Of a stretch of 64,000 nucleotides of DNA, positions 1 to 64,000 are shown in pieces. How positions within the stretch are numbered: position 1 is the stretch's first letter; each line of letters opens with the position of its first letter. Under the pieces are notes generated by a model. It saw only the letters and a list, made by a program, of their open reading frames with translations, had not been told where the DNA came from and did no database searches. The stretch is from Blautia parvula. GTDB lineage: Bacteria > Bacillota > Clostridia > Lachnospirales > Lachnospiraceae. A program made the translations under genes and the position numbers. The stretch covers positions 5,361,001-5,425,000 of the forward strand of contig NZ_CP084061.1 in the NCBI RefSeq assembly GCF_020215665.1. Reading direction: 5' to 3'.

Positions 1-1434
1 AATGTCATGGGTGTGCAGGGAATCCATGAGATGATCAACGGGGCAAAAGATTCACCGATTGATATTTTCTACGGAATCCCCAGCAGTGTTCCCTCCACAA
101 ATGAAAGCCTGGAGACGACCGGAGGTGTCATCGGATTTGAGGAAATGAAGCACCTCATGAGGGAAGAAGGCGTTGTCTGTGTAGGGGAAATCATGAATTA
201 CCGCCAGATTGTCAAGGGGACTGAGATGGAGATCACAAAGTTTCTGGATTACCTTAGAGAGGAAGATCCGCAGGCTGTTATTGAGGGCCACTGCCCTTCT
301 CTTGTCGGCCTGGATCTGGCGAAGTTCCTGTTCAGGGGAATTGACGGTGACCATACAGAGCACACCCTTGAGGAAATCAGACAGCGTTTTGAAAACGGCA
401 TGTTCGTGGAACTGCAGGAGAAAATGCTGAAACCGGAGATTTTGGATTATATTATAAAAAATAACCTCTTTGAGCATTGTTGTTTTGTCACGGATGACAC
501 CATGGCAGATGCCCTTCTGGAAAAAGGCCAGCTCAATTATATTGTGAAAAAGGCAGTAGAGATGGGATTTCCCCTTGAGGAAGCTGTTTACTGCGCCTCC
601 TATACCCCGGCAAGACGTATGAATCTCAGGGACAGAGGCGCTTTGGCACCGGGGAGAAAGGCAGATTTCCAGCTTATCAGGGAACGGGCAGTCTCTGCCT
701 TTGAACCGGATCGCGTGTTCAAGGACGGTAAGGAGATCTTTTGCAAAGGGGAGACAAAAAGGCAGCTAAAACCCTATGGTTTTCCCACTGAATTTTATCA
801 CTCCGTGCACCTTGATAAGATCGAAGCAGAAGACCTGGAACCGAAAGTACCAAAAAGCCGGGGAACCGTTAAAGTCCGTGTCATAGAGGTAAGAGACGGA
901 CGCACCCAGACAAGGGAAAAGCAGGTTCGGATGGAAGTGGAAAACGGTCATTTAAAATGGCAAAAAAGCGGCTGCGTGCTGGCAGTTGTGCTGGAACGCC
1001 ATGGCAAAAACGGTAATATAGGGTACGGATTCGTGACCGGAAACTGTCTGAAACGCGGTGCGGCGGCCACCACATATTACCATGACCATCACAATCTCAT
1101 GGTGATTGGTGCTGATCCGGAGGATATGCTCATAGCAGCAAGACGGCTGATAGAGCTGCAGGGCGGCATCTGTACTGCCGAAAACGGGCAGATAACAGCA
1201 GAACTGCCTCTCCCTGTATGCGGCATTCTTTCAGAGCTTCCGGCGGATGATATCGGAAGAATGCTGGGTGATGTGAGAAGGAGCCTGGAGAATCTGGGAT
1301 ATGAACACTACAATCCAATTATGTCCCTGTGTACCCTGGGCCTGCCGGTCAGCCCGGCTCTGAAGCTGACAGACTGCGGGCTGATCGATGTGGAAAAAGG
1401 GGCAGTGGTGCCTCTGGTCATAGAGGAATCATGA
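1..1434 (+). CDS. ade: Adenine deaminase, 3' part (5' end outside window)
   Basis: The frame is open from base 1, so the gene starts upstream; 477 residues are visible against about 570-600 for the family. Adenine deaminase hydrolyses adenine to hypoxanthine and ammonia in purine salvage. The visible part holds the rear of the amidohydrolase barrel (FVTDDTMAD with the metal-site Asp, ASYTPARRM, GALAPGRKADFQ) and the AdeC-type C-terminal domain ending in a short acidic tail. The N-terminal metal-binding His pair would lie in the missing part. A purine nucleoside phosphorylase lies at the far end of the window but is not linked. Family assignment is firm; completeness cannot be judged. Confidence 0.88.
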   Translation, partial: NVMGVQGIHEMINGAKDSPIDIFYGIPSSVPSTNESLETTGGVIGFEEMKHLMREEGVVCVGEIMNYRQIVKGTEMEITKFLDYLREEDPQAVIEGHCPSLVGLDLAKFLFRGIDGDHTEHTLEEIRQRFENGMFVELQEKMLKPEILDYIIKNNLFEHCCFVTDDTMADALLEKGQLNYIVKKAVEMGFPLEEAVYCASYTPARRMNLRDRGALAPGRKADFQLIRERAVSAFEPDRVFKDGKEIFCKGETKRQLKPYGFPTEFYHSVHLDKIEAEDLEPKVPKSRGTVKVRVIEVRDGRTQTREKQVRMEVENGHLKWQKSGCVLAVVLERHGKNGNIGYGFVTGNCLKRGAAATTYYHDHHNLMVIGADPEDMLIAARRLIELQGGICTAENGQITAELPLPVCGILSELPADDIGRMLGDVRRSLENLGYEHYNPIMSLCTLGLPVSPALKLTDCGLIDVEKGAVVPLVIEES

Positions 1435-1463
1435 CAGTCAGAACTGCATGAAATACAACTGAA

Positions 1464-1502
1464 AAATACCTGTCCTGTCCGCAAACGGGGCGGGTATTTC
1501 TG
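1464..1502 (+). terminator. Probable terminator after adenine deaminase
   Basis: AAATACC (1464-1470) pairs with GGTATTT (1493-1499), with a GC-rich interior. The U-tract is short and interrupted, so this is a weak intrinsic terminator candidate placed just after the adenine deaminase stop. Confidence 0.45.
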
Positions 1503-1600
1503 CGTTCGGAAAATTTTCCAGCAGACAATTTGACCCTCCGTAGTGACTTTTTTTCTCCGCAATGTTATAGTGATAGAAACAGGTACAGGAGGAAAAATGA

Positions 1601-2137
1601 ATGAATATATTAGTATTAAACGGCAGTCCCCGCAAAAAGGGAAATACAGAGATCATGGCAGATGCCTTCATAAAAGGAGCATTGGAACAGGGACATCAGG
1701 TGGAAAAAGTAAACCTCGGGCATATGAAAATTGCACCCTGTCTGGCCTGTGAATTCTGTTTTACACATAACGGAGTGTGTGTGCAGAAGGATGATATGGC
1801 AGAGATACTGGACAAAGTAGACAATGCGGATATGATTGTTTTTGCGTCCCCCATTTACTGGTTTTCCATCAGTGCACAGTTAAAGGCAGCCATAGACAGA
1901 CTCTACGCCAGGGCAAAAAAAGGATTCAATATCCGCTATGCTGCGCTGCTTTTGGATTCCGCTTCCGATGGTGTTTACCGCTCTGCGGTTGCTGCTTATG
2001 AGGATACCTGTTCCTATCTGCGCTGGGAAAATAAAGGGATTCTGACCGTTCCCGGGATGGATGCAAAAGGCGATATGGAACATTCCGACGGTGTGGAAAA
2101 AGCATACCGGTTAGGAAAATCCCTGGTGTCAGAATAG
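1601..2137 (+). CDS. NAD(P)H-dependent FMN reductase-like flavoprotein
   Basis: A 178-residue flavodoxin-fold protein of the NADPH-dependent FMN reductase/iron-sulfur flavoprotein group. The N-terminal LNGSPRKKGNT is the FMN phosphate-binding loop, ACLACEFC-like cysteines follow near residue 50, and FASPIYWFSISAQLK is the second flavin-contact segment. It probably carries out two-electron reduction of a quinone or similar acceptor in the cytosol; the substrate cannot be told. ATG 1601 is preceded by AGGAGG at good distance; an ATG at 1596 lies in another frame and gives an unrelated short product. The kinase-like gene follows within about 25 bases, so the two are probably co-transcribed. Confidence 0.8.
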   Translation: MNILVLNGSPRKKGNTEIMADAFIKGALEQGHQVEKVNLGHMKIAPCLACEFCFTHNGVCVQKDDMAEILDKVDNADMIVFASPIYWFSISAQLKAAIDRLYARAKKGFNIRYAALLLDSASDGVYRSAVAAYEDTCSYLRWENKGILTVPGMDAKGDMEHSDGVEKAYRLGKSLVSE

Positions 2138-2160
2138 CGGAAAGGCGGGTGCTTTTACAT

Positions 2161-2727
2161 ATGGAAAAAGGAAAAGCTCTGGTTATCGGTATTGCCGGAG
2201 GCAGTGCGTCAGGCAAAACCACACTGTGTAATAAACTGGCAGAGATATTGGAAAAGGAAAGCCCAAAAGTCTTTCATATGGATGAGTATTTCAAACCGGA
2301 AGAGCTGCGGCCGAGGGTCCGTGCTCTGACCGGAGACAGAGAATATGTGGATGATAACCATCCGGATACCATGTATCTGCAGCAGCTATACGAGGATATC
2401 ATAAGAGAAAGAGACTGCGGCAAAACAAGGATCATCCTGGTGGAAGGCCTGCTGACCCTCTATGATGATGCCATCTGCAGCCTGCTGGATCTGAAGCTTT
2501 TTGTGGACTGCCGGGCGGACGAACGGATTCTCAGGAGATTAAAACGCAATATGCAGAACGGCCTTTCCCGTGAAGAGATCACGGATGTATATCTGGATAC
2601 AGTGCGATACCGCCATGACCAGTATGTAGAGCCGTCAAAATGGAGGGCGGATCTTATCTTGAACGGAGCCACTCCTTCTCGGACAGCGATGGATATGATC
2701 GTTGATTACATAAGAAAATATGTATAA
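2161..2727 (+). CDS. Uridine kinase-like P-loop kinase
   Basis: About 188 residues. Walker A GGSASGKTT lies near the N-terminus, followed by FHMDEYF and a lid/base-recognition segment (ILVEGLLTLYDD, RLKRNMQNG), typical of the uridine kinase/phosphoribulokinase family. It would phosphorylate a nucleoside or related hydroxyl substrate with ATP; uridine is the usual one but is not proven. ATG 2161 follows a GGCGGG ribosome binding site; a GTG at 2149 in the same frame is an alternative that adds four residues. It ends just before a strong bidirectional terminator. Confidence 0.75.
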   Translation: MEKGKALVIGIAGGSASGKTTLCNKLAEILEKESPKVFHMDEYFKPEELRPRVRALTGDREYVDDNHPDTMYLQQLYEDIIRERDCGKTRIILVEGLLTLYDDAICSLLDLKLFVDCRADERILRRLKRNMQNGLSREEITDVYLDTVRYRHDQYVEPSKWRADLILNGATPSRTAMDMIVDYIRKYV

Positions 2728-2732
2728 TGAAG

Positions 2733-2788
2733 ACTGCCTTCTGAATGTGGAGTTTAGATATGCTCATTTCAGAAGGCAGTTTTTTTAT
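2733..2788. terminator. Bidirectional terminator between kinase and ROK gene
   Basis: A perfect 13-bp stem (ACTGCCTTCTGAA at 2733-2745 with its complement at 2768-2780) is followed by seven T on the plus strand. It sits between convergent genes and can serve both. Confidence 0.85.
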
Positions 2789-3987
2789 TCGGAAATACGG
2801 TCAGGAAGAGAGATTTTTCCGTCAAATATCCCTTTGAATATCAAAGATGCCGACCCGATCAGAGGGGCGTTTTCACCGAATGAAGAGGGGTAGAGGCGGA
2901 TATTTTGAAAGCCGTGGTGAAACATATTGGTATTCATATGAGACTCCATTTCATCCAGATAGATAGGAGCCAGTTTCGGCGGGATTTCACCGAATATTAT
3001 GACTTCGGGATCATAGAGGTTGGCAATGGTGATAAGCAGGGTTTTAAGTGCGTACCGGCACTCTTCCAGCCGGAGTTTCCCCTTCTCATTCAGTCTTTTA
3101 TCATGTATCATCTGCCATAGATTCGTGACAGAATCTGTTCCCATATCATCCAAAAGCCTGGACACACTGGTATAGGTTTCGATACAGCCTTTTTGTCCGC
3201 AGGAACACGGAGGACCCTGCGGATTGATGGAAATATGACCGATTTCACCGGCGAATCCTGCGCTTCCATGCAGAAGTTTACCGTGTATCATGATCCCGGC
3301 ACCGACGCCGGAGCCGAAACCTACATAGGCAAGTGTGTCTGCTGTTTTGCCTACCCCATAGAACTGTTCTGCAATGGCACTTGCGTTCATATCATTATCG
3401 AGATAAACAGGAAGCCGGAACCTTTCTTCCAGCAGTTCACCGATATACAAATTACCGATACTGCAGAAATTCGGCGGATATAGGATCCTTTTTTGTGTGA
3501 TGTCGAGCGGTCCGATGGACGCGATTCCGATACCCGCAATGAAGCAGTCTCCATGGGAATGCAGCGCTTTTTCCACAAGAGAAACCAGGATCTCTGAGAG
3601 GGAAGCATTGTCCGCATCCATGGGAAGTGCACAAAAATCGTGATAGAGAATATTTCCCTGTATCTCCGCGATCATACAATGCACTTCGTACCGTTTCAGC
3701 AGTATCCCGATGGCATTGATCCTTCTGGGGACAATGGAAAGAGCGGAGGGCTTTCTCCCGCTGGCATCCCCTGTGTACCAGGTAGAATCCCGGAAGGGAG
3801 AATATTTTCTGTCCTCCACATAACCGTCAGCAACCAGGTCGTTGATCAGTCCGCTGATTGCCATTTTAGACAAACCAAGGTGGGAGGAGAGTTCCACACG
3901 GTTGGAGGCTTCTCCCAGCGCCAGTGCTTTGATGATGGCAGCCCGGTTGCTGGTTCTTAAAAACTGCATATTCTTTGTGGTTCCCAT
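2785..3987 (-). CDS. ROK family transcriptional regulator (NagC/XylR type)
   Basis: A 400-residue ROK protein with an N-terminal winged helix (about residues 12-65, NRVELSSHLGLSKMAIS) before the sugar-kinase-like domain. The ROK zinc signature is present (GHISINPQG then CSCGQKGCIETY, about residues 245-265), as is LDNDMNASA with the sugar-contact Asp. Such proteins are usually repressors that release DNA on binding a sugar or sugar phosphate. It lies 10 bases downstream of the LacI gene on the same strand, so both repressors are probably made from one transcript divergent from the sugar operon. The effector cannot be told. Confidence 0.87.
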   Translation of the reverse strand: MGTTKNMQFLRTSNRAAIIKALALGEASNRVELSSHLGLSKMAISGLINDLVADGYVEDRKYSPFRDSTWYTGDASGRKPSALSIVPRRINAIGILLKRYEVHCMIAEIQGNILYHDFCALPMDADNASLSEILVSLVEKALHSHGDCFIAGIGIASIGPLDITQKRILYPPNFCSIGNLYIGELLEERFRLPVYLDNDMNASAIAEQFYGVGKTADTLAYVGFGSGVGAGIMIHGKLLHGSAGFAGEIGHISINPQGPPCSCGQKGCIETYTSVSRLLDDMGTDSVTNLWQMIHDKRLNEKGKLRLEECRYALKTLLITIANLYDPEVIIFGEIPPKLAPIYLDEMESHMNTNMFHHGFQNIRLYPSSFGENAPLIGSASLIFKGIFDGKISLPDRISE

Positions 3988-3997
3988 AAAAACACCC

Positions 3998-5017
3998 CTA
4001 TCTCGGCTTTGCCGTACTTTTTCGTATGATCAGGTGTGGTTCAAAGCTTATCGTTTGCTTCTCAGCTTCGGGGCTGGTGATCTCAAGCAGCGCACGCTTG
4101 GCAGCTTCCCGTCCGATTTCGTAAGTGGGCTGGTTTACTGTAGTCAGCGGCACCTCCAGCATATCAGAAAAGTCAATATTGTCAAATCCCACGATAGACA
4201 TATCCTCAGGAATGGAAAGGCCTTCCTGCCGCAGACAGTGATAGGCTCCTAATGCCATCAGGTCATTGAATGCAAAAACAGCAGTGGCTTTCGTTTCCTG
4301 CAGGATTTGTTTCATAGCTTCATTTCCGCTTTGTTTCAGATAGTCGCCATGAAATACATACTTTTCAGGAAGAGAGACTCCGGCATCACGGTAAGCCCAT
4401 TCATAACCGGCAAGCCGTTCCTGGGTACTGTCAGAATTGGCAGGGCCTGTAATGCACACGATGTTTTTATGTCCAAGTGACAGCAGATAACTGACTGCAT
4501 TATAGGCTCCCTTTTTGTTGTTTAGCTTTAAGGCACTGCAGTTAAAGGCAGGATTACAGCGGTCCACGGTAATGATTGGAATCGGTGAAGTATCTATGAT
4601 GTCTTTGTAGGAACGTATATGAGTCTGGTCAACATTGGATGCCATGGCAAGGATGATAGCGTCTACGCCGCGGGATTTCAGCACCTGGATACTCTTCAGA
4701 TCCCGTTCCGGGCGGTCATTTGTATTGCTTAATATAATATTCCTGTCATGTTTCAGCATTTCATCATCTATTCCCAGAGCCAGATTTGCAAAAAAGTGAT
4801 TGCTGATATCAGGGATGATAAGTCCAATGGTCTTAGTCTCCTGTTTTACCAGACCCACGGCAAGCTGGTTAGGATAGTAGTGCAATTTTTCCGCTGTTTT
4901 GAGAATCAGACTGCGGGTGCTGTCGGATACACGGCATTCTTTTTGGTTCAGAACCAGTGATACGGTGGTTACAGATAAATTCGTTTCTCTTGCGATGTCT
5001 TTTAAAGTTACTCGCAT
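3998..5017 (-). CDS. LacI family transcriptional repressor
   Basis: A 339-residue LacI/PurR regulator. The N-terminal HTH (VTLKDIARETNLSVTTVS) and hinge are followed by the periplasmic-binding-protein-like effector domain (IGLIIPDISNHFF, ITVDRCNP, CITGPANSDSTQERLAGYEW, IVGFDNIDFS). GAGGTG precedes the ATG. The gene is divergent from the sugar operon, and the intergenic region holds one perfect and one near-perfect copy of a LacI-type palindrome, so it most likely represses that operon and perhaps itself. Effector unknown, presumably a sugar made or imported by the operon. Confidence 0.9.
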   Translation of the reverse strand: MRVTLKDIARETNLSVTTVSLVLNQKECRVSDSTRSLILKTAEKLHYYPNQLAVGLVKQETKTIGLIIPDISNHFFANLALGIDDEMLKHDRNIILSNTNDRPERDLKSIQVLKSRGVDAIILAMASNVDQTHIRSYKDIIDTSPIPIITVDRCNPAFNCSALKLNNKKGAYNAVSYLLSLGHKNIVCITGPANSDSTQERLAGYEWAYRDAGVSLPEKYVFHGDYLKQSGNEAMKQILQETKATAVFAFNDLMALGAYHCLRQEGLSIPEDMSIVGFDNIDFSDMLEVPLTTVNQPTYEIGREAAKRALLEITSPEAEKQTISFEPHLIIRKSTAKPR

Positions 5018-5197
5018 ATATTCACCTCATAAATACTGATACAGCACCCTGTCGTTTTCCACGCAGTGCTGACCAGTGTGCTGTCTGTCTGTTGACTATA
5101 GCAACAGTACACTAGATATTGTATTGCATCCTGATTTTATCATGGGTAAATACTGAATGCAATGTATTGTTCCGTATATTGTAATTATTTGAAAAAG

Positions 5198-5215
5198 TGA
5201 TAAAGCGTTTTAACA
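5198..5215. promoter_or_regulatory. Second LacI-type operator (imperfect)
   Basis: TGATAAAGCGTTTTAACA resembles the perfect palindrome at 5374-5391, with changes at two symmetric-half positions. It lies about 176 bases upstream between the divergent genes, a spacing compatible with looping. It also resembles a cre site, so CcpA binding is an alternative. Confidence 0.5.
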
Positions 5216-5330
5216 TGTATGGGGGAGCTATGCCCTTATTATAGCGGCAAAATGATAGGAAAACAATAGTAAAAAAAGTTTATAAAAAATTAAAGTGCAC
5301 AAAATAAATAGATAAAATATCGAAAAAGTG

Positions 5331-5358
5331 TTGACAATGTAGAAAAAGCGTATATAAT
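5331..5358 (+). promoter_or_regulatory. Promoter of the sugar operon
   Basis: Consensus TTGACA (5331-5336) and TATAAT (5353-5358) with a 16-base spacer. Transcription should start near 5365, just before the operator. The promoter overlaps an in-frame ATG at 5357, which rules that codon out as the start of the first gene. Confidence 0.85.
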
Positions 5359-5373
5359 GAAATTCATAAATCA

Positions 5374-5391
5374 TGATAAAACGTTTTATCA
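5374..5391. promoter_or_regulatory. Perfect palindromic LacI-family operator
   Basis: TGATAAAACGTTTTATCA is an 18-bp perfect palindrome with the central CG typical of LacI-family sites. It lies about 10 bases after the predicted transcription start and just before the ribosome binding site of the first operon gene, a position suited to direct repression by the divergently encoded LacI protein. Confidence 0.8.
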
Positions 5392-5413
5392 AATAGCGAA
5401 AGGAATATGGCTT

Positions 5414-6229
5414 ATGGAGATAGGTTATACGGTTTGGGAATGGGGACTGGAATCAGAAGATGACCTGAAGACAGCGCTGAATGATATGAAAAATCTGGGC
5501 TATCACAATTTTGAGAACTTCATCGGCATGGCTGACCTGTATGAAGGCAGGGAAGAGGAATTTAACCGGCTGGTGAAAGAGTACGGACTGAAGTTTACAG
5601 CCCTGTACCACTACATACGCGATATGGATGCGGACAATGTGGAGGGTACAAGAAAATATCTGGAGTTCTGTAAAAAGACCGGTGCCGGAATCATGAATAT
5701 CCAGGCCCCGGCCAGAGACGGAAAGCCGTCAGAAGAACATCTGCTGAAATTATCGGAAACACTGGATAAGATAGGCAGGATGGCCCGTGATTATGATGTG
5801 ACGTTATGCCTGCATCCTCATTTTCAGATGACAGTGGAGCAGGAGGATGAGATTGATTTCGTGGCGGAACATACAGATCCTGCGTATGTAAAGTTTTGTT
5901 TTGATACTGCACATACTGTACTTGCCGGAATTGACTTTGAAAAGCTGTTTGAGAAATACAAGGGAAGAATCGGTTACATACATCTGAAGGATCAGGATAC
6001 AGCGGTGGATGCAGAGGACTACAGACAGAAATGGATTCATGAATGGGACAGGCATCAGAGATTTTATGAACTGGGAACAAAGGGGATTGATTTCCCGAAG
6101 GTCCTGGAACTATTAAAACGAACAGGATATGACGGATACCTGGTGATTGAAAATGACACACCCACAGTCAGCAATTATGAGGGAGCAAAGACGAACCGGG
6201 AATACGCCAGGCGCGTACTTGGTATGTGA
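5414..6229 (+). CDS. Sugar phosphate isomerase/epimerase-like TIM barrel protein (1)
   Basis: A 271-residue xylose-isomerase-like TIM barrel (AP endonuclease 2 superfamily). Candidate metal ligands are seen in CLHPHFQ, FCFDTAHT, YIHLKD and LVIEND. Relatives isomerise, epimerise or dehydrate free or 3-keto sugars and inosose; the exact reaction cannot be read. ATG 5414 is chosen because AAAGGA lies 9 bases before it and the in-frame ATG at 5357 falls inside the -10 box. It is first in the operon and is followed by RbsD and a zinc dehydrogenase, suggesting an oxidation-epimerisation step on an imported sugar. Confidence 0.8.
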   Translation: MEIGYTVWEWGLESEDDLKTALNDMKNLGYHNFENFIGMADLYEGREEEFNRLVKEYGLKFTALYHYIRDMDADNVEGTRKYLEFCKKTGAGIMNIQAPARDGKPSEEHLLKLSETLDKIGRMARDYDVTLCLHPHFQMTVEQEDEIDFVAEHTDPAYVKFCFDTAHTVLAGIDFEKLFEKYKGRIGYIHLKDQDTAVDAEDYRQKWIHEWDRHQRFYELGTKGIDFPKVLELLKRTGYDGYLVIENDTPTVSNYEGAKTNREYARRVLGM

Positions 6230-6248
6230 GGAGCAGGGGGAGTGAAAC

Positions 6249-6644
6249 GTGCGAAAGGAAGGTATTTTGAACACGGATATCTGTTATGCCATATCATCGC
6301 TTGGGCATACAGATTATCTGGTGATAGCAGACCCGGGACTTCCTATACCGGAGAATGTAACAGTAATTGACATATCGCTGGTGAAAGGGATTCCTGGATT
6401 TACGGAAGTTTTTGATGCAGTAACAGATGAACTGGTCATAGATTCTTATATCTATGCTGAGGAGATGGAGACAGCCAGTACAGAATTGCTGCAGTATGTA
6501 CAGAGCAGGCTGTCCGGTGTGCCGGGACAGAAGCTGTCTCATGAAGAACTCAAGCACATACTTCCAAAAGCGAAGGTGATCATAAGGACCGGTGAGTGTA
6601 CGCCATATGCGAATGTTATTCTGGAAGGCGGCGTTAATTTTTAG
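6249..6644 (+). CDS. rbsD: RbsD/FucU family sugar mutarotase (D-ribose pyranase)
   Basis: 131 residues, the usual RbsD length. SSLGHTDYL carries the conserved His20, and the C-terminal TGECTPYANVIL block matches RbsD. The family interconverts pyranose and furanose (or alpha/beta) forms of free sugars without cofactor. It starts at GTG 6249 after GGGGGAG. No ribokinase is present nearby, so the substrate here may be another sugar of this operon rather than ribose. Confidence 0.88.
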   Translation: MRKEGILNTDICYAISSLGHTDYLVIADPGLPIPENVTVIDISLVKGIPGFTEVFDAVTDELVIDSYIYAEEMETASTELLQYVQSRLSGVPGQKLSHEELKHILPKAKVIIRTGECTPYANVILEGGVNF

Positions 6645-6658
6645 GAGGAGGAAAATAT

Positions 6659-7678
6659 ATGGAAAAAATGTTGGCAGCAGTTTTTGAGGATGTGGGTAAA
6701 CTGGAACTGAAAATGGTTCCCGTTCCGCAGATTCAGAGAGAGGACCAGGTACTGGTAGAAGTGGAGGCGGTGAGCATCTGCGGCACAGACGTACATATCA
6801 CTGCAGTGCCTCCCGGATACGAAGCCACTCCGGGAACCATTCTCGGACATGAACTTGTTGGGAAAATTATAGAGAAAGGAGAAGCTGTGGAACATCTGCA
6901 GGTAGGAGACCGCGTTGTGGTGAATCCCAATGATTACTGCGGAGTATGCCAATACTGTAGAAAAAATCTTCCCAACGAATGTGAGAATATCATTCCACTT
7001 GGAATTGACTACGACGGAGCGTTTGCAAAATACTGTCTGATCTCAGGCAAAGTCGCATATAAGATCTCAGAAAAGGTATCGTCTGAGGCTGCTGCATGTA
7101 CAGAACCACTGGCCTGTGCGATCAATGGATTTCATAAGGTGAGTATACTTCCGGGAGAGAGCGCAGTGATCATCGGATGCGGTCCCATCGGACTTATGAT
7201 CGCCATGCTGGCCAAAGCCTCCGGAATCGGAAAACTTTACCTGCTGGAAGCTGCGCCTTACAGAATCCAGTTCGCAAAGCAGCTTGGGCTGGGAGAAGTC
7301 ATAGATGTCAAAAGTCAAAATGCAAAGAACATTATCCTGGAACAGACAGGGATCGGACCGGATTACGTCTTTGATGTAACCGGCTCCCAAGTAGTGCAGG
7401 CTGTGGACCTGGTGAGAAAAGGCGGACGCGTTGTCCTTTTCGGAGTAAATAAAAAATCTGTCAGTCAGGTGGCGCAGTGTGAGATCACCACAAAAGAGAT
7501 AACCGTTCACGGCACCTGGCTTGCCAATGCAACGTTTCCGGAAGCGATCCGCGTGCTGGAAGAGCATATGGTAGATATGGAAAAGCTTGTTACAGACGTT
7601 ATCCCTCTTCAGGAAGTGAAGGCCGGAATTGAGAAACTTGCAAGAGGAGAAGCAGTAAAAGTTGTAGTGAAACCTTAA
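6659..7678 (+). CDS. Zinc-dependent medium-chain dehydrogenase (polyol/sugar type, 1)
   Basis: 339 residues of the sorbitol/threonine dehydrogenase branch. The catalytic zinc site shows in SICGTDVH and LGHELVG, the structural zinc loop in CGVCQYCRKNLPNEC, and the NAD-binding Rossmann motif in GCGPIGLMIA. It should oxidise a hydroxyl of a sugar or polyol with NAD(P)+. Neighbours (TIM-barrel isomerase, ABC importer, GH2) point to a carbohydrate substrate. A second, less similar enzyme of the same superfamily follows at 11817. Confidence 0.85.
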   Translation: MEKMLAAVFEDVGKLELKMVPVPQIQREDQVLVEVEAVSICGTDVHITAVPPGYEATPGTILGHELVGKIIEKGEAVEHLQVGDRVVVNPNDYCGVCQYCRKNLPNECENIIPLGIDYDGAFAKYCLISGKVAYKISEKVSSEAAACTEPLACAINGFHKVSILPGESAVIIGCGPIGLMIAMLAKASGIGKLYLLEAAPYRIQFAKQLGLGEVIDVKSQNAKNIILEQTGIGPDYVFDVTGSQVVQAVDLVRKGGRVVLFGVNKKSVSQVAQCEITTKEITVHGTWLANATFPEAIRVLEEHMVDMEKLVTDVIPLQEVKAGIEKLARGEAVKVVVKP

Positions 7679-7722
7679 CAGTGAAATCAGAACGATCATG
7701 AAGAAGAAACGGAGGAAAAACA

Positions 7723-9117
7723 ATGAAGAAGAAACTTTTAGCAGCACTTATGGCGGTAACACTGGCGGCATCTATGACCGCATGCGGCGCACCTCAGGCA
7801 GTGGACGATGACAAGGACAGCAAGGATACAGCCCAGACAGAAGAGAAAAAAGAACAGGACAGCGGCGAAGCGTCAGAGGAAAGTACAGACGGTAAGACAA
7901 CCATCACCGTGATCTGCCATCAATCCAGAAGCAACATCGGTGAGGGCGGCTTCACCACAGGTTTCTTTGGTGCACTTGATACATGGCAGGAAGAACACCC
8001 GGATGTGGAAGTGAAAGTAGAGGAAATGGATCAGACTGCGTACCAGACAAAGATCAATTCCCTGGGCGCGTCAGGCGATATGCCGGACCTGTTCATGATG
8101 AAAGGCTCCTGGACAAAGACATTTGTGGAAAACGGATGGGTTTCAGATATTACCGCAGAGCTGGATGCCGATCAGGAATGGAAAAATGCTTATATTAAAG
8201 GTGGATTTGATGCGGCAACAAGAGATGACAAAATATACGGAGTGCCTCAGGAAAGTATGTCCACAGGTATGGTGTATTACAACTCTGATATGTGGAAGGA
8301 AATCGGATATGAGACTTTCCCGGAAACATGGGATGAACTGCTGGATGCAGTGGATAAATTCAAGGAAAAAGGAATCACCCCGTTTGTTATGGGAAATAAA
8401 CCGAACTGGCCTGCAGAGTCCTGCTGGTTAAGCACCCTGGGAGACCGTTTTACCGGACCGGACTGGACACAGTCCATACTGGAGGGCTCAGGGGCAAAAT
8501 TTACAGACGAGGCGTTTGTTAAGGCACTGACCGCTTTTCAGGAACTGGCACAGAGGGGCGCATTCAACGAAGACATCAACTCTATTGATGATACAGAGCA
8601 GAATACAGTATATTTCAACAAGAAAGCAGCAGCGATCGTAAACGGTACCTGGTTTATTCCCACTATTGACAATTCCGCACCGGAAGATGTAAAAGCAGCT
8701 ACAAAGCTCGCCATCCTTCCTTCTGTGGAAGGTGGTGCCGAAAACCAGAAGACAGTATCCGGCGGACCGGCCTGGTTTATGTCTCTCAGCAGTAAAGTGA
8801 CCGACCCGGCAAAACGTGAGCTGGCTATGGATTTACTGAAAGCCTTGACAGACGAGCGCCAGGCAAATGTAACAGCTTCCATGGGCGGAGTTACCGCATG
8901 GGCGAACCCGGAATATGATACAGCGAAAGTGCCGGCATTATTTAATGAATACAATGCCATGATCAAAGACATTACAGCAGTGCCGATCTATGATGCATGC
9001 ATGGATGCGTCTGTTATTGAAACTATGAATGTTGGTCTTCAGTCCCTGCTGATTGGGGAAAAGGCACCTGAAGAACTGGCAGATGAGATCCAGATGGAAC
9101 AGGAACTTGCTCAGTAA
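7723..9117 (+). CDS. Sugar ABC transporter substrate-binding lipoprotein
   Basis: 464 residues with a lipoprotein signal ending in the lipobox ASMTAC (lipidated Cys21), then an acidic linker and a family 1 extracellular solute-binding fold (MMKGSWTK, YGVPQESMSTGMVYYN, WFIPTI). It would sit outside the membrane and deliver a mono- or oligosaccharide to the two permeases encoded next. No ATPase gene is in the operon, so a shared MsmK/UgpC-type ATPase elsewhere is expected. A GC-rich hairpin follows and may raise its mRNA level relative to the permeases. Confidence 0.9.
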   Translation: MKKKLLAALMAVTLAASMTACGAPQAVDDDKDSKDTAQTEEKKEQDSGEASEESTDGKTTITVICHQSRSNIGEGGFTTGFFGALDTWQEEHPDVEVKVEEMDQTAYQTKINSLGASGDMPDLFMMKGSWTKTFVENGWVSDITAELDADQEWKNAYIKGGFDAATRDDKIYGVPQESMSTGMVYYNSDMWKEIGYETFPETWDELLDAVDKFKEKGITPFVMGNKPNWPAESCWLSTLGDRFTGPDWTQSILEGSGAKFTDEAFVKALTAFQELAQRGAFNEDINSIDDTEQNTVYFNKKAAAIVNGTWFIPTIDNSAPEDVKAATKLAILPSVEGGAENQKTVSGGPAWFMSLSSKVTDPAKRELAMDLLKALTDERQANVTASMGGVTAWANPEYDTAKVPALFNEYNAMIKDITAVPIYDACMDASVIETMNVGLQSLLIGEKAPEELADEIQMEQELAQ

Positions 9118-9132
9118 AGACAAGTGTAAACT

Positions 9133-9154
9133 CGCGGGGGTGAAAATCCCCGCG
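9133..9154 (+). promoter_or_regulatory. Intergenic hairpin between binding protein and permeases
   Basis: CGCGGGG (9133-9139) pairs with CCCCGCG (9148-9154) and has no T-tract. Such hairpins between binding-protein and permease genes often protect the upstream mRNA from 3' decay; this role is inferred. Confidence 0.5.
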
Positions 9155-9177
9155 ATATTAGAAAAGGGGGTACTGGC

Positions 9178-10080
9178 TTGAGAAAATCCACGCTGAAGCC
9201 CAAGACAAGAATGGCAATTATCGTATGCCTGCTGCCGGCACTCATTATATATACCTATGTGGTTATCCTGCCGATCATCAATGCTTTCAATTACAGTTTT
9301 TATAATTGGTCCGGAGGCCCGCAGGCAAAATATGTGGGATGGAAAAACTATCAGATTCTGTTAAAAGATACATCTTTCTGGCATGCGTTCAGCAACAATA
9401 TCTGGATCGCGGTTCTGTGTATTGCGGGGCAGATCGGAATCGCCTTTGTTTTTTCAGCACTGCTGACATCCAGGTTTGTCAGGTTTAAAAAGCTCCACCG
9501 CGTAGTGGCATATTTTCCTGCTACCATATCAGCAGTCGTAGTTGGTTTTACATGGTCATTTATCTTTAATTATGACTATGGTCTTGTAAACGTTATATTA
9601 AGGGCCCTGCACCTGGGGAATCTTGCAAAGCCCTGGCTGGATAATCCGAATACGATCATCAGCGTTGTCAGTATTCCTCTGATCTGGCAGTACATTGGTT
9701 ACTATATGGTGATCATCATGGCAGCCATGACATCCATTGATCCGAGTATATATGAGATGGCAGAGCTTGACGGGGCAACAGGAGTGCAGAAGGCAGTGAA
9801 GATAACACTTCCGCTGATCAAAGGTTCCATTGCTGTGGCTGTTATGCTGTGCATAGCAGGAAATATGAAAATATTTGACCATATATACGTTATGACAAAC
9901 GGAGGTCCGGGCACCAGTTCCATGGTAATGGCACTTCAGGTGTATAAGACAACATTTATTAAGAATCAGTTCGGGTATGCCAGCGCCATGTCCATCGGTA
10001 TTTTAGTGCTGAGTCTGGGGCTTGTGGGTATCAGCAGGCTGATCATTACCAGGCCGTGGAGAAAGGAGAGTGATTACTGA
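9178..10080 (+). CDS. Sugar ABC transporter permease (MalF/UgpA type)
   Basis: 300 residues with six predicted membrane segments. The EAA loop that docks the ATPase is visible as EMAELDGATG followed by ITLPLI. The start is TTG 9178 after GGGGG at seven bases. It pairs with the downstream MalG-type permease to form the import channel for the sugar bound by the upstream lipoprotein. Confidence 0.87.
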   Translation: MRKSTLKPKTRMAIIVCLLPALIIYTYVVILPIINAFNYSFYNWSGGPQAKYVGWKNYQILLKDTSFWHAFSNNIWIAVLCIAGQIGIAFVFSALLTSRFVRFKKLHRVVAYFPATISAVVVGFTWSFIFNYDYGLVNVILRALHLGNLAKPWLDNPNTIISVVSIPLIWQYIGYYMVIIMAAMTSIDPSIYEMAELDGATGVQKAVKITLPLIKGSIAVAVMLCIAGNMKIFDHIYVMTNGGPGTSSMVMALQVYKTTFIKNQFGYASAMSIGILVLSLGLVGISRLIITRPWRKESDY

Positions 10081-10082
10081 TC

Positions 10083-10946
10083 ATGGCAGAATTGAAAAAG
10101 AATGCGGTTCCAGCAAAAAAGGTTGGGAAAAGTATCGGGAAAGTCATCTGTAATGCAGTTCTCCTGTTGTTTTCTTTTTCCTGTATCTTCCCGATGGTAT
10201 GGATCTTTTATTCCTCTTTCAAGACACAGGCTGAATTTACCCAGAGTTCAACAGCGCTTCCCCAGGCATTGAACCTGAAAAACTACATATCTGTATTTAC
10301 GCAGACAAAACTGGGGATGTATATGCTGAACAGTGCAAGAAATACAATTTTATCGGTATTGATCATCATTGTATTCTCCTTCCTGGCCGGGTATGTTCTC
10401 TCCAGATACCGTTTCAGAGGGAGAAGCCTCATATATAACTATTTCATTATGGGTATGCTGATTCCTGTACATGCACTGCTGGTTCCCATGTATGTACAGC
10501 TCAGGCAGAGCGGGCTTACAAACCACTGGTATACACTGCTGTTTCCCTATGTGGCTTTTGGACTTCCCATATCCATTATGCTCATAGAGAGTTATATTGC
10601 ATCAATTCCCAAAGAACTGGAGGAGGCAGCATCCATAGACGGCTGCGGCTTTTTCAGATGTTTGTTTCAGATTGTATTTCCGCTTGCCATGCCTATATTG
10701 TCCACTGTGGCGATCATACAGTTCTTTGCAGTGTGGAATGAATTTTCATTCTCATTGATTTTGGTAAACAGTGACACTCTGCGGACAGTTCCGGTGGGAC
10801 TTACGATGTTTAAGTCAGCGTACACGGTAGACTATCCCAGATTAATGGCAGGCATTATGACAACAACACTTCCGGTTATGATCCTGTACTTTGTTTTCAG
10901 CAAGAGGATCATAGAAGGTATGGTAGCAGGAGCAGTGAAAGGATAA
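10083..10946 (+). CDS. Sugar ABC transporter permease (MalG/UgpE type)
   Basis: 287 residues, six membrane segments, EAA loop EEAASIDGCG. It starts two bases after the previous stop, as usual for translationally coupled permease pairs. Partner of the permease at 9178 in the importer. Confidence 0.87.
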   Translation: MAELKKNAVPAKKVGKSIGKVICNAVLLLFSFSCIFPMVWIFYSSFKTQAEFTQSSTALPQALNLKNYISVFTQTKLGMYMLNSARNTILSVLIIIVFSFLAGYVLSRYRFRGRSLIYNYFIMGMLIPVHALLVPMYVQLRQSGLTNHWYTLLFPYVAFGLPISIMLIESYIASIPKELEEAASIDGCGFFRCLFQIVFPLAMPILSTVAIIQFFAVWNEFSFSLILVNSDTLRTVPVGLTMFKSAYTVDYPRLMAGIMTTTLPVMILYFVFSKRIIEGMVAGAVKG

Positions 10947-10962
10947 GTTTGGAGGTATAGCT

Positions 10963-11805
10963 ATGTATAAGACATTGGCACCGGATTGTATCGGACATCG
11001 GGTCGGGCTGGAAGAATCCGCACCTTTGGCGGAGAAATACGGATTTAAAGGAATCTGGTTTAATATAGAGCGGGAGGCCCGGATCCCTGTAGAAAAGACA
11101 AAGGAAATTCTTAATAAACACCACTTAAAAGCAGCGGGTTTTGGACTTCCTGTGGAGTACAGAAAAGACGAGGAGACCTTCAGGAAGGATATGGAGAAGC
11201 TGGAGGAGTACGCGGCATATGCCAGGGACTGCGGGATGCACCGCTGTATCACCTGGATCATTCCGGCCAGCGATGAACTGACTTATGAAGAAAATTTCAA
11301 TCTGCACAGGGAAAGGCTGGGGGAGGCTGCGCGCATCCTGAAAAAATACGGTATTTCCCTGGGACTGGAGTTTTTAGGGCCGCCCAAACTGCGGGAGGGG
11401 AAGAAGTATGAATTTATACATACCCTGGATCAGATGCTGGATCTGTGCCGCGCGATCGGTACCGGAAACATGGGCATACTGATGGATGTCTGGCATTGGG
11501 ATATGGCAGGGCAGACCTTTGAGGATTTCGCAAAATTTCCGGATGAATCCTGGGTTGTCTGTGCCCATATTATGGATGCACCCGCAGGGATTCCAAGGGA
11601 GGAACAGGTGGATGTGATACGGGCACTTCCGGGAAGTACGGGAATCCTGAGAATCGATGAGTTTTTTGAGGGCTTAAAAAATATGGGATATACCGGCCCG
11701 GTTCTGGCAGAGCCTTTTGTGGAGGAGCTGGGAAAGATGAAATTTGAAGAAGCTGTGGCTGCCGTGAGTGAGGCAGTCAATAAAGTCTGGCCGAAAGAGG
11801 CATAA
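10963..11805 (+). CDS. Sugar phosphate isomerase/epimerase-like TIM barrel protein (2)
   Basis: 280 residues, second xylose-isomerase-like TIM barrel of the operon and only distantly similar to the first. The likely metal ligands are in LGLEFLGP, GILMDVWH, CAHIMD and LAEPFV. It precedes the second zinc dehydrogenase by 11 bases, so the operon holds two epimerase/dehydrogenase pairs. The reaction is not determinable; a keto-sugar epimerase or isomerase is the most likely class. Confidence 0.8.
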   Translation: MYKTLAPDCIGHRVGLEESAPLAEKYGFKGIWFNIEREARIPVEKTKEILNKHHLKAAGFGLPVEYRKDEETFRKDMEKLEEYAAYARDCGMHRCITWIIPASDELTYEENFNLHRERLGEAARILKKYGISLGLEFLGPPKLREGKKYEFIHTLDQMLDLCRAIGTGNMGILMDVWHWDMAGQTFEDFAKFPDESWVVCAHIMDAPAGIPREEQVDVIRALPGSTGILRIDEFFEGLKNMGYTGPVLAEPFVEELGKMKFEEAVAAVSEAVNKVWPKEA

Positions 11806-11816
11806 GGAGGAAGAAG

Positions 11817-12806
11817 ATGAAATCATTAGTTCTTGGAAATAATCGGGCTTACCTGGAGGACGTGCCGGATCCGGTCCCGCATGGAGAGTGGGTAGTGGTG
11901 AAAGTGGAATCCACACCAATCTGCGGAAGTGACAGGAAGGCTTTTGTTTCACCTACACCCGTGCGTGATGCCGGTCATGAAGGTGCCGGTGTTGTTGTGG
12001 CTGCCAATGGTTCCAATTTGCTGAAGGAAGGGGACAGAGTCATTTTGAATCCGCTTTCCGGCTGCGGGCACTGTTCTCTGTGCCGCTCGGGAAATTATAT
12101 TTACTGTACAGATAAACCACAGTATTTCAGCCACTTTGCGGAATATGTACTGGTGCAGGATTTTGTCTGCACAAAGCTTCCCGATGATATTACCTTTGAC
12201 CAGGGCTCACTTGGCTGCTGTGCCTTAGGACCTGCGTTCAGTTCTATTAAAAGGCTGAATGTGAAAGGGTATGATACGATTCTGATCACCGGGCTGGGTC
12301 CGGTGGGGATGGGGGCGATTGCCGTATCCAAGTTTTTAGGCGCCAGGGTAATTGCCCTGGACAGTGTACCCTTCCGAAAAAACATGGCAAAAGAGATGGG
12401 CGCTGATGTGGTTTTGGACCCCACAGACCCTGATGTAAAAGAAAAGATCAGGGAGGCTAAAAAGGATGCACCGCTGATTAAAGCAGTAGACGCTTCAGGC
12501 AACGGCAATGCGGAGAGACTGTGCATTGATATGATGGAGCCAAGAGGAAGTGTGGCCTTTATAGGCGAAAACCACAATACCGTTCCTATCTGTCCGAGCG
12601 ATGATTTTATCAGAAAAGGACTTACCCTGATCGGTTCCTGGCATTACAACATGGACGACAGGGAGGAGATGTTTGCCATACTCAGGCGTTCTCCCGTGGT
12701 ACATAAGATCATTACGGATGTATACGGATTTTCTGATGTACAGGGAGCTTTTGAGAAGTTTATGGGGCAGGATACCTGTAAAGTGATCCTGAAACCCTGG
12801 GAGTAG
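11817..12806 (+). CDS. Zinc-dependent medium-chain dehydrogenase (2)
   Basis: 329 residues. The catalytic zinc segment PICGSDRKA and DAGHEGAGVV, the structural zinc loop CGHCSLCRSGNYIYC and the Rossmann motif GLGPVGMGA are present. It should be an NAD(P)-dependent sugar or polyol dehydrogenase. AAGGAGG precedes the ATG. It is paired with the TIM barrel protein upstream and the GH2 enzyme downstream. Confidence 0.83.
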   Translation: MKSLVLGNNRAYLEDVPDPVPHGEWVVVKVESTPICGSDRKAFVSPTPVRDAGHEGAGVVVAANGSNLLKEGDRVILNPLSGCGHCSLCRSGNYIYCTDKPQYFSHFAEYVLVQDFVCTKLPDDITFDQGSLGCCALGPAFSSIKRLNVKGYDTILITGLGPVGMGAIAVSKFLGARVIALDSVPFRKNMAKEMGADVVLDPTDPDVKEKIREAKKDAPLIKAVDASGNGNAERLCIDMMEPRGSVAFIGENHNTVPICPSDDFIRKGLTLIGSWHYNMDDREEMFAILRRSPVVHKIITDVYGFSDVQGAFEKFMGQDTCKVILKPWE

Positions 12807-12851
12807 GAATGCAGAGGCATTTAAGGACAGATAGAATGGGGGAATGAGCAA

Positions 12852-15368
12852 ATGTTTCGATTAGAGATGAATGAAAACTGGAAGCTCCACGAAAGCCTTT
12901 TAAGTGTGGAGAAAGATCAGTGGGCATATGTGCATGGCCTGGAAGATGGGTGGTACCACTGCAGCCTTCCTGCGGATGTGAGAATGCCGCTGATAGCGGC
13001 AGGTGTTATAAAGGACCCGGTGTTGGCTGACTACTGCAGGGAATCTGAGTGGATAGAAAAGAGAGCATGGTGGTTTGAACATACATTTGACAGCAGTGAT
13101 GTGGACCTGGAGGAAGATATCATTGAACTTATCCTGGAAGGCCTGGACTCCAGAAGTGATATTTTCATCAATGGACAATACATCGGAAGCCATTACAGTG
13201 TACATTATCCCTTTGTGTATGATATAAAAGATAAAATCAGGGATGGCGGCAATGTGATCACAGTCAGAGTGAGCAGCGGGCTGGAAGCAGTTTCAGACCA
13301 GGATCTGTCTGAACTGAATTACGCAGTATGCCTGGAAACAGACAACGGAGGAAAGTACCGGGGGGATGCCAGAAGAGCGTTCGTCAGAAGACCACAGTAC
13401 ACCGTGGGATGGGACTGGGGACCCAAGGTCATCACCTGCGGGATCACAGGCGGTGCCAGGCTGGAAGGGCATAAGAAGATCGCAGTCAGGGAAGTCAGCC
13501 TTCACACCGAGGAGGCAGGAGAACAGGCAAAACTGAAATTGATGCTGAATGTGGAGAATCTGGGATTTATAAGCTCCAGGGACGGGACATACAAAGTCAG
13601 AATAAGCTATAAAGGGAAAACAGTCTTTGAGCAGCTCTATAAGGACAGGCTTTTTACATCCGGATACAATTACTTCGAGGAGGAAATCCTGATTCCGGAT
13701 GCAAAACTCTGGTGGCCGAACGGTTACGGCAGCCAGCCTCTGTATGATGTGGAGGTGGAAGCTGCATGCGAGGATGTGACAGAGAAATATCCGGCATTCC
13801 GCATAGGAATCAGAAAATTGGAGCTTAATACCGATGTATTGAAAGGAAAAGACAGGAAATTCCAGTTTGTGATCAACGGAAAGCCCATTTACTGCAAAGG
13901 CGGAAACTGGATTCCAAATGACTTTATTTATGCCAGAGTGACAGATGAGAAATACCGGGTTCTTATTGACGAAGCAGCGGAGGCAAATTTCAATATGCTG
14001 AGAATCTGGGGCGGGGGCCTGTATGAGCGCGACCTTTTCTATGACCTCTGCGACGAGAAGGGGATTTTGATCTGGCATGATTTTATGTTCGCATGTTCCA
14101 CGTATCCGGATCATCACCAGTGGTTCCGTGAAGAAATGCGCAGAGAATTTGATTACCAGACGAAACGTCTGCGCAGCCACTGCAGTCTGGGCTTATTCTG
14201 CGGTACAAATGAGGTACACTGGCTGTTCAATTCCACGGATAATCCCAAATGGGGAATTGAATTTACCTATGAACATCAGTACGGCATGTACATTGCAAAC
14301 ATTTTGTCAAAAGAGATCATGCATGCAAATTGTCCTTATATTCCATACTGGAACAGTTCACCGTATGGAGGGGAACTGCCCAATGACGATACCGTGGGCG
14401 ACATCCATCACTGGCAGCAGGCGTATATGAGCAAAAAAATGGAGGAGCGCATTGAGGCCAAGGACTATGACAAGATCAAGGCCAAATTTGTGAGCGAATA
14501 TGGCTATGTAGGCCCATGCTGTATGGAAACGATTTTGGAATATATGGACGGACAGCCTATTGACAGAACCAGCGAAGTTTGGCAGATGCACAATAATGTC
14601 TTTGAAAAAGATACGGTAAATACAGCGATTGAAAAAAATTATGTGGACCACGCGGATAAGCTGTCCCTGGAGGACTACATTACTTATGCCGGCATGGTAC
14701 ACGGCATGATGTACGGATACTCCCTGGAAGCCATGCGGTTTAAAGAACAATGCTACGGCGGCCTGTTCTGGATGTATAATGATGCATGGGGAGAAGTGGG
14801 ATGGACCATCATTGACTATTATCTGAGAAGAAAAATTGCTTATTATGGAGTAAAACGTGCTCTGGCCCATCAGAAATTTACTATGCGCCTTGTGGATGGC
14901 AGCGTTGTATTACAGGGTGTCAATGATACCCCGGAACCATTGGCGGTAAAAGCGGAATTCGGCTATGTCTCCTTTGACGGAACGATTCGGGATACCAGGG
15001 AGATCAGTCTGGAAACAGCGCCGGGAGAGCGTACATACCTGCTGAAGGAAGCTCTGCCGGACAGGGATTACAAAAAAGGAACCATAATGCTGTATGTACA
15101 CGACGAGAAGATTGACAATATCTGGCTCCGGTTGGATGATATGCGGAATCTGGAGTTTGATACATGCAGGGCTTCCTGTATCGATGACCGTCAGGAGGGC
15201 AGTGACCGAATCCTCACCGTTCATTCGGAGGCGTTTGCCCACGGCGTACATGTAAAAGGAAACTACAGATGTTCTGATAATTATTTCGATCTGCTGCCGG
15301 GCGAGACGAAGACGATCATCATCAGGGATGCCAAAGATGCAGCTCTGCAGCTTACATCTGTGAGATAG
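12852..15368 (+). CDS. Glycoside hydrolase family 2, beta-mannosidase-like
   Basis: 838 residues, in the usual range for GH2 beta-mannosidases. The N-terminal jelly roll (GLDSRSDIFINGQYIGSHYS segment), the GWDWGPK motif typical of beta-mannosidases, an immunoglobulin-like domain (about 220-320) and the TIM barrel follow in order. The acid/base Glu is in GTNEVHW (about residue 452; many relatives have GNNE) and the nucleophile Glu in VSEYGY (about 549). No signal peptide is seen, so it should act in the cytosol on imported short mannosides or a related glycoside. Confidence 0.87.
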   Translation: MFRLEMNENWKLHESLLSVEKDQWAYVHGLEDGWYHCSLPADVRMPLIAAGVIKDPVLADYCRESEWIEKRAWWFEHTFDSSDVDLEEDIIELILEGLDSRSDIFINGQYIGSHYSVHYPFVYDIKDKIRDGGNVITVRVSSGLEAVSDQDLSELNYAVCLETDNGGKYRGDARRAFVRRPQYTVGWDWGPKVITCGITGGARLEGHKKIAVREVSLHTEEAGEQAKLKLMLNVENLGFISSRDGTYKVRISYKGKTVFEQLYKDRLFTSGYNYFEEEILIPDAKLWWPNGYGSQPLYDVEVEAACEDVTEKYPAFRIGIRKLELNTDVLKGKDRKFQFVINGKPIYCKGGNWIPNDFIYARVTDEKYRVLIDEAAEANFNMLRIWGGGLYERDLFYDLCDEKGILIWHDFMFACSTYPDHHQWFREEMRREFDYQTKRLRSHCSLGLFCGTNEVHWLFNSTDNPKWGIEFTYEHQYGMYIANILSKEIMHANCPYIPYWNSSPYGGELPNDDTVGDIHHWQQAYMSKKMEERIEAKDYDKIKAKFVSEYGYVGPCCMETILEYMDGQPIDRTSEVWQMHNNVFEKDTVNTAIEKNYVDHADKLSLEDYITYAGMVHGMMYGYSLEAMRFKEQCYGGLFWMYNDAWGEVGWTIIDYYLRRKIAYYGVKRALAHQKFTMRLVDGSVVLQGVNDTPEPLAVKAEFGYVSFDGTIRDTREISLETAPGERTYLLKEALPDRDYKKGTIMLYVHDEKIDNIWLRLDDMRNLEFDTCRASCIDDRQEGSDRILTVHSEAFAHGVHVKGNYRCSDNYFDLLPGETKTIIIRDAKDAALQLTSVR

Positions 15369-15377
15369 GAGAACACC

Positions 15378-15926
15378 ATGAAAAAGACAGAATACGACCG
15401 GAAGAAGGCACAGGTGCTGGAGTACTTTGAAAAGGCACATATAGCGCTTACAGATGAAGAAAAGGAAAACATAGAGATTGCTGATTTTGGACTTGATGAT
15501 ATAGAACATATTGGTCTTCAGCTTGTCACTTATATTAATACGGACAGATGCTGCGCGAAGGAAATGGTTCTTTTTCCAGGGCAGACATGCCCGGAGCACA
15601 GCCATGCACCCATCGCTTCTATCGGCTATGAGGGAAAAGAAGAGACCTTCCGGTGCCGGTACGGAACCGTTTATCTCTATGTGGAAGGGGATGCTGATGA
15701 GAACAGGAGCGGCAGAATACCGGCAGGCTATGAAGACACGTACACAGTTCTTCATGAAATCATCCTTCATCCGGGAGACCAGCATACAATCTATCCCAAT
15801 ACCAGACATTGGTTCCAGGCAGGACCGGAAGGGGCTGTGATTTCCGAATTCAGTACCACAAGCAAAGACGAATATGATGTTTTCACAGACAAAAACATAA
15901 AAAGACAGCCAGCAATAGAACCCTGA
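15378..15926 (+). CDS. D-lyxose/D-mannose ketol-isomerase-like cupin
   Basis: 182 residues of the cupin D-lyxose isomerase family (DUF1498). Metal-binding histidines are seen in CPEHSHAP and in TRHWFQAG, with HPGDQHTIYPN between. Members convert D-lyxose to D-xylulose and often D-mannose to D-fructose. As last gene of the operon after the mannosidase-like GH2 it gives a route from released mannose to fructose; this is inference. Confidence 0.82.
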   Translation: MKKTEYDRKKAQVLEYFEKAHIALTDEEKENIEIADFGLDDIEHIGLQLVTYINTDRCCAKEMVLFPGQTCPEHSHAPIASIGYEGKEETFRCRYGTVYLYVEGDADENRSGRIPAGYEDTYTVLHEIILHPGDQHTIYPNTRHWFQAGPEGAVISEFSTTSKDEYDVFTDKNIKRQPAIEP

Positions 15927-15948
15927 CAACTTTCTTCCTAATATAAAC

Positions 15949-15990
15949 GGGGATGCCGCACAACAGAGATTTCGTGCGGCATCCCCATTT
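15949..15990. terminator. Bidirectional terminator after the sugar operon
   Basis: GGGGATGCCGCA (15949-15960) pairs perfectly with 15975-15986, followed by a T-rich run. It separates the sugar operon from the convergent YitT gene. Confidence 0.85.
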
Positions 15991-16862
15991 TATCTTCCGC
16001 CTTCCCCAATCTTCAGCATCTCAAACCCTTCCCCATGCACCTCATTGGATTCCAGAACAATGATAAAGGCATCCGGGTCTGTCTCCTTCACTGCTTTCTG
16101 TACAAAATACATCTGCTTATTGTTACAGGCACACATCACCACCTGTTTTTCGTCCATCCGGTAGCCGCCGACGCCTTTCAGGATGGTGCTGCCTCTGCCG
16201 CAGCACTCGTCAATGACCTCCGTAACCTTCTGTCCGTGCTCAGTCACGATCAGAGTCATTTTACCGGCATTGATTCCATAGACCACTTTATCCACAACAA
16301 TAGCAAACAGAAAGTTGATGATCATTCCATAAATGATCCCATCCATATCCCGGAAAATAATACCGCCCAGGAGAATGATTACCACATCAGATAAAAAGGC
16401 GATTTTTCCAAGGGACAGATAAGGCTTCAATGCCTTTACAGCCATGATAATAAAATCCGTGCCTCCTGTGGAGGAATTCTGCATATAAATAATGGCATAG
16501 CCAAGACCGCCCAGCACACCGGTGCAGATGGCTGACAGCATCCGGCTTCCTTCATAGACGGGCAGCAGCGGCGCCAGATAGTCGATCATCACCGAAGAGA
16601 TGATCATGGCACGCAGGGAACGGAGAAAAAACTGCCGCCCCAAAAGCCGGAAGCAGAGAATCGCCACCGGAATATTCAGAACAATAATGGATATACCGAT
16701 GGGAAGCTGAAACAGGCGGTTTAATATCAACGCAATACCGGAAAATCCTGTCATGGGAAAGTGTGAGGCTACGGCAAAGTTGTAGATGCCAACGGCAATA
16801 AAGACACTTCCCAGCAGTTCCATTCCAATATTTTTTGCCAGTGCTTTATAATTGTTTTTCAT
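15990..16862 (-). CDS. YitT family membrane protein (DUF2179)
   Basis: 290 residues. About five or six membrane segments occupy the first 190 residues, followed by a soluble C-terminal DUF2179 domain (about 200-285; GKMTLIVTEHGQKVTEVI, VGGYRMDEKQVVMCAC, VLESNEVHGEGF). The transport substrate of the family is not known to me. AAGGAAGG lies just before the ATG. The gene stands alone, with a short foldback repeat upstream. Confidence 0.85.
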   Translation of the reverse strand: MKNNYKALAKNIGMELLGSVFIAVGIYNFAVASHFPMTGFSGIALILNRLFQLPIGISIIVLNIPVAILCFRLLGRQFFLRSLRAMIISSVMIDYLAPLLPVYEGSRMLSAICTGVLGGLGYAIIYMQNSSTGGTDFIIMAVKALKPYLSLGKIAFLSDVVIILLGGIIFRDMDGIIYGMIINFLFAIVVDKVVYGINAGKMTLIVTEHGQKVTEVIDECCGRGSTILKGVGGYRMDEKQVVMCACNNKQMYFVQKAVKETDPDAFIIVLESNEVHGEGFEMLKIGEGGR

Positions 16863-16889
16863 AAATAGAACCTTCCTTTCTGCCTGCCA

Positions 16890-16960
16890 GAGTGTGTCTG
16901 AAAATCACTTTCGGCAGGCTGTGTGTCACACTTTGCCGGAACACATTTTCAAACAGGCTC
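16890..16960 (-). mobile_element. Short foldback element copy 1 (MITE-like, internally deleted)
   Basis: 71 bp with terminal inverted repeats: GAGTGTGTCTGAAAAT at 16890-16905 and ATTTTCAAACAGGCTC at 16945-16960. Read on the minus strand it matches both ends of the 160-bp element at 29287-29446 over its whole length but lacks the central part of about 89 bp. It lies in the spacer between YitT and the bioB terminator. Confidence 0.7.
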
Positions 16961-16993
16961 CGGGCAAGTTATGATCAGTTACCCGTAAAACAA

Positions 16994-17043
16994 CAAAAAA
17001 AGAGCTTATGCAAACGATTATTATAATCCGCATAAGCTCTTTT
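16994..17043 (-). terminator. Terminator of bioB
   Basis: AAGAGCTTATGC pairs with GCATAAGCTCTT around an 18-base loop. On the minus strand the stem is followed by seven T, so it terminates bioB transcription; the plus-strand side also has a short T-run. Confidence 0.85.
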
Positions 17044-17118
17044 ATAGAATCCAGTATAGCAGAGAGAAAATCAGATTTCAAGTTCCTTTCTAAAAAAAAT
17101 TACCGTTGATTTCTTCCA

Positions 17119-18081
17119 TTACTCGTAAAGCCTGATTTCAAATCCCAGTTCCTCCGCAAGCTGCCGGTCCTCACGGACAGCGATTCCTCCAGTGGTCAGC
17201 ATATTCTGTGTGATAGCTCCGTTTGCGCCGGACCGGAATACGCGGCGTCCCTGGTCTTCCATGAGCCCCCGGCCGCCTGCCATGCGCAGGATGCTGTCCG
17301 GCAGAAGAAATCGGAAAATGGCAGCAGTCCGGCAGACTTCGTCCTCGGGCAGAGGCGCATTATGCTCCAGAGGGGTGCCGGGGATAGGGTTCAGAACATT
17401 GATGGGGACAGAGCGGATCTGCAGATCCCGCAGGGTGAGCGCCATATCAATTCTGTCCTCCATGGTTTCGCCAAGCCCGATGATTCCGCCGCTGCATACC
17501 GTGAGGCCGGATTCCCTGGCGTCCCGGATTGCCTGTATTTTATCTTCATATGTATGAGTGGTGCAGATATGAGGAAAAAAGCGGCGGGATGTTTCCAGAT
17601 TGTTGTGGTAACGGACCACACCGGCAGATTTCAGCATTTTAAACTGTTTTTGGGAGAGCAGACCCATGGAAGCGCACAGGGAGATTCCACAGGTTTCCCT
17701 GATCTTCCGGAAACTGTCACAGACCTGTTCCACTTCCTGATCACTCAGTCGTTTCCCGGAGGTGACAATGGAGAAGCGGAGGATGCCGTCAGCCGCGTTT
17801 GCCTTTGCTTCCCGCAGGATCTCATCCGTGCTTAGGAGGGGATAAACGGCTGTATCAGCAGAATAATGGGAGGACTGGGCACAGTATTTGCAGTCTTCCG
17901 GACATTTTCCGCTTTTGCCGTTGATAATGGAACACATATCAAAAGCGTTCCCGCAGAAATGCCTGCGTATCTGATCCGCTGCTTCGCACAGAGGTTCCAA
18001 TTGGGCAGAAGACAGAAGGATTGCCTCCTCCCTGGAAAGAGTACCGCCGTTTATAACTTTTTTCTGCAATGTAGTTATCAT
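17119..18081 (-). CDS. bioB: Biotin synthase
   Basis: 320 residues, a radical SAM enzyme that inserts sulfur into dethiobiotin. The radical SAM cluster motif CPEDCKYCAQSSHYSAD is at about residues 54-70. Further conserved segments are MCSIINGKSGKC, YHNNLETS, GGIIGLGE, NVLNPIPGTPL and the C-terminal MLTTGG. No other bio genes are within the window. The upstream region carries a consensus promoter whose -35 box is covered by a BirA-type operator, so expression should be repressed when biotin is plentiful. Confidence 0.95.
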   Translation of the reverse strand: MITTLQKKVINGGTLSREEAILLSSAQLEPLCEAADQIRRHFCGNAFDMCSIINGKSGKCPEDCKYCAQSSHYSADTAVYPLLSTDEILREAKANAADGILRFSIVTSGKRLSDQEVEQVCDSFRKIRETCGISLCASMGLLSQKQFKMLKSAGVVRYHNNLETSRRFFPHICTTHTYEDKIQAIRDARESGLTVCSGGIIGLGETMEDRIDMALTLRDLQIRSVPINVLNPIPGTPLEHNAPLPEDEVCRTAAIFRFLLPDSILRMAGGRGLMEDQGRRVFRSGANGAITQNMLTTGGIAVREDRQLAEELGFEIRLYE

Positions 18082-18150
18082 TTTTCATACCTCATCTTTC
18101 GGGCTTTTTAAGTATTTCAGATGTATCCGTAAAAAGAACCTATGAGAATA

Positions 18151-18179
18151 ACTATAAAATATCAGAAGAATATTGTCAA
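18151..18179 (-). promoter_or_regulatory. bioB promoter
   Basis: On the minus strand, TTGACA (18174-18179) and TATAGT (18151-18156) are separated by 17 bases, about 70 bases before the bioB start. The -35 box lies inside the biotin operator. Confidence 0.8.
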
Positions 18180-18204
18180 CTTATAAAAATAATAAAGTTT
18201 ACAA
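18173..18204. promoter_or_regulatory. BirA-type biotin operator
   Basis: TTGTCAAC (18173-18180) and GTTTACAA (18197-18204) are separated by 16 bases, matching the known form TTGTnAAC-N(15-16)-GTTnACAA bound by biotinyl-AMP-loaded BirA. It overlaps the bioB -35 box. Confidence 0.8.
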
Positions 18205-18230
18205 TCAGCAGCGGTATTTTTCGGAAATGC

Positions 18231-18276
18231 TTGACAAATATAACTGCAACAATTATAATTACAGTATAAACTGTAA
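18231..18276 (+). promoter_or_regulatory. Promoter with dyad for the rhodanese lipoprotein gene
   Basis: TTGACA (18231-18236) and TATAAT (18254-18259) with a 17-base spacer. A perfect dyad TTACAGT-ATAA-ACTGTAA (18259-18276) covers the expected start site, a likely operator for an unidentified repressor. Confidence 0.7.
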
Positions 18277-18364
18277 CATAATTAATCACAGAATGTATAA
18301 TCTGCCGGAAATAGCAGAATCCTATCAAGTTTTATGGACTTACCGGCAGAGGAAAGGAAAACGT

Positions 18365-18802
18365 ATGAAGAGAAAGAAGAAATGGCTTCAGACTGTTATA
18401 GCGGCGGGAGTCATAGCAGCCGCACTGGCCGCATGCGGAGAAAATAAGAACGGCCAGGATACAAATGCAGCACAGGAGGACACAGTGAAAACAGAGTATA
18501 AAAAGATCACAGCAGAGGAGGCAAAAGAGCGCATGGACAAGGATGATAAGATTGTGATCCTGGATGTCCGCACAGAAGAGGAATACAAGGAAGGCCATGT
18601 GCCCGGGGCACTGGTGATCCCCAATGAGACCATCGGCAGTGAGCCCTTGGAGGAACTGCCTGACCCGGATCAGGAGATACTGGTCTACTGCAGAAGCGGT
18701 AACCGCAGCGCGCAGGCTGCAAAAAAACTCATAGAGGCGGGTTACACCCAGGTGTATGACTTCGGCGGGATCATGGACTGGCCCTATGATACAGAAAAAT
18801 AA
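18365..18802 (+). CDS. Rhodanese-domain lipoprotein
   Basis: 145 residues. A lipoprotein signal ends at the lipobox LAAC (Cys24), followed by an acidic linker and a single rhodanese domain (VILDVRTEEEYKEGHVPGA) with the active-site loop YCRSGNRS (Cys near 108). It should be anchored outside the membrane and handle sulfane sulfur; the physiological partner is unknown. ATG 18365 follows GAGGAAAGG and starts the signal peptide; an upstream in-frame ATG at 18173 would place the promoter inside the gene and is rejected. It is divergent from bioB. Confidence 0.85.
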   Translation: MKRKKKWLQTVIAAGVIAAALAACGENKNGQDTNAAQEDTVKTEYKKITAEEAKERMDKDDKIVILDVRTEEEYKEGHVPGALVIPNETIGSEPLEELPDPDQEILVYCRSGNRSAQAAKKLIEAGYTQVYDFGGIMDWPYDTEK

Positions 18803-18803
18803 A

Positions 18804-18847
18804 AACAGCGCATCATGGCAGATAATATCCATGGTGCGCTGTTCTTT
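18804..18847. terminator. Bidirectional terminator
   Basis: AACAGCGCA-TCATGG (18804-18818) pairs with 18829-18843 with one G-T/mismatch position and is followed by TTCTTTT. It lies between the convergent rhodanese and PqqD-like genes. Confidence 0.8.
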
Positions 18848-19206
18848 TACACATCTTTGTTCAGCTTAATGAAATGATAACTTTCCAGTACCTGAAAGAA
18901 TTTTGCCAGCCTTTCATAGAGAGGAGCAGCCTCTTCCCCGAAGTGTGCGTCCACCTCTTTGCCCAGTTCAATGATGTTCTTTTTGCCGTCGATCAAAGGC
19001 CAGACGAAACTTCCAAGCTTGTCCAGATGGACATGGGTGTATTTCGGGCGGTTGAAGCATTTCTGAGCGAGCCGGTTAAAGAAACCGGTATTCTCAACAT
19101 CCAGGGTCACAATGCCCTTTTTGTCCGTTTTCCAGGTGAGAAGTGAATTTCTCTCAGGGATAAACTCCAGATAGTTTTTATCAATTACATTTTCTTTTTT
19201 TTTCAT
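18847..19206 (-). CDS. PqqD family protein
   Basis: 119 residues. The central GIVTLDVENTGF, GSFVWPLIDG, VDAHFGEEAAP and C-terminal FFQVLESYHFI segments follow the PqqD winged-helix fold, which in RiPP pathways binds the leader of a precursor peptide. No radical SAM partner or precursor is visible here. It starts on the last base of the upstream OPT gene, so the two are co-translated, suggesting that it serves the transporter or its peptide cargo; this is inference. Confidence 0.75.
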   Translation of the reverse strand: MKKKENVIDKNYLEFIPERNSLLTWKTDKKGIVTLDVENTGFFNRLAQKCFNRPKYTHVHLDKLGSFVWPLIDGKKNIIELGKEVDAHFGEEAAPLYERLAKFFQVLESYHFIKLNKDV

Positions 19207-21122
19207 TATTTGTTCTCTTTACGTTTTCTCCAGAGAGAAAATTTAAGCAGACTCAGGATCACAAGTGCGAATACTACAAGGCTTCCGATATTGGAAACAG
19301 ATGCAGGCAGATTGAATCTGCTGGAAAGGTCAATGGCCTTATCCACATGGAATACGGCAAAGACTGCCAGAAGGATACCAATCAGACCTTCACCTGCGAT
19401 CATACCGGAACAGTAGAGTACACCGTCATTGATGATGGCGTCTTTTTTCTTCTTGTCTTTCATGTTCATCTTGTCAAATGCCAGACGAACCAGTCCGCCT
19501 ACCATAATGCAGGCATTTAACTGTACCGGAAGATATACACCGATTGCGAACGGAAGTACCGGAATCCCCACGATCTCCACTGCGATTGCCAGGAATACAC
19601 CGATAAATACCAGTGTCCACGGCAGGTTGTTTTCCATAACACCCTCTACGATCATCTTCATCAGCATGGCCTGAGGTGCGCCCAGTTCCTCGGAACCGAA
19701 TCCCCAAGCTGCGTTCAGCAGATATAAAACACCGCCGATGGCAAGAGCAGCTGCGAATACACCGATGAACTCACCAATCTGCTGTTTTTTAGGTGTGGAG
19801 CCCAGAAGGTATCCTGTTTTCAAATCCTGTGAAGTATCGCCTGCGATAGCAGCTACGATACAGATAATGGAACCGATGGCAATAGCGCCCTGCATCCCGT
19901 GGATTCCGCTGTCGCCTGTTGCCTTCAGCAGGATAGTAGCGATCAGCAGTGTTGCGATTGCCATACCGGAAACAGGGTTGTTGCTGCTTCCCACCAGACC
20001 TACCATCCTGGAAGATACAGTGGCGAAGAAGAAGCCGAAGATCACTACGATAATGGCACCCAGGAAGGTAACCGGAATCGGAGGAGCCAGCCAGATGGCA
20101 ATTGTGATAAGTAGAACACCGCCCAGAATGACACCCATGTTGATGTCCTGTCCTGTTCTGGTTGTATTGGTGTTTGTATTGCCTTTCAGGCTCTTCATGG
20201 CATCACTGAATGTACGGATGATCAGAGGCAGGGATTTTGCCAGGCTGATGATACCGCCGGCAGCCAGAGCACCTGCACCGATATAGCGGATGTAGCTGCC
20301 CCAGATAGCGCTTGCGCCGCCTTCTGCGAACATCTGTCCAATGGGGGCAGTTCCCGGATACAGAGTCAGATCAGCACCGAAAAGTACAACAGCCGGAATC
20401 AGAACCATCCAGCTCACCAGACCGCCGGCGAACATGTAGGATGAAATACGTGGTCCGCAGATATAACCAACACTCATAACAGCCGGATAGATCTGTGTTC
20501 CGATTTCACCTGCAAAGCCCTTTACTCTCAGGGAAACTTCACTGGGAACCAGTTTAAAACCGTCGATAACGAATTTGAAGATTGCTGCAAATCCCATACC
20601 GGCGAATACTGTGGAGGCATTTGCGCCGCCCTCTTCACCTGCCAGAAGGACTTCCGCACACGCGGTTCCTTCCGGATAAGGAAGAATACCATGCTCTTTT
20701 ACGATCAGGGCATTTCTCAGAGGTACCATGAAAAGTACACCCAGAAGACCGCCCAGCAGAGCAATCAGAGTGATTTCCAGAATACTCGGGGTTTCCATTT
20801 TGCCATCAGCGGCCCATAAGAAGAGGGCAGGTAATGTAAAGATGGCACCAGCAGCAAGGGACTCACCGGCAGAACCGATGGTCTGTACAATGTTACTCTC
20901 CAGGATGGAATTTTTGCGCATGATAACGCGGATTACACCCATGGCGAGAACGGCTGCGGGAATGGACGCGGAGATTGTCATACCTACACGAAGTCCAAGG
21001 TAAGCATTGGCGGCGCCGAATACGACGGCCAGAATGATACCCATAACAATGGAGGTGACAGTTAATTCCGGCGTTACGCGCTCGGCCGGAATATAAGGCT
21101 TGAATTCTTTTTGTTCATTCAT
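19206..21122 (-). CDS. OPT family oligopeptide transporter
   Basis: 638 residues with about 14-16 membrane segments, matching bacterial OPT transporters. Recognisable family segments are ANAYLGLRVGMTISASIPAA-like at the N-terminus, GTACAEVLLAGEEGG, SSNNPVSGMAIATLL and GDTSQDLKTGYLLG. It should import peptides or peptide-like or metal-chelate compounds with protons. It is coupled to the PqqD-like gene. Confidence 0.9.
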   Translation of the reverse strand: MNEQKEFKPYIPAERVTPELTVTSIVMGIILAVVFGAANAYLGLRVGMTISASIPAAVLAMGVIRVIMRKNSILESNIVQTIGSAGESLAAGAIFTLPALFLWAADGKMETPSILEITLIALLGGLLGVLFMVPLRNALIVKEHGILPYPEGTACAEVLLAGEEGGANASTVFAGMGFAAIFKFVIDGFKLVPSEVSLRVKGFAGEIGTQIYPAVMSVGYICGPRISSYMFAGGLVSWMVLIPAVVLFGADLTLYPGTAPIGQMFAEGGASAIWGSYIRYIGAGALAAGGIISLAKSLPLIIRTFSDAMKSLKGNTNTNTTRTGQDINMGVILGGVLLITIAIWLAPPIPVTFLGAIIVVIFGFFFATVSSRMVGLVGSSNNPVSGMAIATLLIATILLKATGDSGIHGMQGAIAIGSIICIVAAIAGDTSQDLKTGYLLGSTPKKQQIGEFIGVFAAALAIGGVLYLLNAAWGFGSEELGAPQAMLMKMIVEGVMENNLPWTLVFIGVFLAIAVEIVGIPVLPFAIGVYLPVQLNACIMVGGLVRLAFDKMNMKDKKKKDAIINDGVLYCSGMIAGEGLIGILLAVFAVFHVDKAIDLSSRFNLPASVSNIGSLVVFALVILSLLKFSLWRKRKENK

Positions 21123-21323
21123 AGTCTTTCTCTCCCTTATTTTTTATGCTCTCCTATTATATCGAAAAATATAAAAAACTGCAATAAAGAAAAGAGTTCT
21201 CAGAGTAAATACCAGTAAATCACGGATAAATATGACAAATAATGACACAATTCTACAAATATAATGTATAATAATAAAAAAGGCAAACGCATATTTGCAA
21301 TATAAAAAGCAGGAGAAGAAAAA

Positions 21324-22274
21324 GTGGGGCGGAAAAAGAAGCGTTATGTAGAGGACCATATTTTCAGAATATATCCGGATTATCCGTTGCTGGTACTGGA
21401 TAAGATCGCGTGGGCGAAGGCAGGGGCTAATGACCCACTTCATTTTCATTATTATCTGGAGATTGGTTATTGTTATGAAGGACAGGGGACGATCATCAGC
21501 GAGGGGGAGGAAGCGGCATTTTGTCAGGGAAGTATCAGTCTTGTGGCGCCAAATCTTCTGCATGCTACCAGAAATGAGAATGGCATGTACAACATGTGGG
21601 GATATTTGTTTGTGGACCTGGAAGATTTTGTGAAGCTGTTTTCCTTTATTGATGAGAGAATGCATATGAAGATATGCAGGCAGCTTTTTTATGGAGTCCG
21701 CATTTTAGATGAGAAAAAATACGAACAGCTTACCTTTCTTTTAAAGCAGATTTTCCGGACGGCGGGAGAGAAAAAAGGGACATATAAAATGCAGGTGATG
21801 AGCCTTCTGTGTTCTTTTTTGTTTATGCTTTATGATGTACTGGAACACAGGGTGGAGGAGGAGGCTGTGAGTCTGCCGCTTCTGCCGGCTATTGACTACA
21901 TTTATGACCATTATATGGAACAGATAAAAGTGGGGCAGCTGGCTGACATGTGTCATTTCAGTGAGAGCCATTTCCGCAAGGTTTTCCAGAAGATGAAGGG
22001 GCTTGGACCGGTGGATTACATTAACTGCATAAGAGTCAGGGAGGCGTGCCGGATGCTGCAGAATACCATGGAGCCAATAAGGATAGTCGGAGAAAAGTGC
22101 GGCTATCTCTCCATATCATCCTTTGAACGGAATTTTAAAAAACGTATGGGGGTACTTCCTGCAAAATGGAGGGAAGAGCGGCGGCTGTACAGGAAAAAAG
22201 AGAGGGGGGAATATGAAATAAAACAGATACTGGTGGAAGAACGCACCGGGGACGGTGAAGAGAATCATTTTTGA
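21324..22274 (+). CDS. AraC family transcriptional regulator with cupin domain
   Basis: 316 residues. An N-terminal AraC-type cupin (HFHYYLEIGYCYEGQG; GSISLVAPNLLH) is followed by two C-terminal HTH motifs (IKVGQLADMCHFSESHFRKV and a second around RIVGEKCGYLSISSFER). It starts at GTG 21324 after AGGAG. It probably senses a small molecule; a candidate target is the surface esterase gene about 130 bases downstream on the same strand. Confidence 0.87.
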   Translation: MGRKKKRYVEDHIFRIYPDYPLLVLDKIAWAKAGANDPLHFHYYLEIGYCYEGQGTIISEGEEAAFCQGSISLVAPNLLHATRNENGMYNMWGYLFVDLEDFVKLFSFIDERMHMKICRQLFYGVRILDEKKYEQLTFLLKQIFRTAGEKKGTYKMQVMSLLCSFLFMLYDVLEHRVEEEAVSLPLLPAIDYIYDHYMEQIKVGQLADMCHFSESHFRKVFQKMKGLGPVDYINCIRVREACRMLQNTMEPIRIVGEKCGYLSISSFERNFKKRMGVLPAKWREERRLYRKKERGEYEIKQILVEERTGDGEENHF

Positions 22275-22406
22275 TTGTTTAAGAAGCGAATCTGCTTACT
22301 GTGAAGAATGCTTATCCTGTATTTTAAATGTATAAAACTGACAATATGACGGAAATGCAGAGGAGAGAATGCGGTTCATATGTCAAGATGTACAGGAGGA
22401 GCTTTT

Positions 22407-25400
22407 ATGAAGAGAAAAATTGTGACAATTTTGCTGACATTGTCTATGGTTTTGGGCAGTGTTCTTTCGCCGCTGGAGATCAAGGCGAAGACTGAAGTGT
22501 CTGACAGGCAGAGTGTGGAGTGGAACGGGAATACCTGCGGGTATCAGGTCGTGCTGCCCGAGGGCTATGATCCGGATGGGGGAATGCGCTATCCGGTTAT
22601 GTATCTGCTTCCGGATGATGGATTGGGGGAATATCCGGAAGGAATGGAGGACATGCTGGGGGAAACTATGTCCGGTGAAAAAGGGATTGACATGATTCTG
22701 GTAAAACCGGCATTTACTCTGGATATGGATGTGCGGCAGGTCATGGAGCTTGTTGCGGCAGATGTGGATGCAAAATATAATACCATTCCGGGTGCTGGAA
22801 ACAGGGCGGTAGTCGGAACCGGAGCAGGAGGATATCTCGCCTATATTCTTGGACTGACAGAGACGAAACAGGCAGATGACCAGGAACCGGCAGAAGATGC
22901 AAAGGATCCGGAAGAATCTGCGGATACAAAGACAGGGCAGGAAGACCTGGATAAGACAGCCGGAGAAATACCGGACACAGATTCGGATACGCCGCAGGAG
23001 ACGTTGAATTCCCGGGATGTAGAGGAAGCGTTGGATGCGGAAAAAGGATCAGATGCAGAGCGTTCGGATGCTGGAGATGCGGAAAAAGGATCGAATACGG
23101 ACCGCTCGGATGTCCGAGATGCGGAAAAAGGATCAGATGCAGAACGTTCGGGTGCTGGGGATGCGGAAAAAGAATCGAATGCGAACCGCTCGGATGTCCG
23201 GGATGCGGAAAAAGAAACAGATGTGAACCGTTCGGATGTTCAGGATAATGAAAAAGAATTGGATGCGCGTCAGTTAGAGGCCGGGAAAGAATCAGATGCA
23301 GAGCAGAAGCCGGACGCGAGTCAGGCAGAATTACAGTCACCTGCAAAAGATTCGGATGCAGATACTGTGGATTTTGATAAAGATTCAGTTACGGATATGC
23401 CGAAACAGCAGGATTCAGAAAAGAATGCAGAAGCAGATGCTGAGAAAACGGGCAATGCGGAAGACAGCACCGGTGCAGATTTCCATGATCCGGACAGCGG
23501 AAGCCTTCCGGAAGAATCGGATGCTGATATGCCGAAGCCTCTGGAATCGGACCGCAAAGCGATAGACAGCGTTCCCCTTACAGCACCCGGGACATTTGGC
23601 ATGATTGCAAGTATTCGGGGCGATTTCGTCAGCAGTGACAACCCCTGGTATGAGATATACGGTGATGTGTATGATTACCTGGTACAGTGCCACGAGGCAG
23701 ATCCGAATTTTTATACCAGATTCTATACTTATATGGACGCCCCTGCAGGCGATGCATGGACAAATATGGCCCATTCCACCAGTGATATGGGAGCTCTGTT
23801 TATCAGCTGGGAGAAATCTATTTCCTTTGATTACCATGAATTTACAGTTAGGACAGGCTCTTACAGCACAGATTATCTGCAGGAATCCCTGGAAAGAGTG
23901 GTTAGCCGTATGACAAACCGCTTTATCTCAGGCTTGGCATCCGGGTCTGTTTCCCTGAAAAAAGCAGCGCTTACGGGAAACGACAAGACAGCAGAGGTCA
24001 GCTATTCCATAGAGATTGGGGAAAAATATGCGGATTTTTTCCAGGGCGGGAACAGCAAAATGGATATAACAGTTGCAGTTCTTGATCCGAATACAAAGGA
24101 AGTTCTGTACGATACAACAATTTCTCAGAATATAAACGGTCCCGGCACTTACGAGGGCGGTGTCAAGGTTCCGAATAAGGTAAATAAGACTTCCTCCACG
24201 ATTCAGATGTATGTGAATCTTCTTGGTGTCCGTATGGATCTCGATACAGCCACATTGATTCGCATTCAGGATACCGGGGACGCTGAGGATGAACAGCAGA
24301 TCGATCTGATGGGAGACTGGTATTTTAATTATGTAGGATTATCAGATCCGTTTAAGGCAGATACCTTGACTTCAGAGGAATATGAATCCTGGTCAGTGGT
24401 TCAGCCTGCCCTTGGAAACTGGGAGCAGGGATTTGGAAATATTACTAAGATATGGTATATGAATACAGGCTGGGGCTGGTATGCCAGAACCTTTGAACTG
24501 CCGGAAGATTTCACAAAAGAAAATCTGACTCTCTTGATTGGGTACATGGATGACAGAGGGGAAGTTTTTGTCAACGGTAAGAGAGTTGGAGGAACAGGCG
24601 TCAATGAGGATGGCAGCAGTACCAAGGAGACGACCTGGGCTGTGCTCAGCAAGTTCTCCATAGACTCCAGCATCTTAAATTACGGCGGTACGAATACTGT
24701 ATACGTTCATGTGTACAATGATCCTCCGTATGGCGGCGGCGGTTGGTACAGCGGACCTGTAGGTCTTTACAGCCAGGCAGCCTACAACAAACTGCAGGGC
24801 CTGCCCTCCAGAGTGCCGGAAAAGGAAATAAAAGAATCTGTGGCAGCGGCAGCGGCATATCAGAATACCTGTCTGAAAGAGAGCAGATTAGAAGAATATG
24901 CAGGAACTATTGCGGAAGATTATTTTTCATCAGGAAATAAGAAAGAAGACAGAGTAAAGGAAGCAGAAGAACTGATACATGACAAAGGGATTACAGAGAT
25001 AGAGGATACAGGCATCACAATCTTTGAGACAGAGGATAAAGATGGCACTGCTTCTTATTTATACAGTGCAGAAAGAAAGATCACATTTACGGACGGCAGT
25101 GTACAGGAGATAAAATTCCAGGATACCTATATCAGCAGAAATGACAGGATTTATATGTATGGAAATCATTCCAGGTTCTTTGAGACATCTTATGATTCGG
25201 CTTATGCGGCATCGGCAACGGAGAAAGAGGGAACCGCAGAGGAAAAATATCTGGTATATCTGCCGGAGGGGTATTTTGAATCTGACAGAAATTATCCCAC
25301 CACTTATCTGCTGCATCAGTTTAACAGCGACCATACTTCATACATGACAGACAATGTGGACCGCCTTTTAGATGAAGCGATTGAGGAAGGCCTCATAGAC

Positions 25401-26576
25401 GAAATGATAGTTGTCATACCAAACAGTGAGGAGGATAGCTGGTGGAGAGATGACTGGGAGAAAATGGTCACAGATGAGATGGTGCCTATGATGGATGCCC
25501 GTTACAGGACGATCAGGGACGCAAGATATCGTCTGACAGCAGGTGCGTCTATGGGCGGACAGGGGGCATACGGCCTAGCCCTGCGCAATCCTGATATATT
25601 CTCAGGGGCGGTAAGCTTCTTCGGCGCTTTCAGTATGGGCGGCGCATACAGTCCGAATGAGATTGTAAAAGAGGTATCAACCGAGTACCTGCAGTATTTT
25701 TCCATGTATTTTATGTGCGGAAATCAGGACCTCTATGGTTTTGGAGTTCCGGCAATCCAGTTGGATGCAGCCCTCACAGAGCGGGGTGTTGACCACTGCT
25801 TCTTTATAGAGAATGGAGATCACAACAGTGAATTTTATATTCCGTATTTCAAATCCGCGTTTTCATATGTGAGAGGTCATATGTATCAGGCGGACGATGA
25901 GGTCACAGAACAGATCAGCGGCACTGCCGTGCTGGAAAATAAAGATGGAAAAACAGTGGTAAACACAAGTATAAAAATTGAGGATGGAATCGGCAGTTAT
26001 ATGAACCGGATTCCTGCGTCTGTTTATACAAAAAATGAGAATCCGTCTCTCTCCGTCCCTGTTATGCTTGAGGTCACACAGGGAGGAAAAACTGTGTATA
26101 CTGCATCACAGCGTGATTATATGACGGACGGTGCAGCAGACGAAAGCTTTTCCTTTGATATCACTGACAGCATTGACCCGGACGAAGCGTACCAGGTGAG
26201 TCTGAAAGCGGCTGTTTTTGACAAGACTGTGGAATTGGCACAGACGAGCGCAGAGAAAAAGGATGACGGCAAAGACCCGGGTGATGGTGGCAAAGACCCG
26301 AGTGATGACAGCAAAGACCCGGGTGATGACGGGAATAAGGGAACAGATGATGGAAAGGATGACGGAACAGGCGGCGATGATAAAAAGCCCGGTACCAAAC
26401 CTTCCGGTCAGGGAAATGACACGGGAAGCGGCACTAAAGGCACAAAGACGACCGGTGCCGGCAATGCAAAGACAGGGGATGAGACTCCGGTTGTACTGTA
26501 TCTGACCCTGACTGCTGCAGCTTTTGGAGGAGTCATTCTTATACTGAAAAAGAAAAAACAGATTCGTAAATCATAA
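22407..26576 (+). CDS. Large surface-anchored esterase with repeat tract
   Basis: 1389 residues from ATG 22407 (an in-frame ATG at 22380 would extend the signal sequence unnaturally). Order: signal peptide; first esterase-D-like half (about 45-150) whose nucleophile elbow reads GTGAGG, so the Ser is missing; an Asp/Glu/Ser-rich tract (about 155-390) with 14-residue repeats; the rear of that esterase fold (PGTFGMIASIRGDF onward); a beta-sandwich resembling a GH2-type sugar-binding domain (about 634-789); a complete esterase domain with GASMGG (Ser near 1048), CGNQD and GDHNS; then an acidic stalk. The end has a KTGD sorting-like motif, a membrane helix and a Lys/Arg tail. Likely a cell-wall carbohydrate or acyl esterase. 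Confidence 0.82.
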   Translation: MKRKIVTILLTLSMVLGSVLSPLEIKAKTEVSDRQSVEWNGNTCGYQVVLPEGYDPDGGMRYPVMYLLPDDGLGEYPEGMEDMLGETMSGEKGIDMILVKPAFTLDMDVRQVMELVAADVDAKYNTIPGAGNRAVVGTGAGGYLAYILGLTETKQADDQEPAEDAKDPEESADTKTGQEDLDKTAGEIPDTDSDTPQETLNSRDVEEALDAEKGSDAERSDAGDAEKGSNTDRSDVRDAEKGSDAERSGAGDAEKESNANRSDVRDAEKETDVNRSDVQDNEKELDARQLEAGKESDAEQKPDASQAELQSPAKDSDADTVDFDKDSVTDMPKQQDSEKNAEADAEKTGNAEDSTGADFHDPDSGSLPEESDADMPKPLESDRKAIDSVPLTAPGTFGMIASIRGDFVSSDNPWYEIYGDVYDYLVQCHEADPNFYTRFYTYMDAPAGDAWTNMAHSTSDMGALFISWEKSISFDYHEFTVRTGSYSTDYLQESLERVVSRMTNRFISGLASGSVSLKKAALTGNDKTAEVSYSIEIGEKYADFFQGGNSKMDITVAVLDPNTKEVLYDTTISQNINGPGTYEGGVKVPNKVNKTSSTIQMYVNLLGVRMDLDTATLIRIQDTGDAEDEQQIDLMGDWYFNYVGLSDPFKADTLTSEEYESWSVVQPALGNWEQGFGNITKIWYMNTGWGWYARTFELPEDFTKENLTLLIGYMDDRGEVFVNGKRVGGTGVNEDGSSTKETTWAVLSKFSIDSSILNYGGTNTVYVHVYNDPPYGGGGWYSGPVGLYSQAAYNKLQGLPSRVPEKEIKESVAAAAAYQNTCLKESRLEEYAGTIAEDYFSSGNKKEDRVKEAEELIHDKGITEIEDTGITIFETEDKDGTASYLYSAERKITFTDGSVQEIKFQDTYISRNDRIYMYGNHSRFFETSYDSAYAASATEKEGTAEEKYLVYLPEGYFESDRNYPTTYLLHQFNSDHTSYMTDNVDRLLDEAIEEGLIDEMIVVIPNSEEDSWWRDDWEKMVTDEMVPMMDARYRTIRDARYRLTAGASMGGQGAYGLALRNPDIFSGAVSFFGAFSMGGAYSPNEIVKEVSTEYLQYFSMYFMCGNQDLYGFGVPAIQLDAALTERGVDHCFFIENGDHNSEFYIPYFKSAFSYVRGHMYQADDEVTEQISGTAVLENKDGKTVVNTSIKIEDGIGSYMNRIPASVYTKNENPSLSVPVMLEVTQGGKTVYTASQRDYMTDGAADESFSFDITDSIDPDEAYQVSLKAAVFDKTVELAQTSAEKKDDGKDPGDGGKDPSDDSKDPGDDGNKGTDDGKDDGTGGDDKKPGTKPSGQGNDTGSGTKGTKTTGAGNAKTGDETPVVLYLTLTAAAFGGVILILKKKKQIRKS
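23034..23260 (+). repeat. 42-bp coding tandem repeats in the surface esterase
   Basis: Five 42-bp units (23034-23075, 23076-23117, 23118-23159, 23160-23201, 23202-23243) and a degenerate sixth begin with GATGCGGAAAAAG or close variants and encode 14 residues of the form DAEKGSDAERSDAG. Alternate units are most alike, suggesting duplication of an 84-bp pair. Confidence 0.85.
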
Positions 26577-26657
26577 AATCAGGAGTTCTGTTAATATTAT
26601 ATAAGAAGACAGCTCTCTAAATGGCTTATTTTTTGCCAAAATTTTCGATAAAACCTG

Positions 26658-26686
26658 TTGACATGCCCGGATAAGTGTAATATAAT
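26658..26686 (+). promoter_or_regulatory. rplM-rpsI promoter
   Basis: TTGACA (26658-26663), 17-base spacer, TATAAT (26681-26686). Transcription should start near 26693, leaving a leader of about 110 bases before rplM. Confidence 0.88.
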
Positions 26687-26692
26687 ATCTCA

Positions 26693-26802
26693 ATGTGACG
26701 TAGTGCGAAAATACCTAGCCAAAAGCCCCGGTATGGTATTTTTCATTATAAATTTATGAATTTGAATATTACTGTATATGCTGAAAATTAGGAGGTAAAA
26801 CC
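26693..26802 (+). promoter_or_regulatory. rplM leader, candidate L13 leader RNA
   Basis: The leader folds a stem GAAAATACC (26707-26715) with GGTATTTTTC (26735-26744) enclosing a GC-rich loop with AGCCAAAAGCCCC. Firmicutes rplM operons carry an autogenous L13 leader at this place; the assignment is by position and simple pairing, not by a covariance match. Confidence 0.5.
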
Positions 26803-27231
26803 ATGAACACTTATATGGCTAATCCGGATAAGATTGAAAGAAAATGGTATGTAGTGGACGCTGAAGGCAAAACCTTAGGCCGCCTTGCATCTGAAGTAGC
26901 TAAAGTTTTAAGAGGAAAAAACAAACCAGTTTTCACTCCTCATGTCGATACAGGTGATTATGTAATCATCGTTAATGCTGAGAAAGTCAGCGTAACTGGT
27001 AAAAAATTAGACCAGAAGATTTACTATCATCACTCTGACTATGTTGGCGGAATGAAAGAAACCACACTGAGAGAGATGATGGCTAAAAAACCGGAGAAGG
27101 TTCTTGAACTCGCTGTTAAAGGAATGCTTCCGAAAGGACCTTTAGGAAGATCCATGATCAAAAAGCTGCACGTATACGCAGGACCGGAACACAACCATGC
27201 AGCTCAGAAGCCAGAAGTATTAACATTTTAA
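26803..27231 (+). CDS. rplM: 50S ribosomal protein L13
   Basis: 142 residues, standard length. N-terminal [20 protein letters not shown] and the central [17 protein letters not shown] and MLPKGPLGR segments identify L13. TAGGAGG precedes the ATG. Forms the conserved pair with rpsI downstream. Confidence 0.98.
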
Positions 27232-27247
27232 TAGGAGGTAGAGAACA

Positions 27248-27640
27248 TTGGCTAGTACAAAATTCTATGGAACAGGAAGAAGAAAATCATCTGTAGCTCG
27301 TGTTTACTTAGTACCGGGAACAGGTAAAATCACTATCAATAAAAGAGATATTGATGAATATTTTGGATTAGAGACACTGAAAGTTGTTGTTCGTCAGCCG
27401 TTAATGGCAACAGAGACAGCAGACAAATTTGACGTGTTAGTAAACGTTCATGGCGGTGGATTCACAGGACAGGCCGGCGCTATCCGTCACGGAATCTCCA
27501 GAGCATTACTGGAGGCAGACGCTGAGTACAGACCTGTATTAAAATCCGCAGGTTACCTGACTCGTGACCCGAGAATGAAAGAGAGAAAGAAATACGGTCT
27601 CAAAGCAGCTCGTCGTGCACCGCAGTTCAGCAAGAGATAA
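27248..27640 (+). CDS. rpsI: 30S ribosomal protein S9
   Basis: 130 residues with the N-terminal [15 protein letters not shown] and the C-terminal basic tail ending in SKR that reaches the ribosomal P site. Starts at TTG 27248 after AGGAGG, 16 bases after rplM. Followed by a strong terminator. Confidence 0.98.
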
Positions 27641-27665
27641 TCAATTGCATATTGCAATGTATGGA

Positions 27666-27698
27666 AAACCCACAAATGTCAAGTTTGTGGGTTTTTTT
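27666..27698 (+). terminator. Terminator of rplM-rpsI
   Basis: AAACCCACAAA (27666-27676) pairs with TTTGTGGGTTT and is followed by a run of T to 27698; a textbook intrinsic terminator. Confidence 0.92.
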
Positions 27699-27746
27699 GA
27701 ATTGAATATTGGAAGCAGATTTCAAAACCAGAAAGGAGCAATAAAT

Positions 27747-27974
27747 ATGTTATGTATGGAATGCGGAGCTAAGGCTGAAAAAGGATTGACAACAGACGTG
27801 ACAGATTTGGGGAGCTGCTTAGTAATTGTCAGAAATGTTCCTTGCTATAAATGCATAGAATGCAATGAAGTTATTTATACAGCGGACGTTGTGAAACAAT
27901 TGGAAAATATTATAGAACAGGCAAAGAAAGTAATGCAGGAGATTTCAATTGTTGACTATAGTAAAGTGGCATAG
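27747..27974 (+). CDS. Orphan YgiT-type zinc finger protein
   Basis: 75 residues. Two CxxC pairs (CMECGAK and CYKCIECNE) form the zinc site of the MqsA/YgiT N-terminal domain, followed by a helix. The DNA-binding HTH of full MqsA antitoxin is absent, and no toxin gene (MqsR, DUF4258) adjoins. ATG 27747 follows GAAAGGAGC; an upstream in-frame ATG at 27615 lies within rpsI and before the terminator. It may be a leftover half of a toxin-antitoxin pair or a stand-alone zinc protein. Confidence 0.75.
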   Translation: MLCMECGAKAEKGLTTDVTDLGSCLVIVRNVPCYKCIECNEVIYTADVVKQLENIIEQAKKVMQEISIVDYSKVA

Positions 27975-28035
27975 TTTGAAGAGTATTAAAATCCTTGAAA
28001 ATTCAGTGTTTTCAAGGATTTTAATACTCTTCAAA
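27975..28035. repeat. Perfect 27-bp inverted repeat
   Basis: Arms 27975-28001 and 28009-28035 are exact complements over 27 bases around a 7-base loop, starting at the stop codon of the zinc finger gene. No T-tract follows. It may end that transcript or be a processed or mobile-element hairpin. Confidence 0.8.
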
Positions 28036-28052
28036 GGTATCGCGGGAAAGCT

Positions 28053-28214
28053 TCAGAAGTTATCTAAACACATGCATAACTGACAATCAATACTATATTT
28101 TTCAACAATATCATCGACACTCCCATCACCAGGCAAAACAGCCTCCACACACATCTTTTTTAAATCAGAAGAATATGCAACTCCCATTTTAGATTTGAGA
28201 GGCAACGATTCCAT
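28053..28214 (-). pseudogene. IS3-type OrfA transposase remnant (1)
   Basis: A 53-codon minus-strand frame with SSDLKKMCVEAVLPGDGSV and DDIVEKYSI resembles the first helices of IS3/IS150-group OrfA (HTH_23/28 type). It breaks off where the second helix and OrfB should follow. No terminal repeats of an intact IS are visible, so this is a decayed fragment. Confidence 0.5.
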
Positions 28215-28233
28215 ACCACCTATATTTAATCAC

Positions 28234-28359
28234 CTATTCTTTTAAAGTTTTACAACCGATCTGATATTTATCTGCCGGAAAGCGATATGAGTCTAGTATG
28301 TTAAGATATTTTTGAGAAATCATTACTCTGAACTCTGGCGTATCTGGTGATTTGGACAT
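28234..28359 (-). pseudogene. IS3-type OrfA transposase remnant (2)
   Basis: A 41-residue minus-strand frame with TPEFRVMISQKYLN and FPADKYQIGCKTLKE matches the start of IS3-family OrfA (usual form ADKYGIGRKTLKEW), then stops. It lies directly upstream of the first remnant and represents a different OrfA subtype or a second insertion. Confidence 0.55.
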
Positions 28360-28433
28360 GAAAATACCTTCTAAGTAGATTTTGGTTATTTGCCTTGTCT
28401 GCTTAAGAGGTATCATATCAGAGCAGGATGGTT

Positions 28434-28943
28434 TTATTCTTTCTTTCGTGTTAAGAAAATCCCTATGATTGCACCAACAAGGATAAGCGGGGCTGCTCTG
28501 ACAAACAGCCATTCAAATGAGTGAAACGCCACTCCAAGAACAGCAGTCTCAGGATGACTATAATCCCATCCAAAATAAGGGCTTTCTGATACGAACAAAA
28601 CTGCAAAAATTGCTGCTATGACTACACACAATGAGATAAATAGCCAGTGAAGAATTTTTCTCCTCATGGTCTTTCTTTGTGCCAGTTGCAAGTTTATTAC
28701 CTCCAATTTTTCTGAAATTGCTTTTAAGCTATCAACCTCCGTTTCAATAACAGTTTCTCCCAACAACGTGCTTACAGGTGTTTCAAGCAGTTCTGATATG
28801 GAGATTAACATCTCGGAATCGGGAACTGACAGTCCCTGCTCCCATTTAGAAACTGTTTGCCGCACAACGTTTAGCTTGACAGCAAGCTCTTGCTGCGAAA
28901 GTCCTTTTGATTTTCTGATTTCTTTTATATTTTCGTTGAGCAT
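28434..28943 (-). CDS. XRE family regulator with membrane tail
   Basis: 169 residues. An N-terminal XRE HTH (residues 4-60; LSQQELAVKLNVVRQTVSKWE) is followed by a helical linker and two predicted membrane segments (about 90-112 and 145-165). This architecture is common in Clostridia and may couple a membrane signal to DNA binding. AAAGGAGG lies just before the ATG. It stands alone beside IS remnants; targets unknown. Confidence 0.82.
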   Translation of the reverse strand: MLNENIKEIRKSKGLSQQELAVKLNVVRQTVSKWEQGLSVPDSEMLISISELLETPVSTLLGETVIETEVDSLKAISEKLEVINLQLAQRKTMRRKILHWLFISLCVVIAAIFAVLFVSESPYFGWDYSHPETAVLGVAFHSFEWLFVRAAPLILVGAIIGIFLTRKKE

Positions 28944-29173
28944 TAGGGATAGCCTCCTTTCTTTCTATTGTTACCATTATTTTAGACAAAACTGCCCGTT
29001 GCCACAAGCAACGCATTTTAACATTCAGGCAAAATAGCAAATTCTTTAGGTCAGAAGTTGCTTTCAAGCTGCCATTAATCCAATTTTAATACACCTGCCG
29101 TTTCCCTTATGCGCATTTAGGGCAGGACGTGATAATATCAGTTACAGCCTGAAAGATAAAGGAGGGACCTGAA

Positions 29174-29287
29174 ATGATGGACTTGGCTATGGTGGTTATA
29201 CTGTTTGCCTGCTTCGGACTGATGGTGCTGTTTGCAGGATGGTGCAGCAGACAGGTAGATACAGACAGCACAGAAGATAAGGCGTAG
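29174..29287 (+). CDS. Small membrane protein at the head of the kdp operon
   Basis: 37 residues: one hydrophobic helix (LAMVVILFACFGLMVLFAG) then WCSRQVD and an acidic tail. AAAGGAGGG precedes ATG 29174. It lies before kdpF in the same direction, so it is probably a small accessory peptide of the potassium pump. Its stop codon overlaps the first base of the foldback element. About 230 bases upstream contain no gene and no clear promoter beyond a dyad near 29104-29122. Confidence 0.6.
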   Translation: MMDLAMVVILFACFGLMVLFAGWCSRQVDTDSTEDKA

Positions 29288-29446
29288 AGCCTGTTAGAAA
29301 ATTCATTCCGACAATCTGCACGCCCCACTTTGCGGCATATTTGCCCCCAATTCAGTCAGCGTAGCCCGCTACGCCTCCTTCATCGGGGTTAAATCTCCCA
29401 CAAATTGTGACGCACAGCTTGCCGAAAGTGATTTTCAAACACACTC
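29287..29446 (+). mobile_element. Foldback element copy 2 (160 bp, MITE-like) in the kdp leader
   Basis: Terminal inverted repeats GAGCCTGTTAGAAAAT (29287-29302) and ATTTTCAAACACACTC (29431-29446), flanked by TA on both sides. The whole element is an imperfect palindrome with a central CGTAG-CCCG-CTACG hairpin. Its ends match the 71-bp copy at 16890-16960. It separates the small membrane protein gene from kdpF and must be transcribed with the operon. Confidence 0.75.
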
Positions 29447-29488
29447 TAGTAAAAATCAAAACATAGATTAAGGACAGGAGGAGATCAC

Positions 29489-29566
29489 ATGATATTGCTG
29501 GGAATCGTGATTTTACTGATAGCGGCATATTTATTCTATGCCCTGGTATATCCCGAGAAATTATAG
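29489..29566 (+). CDS. kdpF: KdpF, small subunit of potassium-transporting ATPase
   Basis: 25 residues, a single membrane helix (LLGIVILLIAAYLFYALVYP) followed by EKL, the typical KdpF form that stabilises KdpFABC. GGAGGAG precedes the ATG and kdpA follows 52 bases later. Confidence 0.85.
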   Translation: MILLGIVILLIAAYLFYALVYPEKL

Positions 29567-29618
29567 ACAACAAGATCAGCAACGGGAATTTAGAAAATGA
29601 CAGGAGGAGATAAAAGTC

Positions 29619-31325
29619 ATGTTACAGATAGCGCTGACTTTGGCAATTTTTGTTTTGGCGGTCATTCCCATGGGGAGATACATGTATCACATTGCGGCCA
29701 AAAAGAAAACATTTGCGGACCCTTTTTTTGACAGGGTGGACAACGGGATATACAGAATCTGCCGGATTGACAGAAAAGGTATGAATTGGAAAACATATGC
29801 ACTGAGCCTTCTCATGGCAAATGCAGTTATGGTTTTTGCGGGATATCTGGTATTGAGACTGCAGTATGTACTGTTTCTGAATCCAAACGGGATAGAGGCA
29901 ATGGAGCCGACCCTTTCCTTCAATACGATCATAAGCTTTATGACAAACACAAACCTGCAGCATTATTCCGGTGAATCCGGGCTTTCTTATTTGAGCCAGA
30001 TGCTGGTGATCATTTTTATGATGTTCACCTCCGCGGCATCCGGATATGCGGCCTGTATGGCATTCTGCAGGGGACTTGCGGGAAAGAGTAAGGACCTGGG
30101 AAATTTCTATGAGGATATGGTGCGTATCACCACACGTATCCTGATTCCCTGGTCTCTCATCTTTGGCCTTGTGCTGATCTGGCAGGGATGCCCGGAGACT
30201 TTTGGCTCCAACATTACAGTGGAGACCATTCACGGAAAACTACAGGACTTTGCCATGGGACCCATAGCGGCCCTTGAGATCATCAAACATCTGGGGACAA
30301 ACGGAGGTGGTTTTCTGGGAGCCAACTCTTCCACCCCATTTGAGAACCCGACAGTGATCACGGATATTGTGGAGCTGATCTCCATGATGATCCTTCCGGG
30401 TGCCTGTGTACTTACCTTTGGAAAGATGTGTCAGGATAGGAAGAGGAAGGAAAAAGAACCTGTCTTCGGCAAACAGGGAAGGACTATATTCGCGGCAATG
30501 TCTGTCATATTCCTCATCGGTCTGACTCTGTGCTTTGTATCTGAGAAGGCCGGCAATCCGGTTCTTGAGACAGCCGGCATCAGCCAGGAAATGGGGAGCA
30601 TGGAGGGCAAGGAGGTCCGGTTTGGAGTTGACCAGTCCGCTCTGTTTACAACTGTGACAACTTCCTTCACCACAGGTACTGTCAACAACATGCATGATAC
30701 ACTGACGCCTCTTGGCGGAATGGTACCGCTTCTGCATATGATGCTCAATTGTGTATTCGGAGGAAAAGGCGTGGGCCTTATGAACATGCTGATGTATGCC
30801 ATTTTAGCTGTATTCATCTGCGGTCTGATGGTTGGCCGTACTCCCGAGTATCTGGGCAAGAAGATCGAAGGAAGAGAGATGAAGCTGGTTGCCCTGGTTC
30901 TGATCGTCCATCCGCTGCTGATCCTGGGATTCTCGGCGCTTGCCGTATCCACGCAGGCCGGTCTGGAAGGTATCAGCAATCCCGGTTTTCACGGCCTGTC
31001 CCAGGTGCTGTATGAATACGCCTCAGCATCGGCAAACAATGGCTCCGGTTTTGAAGGACTGTCCGACAACAGTTACTTCTGGAATATCACAACAGGACTT
31101 GCGATGTTCTTCGGCCGTTACATAGCCATTATAGCCCAGCTTGCCATTGCCGGCTCACTGCTTGCAAAGAAGAGCACAAGGGTTTCCATCGGTACCATGC
31201 GTACAGATAATACGGTATTTACCATTTTGCTTGTATTTATTGTATATATTTTCGCTGCTCTGACCTTTTTCCCGGCACTGGCATTGGGACCGGTCGCAGA
31301 GCATCTGACCTTGTGGTTTTCATAA
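29619..31325 (+). CDS. kdpA: Potassium-transporting ATPase subunit KdpA
   Basis: 568 residues, ten-helix channel-like subunit that selects K+. Selectivity-filter regions are seen as SFMTNTNLQHYSGES, GTNGGGFLGANS, TTSFTTGTVN and SANNGSGFEGL. Membrane protein in complex with KdpB, C and F. Confidence 0.97.
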   Translation: MLQIALTLAIFVLAVIPMGRYMYHIAAKKKTFADPFFDRVDNGIYRICRIDRKGMNWKTYALSLLMANAVMVFAGYLVLRLQYVLFLNPNGIEAMEPTLSFNTIISFMTNTNLQHYSGESGLSYLSQMLVIIFMMFTSAASGYAACMAFCRGLAGKSKDLGNFYEDMVRITTRILIPWSLIFGLVLIWQGCPETFGSNITVETIHGKLQDFAMGPIAALEIIKHLGTNGGGFLGANSSTPFENPTVITDIVELISMMILPGACVLTFGKMCQDRKRKEKEPVFGKQGRTIFAAMSVIFLIGLTLCFVSEKAGNPVLETAGISQEMGSMEGKEVRFGVDQSALFTTVTTSFTTGTVNNMHDTLTPLGGMVPLLHMMLNCVFGGKGVGLMNMLMYAILAVFICGLMVGRTPEYLGKKIEGREMKLVALVLIVHPLLILGFSALAVSTQAGLEGISNPGFHGLSQVLYEYASASANNGSGFEGLSDNSYFWNITTGLAMFFGRYIAIIAQLAIAGSLLAKKSTRVSIGTMRTDNTVFTILLVFIVYIFAALTFFPALALGPVAEHLTLWFS

Positions 31326-31350
31326 AATTTAAGAAAGGGATGTTAGAGGA

Positions 31351-33417
31351 ATGTCTAAAAAACAACAGCAAACAAAGTTCGTGACAAAGGACATTTTAAA
31401 GAGTTCCATTATCGGTGCGTTTCAGAAACTGAGTCCGAAATATATGGTGAAGAACCCGGTCATGTTTGTGGTGGAGGTGGGATTTGTGCTCACGCTGCTT
31501 ATGACTATTGTTCCCACTATTTTTGGGGACGACGCATCACTTGGATATCTGAGGATTTATAATGGAATCGTCTGCGCTGTACTTTTTATAACCGTATTAT
31601 TTGCAAATTTTGCAGAGTCTGTAGCGGAGGGACGTGGTAAGGCGCAGGCGGCGACCTTGAAAAAGACAAAGCAGGATACAAAATCACGTCTTCTCGGCAG
31701 AGACGGTACGGAAACTATTGTAAACGCATCTGAACTGAAAAAGGATGATGTGGTACTTGTAAAGGCTGGGGAGACGATTCCGAATGACGGAGAAGTAATA
31801 GAAGGGATCGCGTCTGTGGATGAATCTGCTATTACAGGGGAATCCGCACCTGTCACCCGTGAGGCGGGAACTGATTTTTCATCTGTTACGGGGGGAACCA
31901 CCGTGGTCAGTGACTGGCTGAAAATCAGGATCACATCAAAGCCGGGTGAGTCGTTTCTGGACAAAATGATTGCCCTGGTGGAGGGGGCATCCCGCCAGAA
32001 GACTCCCAATGAGATCGCATTAAATACCCTGCTGGTGGGCCTCACGATTATTTTTCTGATCGTGGTTGTGTGTCTGTATCCTTTTGCGACTTATTCGGGA
32101 GTGCAGATACCCGTATCTACAATGATTGCCCTGCTGGTCTGCCTGATTCCGACCACGATTGGCGGTCTGCTGTCAGCGATCGGAATCGCGGGTATGGACA
32201 GAGTTACCAGATTCAATGTGATTGCCATGTCAGGAAAGGCTGTGGAAGCCTGCGGGGATGTGGATACCATGATTCTTGATAAGACAGGTACCATAACCTT
32301 TGGAAACCGTCTGGCAGCAGAGTTCTATCCGGTTGCCGGGAAAAGCAGGGAGGACCTGATAGACTATGCCGCACTTGCCTCCCTCTGTGACCCCACACCG
32401 GAAGGAAAATCAACGGCAGAGCTGGCTAAGAGCATGGGAACAAGAATTGACGACAGCGCAGCAAAACAGATGGAATTTATTGAATTTACAGCCCAGTCCA
32501 AAATGTCAGGTGTAAATCTGGACAGCGGTTCTCAAATCAGAAAAGGTGCCGCAGATGCCATCAAAGAAAGAGTTCTCAAAAACGGGGGCAGTATACCGGG
32601 AGATCTGGACGCGATAGTGGAACAGATCGCGGGGCTTGGCGGAACGCCCCTGGTTGTGGAGGCAGACGCTGTGATCTACGGTGTTATTTATCTGAAAGAT
32701 ACTGTGAAACCGGGTCTGATCGAGCGGTTCGCAAGACTTCGTGAAATCGGGATCAAGACGATTATGTGCACAGGCGACAATCCGCTGACTGCCGCGACCA
32801 TTGCGAAAGAGGCCGGTGTGGATGGATTTATTGCCGAATGCAGGCCTGAGGATAAAATACAGGCGATTAAGAAGGAACAGGCAGAGGGAAAACTGGTAGC
32901 CATGACAGGTGACGGAACCAATGACGCCCCTGCTCTTGCCCAGGCAGATGTAGGGCTGGCCATGAATTCAGGCACAGCGGCGGCAAAAGAGGCGGCAAAT
33001 ATGGTGGACCTGGATTCTGACCCCACCAAAATTCTGGAAGTGGTGGAAATAGGAAAACAGCTTCTTATTACAAGAGGCTCCCTCACCACATTCAGTATAG
33101 CAAACGATGTGGCAAAGTATTTTGCCATTATACCGGCCATGTTCACTATGGTGATACCGCAGATGCAGATATTAAATATCATGAAGCTGGCAACACCTAT
33201 GTCAGCTATCTTATCAGCACTCATTTTCAATGCGGTCATTATACCGTGTTTGATTCCCATTGCCATGCGGGGTGTCAAGTACAAACCCATGAGCGCGGAG
33301 CGCATGCTTTTGAAAAATATGGGTATTTACGGCCTGGGTGGTATCGTCGTACCGTTTGCCGGAATTAAGATCATAGACTGTCTGGTGGCTCCGCTGCTTG
33401 CAGTGCTGGGAATGTAG
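31351..33417 (+). CDS. kdpB: Potassium-transporting ATPase subunit KdpB
   Basis: 688 residues, P-type ATPase of the Kdp pump. The phosphorylation motif DKTGTIT has its Asp near residue 310; the actuator motif TGES (AITGESAPV) and hinge motif [16 protein letters not shown] are intact. It energises uptake of K+ at low external potassium. Confidence 0.98.
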
Positions 33418-33430
33418 GGAGGAAGATGCT

Positions 33431-34078
33431 ATGAGATCATTTTTAAAATATTTTAGGAGCGCTCTGGTTCTGACGGTTTTCATGTTGGTTCTCTGCGGAT
33501 TTGCCTATCCCGCTGCACTGACCGGGCTGGGGCAGCTTATGTTTCCGCATCAGGCGAACGGAAGCCTGATCACGGCAGAAGGAGAGAAAACAGATGACCC
33601 GGAAAAAGCAGTGGGCTCAGCTATTGTGGGGCAGGATTTTTCCGGAAATCCCAGGTATTTTCAATGCCGTGTATCCGGGGTGGATTACAACACTTATACA
33701 GAGGAAGAAAAAGAGGAAGGCAGCTACACAGGGGTGGGTTCCGGCGGTTCTAACCTGGCTCCATCCAATGAAGAGCTGAAGAAGCGCGCGGAGAAATCAG
33801 TAGAGGAATTTCTGGAGAAGAACCCGGATGTGGAGAAGGGTGACATTCCTGCCGATCTGCTCACAGCCTCCGGTTCCGGCCTGGACCCGAACATCACACC
33901 GGAATCCGCCAGGATCCAGATTCCTTCCATTGCTGAAAAGACCGGGCTTAAAGAGGAAGAACTCAGAAAGATCGTGGAGGAGAATACGGATGGCAGGACT
34001 CTTGGTGTCTTCGGACATGAGCGGGTGAATGTCCTGAAATGTAATCTGGAAATCGCGAAGGCCATAGGAGAAATATAG
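33431..34078 (+). CDS. kdpC: Potassium-transporting ATPase subunit KdpC
   Basis: 215 residues with one N-terminal membrane helix and a KdpC domain (GSAIVGQDFSGNPRYFQCRV, SGSGLDPNITPESA, ENTDGRTLGVFGHERVNVL). ATG 33431 follows GGGAGGAAG; an earlier in-frame start would overlap kdpB. The spacer in the middle is longer and more acidic than in E. coli. Confidence 0.95.
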   Translation: MRSFLKYFRSALVLTVFMLVLCGFAYPAALTGLGQLMFPHQANGSLITAEGEKTDDPEKAVGSAIVGQDFSGNPRYFQCRVSGVDYNTYTEEEKEEGSYTGVGSGGSNLAPSNEELKKRAEKSVEEFLEKNPDVEKGDIPADLLTASGSGLDPNITPESARIQIPSIAEKTGLKEEELRKIVEENTDGRTLGVFGHERVNVLKCNLEIAKAIGEI

Positions 34079-34091
34079 GCAGGGAGATGCC

Positions 34092-36128
34092 ATGGACACA
34101 ATGGAAAGACCAAGTTCTGAAAAGATGCTGGAAAAGATCCGGGCAGAGGAAGCTCAGGTCCGTAAAAAAGAGATGGGACAGCTTAAGATCTTTTTGGGTT
34201 ACGCAGCCGGAACAGGCAAGACGTACGCTATGCTGGAAGCTGCAAGAGAACTGAAAAAGCAGCAGGTGGATGTGATCGCCGGATATGTGGAGCCCCACGC
34301 AAGACCGGAGACTGCCGCACTTCTGGAGGGACTGGAGCAGCTTCCCTTTCTGATGGTGGACTATAAAGGGGTCAAAATCAGGGAATTTGACCTGGACGCT
34401 GCTCTAAAACGCCGTCCCAAAGTGATTCTGGTGGATGAATTGGCACATTCCAACATCCGCGGCTGCCGTCACAGGAAACGCTATCAGGATATCGAGGAGC
34501 TGCTGGAGCACGGGATCAATGTGTATACAACCGTAAATATCCAGCATCTGGAGAGTCTGAATGACAATGTGACCGGGATTACCTCCGTTATGGTGAGAGA
34601 GACCATTCCGGACCGCGTGTTTGACAGGGCGGACCAGGTAAAACTTGTGGATATTGAGCCGGAAGAGCTGATCCAGCGCATGAAGGAAGGAAAGATATAC
34701 CGGGAGATTCAGGCACAGAGGGCTTTACAGAACTTTTTTACGAGAGATAAGCTGATCGCCCTCCGTGAGATTGCCCTGCGCCGTATGGCCGACAGAGTGA
34801 ACCATCTGGCGGAGGAGGAGAAGAAGCTGTTCGGAAACGGGGAATACTCCACCGGGGAACATGTTCTGACCTGCATCTCCCCGGCGCCTTCCAACGCAAA
34901 GGTCATCCGCACAGCAGCCCGCCTGGCCTATGCCTTTCACGCGGAATTTACGGCTCTCTATGTGGAGACCAGATATCTGCAGAACGCAGATGAAAAGGTG
35001 AAAAGACGAAGGGACGAAAATATGCGTCTTGCCAGAAGCCTGGGCGCAAAGATTGCCACGGTAAACGGAGAGGACGTGTCAAGGCAGATCGCCGAATACG
35101 CAAAAGTCAGCAATGTGACGAAAATCGTTATGGGCAGAACTGCGCACAGGGTTCTGTTCGGACAGACCAGAAAAACCCTGGTCGAAAGTTTGAATCAATA
35201 TGCCCCCAGCCTTGACGTATACATCATCCCGGATCTGCAGAGCGGAATCGGTCAGCGGTCTTATACTGTGGTAAAGACCGGAAAATTCCTGCAGGGGCTG
35301 AAAGGAACGGATTTCTGGATCATGCTGGGCATGATGACAGTCAGTACAGCCGGCGGTTTTCTGCTCTCGCATTTTCAGATGACAGAAGCCAATATCATTA
35401 TGTCATATCTGCTGGGAGTGATGCTGACTGCCATCTTTACCCAGGGGTATGTGTGCTCTGTGCTTGCCTCAGTTCTAAGTGTGATGCTGTTCAATTATTT
35501 TTTCACCATGCCGGTTCACAGCCTTCAGGCGTATGATGCCAGCTATCCGGTGACATTTGCCATGATGTTCACAGTCAGCCTTCTCACATCCTGGAATATG
35601 TCAAAGATTCAGAAGCAGAACGAAGAAAACGCAAAGCGCGCATACCGCACGGAAATTCTGCTGGTAAACAGCAAAAAATTAAGACGGGCAAAGACCAGGC
35701 AGCAGGTCAGCGATGAGCTGGCCGGCCAGATCCAAAAACTGATGCAGTTTACTGTGTTAATATATATGAAGAAACACGGTGTGATCCAGGTCCCCTCTGT
35801 TTATCTTCGCAGCGGGATAGAAGAGGAAGAGGAGGAAATCCTGAGGGCAGGCTATACCTCCCGGGCGGAGCAGGCCGTGGTCAAATGGGTATTTGAAAAC
35901 GGACACAGAGCCGGCTGCACTACCCATACACTTCCAAACGCAAAGGCGATTTATCTTCCGGTTATGGAGGATGACAAGGTTTCTGCTGTGGTCGGCATGG
36001 TACTTGAGGAGAAAAGAGAGATTGCTGTATTTGAATACAATCTCATATCTGCCATGCTGGATGAAGCAGCCCTTGTACTGGAGCGGATCCAGAAGATGGA
36101 GGATTTGGCAGAGTCCACAGCAAAATAA
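34092..36128 (+). CDS. kdpD: KdpD-like sensor lacking the histidine kinase domain
   Basis: 678 residues against about 900 for full KdpD. Order: KdpD ATP-binding domain (about 25-235; GYAAGTGKTYAML, LVDELAHSN), universal-stress-like domain (about 255-375), four membrane helices of DUF4118 (about 395-500), and a GAF-like domain (about 520-665). The protein then ends; no H-box or HATPase region follows, and the next gene is on the opposite strand. No kdpE is in the window. It may sense K+ or c-di-AMP (known for the KdpD USP region in Staphylococcus) and act on another partner. Confidence 0.85.
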   Translation: MDTMERPSSEKMLEKIRAEEAQVRKKEMGQLKIFLGYAAGTGKTYAMLEAARELKKQQVDVIAGYVEPHARPETAALLEGLEQLPFLMVDYKGVKIREFDLDAALKRRPKVILVDELAHSNIRGCRHRKRYQDIEELLEHGINVYTTVNIQHLESLNDNVTGITSVMVRETIPDRVFDRADQVKLVDIEPEELIQRMKEGKIYREIQAQRALQNFFTRDKLIALREIALRRMADRVNHLAEEEKKLFGNGEYSTGEHVLTCISPAPSNAKVIRTAARLAYAFHAEFTALYVETRYLQNADEKVKRRRDENMRLARSLGAKIATVNGEDVSRQIAEYAKVSNVTKIVMGRTAHRVLFGQTRKTLVESLNQYAPSLDVYIIPDLQSGIGQRSYTVVKTGKFLQGLKGTDFWIMLGMMTVSTAGGFLLSHFQMTEANIIMSYLLGVMLTAIFTQGYVCSVLASVLSVMLFNYFFTMPVHSLQAYDASYPVTFAMMFTVSLLTSWNMSKIQKQNEENAKRAYRTEILLVNSKKLRRAKTRQQVSDELAGQIQKLMQFTVLIYMKKHGVIQVPSVYLRSGIEEEEEEILRAGYTSRAEQAVVKWVFENGHRAGCTTHTLPNAKAIYLPVMEDDKVSAVVGMVLEEKREIAVFEYNLISAMLDEAALVLERIQKMEDLAESTAK

Positions 36129-36154
36129 CGCCTCAAGCCGGGTATGGATATCAT

Positions 36155-37546
36155 TTACGCGTTTACCATCTCTGAGCTCTCTTCGCGTGTAAGATTGTTC
36201 AGCCAGAGGTATTTTTTATATCGGGGGTACAGCCAGGGGATTTTCACGATCTCATCTGCGCACATCAGGATATATACCACGATGACCGGCCAGTGAAATA
36301 CGAAAGTTCCGAGCAGTGCCAGCGGCAGTGCAAAGCACCAGGAGGCGAAGAAAACGCTGAGCGCATCGTATCCGGCATCACCGCCTGCAGGGAAAATACC
36401 GCAGACAATAACTGTATTGATGGAATAGGCGAATACATAGAATGCGCTGAAGACCAGCATGATGACCAGGTAGTGCTTTGCGGTTTCCGATAACACGAAG
36501 AACTCCGCCACGATGGGACCGAGGATACAGAGCAGTGCCATATGGATAATACCTGCCCAGATGGAAATATGGCAGAATTTTTTCCCGTATTCTTTGGCCT
36601 TGTCAAACAGATTCTGTCCAAGGAGTTTACCGACCATAATTCCCGCGCCCACAGAAATACCCTTGCAGACACAGGTTATAAGCTCCTGTGCTACGGATGC
36701 GATGGATGCAGCTGCAGTGGCATCGGATCCTAGGTGTCCCATGATCAGTGAGTGCATGGAAAATCCGAATCCCCACGCAAGAGAACTGCCCAGCATGGGA
36801 AGCGCGATTTTGAACAGATCTTTGGTTATATCGATGGAAAACCATTGAAACCCCTGCAGGTCGGGACGAATGCTTTCTCCACGGTGAGATTCCGCGATAC
36901 ACCAGATGAGCGCCACCAGTTCTACAACAACAGTGGAATAAGCGGAACCGTTTGCCCCCAGTTTAGGTACCCCCGCGAAACCGTAGATCAGGAAAAAGTC
37001 AAGCACAACGTCGGTTATGAGGGTGACAATGGAAATCAAAACGCTCTTAGGCGCCTTACCTTCCAGTTTCATTATCAGATAGTAACACTGTGTAACGCCG
37101 GTGAACAGATAAGAAAGGCTCACCGCACGGAGATAGGAGGCTCCGATTTTGATCAGGGCAGCGTCCGGCGTATAAATCCGCATTAATAGCTCCGGTGCGA
37201 ACATTGCCAGGGCAAAGAAAACGAAGGAGATGCCAAATGCCCATTTTATGAGCATACAGAACAGGTTTTTAACCATGGTCCAATCGCCTTTACCCCAGTA
37301 TTGAGCGATCAGAGCACCGCCGCCGCCGACCACAGCGCCGCTGAACAGGCTCATGATAAATGCAATCTGGTTTGCCAGGGAAACCGCGGAAACAGCATCC
37401 TGTGTCAGCCGTCCCAACATCAGCGCATCGGACGCGCCGATCAGGGCAACAAGCAGGTTCTGCATTCCGATTGGAATCGCAAGGGAGAACAGTTCCTTAT
37501 AAAAATCTTTCTTTTCCACAAGTTCCGTTGAACGTCTTGCTTTCAT
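36155..37546 (-). CDS. MATE family efflux transporter (1)
   Basis: 463 residues, 12 predicted membrane segments of the NorM/DinF type (IPIGMQNLLVALIGASDALMLG-like start, FAGVPKLGANGSAYSTV). It should export cationic or other small compounds using Na+ or H+. It is divergent from an AraC regulator 180 bases away, which probably controls it. It converges with the kdpD-like gene without a clear terminator. Confidence 0.87.
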   Translation of the reverse strand: MKARRSTELVEKKDFYKELFSLAIPIGMQNLLVALIGASDALMLGRLTQDAVSAVSLANQIAFIMSLFSGAVVGGGGALIAQYWGKGDWTMVKNLFCMLIKWAFGISFVFFALAMFAPELLMRIYTPDAALIKIGASYLRAVSLSYLFTGVTQCYYLIMKLEGKAPKSVLISIVTLITDVVLDFFLIYGFAGVPKLGANGSAYSTVVVELVALIWCIAESHRGESIRPDLQGFQWFSIDITKDLFKIALPMLGSSLAWGFGFSMHSLIMGHLGSDATAAASIASVAQELITCVCKGISVGAGIMVGKLLGQNLFDKAKEYGKKFCHISIWAGIIHMALLCILGPIVAEFFVLSETAKHYLVIMLVFSAFYVFAYSINTVIVCGIFPAGGDAGYDALSVFFASWCFALPLALLGTFVFHWPVIVVYILMCADEIVKIPWLYPRYKKYLWLNNLTREESSEMVNA

Positions 37547-37635
37547 ATGTAATACCTCCGGATGCGGTCATTTTATGGATCCGCATGATGCAGTCTGCAG
37601 ATTTTCCGATTTTGTATTGCTATATCGGAATGCCA

Positions 37636-37681
37636 TGGATATAATTATATTATAAAAAATGTATGCTTTTCTATGGATATA
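37636..37681. promoter_or_regulatory. Direct repeats between MATE and AraC genes
   Basis: TGGATATA occurs at 37636-37643 and again at 37674-37681, 38 bases apart, with a related TATGGAT at 37574-37580. Spaced direct repeats of this kind are typical AraC-type binding sites. The function is inferred from position. Confidence 0.4.
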
Positions 37682-37725
37682 TTCTCAAAAAATATAATTG
37701 TATTGCTGCGAGGAGGAGATTTACA

Positions 37726-38616
37726 ATGGAGAAACGCCAGGTGCCGATCGATCAGGAGATGAACGCCCTTGTTGCTTATGATGATTCTTTTCGTTTTATT
37801 CTTTCACGGGATGACCTAAGTGAATATAACAAGGGATTTGTAAACTGGCACAAGCAGCCTACGATTGAAATTTCCGTGATCTGCGAAGGTGCAGTAAATG
37901 TATATGTGCTGGAACACGAACAGACAGTAGCGGCGGGGGACGGTTTTTTTATTATGCCGGGATTTCTGCACTCCATCCGTCCGGCGCCGGGATATAAGAC
38001 TGCAAAGTATTTTACGCTGATTTTCCATCCTGAGATTCTGTACGGCAGCCATGGCAGTTATTACGAGGAAGCATACTATCGTCCTATAGTTGATTGTAAT
38101 ACGCCGTACTTTGTATTCCATGGCCGTGATGCATGGACAAAGGAGATATTCCCGAAGCTTATGTGGGTAGGCGATCACTGTCCGGATACCTCTCCTGCAT
38201 TCCGTTTGAAAACCCAGCATATCCTTCAGGATGTCTGGGCTTTGTTTGCAGCAAATCTGCTTGACCAGACGAAGCCCAGCTTGGCAGCCCGTGATACCCG
38301 GAAGATTCTGAACCTGATCGCCTATCTTCATGAACATTATCAGGAAAAATTTTCTCTGGCTGCGCTGGCAGATCATGTGTCTATGAGCCGAAATGAATGC
38401 TGCCGTTATTTTAAGCAGATGATGAATATGACCATCACGGAGTATCTGCTGGAATACCGCCTGTCCAAAGCAGCGGCGTTACTGGAGACCTCGGGTTTGA
38501 GTATCACAGAAATTGCTGAACAGACAGGTTTTTGTGATGTCAGCTATTTCATTAAAATGTTCCGGCGCAAAACCGGGATCACACCTAAGGCATATGCAAA
38601 AAGGAATCGTGTTTGA
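37726..38616 (+). CDS. AraC family transcriptional regulator (2)
   Basis: 296 residues. N-terminal cupin (HKQPTIEISVICEGAVNVYV; GDGFFIMPGFLHSI) and C-terminal AraC HTH pair (FSLAALADHVSMSRNECCRY and LSITEIAEQTGFCDVSYFIK). ATG 37726 follows AGGAGGAG; an upstream in-frame ATG lacks a site. It is divergent from the MATE pump and probably its regulator. Confidence 0.87.
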   Translation: MEKRQVPIDQEMNALVAYDDSFRFILSRDDLSEYNKGFVNWHKQPTIEISVICEGAVNVYVLEHEQTVAAGDGFFIMPGFLHSIRPAPGYKTAKYFTLIFHPEILYGSHGSYYEEAYYRPIVDCNTPYFVFHGRDAWTKEIFPKLMWVGDHCPDTSPAFRLKTQHILQDVWALFAANLLDQTKPSLAARDTRKILNLIAYLHEHYQEKFSLAALADHVSMSRNECCRYFKQMMNMTITEYLLEYRLSKAAALLETSGLSITEIAEQTGFCDVSYFIKMFRRKTGITPKAYAKRNRV

Positions 38617-38727
38617 TTCCTGATTCTATAGTATTTGCTGTCAAAAAAGACAATTCTACTGCCGGTCGATTGCCAAATCGTGCCTTTTATTATAAGCTTT
38701 TGAGTTAGAAAGCAGGAGGCAGATAAC

Positions 38728-39498
38728 ATGTTTGAGATTGACAAAGAACGATTCGGCGCATTCCTTTTGGAACTGCGGAAAGAAAAGGGATATACACAGA
38801 AACAGCTTGCAGAAAAATTATTTGTATCAGACAAGGCAGTCAGCAAATGGGAACGGGGGTTGAGTCTGCCGGATATTACACTCCTGGGCCCGCTGGCGGA
38901 GATTCTGGGTGTAACGGTGACAGAGCTTTTGCAGGCTCAGCGCATTAGTGAGGAAAAAACACTGACAAAGCCGGAGGTAGATGCTCTCGTTTCAGGTTCC
39001 CTTCGTTTATCGGCGGAGGAACAGGAAGAAAAAAGGTTAAAACAGAGAAAGAATATGATTCGCTACCTGCTGTGTATGGCTCTTGCCGGGGTGGAAATAT
39101 GGCTTTTGCTATATGCAGAGGTTGGGAAAGAGATATTTTTCACTGGTTTCTTTACCATAGAAGGACTGAGTTTTTTATTTGGGGCATGGTTTTTGCTGTT
39201 TGCAAGAGAGACTCTGCCGGCCTTCTATGATGAGAATAAGATTAATTATTACAGTCAGGGACCGTTTCGGATTCATATTGCAGGGGTATATTTTAATAAC
39301 AGAAACTGGCCCCATGTCCTGCGAGCTGGACGGATATCTATGTTGGGAATTGCTGTTATAAATCCACTACTTAATTTTTTGCTGTTAAAAGCAACGGGGG
39401 AGGTATTATGGAGGAGATATGAGGGATATGTATGCCTGGCAGTAGTGTTGTGTACAGTATTTATCCCTATTGTGGCGGTGGCAAAGAAAAACGAATAG
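38728..39498 (+). CDS. XRE family regulator with membrane domain
   Basis: 256 residues. XRE HTH at residues 8-64 (YTQKQLAEKLFVSDKAVSKWE), a linker, then four or five hydrophobic segments from about residue 115 with a SdpI-like layout. Common in Clostridia; likely a membrane-linked sensor regulator. AGGAGG precedes the ATG. Targets unknown. Confidence 0.8.
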   Translation: MFEIDKERFGAFLLELRKEKGYTQKQLAEKLFVSDKAVSKWERGLSLPDITLLGPLAEILGVTVTELLQAQRISEEKTLTKPEVDALVSGSLRLSAEEQEEKRLKQRKNMIRYLLCMALAGVEIWLLLYAEVGKEIFFTGFFTIEGLSFLFGAWFLLFARETLPAFYDENKINYYSQGPFRIHIAGVYFNNRNWPHVLRAGRISMLGIAVINPLLNFLLLKATGEVLWRRYEGYVCLAVVLCTVFIPIVAVAKKNE

Positions 39499-39514
39499 AA
39501 CGGTTTTAGAAATA

Positions 39515-39549
39515 GAGAATCTCCAGGGACTTTCCCGGGAGGTTCTTTT
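39515..39549 (+). terminator. Terminator after XRE membrane regulator
   Basis: AGAATCTCCAGGGA pairs with TCCCGGGAGGTTCT with two mismatches and is followed by TTTTA. A 16-bp perfect palindrome ATTCTTATATAAGAAT (39555-39570) lies immediately downstream and may be an operator for the next gene. Confidence 0.65.
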
Positions 39550-39604
39550 ATGATATTCTTATATAAGAATAACGCAGATAAATTTTTAAATACGGGGTGA
39601 TAAA

Positions 39605-40114
39605 ATGCTGAAACCGAATGAGGTTCAAAAACATGCGAAACAGAAAGAAAATGAGAATATCAGATTTCGTACCTTTTTGAAATGCAATGCAGAGGAAGAA
39701 GAACTGGACGCACAGTTTTTGAGACTGCATAATGAATTTTTTGCAGACTATGACTGCAGTAAATGCCGTAATTGCTGCAAGATGTATCATGGTACAATTC
39801 CGGAAGAAGATGTGGAAAAGGATGCCGGGCATCTGGGTATTACGGTGGAAGAGTTTAAAAAATTATATTTGAAAAGAGATGAAATCTCAGGTGACTATGA
39901 TACAAAGCATATGCCCTGTGACTTTCTTCAGGAGGATGGAACCTGCAGATTGGGAGAATGCAGACCAAAAAGCTGCAGGGATTATCCGTTTACAAATCAG
40001 CCGGAACGTCTGTGGAGTCTGTACAGTGTATTAGAAGCAGTATCTGTATGTCCGGTGGCTTTTGAGATATATGAGTGTTTGAAAAAGGAATACGGTTTTA
40101 GAAGAAAGAGATAA
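39605..40114 (+). CDS. YkgJ-type cysteine cluster protein
   Basis: 169 residues. The conserved cysteines CSKCRNCCK, CDFLQEDGTC and CRPKSCRDYP match the YkgJ/FliB-N Zn/Fe-chelating family of unknown function, which probably binds a metal cluster. It stands alone between regulators. Confidence 0.8.
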   Translation: MLKPNEVQKHAKQKENENIRFRTFLKCNAEEEELDAQFLRLHNEFFADYDCSKCRNCCKMYHGTIPEEDVEKDAGHLGITVEEFKKLYLKRDEISGDYDTKHMPCDFLQEDGTCRLGECRPKSCRDYPFTNQPERLWSLYSVLEAVSVCPVAFEIYECLKKEYGFRRKR

Positions 40115-40172
40115 GAAAACCTTACTGTCGGTTAACATGAGCCTGTTTATGCGATGATACTTATCGACTTAC

Positions 40173-40223
40173 ACCCCTTTCTGTGATATGATAATCACTG
40201 TATTATATATCACAGAAAGGGGT
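40173..40223 (+). promoter_or_regulatory. 17-bp perfect inverted repeat occluding a ribosome binding site
   Basis: Arms 40173-40189 and 40207-40223 are exact complements (ACCCCTTTCTGTGATAT and partner) around a 17-base loop. The right arm contains the AAAGGGG ribosome binding site of the TetM-like gene and ends six bases before its ATG, so folding would hide the start site. A weak promoter (TTAACA 40132-40137, GATACT 40156-40161) would start transcription just before the left arm. Confidence 0.75.
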
Positions 40224-40229
40224 ATTTTC

Positions 40230-42965
40230 ATGGAAAATACATCCGAAAAGAGAGAGAATAAATCGTTTTATAAAACGTCAAAACATATGAGTGTGGGTCT
40301 GTTGGCCCATGTGGATGCCGGCAAGACAACACTGGCTGAGAGTATCCTGTATCTGACGGGCAGTATCAGAAAACCAGGGCGTGTGGATCATCAGGATGCA
40401 TTTCTGGACACCTATGACCTGGAACGGGAGCGGGGAATCACAATCTTTTCCAAACAGGCTGAGGTAAAACTGGGAGAAAAGGAAGTGACACTTCTGGATA
40501 CTCCGGGGCATGTGGACTTTTCGGCGGAGATGGAAAGGACCCTGCAGATACTGGATTACGCGGTCCTGGTCATCAGCGGCGCTGATGGCGTACAGGGACA
40601 TGTGCAGACATTGTGGAGGCTTCTGACCCGATACGAGATTCCTGTGTTCTTGTTTATTAATAAAATGGACCAGGAGGGAACTGACAGGCAGAAGCTGCTG
40701 GAAGAACTGCAGAAACGCCTGGATGAAAGGTGTATAGCCTTTGAGGAGGAACAGGAGGCCTTTTATGAGAATCTGGCTATGAGTGATGAGGCTGTACTGG
40801 AAAAATATCTGTCTGACGGCACTGTGGAGCAGGGAGAAATCGTCCGGCTGATAGCGGAGCGGAAAGTATTTCCCTGCTATTTCGGCTCTGCCCTGAAAAT
40901 AGAAGGAGTGGAGGAGTTTCTGCAGGGTCTGGAAACCTATACGGCCTGTCCGAAATACCCGGAGGATTTCGGCGCCAGGATATACAAAATAGCCAGGGAC
41001 GCCCAGGGGACCCGTCTGACTTATATGAAAATCACGGGCGGAACTCTGAAGGTGAAAGGAATGCTGACAAACCGCCGTGATGAACAGGCGGATAGTGATG
41101 AGATCTGGGAGGAAAAAGCGGACCAGCTCCGTATCTATTCCGGAGCCGGTTTCCGTGCTGTGAGCGAGGCACCTGCAGGGACAGTGTGCGCGGTGACAGG
41201 GCTGTCCAGGACATACTGCGGAGAGGGGCTGGGCGCTGAGACTGAGTCGGAGCTGCCGCTTCTTGAGCCTGTTCTCACCTATCAAATCCAGCTTCCGCCG
41301 GAATGTGATGTGCACCAGATGTATCTGAAGCTCCGCCAGCTGGAGGAGGAAGAACCGGAACTGCACATTGTCTGGGAAGAGCAGTCCAATGAAATCCATG
41401 CACAGGTTATGGGAGAGGTGCAGATAGAAATTCTGAAACGGCTGATCGGGGAACGATTTGGCACGGAAGTGGAATTTGGAGCGGGAAGTATCGTGTACAA
41501 AGAAACCATCACAGAGCCGGTGGAAGGGGTAGGGCATTTTGAACCTCTCCGCCACTATGCGGAGGTGCATCTTCTCATGGAGCCGGGAGAGCGGGGCAGC
41601 GGCCTGCAGTTCGAGACAGCCTGCAGTGAGGATATCCTGGAACGAAACTGGCAGCGTCTGGTGCTGACACATCTGGAAGAAAAACGCCACAGAGGTGTGC
41701 TGACAGGTTCCGAGATCACGGATATGAAGATCACACTGGTGACAGGACGAGCACATTTAAAGCATACAGAAGGCGGAGATTTCCGGCAGGCTACTTATCG
41801 TGCCGTGCGCCACGGACTGAAATGTACAACCAGTCTGCTGCTGGAACCTGTCTACGAATACCGGCTGGAAATCCCCTCCGACAAGGTGGGAAGGGCGCTC
41901 TCAGACATCCAGAAAATGTACGGCACATTTTCCGAACCGATCATAGAGGGGGATATGACCATACTGACAGGTACCGCCCCTGTATCCGCCATGCGGGATT
42001 ACCAGACAGAAGTGATCGCCTATACCAAAGGCCACGGACGTCTTTCCTGCACACTGAAGGGATACGAACCCTGCCACAATGCGGAGGAGGTCATCGCTGA
42101 AAAAGGCTATGATTCCGAGAAGGATACGGAAAATCCCACAGGCTCTGTTTTCTGTTCCCATGGCGCCGGTTTTGTGGTGAGTTATGATAAAGTGCGGGAT
42201 TACATGCATCTGGACAGCGGCCTTAGTCTGGAGAAAAAAGAGAAGCCGGTTCAGGAATCATCCGCTCAGATATCACCTTCCTCTTACACGGGTGGCGGTC
42301 TGGCAGATGAAAAAGAGCTGGAAGAAATCTTTGCCCGCACATACGGAACTGCCAAAAAGGAAAGAAATCCATTCAACAGAAAACGTACCGTAAGCGCAGA
42401 GTCATCTTCCTCCAGGCAATACAGGCCTGCAAAGCAGGTGACAGAGGAGGAATACCTGCTGGTAGACGGCTATAATATTATATTTGCATGGGAAGAGTTA
42501 AAAGATCTTGCCAATGCCAGCATTGAGGCCGCCAGAAATAAGCTCATGGACATCCTCAGCAATTATCAGGGATATAAGAAGAACACACTGATCCTCGTAT
42601 ATGATGCCTATAAAGTGGAGGGCAATACGGGAGAAGTAATGAAATACCACAATATCTATGTAGTTTATACAAAAGAGGCGGAAACAGCGGACCAGTACAT
42701 TGAGAAAACGGTCCATGAGATTGGAAGAAAACACCGGGTTACCGTGGCAACCTCTGACGCACTGGAGCAGATCATCATTCTGGGCCAGGGCGCGAGCCGC
42801 CTCTCAGCCGCCGGCCTGAAAGAGGAGATTCAGGCTGCAGACATAGAAATCCGAAGCAATTATCTGAACCAGGGACAAAATGGGAAAAATTATTTGTTTG
42901 ACCATATGTCGGATGAACTCCAGGCGTTGATGGAGGATGTCAGGATGGGGAGGAAGAAGCTGTAA
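40230..42965 (+). CDS. TetM-like translation GTPase fused to Rae1/YacP-type NYN nuclease domain
   Basis: 911 residues. The first 665 or so follow the ribosomal protection/EF-G-like family: G1 AHVDAGKTT (about 25-33), G2 RGIT, G3 DTPGH, G4 NKMD, then domains II-V to LKGYEPCHNAEEV. After an unstructured linker rich in Lys and Ser, residues about 738-905 form a YacP/Rae1 NYN domain (YLLVDGYNIIFAW, VYDAYKVEGNTGE, TADQYIEKTVHE, VATSDALEQ) with the acidic residues of that nuclease fold. B. subtilis Rae1 cuts mRNA in the ribosomal A site, so the fusion may deliver a nuclease to stalled ribosomes. A tetracycline resistance role is possible but should not be assumed. ATG 40230 has AAAGGGG in the inverted repeat; an in-frame ATG at 40188 lacks a site. 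Confidence 0.85.
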   Translation: MENTSEKRENKSFYKTSKHMSVGLLAHVDAGKTTLAESILYLTGSIRKPGRVDHQDAFLDTYDLERERGITIFSKQAEVKLGEKEVTLLDTPGHVDFSAEMERTLQILDYAVLVISGADGVQGHVQTLWRLLTRYEIPVFLFINKMDQEGTDRQKLLEELQKRLDERCIAFEEEQEAFYENLAMSDEAVLEKYLSDGTVEQGEIVRLIAERKVFPCYFGSALKIEGVEEFLQGLETYTACPKYPEDFGARIYKIARDAQGTRLTYMKITGGTLKVKGMLTNRRDEQADSDEIWEEKADQLRIYSGAGFRAVSEAPAGTVCAVTGLSRTYCGEGLGAETESELPLLEPVLTYQIQLPPECDVHQMYLKLRQLEEEEPELHIVWEEQSNEIHAQVMGEVQIEILKRLIGERFGTEVEFGAGSIVYKETITEPVEGVGHFEPLRHYAEVHLLMEPGERGSGLQFETACSEDILERNWQRLVLTHLEEKRHRGVLTGSEITDMKITLVTGRAHLKHTEGGDFRQATYRAVRHGLKCTTSLLLEPVYEYRLEIPSDKVGRALSDIQKMYGTFSEPIIEGDMTILTGTAPVSAMRDYQTEVIAYTKGHGRLSCTLKGYEPCHNAEEVIAEKGYDSEKDTENPTGSVFCSHGAGFVVSYDKVRDYMHLDSGLSLEKKEKPVQESSAQISPSSYTGGGLADEKELEEIFARTYGTAKKERNPFNRKRTVSAESSSSRQYRPAKQVTEEEYLLVDGYNIIFAWEELKDLANASIEAARNKLMDILSNYQGYKKNTLILVYDAYKVEGNTGEVMKYHNIYVVYTKEAETADQYIEKTVHEIGRKHRVTVATSDALEQIIILGQGASRLSAAGLKEEIQAADIEIRSNYLNQGQNGKNYLFDHMSDELQALMEDVRMGRKKL

Positions 42966-42992
42966 ATTAACCGGAAAGGGTTTCAGTAAATG

Positions 42993-43035
42993 AAAAGAGG
43001 CTGCCTATTAAATTTAATAAGGCAGTCTCTTTTCG
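42993..43035 (+). terminator. Terminator of the GTPase-nuclease gene
   Basis: AAAAGAGGCTGCCTATTA pairs with TAATAAGGCAG-TCTCTTTT with one bulge, ending in a T-run. It is near-symmetrical and may act in both directions. Confidence 0.85.
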
Positions 43036-43269
43036 GTGTTTCAATTTACTTTACAAATAATTTTTGTTATTTCAATCCCCGGTATTGTAAAAAAATACCG
43101 ACACAAGTATTGTATCATAGCTAATATAAAATTTCAACAATAATTAATTGTAACAATCTGTTTCCTTCGCACGAAATATGTGATAAAATATCTGTATAAT
43201 TAGAGAACACTAGATGTTAAGTATTTACCATCATAAGCCGATCACTTTTTGTGGGAAGGGGGTGTAAAT

Positions 43270-43362
43270 ATGAAAATCTTTAATTTCTTAATTTCAATTG
43301 TAGCAAGTGTAATTAGCTATTATATTTGCAAATGGTTTGACAAAAATAATGGAAATGACTAA
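43270..43362 (+). CDS. Small hydrophobic membrane peptide (30 residues)
   Basis: 30 residues: MKIFNF, a membrane helix LISIVASVISYYIC, then KWFDKNNGND. A strong AAGGGGGTG ribosome binding site precedes the ATG and a TATAAT lies at 43195-43200. Too small for homology-based naming. The shape resembles type I toxin or small membrane stress peptides. The upstream 230 bases are AT-rich with a CGGTATT/AATACCG hairpin (43080-43101). Confidence 0.55.
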   Translation: MKIFNFLISIVASVISYYICKWFDKNNGND

Positions 43363-43383
43363 TTATAAAGAAAAGAAACCTAT

Positions 43384-44271
43384 TTAATATAATAGTAAGA
43401 GCTCCATTAATTTTTCAGCGACAACACTGAGCGGGCGCTCCGTATCCTGAATCAGGCATATGGAGCGCTTCGGCGGTTCTATATGCAGTGGAATTCTGAA
43501 AATTTCATTTTTCTCCAAAGCATCCCCGGCAAATTCTTCGGGAAGAAATCCGATTCCAAGCCCGTTTTTCACCATCATCAGAACCTGGTCCATGGTGGCA
43601 GCCTCCAAATCCGGTTCCAAGGTTAAGCCGTGTTCCAGGAAAAAGTCCCCATACAATTCATAACTTCTTGATCTTTTATCCATACACACAAAGGAGAACT
43701 GTTTCAGTTCCCCGAGATGCCATGTTTTTTCGGAAAACCCGGAAAACTGCGGCCCGCCTACAAGGATTTCCCTGAAATATTTCAGCGGAATTTCTTTTAA
43801 TGGCCTGGTGATGCCCGATGGATTTGTGATAACGGCAAAATCTACGGTACCGTTTTTCAAAGCCTGTATGGCCTGAGGCGTGGTCTGATTAGAAATCCGT
43901 ATCCTTACTCCCGGGTATTTCCTGTGAAATTCCCCGAGTTTATGCAGAAGCAGCCCATGCAGTGCCGTTTCGCTGGCTCCGATGGAAACCTGCCCGTTTT
44001 GCAGGGACTGCGCTGACCGCAGTTCTTCCTCTCCGGCCTGAATCTGTTCCACAGCCAGGGATACATGACGGAAGAGCATTTCCCCCTCCGGTGTTAGCTT
44101 TACGCCCCTGTTGGAGCGCACCAAAAGTCTGCATCCCAGCTCGTGCTCCAGATTATTCATGGATCTGGTAATATTGGGCTGACTGTTCATCAGAACAGAG
44201 GCCGCCTTTGTAAAGCTGTGATATTTCGCTACGAAATAAAAAATTTTATAATAATCATATGTTATATTCAT
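43384..44271 (-). CDS. LysR family transcriptional regulator
   Basis: 295 residues. The N-terminal HTH (YFVAKYHSFTKAASVLMNSQ) and the two-lobed effector domain match LysR. It is divergent from the DUF1275 gene, which it probably controls. The about 230-base intergenic region is AT-rich with ATATTATTATGATATAA-like stretches and no clear consensus promoter. Confidence 0.9.
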   Translation of the reverse strand: MNITYDYYKIFYFVAKYHSFTKAASVLMNSQPNITRSMNNLEHELGCRLLVRSNRGVKLTPEGEMLFRHVSLAVEQIQAGEEELRSAQSLQNGQVSIGASETALHGLLLHKLGEFHRKYPGVRIRISNQTTPQAIQALKNGTVDFAVITNPSGITRPLKEIPLKYFREILVGGPQFSGFSEKTWHLGELKQFSFVCMDKRSRSYELYGDFFLEHGLTLEPDLEAATMDQVLMMVKNGLGIGFLPEEFAGDALEKNEIFRIPLHIEPPKRSICLIQDTERPLSVVAEKLMELLLLY

Positions 44272-44499
44272 TAAAGTTACTCTGCCTTTCCTTTGGACGC
44301 TGCAATCTCTGTGGCAATCGTTTGCTCTTCGCTATCAATTTCCTTCTTTTTTGGCTGTAATAAACAATAACCGCTGTCTGATATATTATTATGATATAAA
44401 AGCGATACGAAATATATATTTTACATCTTGCTTCACAAAAGTATAATATATAAAAGAATAAAAAACAACCCAAACCGACAGCGGTCAACAGGAGGAATC

Positions 44500-45180
44500 A
44501 TGAAACCAGAAATTAAAAAAAAGCAAATGTCAGAGTCCATGCCTCTTGCCATATTTTTAACTCTGGCCGGCGGTTTTCAGGACGCCTATTCCTATAACTG
44601 CCGCGGCAAAGTCTTTGCCAATGCACAAACCGGTAATATTGTTCTGCTCGGTCAAAATCTGGCCCAGGGCCAATGGAAGACAGCGCTTCATTATCTCATT
44701 CCCCTCGCCGCTTTTTTCCTGGGCGTTTATATTACGGAGCGGGTACATTGCCTTTTCAGGGAAAATGACAAAATCCACTGGAGGCAGATTATTCTTCTGA
44801 TAGAATCTTTTTTACTGATCATCACCGGTTTTCTCCCTCAATCCCTGAATATAAGTGCCAATGCCCTGATGTCCTTTGCCTGTGCCATGCAGGTCAACAG
44901 CTTCCGAAAATTTCATGGTCTTCCATGTGCTACTACCATGTGTATCGGCAACATCCGAAGTGCCACGGAAATGCTCTGCAGATATCATATAACCAAAGAT
45001 AAAACGCTTAGGCGGAAGAGTGCCCACTATTATTTTATCATCCTGGTTTTCGCCATAGGCGCAACTACCGGGGCACTGGTTACTGCACATTTGGGCAGTC
45101 AGGCTATCTGGGGGTCTTCCTTGCTGCTGCTGGCTGGTTTTATCCTCATGTTTATCAAAGAGCAGCCGGTTTTATTCTGA
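44500..45180 (+). CDS. YoaK family membrane protein (DUF1275)
   Basis: 226 residues, six or seven predicted membrane segments. The family start LAGGFQDAYSYNCRGKVFAN and QTGNIVLLG is clear, with MQVNSFRKFHGLPCATTMC in the middle. Function of the family is unknown, possibly a small-solute permease. ATG 44500 follows AGGAGG. Probably regulated by the divergent LysR protein. Confidence 0.87.
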   Translation: MKPEIKKKQMSESMPLAIFLTLAGGFQDAYSYNCRGKVFANAQTGNIVLLGQNLAQGQWKTALHYLIPLAAFFLGVYITERVHCLFRENDKIHWRQIILLIESFLLIITGFLPQSLNISANALMSFACAMQVNSFRKFHGLPCATTMCIGNIRSATEMLCRYHITKDKTLRRKSAHYYFIILVFAIGATTGALVTAHLGSQAIWGSSLLLLAGFILMFIKEQPVLF

Positions 45181-45261
45181 GGATTGGCTGTGTGCCCTGT
45201 GCCCGGCAATATATTTCGCGATGCATGGATAAGAACATTTTTCTTTATATTGCGCTGGCTG

Positions 45262-45292
45262 CGTAACGGTTCAACTTGTCTGAACTATTACG
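45262..45292. repeat. Imperfect inverted repeat before the 74-bp array
   Basis: CGTAACGGTTCA and TGAACTATTACG (10 of 12 pairs) around ACTTGTC. It lies about 80 bases after the DUF1275 gene and just before the tandem array; it may end that transcript, though no T-tract follows. Confidence 0.5.
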
Positions 45293-45301
45293 GAACATTA
45301 A

Positions 45302-45800
45302 GGGATGCCTATAATTTTAAGATGTTGAATTGAAATAGTAGGTAAAGCAGAAAGAAAATTTGGCCAGAAACTTAAGAAATACCTATAATTTTAAAATCTT
45401 AGATTGAAATATAGGTAAAGCAGGAAGGAAAATTGGTCAGAAACTTAAGAAATACCTATAATTCTAAAATGTTAGAAATGAATAGTAGGTAAAGCAGGAA
45501 GAAAAATTGGCCAGAAACTTAAGAAATACCTATAATTCTAAAATATTAGAGTTGAATAGTAGGTAAAGCAGGAACAAAAATTGGCCAGAAACTTAAGAAA
45601 TACCTATAATTCTAAAATGTTAGAAATGAATAGTAGGTAAAGCAGGAAGAAAAATTGGTCGGAAACTTAAGAAATACCTATAATTCTAAAATATTAGAGT
45701 TGAATAGTAGGTAAAGCACGATGAGAATCTGATCAGAATCGCCAGAAATGCCTATAATTCTAAGATATTGGAACGGAATAGCAGGTAATCTTTCATAGAC
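45302..45800. repeat. 74-bp tandem repeat array, seven units
   Basis: Unit anchors (the G of GAAATACCTATAATT or its variants) fall at about 45302, 45376, 45449, 45523, 45597, 45671 and 45745, a period of 74 bases (one of 73). Central units are nearly identical; the first and last are diverged. Two variants (TGTTAGAAATG and TATTAGAGTTG) alternate in the middle. Each unit holds TACCTATAATTCTAA facing TTAGAA...TAGGTA, an imperfect hairpin, and a promoter-like TTGGCC-N18-TATAAT. No coding frame is maintained. Not a CRISPR: there are no unique spacers. Confidence 0.9.
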
Positions 45801-46015
45801 TAAGTCCGACTCACTGGAAGTGTCAGGGCTTTCTGGATTTTTGCACTTCCTCAAATCTCTTTCGCTCATGTTATCTCAAATGGCACGGAAAAATCATGCA
45901 GGAAAAGGAGGAGGTTCTTCTTATATTTTACCAGCCTGTTGAGCAGGGTCTACTCTTTTTGCAGCAAAAGGGGCCGAAAAGCGAATGTTCCAACGGGGGG
46001 ACCTTTCAATTTGAC

Positions 46016-46204
46016 TGTGGAAAACTATGAGAAAATGGGCCGGAAGGTCTCATTAAGGTGGCAAGTTATCCACAATAGCCGGGATTTCCATTTGCCATGG
46101 CAGATAAAGGCATGACTTGGCGGATAAGTCATGCCCGGAAAAAATAAATTTTGTCCTTGCATTTCGTGACCAAATATGATATTGTATTTCCACAACAACA
46201 GGCA
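46016..46204. other. Cluster of three DnaA-box-like sites
   Basis: TGTGGAAAA at 46016-46024 (TTTTCCACA on the minus strand), TTATCCACA at 46066-46074 (perfect), and ATTTCCACA at 46196-46204 (one mismatch). A 10-bp-stem hairpin GGCATGACTT/AAGTCATGCC lies between (46109-46135). No gene was found between 45181 and 46308. Confidence 0.4.
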
Positions 46205-46308
46205 AAGTTCTTGCCTCTCTAAAATATCTAATTATATCTTTTAAACAAAATCAGGCGTTTCGCCAAATTTACCAAATCATTTTATTCCATATCTGAAGGA
46301 GGTTTTTT

Positions 46309-48270
46309 ATGGTACAAAAAAACATTGTGTGTGAAGGTTTAAGATGCTGTGTGCATTCTAAGGCGGCATTTATTGACTGGTGTATGGAATCCTCAAAAGA
46401 ATCCCGGAATATGCTGATTCAGGCTATGATGAATGCAGATGGCAGAGAAGGATTTTTCGAGTCATCGCAAATGGGCAGTGTTGTGAAAAAGAGCATACTG
46501 TGGAACCAGGAACAGAAGGAGCATGTATTTGATGCCATTATCAGGAGAAAATTGTTAAAACGCGGACAGGAAGAACTTCCCCAGTTACTTGCAGCAGCAG
46601 TAGGCCCTGCGCTGAATATGGATCACGAGGAGGTACAGGTGGAAAGTATTCTTTTTCTGGCATATGCAATCGTCAGAAATGAGACGTGCAGAGAAGCCAT
46701 AATGGAATATGCAGAAAAGGAAGGCGAAACATGTTACGATGCATATAAAAATTCCAGCTACAAAGATTCGGACTTTTTATCCTGGTTTCTCGTGGCTGAC
46801 AGGCTCCCGGCAAGCATGGCAGTGGGTTTGATTGAACGGATACGCCTGGAAGAAGAAGCAGCAGAGGACAGTGATGCAGATGAGCACAGGCGATACAAAG
46901 ACTTTACAGAAATTCTGGAAAAGGGTTACCGGAATCTTAAGAACCAGTTAAAAAAAGCAGAATACATAGATGGCTCCATGTTCCAAAAGATAGTTCAGGA
47001 CAGCAATGATATGGTACATGCCGCGTCGGAGATGATGGTTCTTTTGGTAATAGCTGAAGAATTGGAAATTCCGGTACATGAGGATTATGATTTTTATTTG
47101 GGGCTTCAGATTCTTGAATCATATGAAGAGGATCTGGAAACATTGCCGGAGCCGGAAATTACAGAAAACGGAGGCAGAAGACTGCACAGAAATCTGCAGA
47201 AGGGTCATCCGCGGATGGAATCCTATTATACCTGCTATTATCTGGATGGGACAGAAACAGAGAGAACTGTGCCTGATCCCGGGACAGTATTTGAATATTT
47301 TCATTTGAACCTGCGTATGCTGGCAGGAATTGAGCTGGAGCAGAAAGATATAGACTTTATCTGTTCCCTGTCAGAGGGAATGAAATGGCAGGAGTATAAA
47401 CAGACATTACTCATAGCAAGCTTGTGTAAATATATCCATAGTCTGCAGCAGTTATGTGAAAAGAATGATCCGGAGGAATACCGCTACCGTCAGCGAAGAG
47501 CTGAGAAGGATAGGAAGGAATTCCTCAATAAAATAGAGAACCTGCAGAGCAGGACAGCGTATCTGGAACAAAAGAAAAGGGAATTGGAAAATTGCCTGGA
47601 GCAATGTGAAAAAGAGAAAGAAAAGCTGAAGGTGAAGATTCAAAATACGGAGGAAAAAAATGCGCTGGAGCGGGAGGAATTGATCAGCCTGCGGAATTAT
47701 GTTTTCCCGTTTACACAGACAGGAGGTAAAGGCGCAGGTGTCATACAAACAGAATCTGCAAAAACAGGATGTGAATGGATAGGATGTGTTCAGACAGAAA
47801 ACGCTCGGACAGAATCCCAGACAGGATGCGTCCAGACAGAAAACGCTCGAACAAAAAGCGCTCAGACAGAATACATCCAGACAGAAAATCCTTCGACAGA
47901 AAGCGCTCGGACAGAACGCGTCCGGACAGAACGCGTCCGGACAGGATGCGCCCGGACAGAATGCGCCCAGACAGGATGCGCCCGGGCAGAGCGTGCACAA
48001 GCAGAAAGTGCTCAGACAAAACACGCACAAGCAGAATGCGTACTGCAAGAACGTGCCCGGACTGAATGTGCACAGGAAGTACATTTACAAACAGTGGATT
48101 CACAGGCAAAAGCATATCAAAACCACGAAGAATCCCACCGCACAGAAGACTATGCAGCGCTGATGAAAGGCGAAAAAATGCTCATAATCGGCGGGCATAT
48201 AATTCTATACGTCCATGGCAATAACATAGATAAAATCCTGCAGGATATCAATCGTCAGATCTCATCATAG
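46309..48270 (+). CDS. Unrecognised protein with coiled coil and pentapeptide-period repeat tract
   Basis: 653 residues, not recognised. Residues 1-400 are helical and acidic without a family I can name. A coiled coil spans about 400-470 (ENLQSRTAYLEQKKRELE). A low-complexity tract (about 480-590) repeats every five residues in the form (A/V)(R/Q)T(E/G)(C/R/S). The C-terminus KMLIIGGHIILYV resembles the first strand of DUF2325 but stops short of a full domain. AAGGAGG precedes the ATG. It follows the 74-bp array and is convergent with the sensor kinase. Probably cytosolic; function unknown. Confidence 0.7.
   Translation: MVQKNIVCEGLRCCVHSKAAFIDWCMESSKESRNMLIQAMMNADGREGFFESSQMGSVVKKSILWNQEQKEHVFDAIIRRKLLKRGQEELPQLLAAAVGPALNMDHEEVQVESILFLAYAIVRNETCREAIMEYAEKEGETCYDAYKNSSYKDSDFLSWFLVADRLPASMAVGLIERIRLEEEAAEDSDADEHRRYKDFTEILEKGYRNLKNQLKKAEYIDGSMFQKIVQDSNDMVHAASEMMVLLVIAEELEIPVHEDYDFYLGLQILESYEEDLETLPEPEITENGGRRLHRNLQKGHPRMESYYTCYYLDGTETERTVPDPGTVFEYFHLNLRMLAGIELEQKDIDFICSLSEGMKWQEYKQTLLIASLCKYIHSLQQLCEKNDPEEYRYRQRRAEKDRKEFLNKIENLQSRTAYLEQKKRELENCLEQCEKEKEKLKVKIQNTEEKNALEREELISLRNYVFPFTQTGGKGAGVIQTESAKTGCEWIGCVQTENARTESQTGCVQTENARTKSAQTEYIQTENPSTESARTERVRTERVRTGCARTECAQTGCARAERAQAESAQTKHAQAECVLQERARTECAQEVHLQTVDSQAKAYQNHEESHRTEDYAALMKGEKMLIIGGHIILYVHGNNIDKILQDINRQISS
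47745..48100 (+). repeat. 15-bp degenerate coding minisatellite
   Basis: Units of the type ACAGAATGCGCCCGG recur every 15 bases, or at multiples of it, through the 3' third of the unknown gene. Because 15 is a multiple of three and the unit has no stop in several frames, long open frames also appear on both strands here; only the frame of the 653-residue protein extends well outside the tract. Confidence 0.8.
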
Positions 48271-48272
48271 TA

Positions 48273-49667
48273 TCATTCTGTTCCCGGCACCCGGATAACA
48301 ACCCGGAATCCGCCGGCTTTTCCATGTGAGACCTCCATGTCTCCGCCATGCACTTCTGCAATTTGCCTGACCAGCATCAGCCCAAGCCCGTGCCTCTGGT
48401 TTCCTGTCTCTCTGTCGCAGACCATATAATGGGGGGCTTTCCGGATTTTCTCAAGCTCTTCATCGGTGACTCCGGTGCCATTGTCCTCCACCACGATTCT
48501 GCACATCTTTTCTGTTCTCCCCACAGACATGAACAATGTACAGCCATCCGGATTATGCACCTGACTGTTTGTGATTAGGTTAGAAACCGCCCGTTTTAAA
48601 AGCCCCTTATCCGCTTTTGCACAGCAGTTCTGCATATCCTCCCCTGCGACCCATTCGATTGGATATTTTCCCTCCAGGTCCAGATTCAGGAAATCCACAG
48701 CGGTCTGTCTGACCAGGGAAACTAAATTTACAGTATCCATATGAAGAGGCTGCACATTATACTCCAGTTTTGACGCCAGATTCAGATCATTGACCAGATT
48801 CTTCATCCGCAGGCTTTGCTGCCGGATGATCCGTGCTTTCTTTCGCTCCCTTTCCGGCAAATCCCTGTTCTCCTCAATCTGGCTTGCATATCCCAGAACC
48901 ATAGAGAGCGGCGTTCGGATATCATGGGATACTCCGGCAATACAGTTTGCACGGGCAGTCTCCTTTTTCTGAAGCTGATAATCCTGATTCCGGAGTTTTT
49001 CCGCAGCTTTATTGATGGAAACCGCCAGGTCTGACAGCAGTCCCTTTTCCTTGACATAGACGTCTCTTTCAGCAGGAAGTGCCTCAATACCCTGTATGAC
49101 CGGCTTTACAGAACGCAGAACCCCGGAGGTAACGACCATATAGACGAAAAATATAAGGATGAGATTACAGCTTAAAAACAGCAGCACCGTTTTAGGAAAA
49201 TTTCTGATGAAATCATAGTCAAAGGTATTGGATATTAATTTCCAGTAAGATTTCTTCGGAAAACCAAGCATGATCAAATCATCCCCGTACCCGCTGGTAG
49301 TGATGGGATAATCATTGATATACCCTCTGACCGCCATGGCAATGCTGGCTGCTGAATACTGTGTGGGAATCCCCTCCGGAAGATTGCTGCTGTTCCAGAG
49401 AATATATCCGGTTTCATTATCCACTAAGATAGCCCAGGCATTTGTCCTGGAAAGGATATCCTCTCCCTGGGCGGACAACCGGTATGTTCCATCCCCGTTC
49501 TCAGTAAGGGCAGAGGCCACAGTATCTGCAGATGACCATGCTCCGTGGTTGGCTGCCTGCTTATATGAGATAAGGAGCAGGAGAAAAAAATTAAGGAAAA
49601 GCAGCAGCACAAGGGAAAACAGCATGGTTACAATAAACCGTTTGATCAGTTTCAGAATACTTTTCAT
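48273..49667 (-). CDS. Sensor histidine kinase
   Basis: 464 residues. Two membrane segments (about 10-32 and 155-180) flank an extracellular sensor region, followed by the dimerisation domain with phospho-acceptor His (AGVSHDIRTPLSMVLG) and an ATPase domain (N box NLITNSQVHN, G box VEDNGTGVT, GLGLMLVRQIAEVHGG). Its start overlaps the end of the response regulator gene by four bases. With the ABC exporter divergently next door it forms a BceRS/LanRK-like antimicrobial peptide response module; this is inference from context. Confidence 0.9.
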   Translation of the reverse strand: MKSILKLIKRFIVTMLFSLVLLLFLNFFLLLLISYKQAANHGAWSSADTVASALTENGDGTYRLSAQGEDILSRTNAWAILVDNETGYILWNSSNLPEGIPTQYSAASIAMAVRGYINDYPITTSGYGDDLIMLGFPKKSYWKLISNTFDYDFIRNFPKTVLLFLSCNLILIFFVYMVVTSGVLRSVKPVIQGIEALPAERDVYVKEKGLLSDLAVSINKAAEKLRNQDYQLQKKETARANCIAGVSHDIRTPLSMVLGYASQIEENRDLPERERKKARIIRQQSLRMKNLVNDLNLASKLEYNVQPLHMDTVNLVSLVRQTAVDFLNLDLEGKYPIEWVAGEDMQNCCAKADKGLLKRAVSNLITNSQVHNPDGCTLFMSVGRTEKMCRIVVEDNGTGVTDEELEKIRKAPHYMVCDRETGNQRHGLGLMLVRQIAEVHGGDMEVSHGKAGGFRVVIRVPGTE

Positions 49668-50371
49668 CGTACGTCCTCCATGAGCAGTTTATATCCCAGT
49701 CCCTTGACAGTCAGAAGGGATTCCGGTCTGGATGGGTTTTCCTCAATTTTTTCCCTTATCCGCCGGATATGTGCCATAAGAGAGTTTTCATAGCCAAACG
49801 GATTGTCACCCCAAACTGCCTCACAGAGCATATCGATTGTCACGATCCTGCCGGCATTCCGGCTGAGAACCTGCAGCAGTTCAAATTCCTTGGCAGTCAG
49901 GGCAATATGTTCCCCGTTCCGTATAATTTCTGCCCGGTCAAAATCCAGGGCACAGGCTTTCAGATACACGAGATTTGATTCATTCCGATAGCTTCTCTTT
50001 AATATAACATGAACCCGCAGGATCAGTTCTCTGGGCAGAAACGGTTTTACCATATAATCATCAGCACCCAGGCCAAGTCCTGTAAATTTGTCCTCATCCT
50101 CTCCGCGTGCGGTTAAAAAAAGGATGGGAAAGTCAGAAAACTCCCGGACCTTTTGAAACAGGGAGAAACCATCGCCATCCGGCAGCATAACATCAAAAAT
50201 GCCAAACTCAGGATTCCACTCACGACAGGCAGCCAGTGCCTCCGCCGTATTTTTTGCGGTTTTTATCTGTAAATATCCCTCTTCCTGTAAAATAGAGACA
50301 ACCATATCAAGCAGCTCCGGTTCATCGTCTACAAGAAGTATTCTTTTTCTTTTCAAATGATCATTTGCCAT
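49664..50371 (-). CDS. OmpR family response regulator
   Basis: 235 residues from ATG 50371, which has GGAGGT at good distance (an in-frame ATG at 50419 has none). Receiver domain with LLVDDEPE and the phospho-acceptor Asp in GIFDVMLPDGDG; C-terminal winged helix with FELLQVLSRNAGRIVT and EAVWGDNPFG. It likely binds the 11-bp-phased repeats before the ABC genes. Confidence 0.92.
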   Translation of the reverse strand: MANDHLKRKRILLVDDEPELLDMVVSILQEEGYLQIKTAKNTAEALAACREWNPEFGIFDVMLPDGDGFSLFQKVREFSDFPILFLTARGEDEDKFTGLGLGADDYMVKPFLPRELILRVHVILKRSYRNESNLVYLKACALDFDRAEIIRNGEHIALTAKEFELLQVLSRNAGRIVTIDMLCEAVWGDNPFGYENSLMAHIRRIREKIEENPSRPESLLTVKGLGYKLLMEDVR

Positions 50372-50488
50372 TGTCTGTACCTCCCTGCAAATATATTTTC
50401 CGTATTTGTATCTATTCATCCGGCTGAGTAGCTCCCCGTATCCTTATTATATCAGCAAATCCGCCTGCCCGTGGGAATAATACCGAAA

Positions 50489-50543
50489 TGTAAGGTAAAT
50501 GTAAGGTTATCAGAATGCAGATGTAAGGTTGGCTTTCTATAAT
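50489..50543 (+). promoter_or_regulatory. ABC exporter promoter with 11-bp-phased direct repeats
   Basis: TGTAAGG occurs at 50489, 50500 and 50522, that is at spacings of 11 and 22 bases, on one helix face. TATAAT follows at 50538-50543 and there is no good -35 box, as expected for a promoter activated by an OmpR-type regulator. Confidence 0.65.
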
Positions 50544-50581
50544 AAAGACAGAAACAAAGAAAAAGAATCCGGAAGGGAGAC

Positions 50582-51343
50582 ATGAAAATGAATATTATAG
50601 AAACATACCATCTGACAAAAGAATACGCTGACTTTACCGCTGTCGCTGACCTGAACATGCATATACGAAAGGGCAGTGTTTACGGATTTCTGGGACCGAA
50701 TGGGGCTGGTAAATCCACTACTATGAAAATGTTTTTGGGACTGACAAAGCCTACAAAAGGCCGTTTTACCATTAACAGCAATACCTTCCCCAGAGACAGG
50801 ATGAAGATTCTCAGGGAAGTGGGGTCTTTCATAGAAGCACCCGCTTTTTACGGCAACCTGACAGGTGAAGAGAATCTGGAGATTATAAGAAAAATCCTGG
50901 GTCTTCCGAAATCCAGCGTATCGGATGCTCTGGAGCTTGTAGGGCTGACCCAGTACCGGAAACGCCTTGCCAGAAAGTATTCCCTCGGTATGAAACAGAG
51001 GCTGGGGCTGGCCTCTGCGCTTATCGGACGCCCGCCTATTTTATTCCTGGACGAACCGACCAATGGTCTTGACCCGGTGGGAATCCATGAGATCAGGACT
51101 CTGATCCGTTCCCTGCCGAAGAAATACGACTGCACAGTCCTCGTGTCCTCCCACCTGCTTCCTGAGGTAGAGCTCATGGCGGATGATATCGGAATCCTGA
51201 ATCATGGCCGTCTCCTCTTTGAAGGGAATCTGCAGGAACTGCGGCAGATGGCTGACTTTGAAGGATATCCCTCTGACAATCTGGAAGATACATTTCTGGC
51301 AATGGTGGAGGAGGATAACAGAAAGAGAGGTGCAGGAAAATGA
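50582..51343 (+). CDS. ABC transporter ATP-binding protein (bacitracin/lantibiotic export type)
   Basis: 253 residues. Walker A GPNGAGKST, signature YSLGMKQRLGLA, Walker B ILFLDEPTNGLDP and the switch His in LVSSHLL. It matches the BcrA/LanF group. The stop overlaps the first permease start (ATGA). An ATG at 50588 two codons downstream is a close alternative start. Confidence 0.9.
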   Translation: MKMNIIETYHLTKEYADFTAVADLNMHIRKGSVYGFLGPNGAGKSTTMKMFLGLTKPTKGRFTINSNTFPRDRMKILREVGSFIEAPAFYGNLTGEENLEIIRKILGLPKSSVSDALELVGLTQYRKRLARKYSLGMKQRLGLASALIGRPPILFLDEPTNGLDPVGIHEIRTLIRSLPKKYDCTVLVSSHLLPEVELMADDIGILNHGRLLFEGNLQELRQMADFEGYPSDNLEDTFLAMVEEDNRKRGAGK

Positions 51344-52062
51344 CATCTGCATTGGAGTGGAATAAGCTGAAGCGGACCGGATTCTTTCCCGCATTTCTGG
51401 CTGGCGGACTTCTGGCAGCGGCAGCCCCGGTGGTAAATATCGGAGCCCGCCCGGAGAGCTTTGTAAACAAACAGGATTCCCCGGCAGTTATTTTAATGGG
51501 AGCCAACTGGCAGCTCATGTCTATGCTGCTGTCTTTTCTCCTTATTATCGGCGCATGTATTATGTACCATACAGAATTTGCAGACAATGCCATGCAGCGC
51601 ATGGATACCCTTCCAAAGCGTCCGGAGAGTCTGTTTTTCGGAAAATGCAGTGTGCTGTTGGTTTTGACAGCCGGGGCGCTTGTACTGGGAGGTGCAGCTC
51701 TTTGGTTCTGCGGATGGAAGTGGTTTTCTGCAGACCGCATCTTTACGACAGAGATCTGGAAGAGCATGGGATTTTCTTTTGCCATGTTCCTTCCGCTGCT
51801 CCTCTGTATGACTGCAGTTTCTTCCATCTGTAAAAATATGTGGATATCGCTGGGAATCGGCACGATCTGTCTGTTTATGACTTCCATTCTCCAAAATGGA
51901 GGCGGGATACTCTCTTATCTGCCATTTATGATGCCCATGAAGGTATATCCGAATCTTAATGGGGCGCAGGCAGTTAGATGCCTGATTATATCCTGCGGGG
52001 AAACGGCAGGTTTCGGATTGCTGGAAATCATCTATTTTAAAATAAGGAGGAATTTCACATGA
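51340..52062 (+). CDS. ABC-2 type permease (LanE/MutE-like)
   Basis: 240 residues, six predicted membrane segments, N-terminal EWNKLKRTGFFPAF typical of lantibiotic-immunity permeases. It overlaps both neighbours by four bases, so the three genes are translationally coupled. No lantibiotic biosynthesis genes are present, so a resistance role is likelier than self-immunity. Confidence 0.82.
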   Translation: MTSALEWNKLKRTGFFPAFLAGGLLAAAAPVVNIGARPESFVNKQDSPAVILMGANWQLMSMLLSFLLIIGACIMYHTEFADNAMQRMDTLPKRPESLFFGKCSVLLVLTAGALVLGGAALWFCGWKWFSADRIFTTEIWKSMGFSFAMFLPLLLCMTAVSSICKNMWISLGIGTICLFMTSILQNGGGILSYLPFMMPMKVYPNLNGAQAVRCLIISCGETAGFGLLEIIYFKIRRNFT

Positions 52063-52829
52063 GTTTCTTATCATTAGCAGGAGTAGAACTGAGAAAGACA
52101 CGTCGCTCCGGCATCCTCTGGATTTTAGTGATTCCCGTATTTCTCATATGGCTGACTGCTGTGATCAATGCGGATATTAACTTTACCATAGGAAATGAAG
52201 GGATATCCCCGGAAAATAACTTTTTCATACAGAGCTTTATGGGATATGCCTGGTTCATGTTTCCTGCAAGTATTGTGATCAGTACCGTGATGCTGGTGCA
52301 GACAGAACGGAAGAATAAAGGAATACTGAAGATGCTGGCTCTGCCTGTATCTGCGGCCCGCCTCTGCCTGGTGAAATTTTCTATCCTTCTTTTGCTGGCA
52401 GCAGTGCAGATGTTTTTTATGACCCTGGCATATTTTCCAAGTGCGGCGATCGCATCCCGAATCCAGGATTATAACTTCATGCTGCCGGTTATGGATATAC
52501 TGAGAGAAGCGGGGATCATTTACATTTCCTCCATTCCCATGGCCGCGTTTTTCTGGATGCTTGCTGTCAGTATTCAGACTCCCATTTTTTCCATGGGTGT
52601 GGGAATGGCATCTATTGTGCCGTCTGTCCTTCTTATTAACACAAAAATATGGTTTGCGTACCCCATGTGCTACCCGTTTCTCATGGCTGCATCCAGGATG
52701 CATGAGCTGGCATCCAATATGGGGACCTTTGCTTTTGAACTGATGCCGTTCATACCTGTGGCAGTGGGTTGCACGGTGGTGTGTCTGTTTGCAGCCTGTA
52801 TCCGTTTCGGACAGGCAGAGAGGAGATAG
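52059..52829 (+). CDS. ABC-2 type permease (LanG/MutG-like)
   Basis: 256 residues, six membrane segments, start SLAGVELRKTRRSGILWIL. The second membrane subunit of the exporter, coupled to the previous gene. Substrate unknown, probably a peptide antibiotic acting at the cell envelope. Confidence 0.82.
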   Translation: MSFLSLAGVELRKTRRSGILWILVIPVFLIWLTAVINADINFTIGNEGISPENNFFIQSFMGYAWFMFPASIVISTVMLVQTERKNKGILKMLALPVSAARLCLVKFSILLLLAAVQMFFMTLAYFPSAAIASRIQDYNFMLPVMDILREAGIIYISSIPMAAFFWMLAVSIQTPIFSMGVGMASIVPSVLLINTKIWFAYPMCYPFLMAASRMHELASNMGTFAFELMPFIPVAVGCTVVCLFAACIRFGQAERR

Positions 52830-53117
52830 ATGATGAAAGAAAAACTGTTTACTGCGATAAGTACTGTTTTAATATTTTTCCCGTTTACAATTTTTCCGAT
52901 ACGATGGAATCCGTGGGCATTGGAGTCACCTGCGGCTGAGATCATTATCCTGGTGTATATTGCGGTGATGATTGTCGGGGGTATTTTCACGATTACCGCT
53001 TACACAAAAGGGAAGGTTAAGAACAATCTGATGAAAATATGCCTGGTAGTGCACGGCGTCTACATAGCCGGAGGCGTGGCTATGCTCGCTATGATGGGAG
53101 CAACAAAATTTTCATAA
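52830..53117 (+). CDS. Small membrane protein in the ABC exporter operon
   Basis: 95 residues with three hydrophobic segments; no family recognised. It starts directly at the stop of the permease gene (ATG 52830, with a second ATG at 52833 that is equally possible). Probably an accessory of the exporter. An inverted repeat TGTAACTGT/ACAGTTACA (53173-53202) lies in the following spacer. Confidence 0.7.
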   Translation: MMKEKLFTAISTVLIFFPFTIFPIRWNPWALESPAAEIIILVYIAVMIVGGIFTITAYTKGKVKNNLMKICLVVHGVYIAGGVAMLAMMGATKFS

Positions 53118-53229
53118 ACGAATGGCGGGTGCTTTACAAAGAAAATGATTTCGGATAAGATAAAAGAAATCCTGTAACTGTTCCACCGGACAGACAGTTA
53201 CAAAATCTAATTAGATGGAGAGCAGCTAA

Positions 53230-53931
53230 ATGAGAATAGCAGTCTTATCCGATACCCACGGGCTTCTGCGTCCTGAGGTGATGGAAATTGTAAATACCTG
53301 TGACGCGGTTCTTCACGGCGGAGATATTAACACCCAAAGAATCGTGGATGAACTTTCAAAAGATAAACCTCTCTACATTGTCAGAGGAAATAATGACAAA
53401 GAATGGGCGGAACAGATACCGGTATCCCTTCGGTTTGAGCTGGACGGTATTACCTTCTATATGGTGCATAACAAAAAAGAGATCCCCCGAAATCTGACCG
53501 GTGTGGATGTGGTCGTATTCGGTCATTCCCACAAATATCTGGAGGAACGAAGGGACGGACATCTCTTCCTCAATCCGGGGAGCTGCGGAAAACGCCGCTT
53601 TAACCAGGATATAACCATGGCAGTTCTGGAGACCGGGAACGGAGAGATACAGGTAAAACGCATAGATATTCCCCACACGGATACCCCCGTAAAAGTTCCG
53701 GTGGGAACCGATACCCGAAAAGCAGTGGAGAATATCAGCCGGGGAATGAAAAAAGGGGAGAATATAAAAGATATGGCAAAAAAATACGGCTGTTCCCCGG
53801 AATTTACCGAACAGGTCTGCCGTATCATTGCCACACATCCCGGTGTGACGGCGGAGGGAATCCTGAATAAGATGGAAGTCAACCGGATACAAAATCCCTC
53901 TTGCAAAAATCCTTCCGCTGATATACAATAG
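53230..53931 (+). CDS. YfcE/MJ0936-type metallophosphodiesterase with C-terminal extension
   Basis: 233 residues. The first 155 or so form the phosphodiesterase: SDTHG, HGGDI, RGNND, MVHNKKE, FGHSHK, NPGSCG. About 70 extra residues follow (TRKAVENISRGMKKGENIKDMAKKYG region) that look helical, perhaps a HTH-like module; most family members end at about 160-180. It probably hydrolyses a phosphodiester; the substrate is unknown. Confidence 0.85.
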   Translation: MRIAVLSDTHGLLRPEVMEIVNTCDAVLHGGDINTQRIVDELSKDKPLYIVRGNNDKEWAEQIPVSLRFELDGITFYMVHNKKEIPRNLTGVDVVVFGHSHKYLEERRDGHLFLNPGSCGKRRFNQDITMAVLETGNGEIQVKRIDIPHTDTPVKVPVGTDTRKAVENISRGMKKGENIKDMAKKYGCSPEFTEQVCRIIATHPGVTAEGILNKMEVNRIQNPSCKNPSADIQ

Positions 53932-53963
53932 CATGAGCATCCGTCTGCCACCGGGTAGACGGA

Positions 53964-54020
53964 AAATGCCTGAATACATTCCGGTAGGTCATGGAAGGAA
54001 TGTATTTGGGCATTTTTTTT
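53964..54020 (+). terminator. Terminator after the phosphodiesterase
   Basis: AAATGCC-TGAATACATTCC pairs with GGAATGTATT-TGGGCATTT and is followed by eight T. Confidence 0.88.
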
Positions 54021-54042
54021 AAAATCGCAAGGAGACTGGCTT

Positions 54043-55371
54043 ATGCAGAAACAAATGAACAGAGAATTTTACAAATACATATCCTTAAATGTTCTGGGAA
54101 TGCTGGGGTTGTCCTGTTATATTTTGGCGGACACTTTCTTCATCTCTAAGCGTCTGGGGGCAGACGGCCTGACAGCGCTGAATCTGGCTATTTCTGTCTA
54201 CAGTATCATTAACGGACTGGGGCTGATGCTGGGAATCGGTGGTGCCACACGTTTTGCTATCTGTCGGGCACAGAAAGAGGTGCAGAAGGGAAATCAGGTG
54301 TTCACCGCTTCAGCGGCGGCAGGGATTACGGTGGGGCTGGTTCTTCTGTTCCTTGGTTTTACCGCATCCGATGCTGTGGCAAAAATCCTGGGAGCTGAGG
54401 GTGTCATACAGGAGATGACAGGGAGTTATCTGAAGACCATACTGGGATTTGCTCCGTTTTTCATTGTGAACAACATACTTATTGCATTTGTCCGAAACGA
54501 CGGCAGCCCCCGTCTTTCCATGGCGGCTATGCTGACCGGGAGTTTTTCTAATATATTGCTTGATTATGTATTCTTATTCCCCTTGAATATGGGAATCTTC
54601 GGGGCGGCTCTTGCCACCGGGTTTGCTCCGGTCATCAGTATAGGACTCTTGTCTCTGCATTTTATCAGAGGGAAAAACCGGTTTACCTGGAGCTTTGATC
54701 AAAGAGCGCTTGGGCGGCGGGTATTGGATATCTGCAGTCTTGGTATATCCGCATTTATCAATGAGCTGTCTTCCGCAGTTGTGCTCATTGTGTTTAATCT
54801 GCTGATTCTGCGTCTGGCGGGCAATACAGGGGTGGCGGCTTACGGGATCGTGGCGAATCTGGCCCTGGTAGCTGTATCTGTATTTACCGGTATTTCGCAG
54901 GGAAGCCAGCCTCTGATCAGCCGTTTTTACGGGGAGGGCAGGAAAAAGGAAAGTACCGCGGTGCTTTTAAGAGCGGTCCTGCTGGCTGCGGCTGTGGGGA
55001 TTCTGTTCAGTGCGGCCGCGTTTGCATTTACTCAGAATCTGATTGGGATTTTTAACAGTGAGGGGAATCAGGAACTTGCGGATATTGCCTTTTGTGGACT
55101 GCGGCTGTATTTTCTGGGCTTTTGTCCAGCTGGGATCAACATTGTGGCAGCGGCTTTTATGGGAGCGGTGGAGCGTGGAAGGGAATCTTTTGCCATTGCT
55201 TTTGCAAGAGGTGTTGCTGCCATTCTGTTTTTCGCCTTTGTGCTGTCTTTTATCTGGAAAATGGATGGTATCTGGCTGGCTTTTCCGGCTGCTGAGGTTT
55301 CGACCCTGCTGCTGACGGCAGGACTTTGGAGAAGATATAAAAGAGGGACTCTACCGGCAGTTGAAAAATGA
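54043..55371 (+). CDS. MATE family efflux transporter (2)
   Basis: 442 residues with 12 predicted membrane segments (LADTFFISKRLGADGLTALN, IAFVRNDGSPRLSMAAML, GISQGSQPLISRFYGEG). The MATE/DinF pattern is clear. It shares only general family features with the pump at 36155. Substrate unknown. Confidence 0.87.
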   Translation: MQKQMNREFYKYISLNVLGMLGLSCYILADTFFISKRLGADGLTALNLAISVYSIINGLGLMLGIGGATRFAICRAQKEVQKGNQVFTASAAAGITVGLVLLFLGFTASDAVAKILGAEGVIQEMTGSYLKTILGFAPFFIVNNILIAFVRNDGSPRLSMAAMLTGSFSNILLDYVFLFPLNMGIFGAALATGFAPVISIGLLSLHFIRGKNRFTWSFDQRALGRRVLDICSLGISAFINELSSAVVLIVFNLLILRLAGNTGVAAYGIVANLALVAVSVFTGISQGSQPLISRFYGEGRKKESTAVLLRAVLLAAAVGILFSAAAFAFTQNLIGIFNSEGNQELADIAFCGLRLYFLGFCPAGINIVAAAFMGAVERGRESFAIAFARGVAAILFFAFVLSFIWKMDGIWLAFPAAEVSTLLLTAGLWRRYKRGTLPAVEK

Positions 55372-55451
55372 GATGAAATTCAAATATTCCGTTATTGTCC
55401 AAAGCGTGGTGCAGGGGTATGATTAAGGCATAAAGACGAGGAGGAAAAGCC

Positions 55452-56702
55452 ATGCTTGACAGCGTAAAAATAGGAGGTTTTATTTCAGGAAAAAGAAGAG
55501 AACTGGGAATGACGCAGCAGCAGCTTGCAGACAGGCTGAATATTTCTTTTCAGGCCGTATCCAAATGGGAAAAGGGCAGTACATTTCCCAATGTGGAGCT
55601 GCTGCCGGAGCTTTCCGCGGTCATGGAGGTGACGGTGGATGAACTGCTTTCGGGCTGTGAGAAGGACGGGGAGGAATTGTCCTACAGTAAAGCAGGAGTG
55701 GATATTGCCTACACAGACACGATCAAAAAGGAGATGGCAAAGCACCTGGAGACAGGAGATAAAAGGGTTCTGAACGGACTCGGGCCGTTTGCTTCTCTCT
55801 ACGATATTTCTTTTCCGGAGATAAAGAACCCTGTGCTGGTTCTGAAGTCAGAGGAGCCGGGGTCAAAACAGAAGCTTGCCATGGAGTATGGCTACACGGA
55901 CTCCATCTGCCATGATATGATAAATCATCTGGTCAATGACATTGCTGTCATGGGGGCAAAACCGCTTGCCGTGCTGGATACGATCGTGTGCGGAAACGCG
56001 GAGAAAGACACCATCAGTGCTCTGGTCAAAGGGGTATCGGATGCCTGCCGGGAGAATGAATGTTCCCTGGTGGGAGGGGAGACAAGCGTACAGCCTGCCG
56101 TGGTGGAAAAGGGGGTATATGTGCTCACCTCCAGCATTGCCGGCATAGTGGAGAAGGACAGGATCATTGACGGCTCCGTCATGGAAGAGGGGGACACGGT
56201 GCTGGCCCTTGCATCTAACGGGCTGCACACCAACGGCTATTCCCTTGTCCGTATGCTCATGGACCGGATGCCGGAGATCAAACTGGAAAAGGTGGAGGGT
56301 ATGACATTTATAGAACAGATCATGAAGCCCCACACGCCTTACTATAAAGCGCTGAAAGGCATAATGGGAAACAGCGGTGTTCACGGCATGGCCCATATTA
56401 CAGGAGGCGGAATAGAAGGGAACCTGTGCCGGGTGATTCCGGACGGCTTAAGCGCTGTGATAGAGCTTGACAGGATAAAGACACTGCCTGTCTTCCGCTT
56501 TATCAGACAGTGCGGAAATATCAGTGACAGGGAAATGCTCTCCACGTTCAACTGTGGTGTGGGATTTATACTGGTGGTGCAGCGGGAGGCAGCAGACCGG
56601 ATAGAAGCGCATCTGAGCAGATATTATGACTGTTACGAAATCGGCTGTATTCGGGCCGAAAAGCAGAAGATCATAATGGAAAATAAGATAAACTGGCAGT
56701 GA
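55452..56702 (+). CDS. XRE HTH domain fused to PurM-like AIR synthase domain
   Basis: 416 residues. Residues about 8-62 are an XRE HTH (MTQQQLADRLNISFQAVSKWE). From about 75 to 410 it follows phosphoribosylformylglycinamidine cyclo-ligase: SYSKAGVDI, VNDIAVMGAKPLAVLD, GGETSVQPAV, NGLHTNGYSLVR, HITGGGIEGNL, FNCGVGF. The ATP-site loop DGVGTK of PurM reads EEPGSK, so activity may be altered. It starts at ATG 55452 after GAGGAGG with no sign of a frameshift joining two genes. It may be a purine-intermediate-sensing regulator or a bifunctional enzyme; no other pur genes are nearby. Confidence 0.85.
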   Translation: MLDSVKIGGFISGKRRELGMTQQQLADRLNISFQAVSKWEKGSTFPNVELLPELSAVMEVTVDELLSGCEKDGEELSYSKAGVDIAYTDTIKKEMAKHLETGDKRVLNGLGPFASLYDISFPEIKNPVLVLKSEEPGSKQKLAMEYGYTDSICHDMINHLVNDIAVMGAKPLAVLDTIVCGNAEKDTISALVKGVSDACRENECSLVGGETSVQPAVVEKGVYVLTSSIAGIVEKDRIIDGSVMEEGDTVLALASNGLHTNGYSLVRMLMDRMPEIKLEKVEGMTFIEQIMKPHTPYYKALKGIMGNSGVHGMAHITGGGIEGNLCRVIPDGLSAVIELDRIKTLPVFRFIRQCGNISDREMLSTFNCGVGFILVVQREAADRIEAHLSRYYDCYEIGCIRAEKQKIIMENKINWQ

Positions 56703-56708
56703 CAATAC

Positions 56709-56756
56709 AAGGCGGACGGTATCTTCCGAAGGGGTTAGGAAGGCCGTCCGCCTTTT
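56709..56756. terminator. Bidirectional terminator
   Basis: AAGGCGGACGG (56709-56719) pairs perfectly with 56744-56754, followed by TT. It separates the convergent PurM-fusion and SDR genes. Confidence 0.85.
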
Positions 56757-56778
56757 CAAATGGTAAGAGTATGTCATT

Positions 56779-57780
56779 TTAAAACAGAATACCGTGGCTT
56801 TTCTTTTTCATCCAGGCAATTGTATCTGCAATAGTCTGGAACAGATCTCTTGGCTTAAAACCCAGCTCAGCAGTGGCTTTTGTGTGGTCAAACCGGTCAT
56901 TGCTCTGCAGGGTATACAGGGAATAGCGGGTGTACAGAGGACGGTGTTTTTTTATGCGGCAGATTCCCCCAATGAGAGGCGCCGCCATCTTTGCCATCCA
57001 CATGGGTAGAACCGGCAGGCGTCTGCCGCCGCTCTGCATTTTTACCATTTTCAGAACATCTTTTATCTCATAATGGCGGTTTGAGAGAATATAGCATTCA
57101 CCTTTCCGTCCGCGCTCTAAGGCAGCCAGACAGCCGGAAGCCACATCGCGGACATCTACAAAATCATAGCCGCCGTTTACACAGGCCGGAAGACGTCCCT
57201 CTATATAATCAGTTACCATCTGTACCAGGTGATTGCCCGAGGTGTCAAAGGGACCTAAAATTCCTGAAGGATGGACAACCACAGCGTCAAGTCCCTTTGG
57301 CACAGCTTCCAGTACCGCTCTGGTTGCCTCCGCTTTAGTCTTGGCATAGGCGCCGACCACCAGGTCAGGGGAGAATTTGGTTGTCTCATGCAGGACTTTC
57401 AGTTTATTCTGCTCCGGGATCGCATGTACGGAGCTTACATAGAGAAGCCTTTTTACCTTGTACTGCAGACACATGGCAATTATGTTTTTCGTTCCGTTTA
57501 CATTGACGTCGTATAACTCCGGGGTCACATCCTCAGCGATAGAGATCATGCCGGCAGCGTGTATGACGGCCAGACTGCTGTGTCCGGTATTTTCAAAGAA
57601 GGGTCTTAAGCTTTCCGGTTTCCGTATGTCTCCGTGGAAATACCGGACACCGCGGATATCCGGCTCTGCTTTTCCGGGGAGAAGCAGTCCTCTTACAGGA
57701 AGATTTTGTTTTTTCAGCAGACGAACAATGGTGCTGCCCAGGTGGCCGTCTGCTCCCGTAACAAGATATAGTGTTTTCAT
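56779..57780 (-). CDS. NAD-dependent epimerase/dehydratase (extended SDR)
   Basis: 333 residues from ATG 57780, which has AAAGGAG upstream; an earlier in-frame ATG adds eight residues without a site. Rossmann motif TGADGHLGSTI, VIHAAG, and a catalytic region with YVSSVHAIPE and YAKTKAEATR (Tyr-x3-Lys). It probably oxidises or epimerises a sugar or steroid-like alcohol. Divergent from a TetR regulator. Confidence 0.83.
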   Translation of the reverse strand: MKTLYLVTGADGHLGSTIVRLLKKQNLPVRGLLLPGKAEPDIRGVRYFHGDIRKPESLRPFFENTGHSSLAVIHAAGMISIAEDVTPELYDVNVNGTKNIIAMCLQYKVKRLLYVSSVHAIPEQNKLKVLHETTKFSPDLVVGAYAKTKAEATRAVLEAVPKGLDAVVVHPSGILGPFDTSGNHLVQMVTDYIEGRLPACVNGGYDFVDVRDVASGCLAALERGRKGECYILSNRHYEIKDVLKMVKMQSGGRRLPVLPMWMAKMAAPLIGGICRIKKHRPLYTRYSLYTLQSNDRFDHTKATAELGFKPRDLFQTIADTIAWMKKKSHGILF

Positions 57781-57975
57781 AAGGAAACATCTCCTTTTTG
57801 ACACAAATATTTGATGCGCATTCCGGGGTCGGAATATAAACTCAGTTGATTCTCTTTCTATTATTTATTATAATGAGAGTATAACAGGAAAACAATCGGC
57901 AGATTTGAGCCATTTGGATGGTTTTTGAACAGTTCAGGCAAAAAGTGTCGGGCATTTGAGAAAGGAGGCCGTCCT

Positions 57976-58554
57976 ATGGGAAAATCAGGCGACCAGAGAA
58001 CCAGAATGACAAAACAGCTTATCAGAAAAGCATTTATGGAACTGCTTCGCGAAAAACCCATACACAGCATCTCCATAAGAGAGCTGTGCGGTCTTGCAGG
58101 TATCAACAGAGGGACTTTCTATGCACATTATAAAGACATTTACGACTTGCTGGAACAGATAGAGGAGGAGATGACCAGGGATATTGAAAGAGCGCTGGAG
58201 CCCCTCCTGTCAGTGGAGAACAGGGAATTGACTCCGCTGAAGATCACCACGGAGATATTCCGGTGTCTGAAGGAAAACGCGGATCTCTGTACCGTGACGC
58301 TGGGTGATTACGGGGATAAAAACTTTGCTGTACGGCTTCTGAGCCTCGGACGGGAAAAATGTGTGGAAGCGTACTCCCGGTTCTTTGCCATGGCGTCTCC
58401 GAAGGAAATAGAATATTTCTATGCGTTTGCCAGTGCGGGATGCATTGGCCTTTTGGAAGAGTGGCTGAGAGAGGGCATGGTGACAGGGGCGGAGGAGATT
58501 GCGGCCATGGCTGAGGATATGATGATGTATGGGGTCGGGTGTTTGAAAAAGTAG
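57976..58554 (+). CDS. TetR family transcriptional regulator
   Basis: 192 residues. HTH at about 12-58 (TKQLIRKAFMELLREKPIHS; LAGINRGTFYAHYKD), followed by a helical ligand domain of the type seen in Clostridial TetR_C_33 proteins. ATG 57976 follows AAAGGAGG. It is divergent from the SDR gene and probably regulates it. Confidence 0.85.
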   Translation: MGKSGDQRTRMTKQLIRKAFMELLREKPIHSISIRELCGLAGINRGTFYAHYKDIYDLLEQIEEEMTRDIERALEPLLSVENRELTPLKITTEIFRCLKENADLCTVTLGDYGDKNFAVRLLSLGREKCVEAYSRFFAMASPKEIEYFYAFASAGCIGLLEEWLREGMVTGAEEIAAMAEDMMMYGVGCLKK

Positions 58555-58567
58555 AGAAATACATGGG

Positions 58568-58597
58568 AGAGATTGTACATGGTGCAGTCTCTTTTTT
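58568..58597 (+). terminator. Terminator after TetR gene
   Basis: AGAGATTG pairs with CAGTCTCT with one mismatch, followed by six T. Confidence 0.7.
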
Positions 58598-58624
58598 GTA
58601 TGTATTACAGTACAATTTTACAAC

Positions 58625-58657
58625 TGTCTTGTCAGATGTAAAGGAAAGTTGTATAAT
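58625..58657 (+). promoter_or_regulatory. nadA promoter with candidate NiaR dyad
   Basis: TTGTCA (58629-58634), 17-base spacer, TATAAT (58652-58657). The -35 box is part of a short dyad TGTCTTGTCA (58625-58634), a candidate site for the NiaR repressor encoded downstream; the match to the NiaR consensus was not tested. Confidence 0.65.
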
Positions 58658-58690
58658 GTTAAAAATTCGTAAAATCGAGGAGGAGAAACC

Positions 58691-59599
58691 GTGGATTCCA
58701 TTTATCGGGAAATCGAGGAACTGAAGAAAGAAAAGGATGCAGTGATTCTTGCCCACTACTATGTGCCGGGTGAGGTGCAGGCATGTGCGGATTATATTGG
58801 AGATTCTTTTTATCTGAGCAAGATTGCCACAAAGCTGGAAGCCAGTACCCTGGTCTTTGCGGGGGTAACTTTCATGGGAGAGAGTGCAAAAATCCTGAAC
58901 CCTGAAAAAACCGTACTCATGCCGGACACCACAGCGGATTGTCCTATGGCCCATATGGCGGCTGCCGGTAAGATCGAAAAAATGAGAGAAGAGTATGAGG
59001 ACCTGGCAGTTGTCTGCTATATCAATTCCAGTGCCGCACTGAAGACATACGCAGACGTATGTGTGACTTCCTCAAACGCGGTTGAGATAGTAAGGAAACT
59101 TCCGAATAAGAATATCTTTTTTATTCCGGATGAAAACCTGGGCAGCTATGTGGCGAAACAGGTCCCGGAGAAAAATGTGATTCTCAATGACGGTTACTGT
59201 TATGTACATAAAGAAGTAAATAAAGAGCAGGTGGAAGAAATAAAACGCTGCCATCCAGGTGTGGAGTTTCTGGTGCATCCGGAGTGCACAAAGGAAGTAC
59301 TGGAGCTTGCTGATTATGTGGGCAGCACATCAGGCATCATTGATCATGCCACAAAAAGTGATAAAAAAGAATTTATTATCGGAACAGAAAACGGTGTGCT
59401 GTACGAACTGCAGCAGAAAAATCCGGACAAAAAATTCTATACACTGCCCGGCGGACAGACCTGTACATCCATGAAAAAGATAACCCTGGAAAAGGTGCGC
59501 GACTGTCTGAAATACAATAAAGGAGAGGTAAGTGTGGATGACAGCCTCCGCAGAAAGGCCAATGTGCCTCTGAACCGGATGCTCGAGACCGCAAAGTAG
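58691..59599 (+). CDS. nadA: Quinolinate synthase
   Basis: 302 residues, short-form NadA. It condenses iminoaspartate with dihydroxyacetone phosphate to quinolinate using a [4Fe-4S] cluster. Key segments: ILAHYYVPGEVQ, FMGESAKILNP, CYINSSAALKTYAD, HPECTKEV, PGGQTCTSMKK with the cluster cysteines. Starts at GTG 58691 after GAGGAGGAG. First gene of nadABC. Confidence 0.96.
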   Translation: MDSIYREIEELKKEKDAVILAHYYVPGEVQACADYIGDSFYLSKIATKLEASTLVFAGVTFMGESAKILNPEKTVLMPDTTADCPMAHMAAAGKIEKMREEYEDLAVVCYINSSAALKTYADVCVTSSNAVEIVRKLPNKNIFFIPDENLGSYVAKQVPEKNVILNDGYCYVHKEVNKEQVEEIKRCHPGVEFLVHPECTKEVLELADYVGSTSGIIDHATKSDKKEFIIGTENGVLYELQQKNPDKKFYTLPGGQTCTSMKKITLEKVRDCLKYNKGEVSVDDSLRRKANVPLNRMLETAK

Positions 59600-59660
59600 T
59601 GTAACCCGCACTGCCTTTGTGAAACGGCAGGCTGCGGATGGAAAGAAGGTTTAGGAGAAA

Positions 59661-60974
59661 ATGAAAAGAGAAAAAACAGATATCGTGATCGTGGGAACAG
59701 GTGTTGCGGGGCTTTTTGCAGCTCTTCACCTGCCTAGAGAGAAACAGGTTCTGATGCTGACAAAGGATGACCTGGAGAACAGTGATTCTTTTCTGGCTCA
59801 GGGAGGCATCTGTGTGCTGCGGGATGAAGAGGATTATGATGCATTCATGGAGGACACCCTGAAAGCCGGACACTATGAGAACAGGAAAGAATCCGTGGAT
59901 ATGATGATCCGTTCCTCCAGAGAAGTGATAGAGGAGCTGATCGCCTGTGGTGTGGATTTTAACCGCAGAGATGGGGAACTGGCTTATACCAGGGAAGGTG
60001 CCCATTCCAGGCCGAGAATCCTATTTCACAAAGATATCACAGGAAAAGAGATCACAAGCAGGCTGCTGGAAACAGTCCAGAAACTTCCCAATGTAAAAAT
60101 TTTGACAAGGACAACCATGATTGATATACTGGAGGAGAATAACCGGTGTTACGGTATTGTGGCACGCCGGGAGGACGGCAGTACATTTGGAATCACAGCC
60201 CGGGATACAATCTGGGCCTGCGGCGGAATCGGCGGGCTTTATGAGCATTCCACCAATTTTCCTCATCTGACAGGAGATGCCCTTGCTATTGCGCTGAAGC
60301 ACGGCGTTGAGCTGGAGCATCCGGATTACGTACAGATTCACCCTACAACCTTATATTCCAAGAAACCGGGCCGCAGATTCCTTATATCGGAGTCCGTGCG
60401 CGGGGAGGGTGCGAAATTATACAATGCCAATATGGAGCGTTTTGCCAATGAGGTGCTTCCCCGGGATATTCTTGCAGACGCCATCCACAGGCAGATGGAG
60501 ATAGACCACAAACCCTATGTGTGGCTGGATATGCGCCCCCTTGGGGAGGAAGAGATCATGTCTCATTTCCCCAATATTTTTGAGCGATGTCTGGAGGAAG
60601 GGTATGATGTGAGAAAGGAATGTATTCCTGTTGTGCCTGCCCAGCATTATTTTATGGGCGGTGTAAAAGTGGATCTGGACAGCAGGACTACAATGGAAAA
60701 TCTTTACGCGGCAGGAGAGACAAGCTGCAACGGCGTTCACGGCGCAAACCGCCTGGCAAGTAATTCCCTGCTGGAGAGTCTGGTGTTTGCAAAGCGTGCG
60801 GCTTTGCGGATCTCAGAGCGTGAGCAGCAGGAGAATGGAGAAATATGCCGGGAAAAGGCAGCCATGCTTCTGACGAAAGCGGAGAGAGAAGGCTTTCCGA
60901 GGCAGGAAGAGCTTCAGAGGATGTACGGAGAGAGCGTTTTGAAAGAAATCGAAAGGGTGAAAAAAGCGGTATGA
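59661..60974 (+). CDS. nadB: L-aspartate oxidase
   Basis: 437 residues, shorter than the about 530 of E. coli and B. subtilis NadB because most of the C-terminal helical domain is missing, as is common in Clostridia. FAD site GTGVAGLFAAL, QGGICVLRDEED, active-site HFMGG-like HYFMGGVKVD, and HGANRLASNSLLE. It oxidises aspartate to iminoaspartate for NadA; in anaerobes the acceptor is likely fumarate. Confidence 0.94.
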   Translation: MKREKTDIVIVGTGVAGLFAALHLPREKQVLMLTKDDLENSDSFLAQGGICVLRDEEDYDAFMEDTLKAGHYENRKESVDMMIRSSREVIEELIACGVDFNRRDGELAYTREGAHSRPRILFHKDITGKEITSRLLETVQKLPNVKILTRTTMIDILEENNRCYGIVARREDGSTFGITARDTIWACGGIGGLYEHSTNFPHLTGDALAIALKHGVELEHPDYVQIHPTTLYSKKPGRRFLISESVRGEGAKLYNANMERFANEVLPRDILADAIHRQMEIDHKPYVWLDMRPLGEEEIMSHFPNIFERCLEEGYDVRKECIPVVPAQHYFMGGVKVDLDSRTTMENLYAAGETSCNGVHGANRLASNSLLESLVFAKRAALRISEREQQENGEICREKAAMLLTKAEREGFPRQEELQRMYGESVLKEIERVKKAV

Positions 60975-61828
60975 ATCAGATTACAATGAAATTAAATGCA
61001 GACCATTTGATCATGCAGGCTCTGCAGGAAGATATAACCAGTGAGGATATTACCACCAATGCGGTAATGCGCGGGGCATGCCCCGGCGAGGTGCAGCTGA
61101 TCTGTAAGCAGGATGGTGTGATAGCCGGACTTGATGTTTTTAAAAGAGTCTTTGAGCTTCTGGATGAAAAGACAGAGGTGGAGTTTTATGTAAATGACGG
61201 TGACCGGGTGAAAAACGGTCAGCTTATGGCAACGCTTCACGGAGATATCCGGGTACTTCTCTCCGGTGAGCGTGTTGCTTTGAACTATCTGCAGAGAATG
61301 AGCGGGATCGCCAGCTATACAAGGCAGATCGCGGATCTGCTTGCAGGCAGCAAGACAAAACTTCTGGATACCAGAAAGACAACGCCGAATATGCGTGTTT
61401 TTGAGAAATACGCAGTAAAAGTGGGCGGCGGATATAATCACAGATATAATCTGTCGGATGGTATTTTATTAAAAGACAATCATATAGGGGCAGCAGGAAG
61501 TGTGACAAAGGCTGTGGAAATGGCAAAAGAATATGCACCTTTTGTGCGTAAGATTGAAATAGAAGCAGAAAATCTTGATATGGTGAAGGAGGCCGTGGAA
61601 GCAGGGGCTGATATCATCATGCTGGACAATATGACACCGGAGATGATGAAGGAGGCCATCCGAATCATTGACGGAAGGGCTGAGACGGAGTGTTCCGGCA
61701 ATGTGACCAGGGAGAATGTGGAAAGGCTTGTATCTATCGGCGTGGATTATATTTCCAGCGGGGCGCTGACGCATTCCTCACCGATTCTTGATATTTCCCT
61801 GAAAAATCTGCATCCCGTGTCCTGTTAG
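60971..61828 (+). CDS. nadC: Nicotinate-nucleotide pyrophosphorylase (quinolinate PRTase)
   Basis: 285 residues. Overlaps the nadB stop (ATGA). LLDTRKTTPNMR, KVGGGYNHRYNLSDGILLKDNH and IEIEAEN with the DNM segment identify NadC. It converts quinolinate and PRPP to nicotinate mononucleotide. An upstream in-frame start within nadB is rejected. Confidence 0.96.
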   Translation: MNQITMKLNADHLIMQALQEDITSEDITTNAVMRGACPGEVQLICKQDGVIAGLDVFKRVFELLDEKTEVEFYVNDGDRVKNGQLMATLHGDIRVLLSGERVALNYLQRMSGIASYTRQIADLLAGSKTKLLDTRKTTPNMRVFEKYAVKVGGGYNHRYNLSDGILLKDNHIGAAGSVTKAVEMAKEYAPFVRKIEIEAENLDMVKEAVEAGADIIMLDNMTPEMMKEAIRIIDGRAETECSGNVTRENVERLVSIGVDYISSGALTHSSPILDISLKNLHPVSC

Positions 61829-61905
61829 CGTCAGGTGCAGCGGGCCGGCTTTGGGAGTATGAAAGGAAGCACCGCAAAAGGACAGCGAGAAAGGAATAAG
61901 TGAGG

Positions 61906-62430
61906 ATGAACGGCGAAAAACGCAGACAGGAAATTTTAGAATATATCAGGCGCAGCCCGGAACCTGTTTCCGGTACGAAGCTGGCACAGCGGTTCCAGGT
62001 CAGCCGCCAGGTGATTGTGCAGGATATTGCACTTTTGCGGGCGCAGAAACAGGATATTCTTTCCACGCACCGGGGGTATGTGTTTCATGCCCCGGTGTTT
62101 GCGAGCCGTGTGTTCTACGTGTGCCATAAGGACAGTGAGATTCTGGAGGAGCTGAATCTGATCGTTGACTGCGGAGGCAAAGTGGAGGACGTGTTCATAC
62201 GTCATGAGGTTTATGGACAGCTCAGGGCAGATCTGTCTGTTGATTCCAGAAAGAAGGCTGCTGAGTTTGTGAGAGGCATACAGGGAGGACAATCAAGTCC
62301 TCTGAAGAATATCACTTCGGGTTATCACTACCATACGGTTCTTGCAGACAGCGAGCAGACCCTGGATGAGATAGCGGAAGAGCTTTTTAAACGTGGTTTT
62401 CTGGCCGAGGCGGGAACCAAGATATCGTAA
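61906..62430 (+). CDS. niaR: NiaR-type niacin-responsive repressor
   Basis: 174 residues from ATG 61906 (a GTG at 61900 is an alternative). N-terminal HTH_11 (SGTKLAQRFQVSRQVIVQDI) and C-terminal 3H domain with its histidines (VFIRHEVYGQL, SGYHYHTVLA). NiaR represses NAD synthesis and niacin transport genes when niacin is bound. It is the fourth gene of the nad operon, suggesting autoregulation. Confidence 0.92.
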   Translation: MNGEKRRQEILEYIRRSPEPVSGTKLAQRFQVSRQVIVQDIALLRAQKQDILSTHRGYVFHAPVFASRVFYVCHKDSEILEELNLIVDCGGKVEDVFIRHEVYGQLRADLSVDSRKKAAEFVRGIQGGQSSPLKNITSGYHYHTVLADSEQTLDEIAEELFKRGFLAEAGTKIS

Positions 62431-62461
62431 CCGGAAATATCAGGAAAAGAGGCAGAGAGAA

Positions 62462-62965
62462 ATGCGGGAACAGCTGACAGAGAATGACGTAAAGAAAATC
62501 CAGGAGGAAATCGAATACCGGAAGCTGGTGGTCAGAAAAGAAGCCATAGAGGCTGTCAAGGAGGCCAGGGCACAGGGGGATCTGAGCGAAAACTTTGAGT
62601 ATTATGCGGCTAAGAAGGATAAGAACAAGAACGAGAGCCGTATCCGGTATCTGGAGAGAATGCTGAAGACTGCCGCCATTGTAAAAGATAATTCAAAGAG
62701 TGATGAAGTGGGAATCAACAATGTGGTAGAAATTTACTATGAAGAGGATGATGAGACCGAGACTTACAAGCTGGTAACGTCCATCCGAGGCAACTCTCTT
62801 GACAATAAGATCAGTATCGAATCTCCCCTTGGAAAGGCCATCCGCGGACACCGGGAGGGTGACCGGGTTATGGTGAAAGTAAATGATACGGTGAGTTATC
62901 CGGTTGTGATAAAAGCCATTGTAAAAACAACAGAAGATGAGGATGATCAGATCAGGAGTTTTTGA
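62462..62965 (+). CDS. greA: Transcription elongation factor GreA
   Basis: 167 residues. N-terminal coiled coil with GDLSENFEYYAAKKDKN (the acidic tip that stimulates RNA polymerase cleavage) and C-terminal FKBP-like domain (ESPLGKAIRGHREGDRV). ATG 62462 follows a purine-rich stretch rather than a strong AGGAGG. It follows niaR by 31 bases. The tip sequence is slightly diverged from E. coli GreA, but the family is clear. Confidence 0.93.
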   Translation: MREQLTENDVKKIQEEIEYRKLVVRKEAIEAVKEARAQGDLSENFEYYAAKKDKNKNESRIRYLERMLKTAAIVKDNSKSDEVGINNVVEIYYEEDDETETYKLVTSIRGNSLDNKISIESPLGKAIRGHREGDRVMVKVNDTVSYPVVIKAIVKTTEDEDDQIRSF

Positions 62966-62992
62966 GGACATGGAGACATGCCCTCTTTTTTT
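62964..62992 (+). terminator. Terminator of the nad-greA operon
   Basis: GAGGACATG pairs with CATGCCCTC around GAGA, followed by seven T. A second short AAAAAGG/CCTTTTT hairpin lies at 62997-63019. Confidence 0.85.
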
Positions 62993-63124
62993 GAATGAAA
63001 AAAGGGTTTAGTCCTTTTTCTGTAATGGGAAATGCTTTATAATGTTAGGTATGCAGATGTGTGTCCGGGAAAGGGCAGTCTGTGAGAGCATTTGCGGCAG
63101 ATTGGGAAAGAGAGGAATGTAAGT

Positions 63125-63943
63125 ATGAATCAGGCAGAAGAAAAATTATTCAGGTGTTTGGAAAGTGTGAAAAAGAGAACGGATTTTAAACCGGAGGTGG
63201 CTCTGGTACTGGGGTCCGGACTGGGGGATTATGCGGACGGAATCCGGATTGAGGATACTGTAGATTATAAGGATATTGAGGGATTTCCGACCTCCACTGT
63301 GGAAGGGCATAAGGGGCGGTTTGTATTTGGCTATGTGGAGAAGGTGCCTGTGGTGATCATGCAGGGGCGTGTCCATTATTATGAAGGATATCCCATGACA
63401 GATGTTGTGCTGCCGGTGAGGCTTATGGGACTTTTGGGAGCGAAAAAGCTGATTCTGACCAATGCGGCAGGAGGAGTAAACTTTGATTTTGATCCGGGAG
63501 ACTTTATGCTGATCCGGGATCATATCACCACCGCTGTGCCGAGTCCTTTGATTGGGCCGAATATGGATAAGCTGGGGCCCAGGTTCCCGGATATGAGTGA
63601 GGTTTACAGTGTAAGGATGCGTAATGTGGTGAAGGATGCGGCGGAAAAGCTGGGTATTACACTGAAAGAAGGCGTATATATGCAGTTTAGCGGACCGAAT
63701 TATGAGACACCCGCGGAGATTCGGATGTGCAGAGTGTGGGGCGCTGATGCGGCTGGTATGAGTACAGCCTGCGAGGCTATGGCTGCACGGCATATGGGAA
63801 TGGAAGTCTGCGGGATTTCCTGTATTACGAATCAGGCTGCAGGGATGGGTGAGAAGCTGGATCATAAGGAGGTGCAGGAGACGGCGGACAGGGTTTCGCG
63901 GGAGTTTGCGGGGTTGGTGACGGAGGTTATTGAGAGAGTTTAG
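63125..63943 (+). CDS. Purine nucleoside phosphorylase (PNP-I, trimeric type)
   Basis: 272 residues. LGSGLGDYAD, GRVHYYEGY, TNAAGGVN, MQFSGPNYETPAEI and TNQAAGMG match the low-molecular-mass PNP of inosine and guanosine. It cleaves purine nucleosides with phosphate for salvage. ATG 63125 with GAGGAATG upstream; an in-frame ATG at 63092 lacks a site. TATAAT at 63038-63043 is a probable -10 box. The last 57 bases of the window hold the start of the next region with no gene visible. Confidence 0.94.
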   Translation: MNQAEEKLFRCLESVKKRTDFKPEVALVLGSGLGDYADGIRIEDTVDYKDIEGFPTSTVEGHKGRFVFGYVEKVPVVIMQGRVHYYEGYPMTDVVLPVRLMGLLGAKKLILTNAAGGVNFDFDPGDFMLIRDHITTAVPSPLIGPNMDKLGPRFPDMSEVYSVRMRNVVKDAAEKLGITLKEGVYMQFSGPNYETPAEIRMCRVWGADAAGMSTACEAMAARHMGMEVCGISCITNQAAGMGEKLDHKEVQETADRVSREFAGLVTEVIERV

Positions 63944-64000
63944 CTGTAGAAGGATAAGAGGTGTGGCATAGGCGGACGGCGAAAGAGACGGCGCGGCAGG

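Follow-up and report, generated by a model that had tools for sequence, protein, structure and literature searches.

A non-Tet, EF-G-like GTPase fused to a Rae1/YacP-type nuclease domain in Blautia parvula, a candidate ribosome-directed mRNA endonuclease

What is the job of a single protein in which a GTPase, from the superfamily with access to the ribosomal A site, is joined to a nuclease domain of the Rae1 type? The question is raised by a gene in the window, the 64,000-nucleotide stretch of Blautia parvula DNA analysed here. The pair is kept across several families with the free enzyme dropped, and the fusion offers a direct way to ask if a translational GTPase can guide a nuclease that acts in the A site. 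Published work describes Rae1 of Bacillus subtilis as an endoribonuclease of the ribosomal A site (PMC6613710, PMC8266666), with S1025 as its first substrate and bmrC/bmrD among the candidate targets; the available text of this literature holds no account of how it gets into the A site. Experimental work on any fused protein was not found in the literature searched.

40230-42965, + strand: gene for the GTPase-NYN fusion, 911 aa (open frame and translation; 101 distinct fused frames examined).

The frame translates through 911 codons with no interruption. Translation from an in-frame ATG further upstream, at 40188, would yield 925 codons; the start at 40230 is favoured because the Shine-Dalgarno-like AAAGGGG at 40216-40222 fits it. 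A contig scan confirmed at least 597 related stretches and 80 were retained (59-71% identity, most of the query covered). The 101 distinct fused frames, window counted in, comprise a main set of 95 (96 frames picked by a sequence pattern, minus L085, a duplicate of the window) and six that escaped the pattern and were examined apart (L047, L053, L135, L137, L145 and L147); L104, which ends at a contig edge, was left out of these counts. The unbroken frame, the relatives and the 101 fused frames rule out an assembly error or a frameshift as the source of the join. The protein is an EF-G/Tet-type GTPase followed by a linker of about 80 residues and a Rae1/YacP NYN domain. The sequence-only reading had proposed this join from the letters, with similar fusions as a possibility elsewhere in Lachnospiraceae; Pfam matches in both halves bear out the former and the fused frames show the latter to be widespread.

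40281-40940, + strand: G domain, residues 18-237 (Pfam GTP_EFTU 5.9e-51; AHVDAGKTT, DTPGH and NKMD motifs intact).
40974-41210, + strand: domain II, residues 249-327 (Pfam EF-G_D2 20.3 bits, below the 27-bit cut-off).
41265-41480, + strand: domain III, residues 346-417 (Pfam EFG_III 31.6 bits, cut-off 27).
41487-41822, + strand: domain IV, residues 420-531 (Pfam EFG_IV 1.5e-17).
41745-41783, + strand: domain IV tip loop GRAHLKHTEGGDF, residues 506-518 (alignments; family signature).
41838-42080, + strand: domain V, residues 537-617 (Pfam EFG_C 6e-18).
42081-42209, + strand: short C-terminal extension past domain V, residues 618-660, common to unfused relatives.

These motifs and domains place the first half in the EF-G/Tet superfamily, complete through domain V as first proposed, with domain II under its Pfam cut-off and its region falling within the EF-G and TetM alignments. 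DTPGH together with N144, K145 and D147 is conserved in all 95 main-set frames. Several unfused frames stop shortly past the residue 660 region, the end of the C-terminal extension. In structure comparison the predicted fold of the GTPase resembles both EF-G (Z 33.1) and TetM (Z 29.2), the alignment to TetM (3j9y) covering residues 17-654 of the model. The predicted model has a mean pLDDT of 76.5 and a pTM of 0.60, the long EF-G alignments have an rmsd of 16-27 Å, and the placement of the NYN domain is not informative. Since the best 50 matches of the whole-model fold search are EF-G/Tet chains only, the NYN fold is judged by sequence alone.

Within the superfamily, tree, tip loop and NCBI cut-off all speak against placing the GTPase half with the Tet proteins. 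It reaches 414.7 of the 775 bits set by the general Tet model NF012153, 260.6 of 1100 for NF033148 and 220.1 of 1420 for NF012155, and no NCBIfam Tet cut-off is reached among the 25 of 39 families listed; a different protein of this genome does clear the Tet cut-off, at 851 bits. The EF-G cut-off (TIGR00484) is also missed, at 287.9 of 659.4 bits, and the genome has two separate EF-G-type frames of 719 and 715 aa. At the tip of domain IV, the loop III of Tet proteins (YSPVSTP) is replaced by GRAHLKHTEGGDF, that is, KHTEGGDF stands in place of YSPVSTPADF, and the GVLTG loop of the fusion is one residue longer than GLYG. The tip carries an EF-G H573-type histidine at 509, and Lys511 aligns with Pro509 of TetO. 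Across the main set H512, T513 and G515-F518 are invariant (95/95), and H509 and K511 are found in 94/95; among the six pattern-missed frames the signature is lost in L147 and reads KHTSP.DF in L135 and L137. The fused GTPases form one clade with an SH-aLRT of 99 (35 fused of 58 rows; 38 of 77 rows in the larger tree), and the Tet/Otr rows, of which only three are present, split from them with values of 97 (58 rows) and 99 (77 rows). The 58-row tree lacks L127, L132 and L147, which the motif pattern missed, and L126 was deliberately omitted from the 77-row tree. In a tree of the NYN part alone the fused proteins form no single clade (3 changes), and one clade is not rejected (p-AU 0.58). The original label 'TetM-like' thus holds at the level of the superfamily and fails for a Tet protein (414.7 against 775 bits); membership of the TetM/TetO family, with Tet-type domain IV loops, is not supported, in view of the separate clade, the different tip and the sub-cut-off score.

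42456-42944, + strand: NYN_YacP (Rae1-type) nuclease domain, residues 743-905 (Pfam 1.2e-51).

The second half matches PF05991 over positions 1-165 of 166, scoring 175.4 bits where 24.6 suffice (E 1.2e-51), and matches the sequences of the YacP crystal structures 5mq9 and 5mq8 with E 2e-26; the profile match proposed for the C-terminal part is therefore essentially full-length. Its acidic residues are D746, D792, E816, D821 and D843. Alignment to 5mq9 pairs D746 with D7, D792 with D53 and D821 with D81; D7 and D81 we take to be catalytic in YacP. The four aspartates D746, D792, D821 and D843 are present in 101/101 distinct fused frames, D746 being, like AHVDAGKTT, part of the pattern that selects the main set of 95; E816 is found in 97 and altered in four. 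The catalytic-type acidic residues expected of a nuclease are thus retained.

42210-42449, + strand: linker, residues 661-740, mostly of low model confidence.
42309-42347, + strand: conserved linker helix EKELEEIFARTYG, residues 694-706 (conservation; helix predicted at 694-705).

Model confidence in the linker falls below a pLDDT of 50 at residues 667-694 and 703-737. The segment equivalent to the gap between residues 660 and 742 is 70-207 residues long in the 95 main-set frames (median 88). Within it the helix is strongly conserved (E696 in 94/95, I700 in 93/95, R703 in 87/95 and T704 in 92/95), and it is absent from the ends of unfused frames inspected in the alignment.

The genome (6.25 Mb, one contig) has a single PF05991 match, the fusion itself. 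In the unfused relatives L114, L116 and L120, yacP lies between rlmB and the sigma factor gene (the rlmB-yacP-sigH slot); in a fourth, L111, it follows rlmB, with a QueH gene between yacP and the sigma factor. B. parvula has the order cysS-mrnC-rlmB-sigma factor (Pfam for all four), three bases separate the rlmB stop from the next start and the slot holds no yacP. The fusion gene itself lies elsewhere than after rlmB, a matter of location and not of protein family. As the fusion is the only NYN_YacP gene and yacP is gone from its slot, the fusion appears to have taken the place of Rae1; its filling the Rae1 role in this genome is supported indirectly, by the sole NYN_YacP match and the vacated slot.

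The same exclusivity is seen across the order. NYN_YacP is found in 363 of 395 genomes, as a single match in all but four; three of these four hold fragments or a split match and one holds two fused copies. The fusion and an intact stand-alone yacP occur together in none of the 363. A GTPase of this family is present in about three quarters of the 395, and NYN_YacP accompanies it in 298 of 299 positive genomes (the exception is a gene running off a contig end) and is found in 65 of 96 negative ones, in a hand tally with a GTPase cut of 1e-135 and three candidates scored per genome, where some 'negatives' may be misses (two such were found and reassigned). Among nine genomes outside the order that carry an unfused relative of the GTPase, three (G721, G766 and G632) have no NYN_YacP, or 4 of 10 when the more distant G649 is included; it is found in 6 of 9 GTPase-positive genomes, no more than the 13 of 20 GTPase-negative ones. 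Among genomes with more distant, second-tier GTPases, YacP is present in 8 of 10. Strict dependence of the GTPase on YacP thus seemed to apply inside the order (298/299) and is refuted outside it (3/9 without YacP). The co-occurrence inside the order mostly reflects the fusion itself and shared ancestry.

40164-40192, + strand: promoter-like site TCGACT, 17 bp, TATGAT, with TG ahead of the second hexamer (consensus scan).
40173-40223, + strand: palindrome, left arm 40173-40189, right arm 40207-40223 (fold and arm-pairing tests).

Upstream of the gene, the promoter arrangement is shared by 31 of 77 loci, window counted in, with a spacer of 17 in 30 of the 31. The left arm of the palindrome coincides with the promoter spacer and the start of the -10 element, the right arm with the Shine-Dalgarno region. 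The interval 40112-40270 has a fold z of -4.64, and in the 31 loci each arm pairs better with its own partner than with swapped ones (0/5000 permutations as low). The search pattern for the palindrome finds this site only across the genome. A search of RNA families gave only 11 matches, all below threshold and for the most part to microRNA hairpins, which are taken as chance. The start peptide is conserved, with TSE at codons 4-6 in 14 of 30 loci (starts were located for 30 of 31, and the window's own is left out of the count); it might be a self-cleavage site.

The surroundings of the gene are variable, with no conserved neighbour genes in 80 loci (53 with about 4 kb either side). The window genes at 39605 and 38728 are matched in none of the 80 loci, those at 37663, 36155 and 43384 in 5, 6 and 5, and that at 44428 in one. 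Among plasmids 41 records match, 33 of them Ligilactobacillus, and two cover at least 80% of the query (Monoglobus pectinilyticus and Agathobacter rectalis). A phage collection holds 13 records with an NYN match, of which the 10 listed are unannotated.

With Rae1's place taken by the fusion, the most likely role of the protein is that of an mRNA endonuclease directed to the ribosome and tethered to a GTPase; having replaced the separate copy of the mRNA-cutting enzyme, it probably cuts messages inside the ribosome. Stated in full, the reading we narrowly favour takes the fusion as the Rae1 of this genome, an mRNA endonuclease that is directed to the ribosome and has moved out of its old operon into a single chain with a dedicated, non-Tet EF-G-like GTPase. 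Nuclease activity, ribosome binding, GTP gating and a hand-over between domain IV and the NYN domain are presumed here, and cutting in the A site is carried over by analogy from B. subtilis Rae1. The GTP-bound fusion would enter the factor-binding site of ribosomes with an empty or slow-filling A site, where the tip of domain IV would sample the decoding region. Domain IV and the NYN domain would hardly fit into one A site together, and a hand-over or a second step would therefore be needed: GTP hydrolysis would swing domain IV out, and the NYN domain, tethered by the linker with its conserved helix, would occupy the freed site and cleave the mRNA codon there. The ribosome on the broken message would then pass to rescue and the RNA to exonucleases. 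The order of events in this hand-over is conjecture. A bolder version, offered tentatively, has the fusion as a GTP-gated, single-protein 'sample, cut and clear' surveillance factor: a vacant or slow A site would be recognized, hydrolysis would hand the site to the tethered Rae1 domain, and the same GTPase would then help to move or release the ribosome. In many Lachnospiraceae such a factor might serve as the chief nuclease for A-site quality control, concealed by its annotation as tetracycline resistance, and pairing of the promoter spacer with the Shine-Dalgarno region in read-through transcripts might insulate its expression.

It could instead be that the two halves act separately and that fusion has fixed their co-expression only, the GTPase having a job of its own (for example, at slow ribosomes) and the nuclease doing that of Rae1. 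Unfused GTPase and stand-alone YacP coexist at separate places in at least 26 genomes of the order, so fusion is not needed, and the GTPase occurs without YacP in some genomes. Several families, however, have kept the fusion, and none of the 363 genomes with a match has an intact separate copy beside it; this persistence, with the conserved linker helix, hints at joint work, and we regard independent action as unlikely.

A role in ribosome maturation or in rRNA or tRNA processing, in which the GTPase would dock on (pre-)ribosomes and the NYN domain trim rRNA or tRNA, draws on the old gene position. yacP adjoins rlmB in unfused relatives and lies in the mrnC chromosomal region in B. subtilis, RlmB modifies and MrnC matures 23S rRNA (PMC6613710, PMC8266666), rRNA/tRNA maturation has been proposed for the NYN domain (as reported in PMC4342817), and B. 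subtilis rae1 and yacO mutants alike suppress efp (PMC6613710). The characterized relative, B. subtilis Rae1, is nevertheless described as an A-site endoribonuclease with an mRNA substrate and candidate targets as given above, which makes this role rather improbable.

Protection of the ribosome from an A-site antibiotic, be it tetracycline or a different drug, with the RNase contributing a novel step, was suggested for such proteins in 2015 (Atkinson and colleagues, PMC4342817, where they are placed under Tet). The superfamily and the nearly whole-length alignment to TetO and TetM agree with it, as does the TetM/TetW/TetO/TetS annotation of the fused Agathobacter rectalis protein and of 12 of the 13 Ligilactobacillus relatives listed, and the different tip loop does not exclude activity, since TetM tolerates triple alanine change of S508-P509-V510 in its loop III (PMC4750697). 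It is the least probable of these readings: the scores below the Tet cut-offs listed, the clade apart from Tet/Otr, the altered tip and GVLTG loops, a presence in about three quarters of the order unlike that of an acquired trait, and a second protein in the same genome that does clear the Tet cut-off all weigh against this role, and an acquired resistance gene is not favoured. The database label as a tetracycline-resistance protein is probably wrong. Of the two plasmid records with at least 80% coverage, the expectation that such fusions usually carry it is correct for that of A. rectalis and fails for the other, which reads 'translation factor GTPase family protein'. Our results suggest that many gut Clostridia have a core gene whose naming as a resistance gene is poorly founded, a point that bears on resistome counts.

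The nuclease domain is the NYN_YacP domain of B. subtilis Rae1/YacP, with aligned acidic residues (D7, D53, E76, D81 and the Asp of ATSD). YacP, a chain of 181 residues in the crystal, is a free protein whose gene is co-transcribed with yacO (PMC6613710), whereas the domain described here is the C-terminus of a 911-aa GTPase encoded elsewhere. Tet(M) and Tet(O) are likewise EF-G-like GTPases; their chains of 639 aa are comparable in length, they too end in a short C-terminal extension, and the alignment is nearly whole-length; the fusion differs from them in clade, tip and score, in its added nuclease, and in being chromosomal here and widespread in the order. EF-G has the same domain order and tip-loop length, and its tip histidine (T. 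thermophilus H573) is aligned, but the EF-G row compared lacks the KHTEGGDF signature. In 2015 Atkinson and colleagues reported Tet-like GTPases with a YacP-like NYN domain in ten Clostridiales, filed under Tet with a possible new resistance mechanism (PMC4342817), and these are very probably the same proteins. The architecture itself is therefore already published; the available text of that paper does not contain the non-Tet placement of the GTPase, the single fused clade or the replacement of yacP, which are new here.

The fused gene encodes an EF-G-like GTPase joined to a C-terminal NYN domain of the Rae1/YacP type. The sequence-only reading had proposed this join, and it is borne out by a Pfam match to NYN_YacP (PF05991) and a match at 2e-26 between the YacP crystal sequence and the NYN part.

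Features of the fusion gene (window coordinates) and of its product (residue numbers)
40164-40230: promoter-like site with 17-bp spacing, the spacer being complementary to the Shine-Dalgarno region, with co-variation of the two arms among relatives
40230-42965, + strand: GTPase-NYN fusion gene, uninterrupted frame of 911 residues
Residues 18-237: G domain (Pfam)
Residues 249-327: domain II (Pfam, score under its cut-off)
Residues 346-417: domain III (Pfam)
Residues 420-531: domain IV (Pfam)
Residues 537-617: domain V (Pfam)
Residues 743-905: NYN_YacP (Pfam, E 1.2e-51)

A contig scan of genomes gave at least 597 confirmed related stretches; the 80 retained share 59-71% identity with the query across most of its length. 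The 101 distinct fused frames compared, window included, comprise 95 selected by a motif pattern after removal of one duplicate and six that the pattern missed. The acidic, active-site-type residues are kept: D746, D792, D821 and D843 in all 101 and E816 in 97; D746 is part of the pattern, so its free test is the six others alone. The DTPGH and N-K-x-D residues occur in all 95 pattern-picked frames. Chance or assembly error as the origin of the join is ruled out by the at least 597 related stretches and the 101 fused frames. In four genomes (G157, G343, G272 and G066) the fused gene appears to be broken inside one contig, whether by a frameshift, a stop or an assembly fault.

The fusion has replaced Rae1. 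It is the single NYN_YacP match in its own genome (one contig, 6.25 Mb), where the old yacP address reads cysS, mrnC-like RNase III, rlmB and sigma factor (all four by Pfam), with three bases from the rlmB stop codon to the next start. Three unfused relatives (loci L114, L116 and L120) keep yacP between rlmB and the same sigma-factor gene; in a fourth (L111) it follows rlmB and a QueH gene separates it from the sigma factor, and in other unfused Lachnospiraceae (L109, L112) its neighbours differ. Across the order NYN_YacP is found in 363 of 395 genomes, as a single match in all but four. The four exceptions come down to fragments or a split match in G016, G037 and G304 and to two fused copies in G254; hence no genome among the 363 has both a fusion and an intact stand-alone gene. 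NYN_YacP-like matches also occur in unannotated phage-collection records (H16-H25), some possibly bacterial sequence.

The GTPase, called present at 1e-135 on its profile (our choice in a bimodal list, with two genomes reassigned after closer inspection), occurs in 299 of the 395 genomes. By hand tally 298 of these have NYN_YacP, the exception (G056) being a gene cut by a contig end; the 96 GTPase-negative genomes divide into 65 with NYN_YacP and 31 without, although some negatives may be misses, since three candidates per genome were scored. Absence was inferred by subtraction for 12 of the 32 genomes lacking NYN_YacP. At least 26 genomes of the order encode an unfused GTPase and, apart from it, a stand-alone YacP; in four of them (G018, G120, G147, G206) the GTPase is split, truncated or runs into a contig end. 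A strict GTPase-YacP link is contradicted outside the order, where six of the nine genomes with an unfused close relative have YacP (six of ten with the more distant G649), versus 13 of 20 GTPase-negative genomes hand-picked from the 398-genome phylum sample; the GTPase thus also exists independently of YacP, and it was fusion that fixed the pairing.

In the GTPase trees the fused rows group without exception in a single clade (SH-aLRT 99; 35 fused of 58 rows and 38 of 77) that is nested within unfused ones. For the NYN domain the tree requires three changes for the fused state, although monophyly of the fusions is not rejected (p-AU 0.58). Fusions are spread across several families of the order and occur beyond it (e.g. 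G676, G557 and G714 of the phylum sample).

The sequence-only reading took the GTPase for TetM-like, which holds only at superfamily level. With 414.7 bits it falls short of a Tet cut-off of 775, and it reaches no Tet or EF-G cut-off among the families listed. The domain IV tip is GRAHLKHTEGGDF, compared with GLYYSPVSTPADF and GVYYSPVSTPADF in two Tet proteins (own genome and G119), and the loop before it is of EF-G length, one residue longer than that of Tet. By eye, H509 aligns with H573 of T. thermophilus EF-G and K511 with P509 of TetO. Tet/Otr proteins, represented by three rows only, separate from the GTPase with SH-aLRT 97 (58-row tree) and 99 (77-row tree). Judged by these sequence comparisons, the fusion GTPase is not a Tet protein. 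With 851 bits, another protein of the genome (C1:4303820-4305640) exceeds the NCBIfam Tet cut-off; a true ribosomal protection gene is thus probably present elsewhere in the strain. The TetM mutant S508A/P509A/V510A is reported, in excerpts of PMC4750697, to be still active; the different loop is therefore no proof against tetracycline activity.

Other families of the phylum have more distantly related EF-G/Tet-type GTPases (L157-L164; frames of 659-755 residues, mostly HTHP.DF-type tips), a second set that falls neither with Tet nor in the KHTEGGDF clade. Unfused relatives at 47-48% identity are found on large Ligilactobacillus salivarius plasmids (matches H3-H15); the genus supplies 33 of 41 plasmid records with a match, and 12 of the 13 plasmid relatives listed are annotated as TetM/TetW/TetO/TetS family.

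An AlphaFold2 model from 46 aligned fused proteins has mean pLDDT 76.5 and pTM 0.60. Among fold candidates listed by Foldseek, its GTPase part gives a best Z of 33.1 with EF-G versus 29.2 with TetM (3j9y); the long alignments have r.m.s.d. of 16-27 Å, and an N-terminal EF-G fragment superimposes at 2.5 Å over 298 residues. The predicted linker (667-737) is mostly under pLDDT 50 except for a helix at 694-705. Among 95 fused frames the span 660-742 varies in length from 70 to 207 (median 88), and the helix is conserved (E696 in 94, I700 in 93, R703 in 87, T704 in 92). It was not seen at the C-terminal ends of the unfused frames compared, and may be a docking site.

Of the 77 loci with 170 nt or more of upstream sequence, 31, the window's among them, carry TCGACN and a TATGAT-like hexamer. 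A spacing of 15-19 bp was permitted, yet it is 17 bp in 30 of these loci and 18 bp in the remaining one; the promoter-spacer element was not found in the other 46. The own genome has no second copy of the searched pattern. The spacer/Shine-Dalgarno duplex averages -18.2 kcal/mol with own partners versus -14.7 (sd 0.56) with swapped ones, and -16.6 versus -12.9 (sd 0.68) in the 18 less similar loci; none of 5000 permutations was as low in either set, and single-locus z is near zero in some (L003 0.4, L034 -0.6, L036 -0.8, L080 -0.3). The left arm of the palindrome lies at and upstream of the -10 hexamer, and transcripts from this promoter would therefore lack it. The Shine-Dalgarno site would be hidden in read-through RNA alone; the alternative reading is a dyad operator. 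Read-through RNA conceals the Shine-Dalgarno site of some insertion sequences. No conserved neighbour genes were found among the loci compared. The first eight codons (40230-40253; M-x-x-T-S-E-x-K type) are alike in many relatives sharing the promoter, with TS at codons 4-5 in 20 of 30 promoter-bearing loci; the remaining N-terminal extension is variable, and other fused members begin differently.

Published work describes Rae1 of B. subtilis as an endoribonuclease that associates with the ribosome and acts in the A site (excerpts of PMC6613710 and PMC8266666), with S1025 its first characterised substrate (excerpt of PMC11780869) and bmrC/bmrD among candidate targets (excerpt of PMC10632193). 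As the cell's sole NYN_YacP, the fusion most probably performs Rae1's work, the GTPase providing access to the ribosome and domain IV presumably handing over to the NYN domain. Of the ribosome-targeted nuclease first suggested, the Rae1 role has indirect support from the sole NYN_YacP match and the empty yacP slot; membership of the GTPase in the TetM/TetO family is not supported, given its own clade and sub-threshold Tet score. A search of the open-licence literature found no functional study of a GTPase-NYN fusion. The architecture is already known in print, as a Tet-like GTPase with a YacP-like NYN domain in ten Clostridiales (Atkinson et al., 2015; PMC4342817), where it was classed under Tet and taken as a possible new resistance mechanism; new here, as far as literature searches tell, are its reading as a displaced Rae1 in place of a Tet protein, the grouping of fused GTPases in one clade, and the promoter element.
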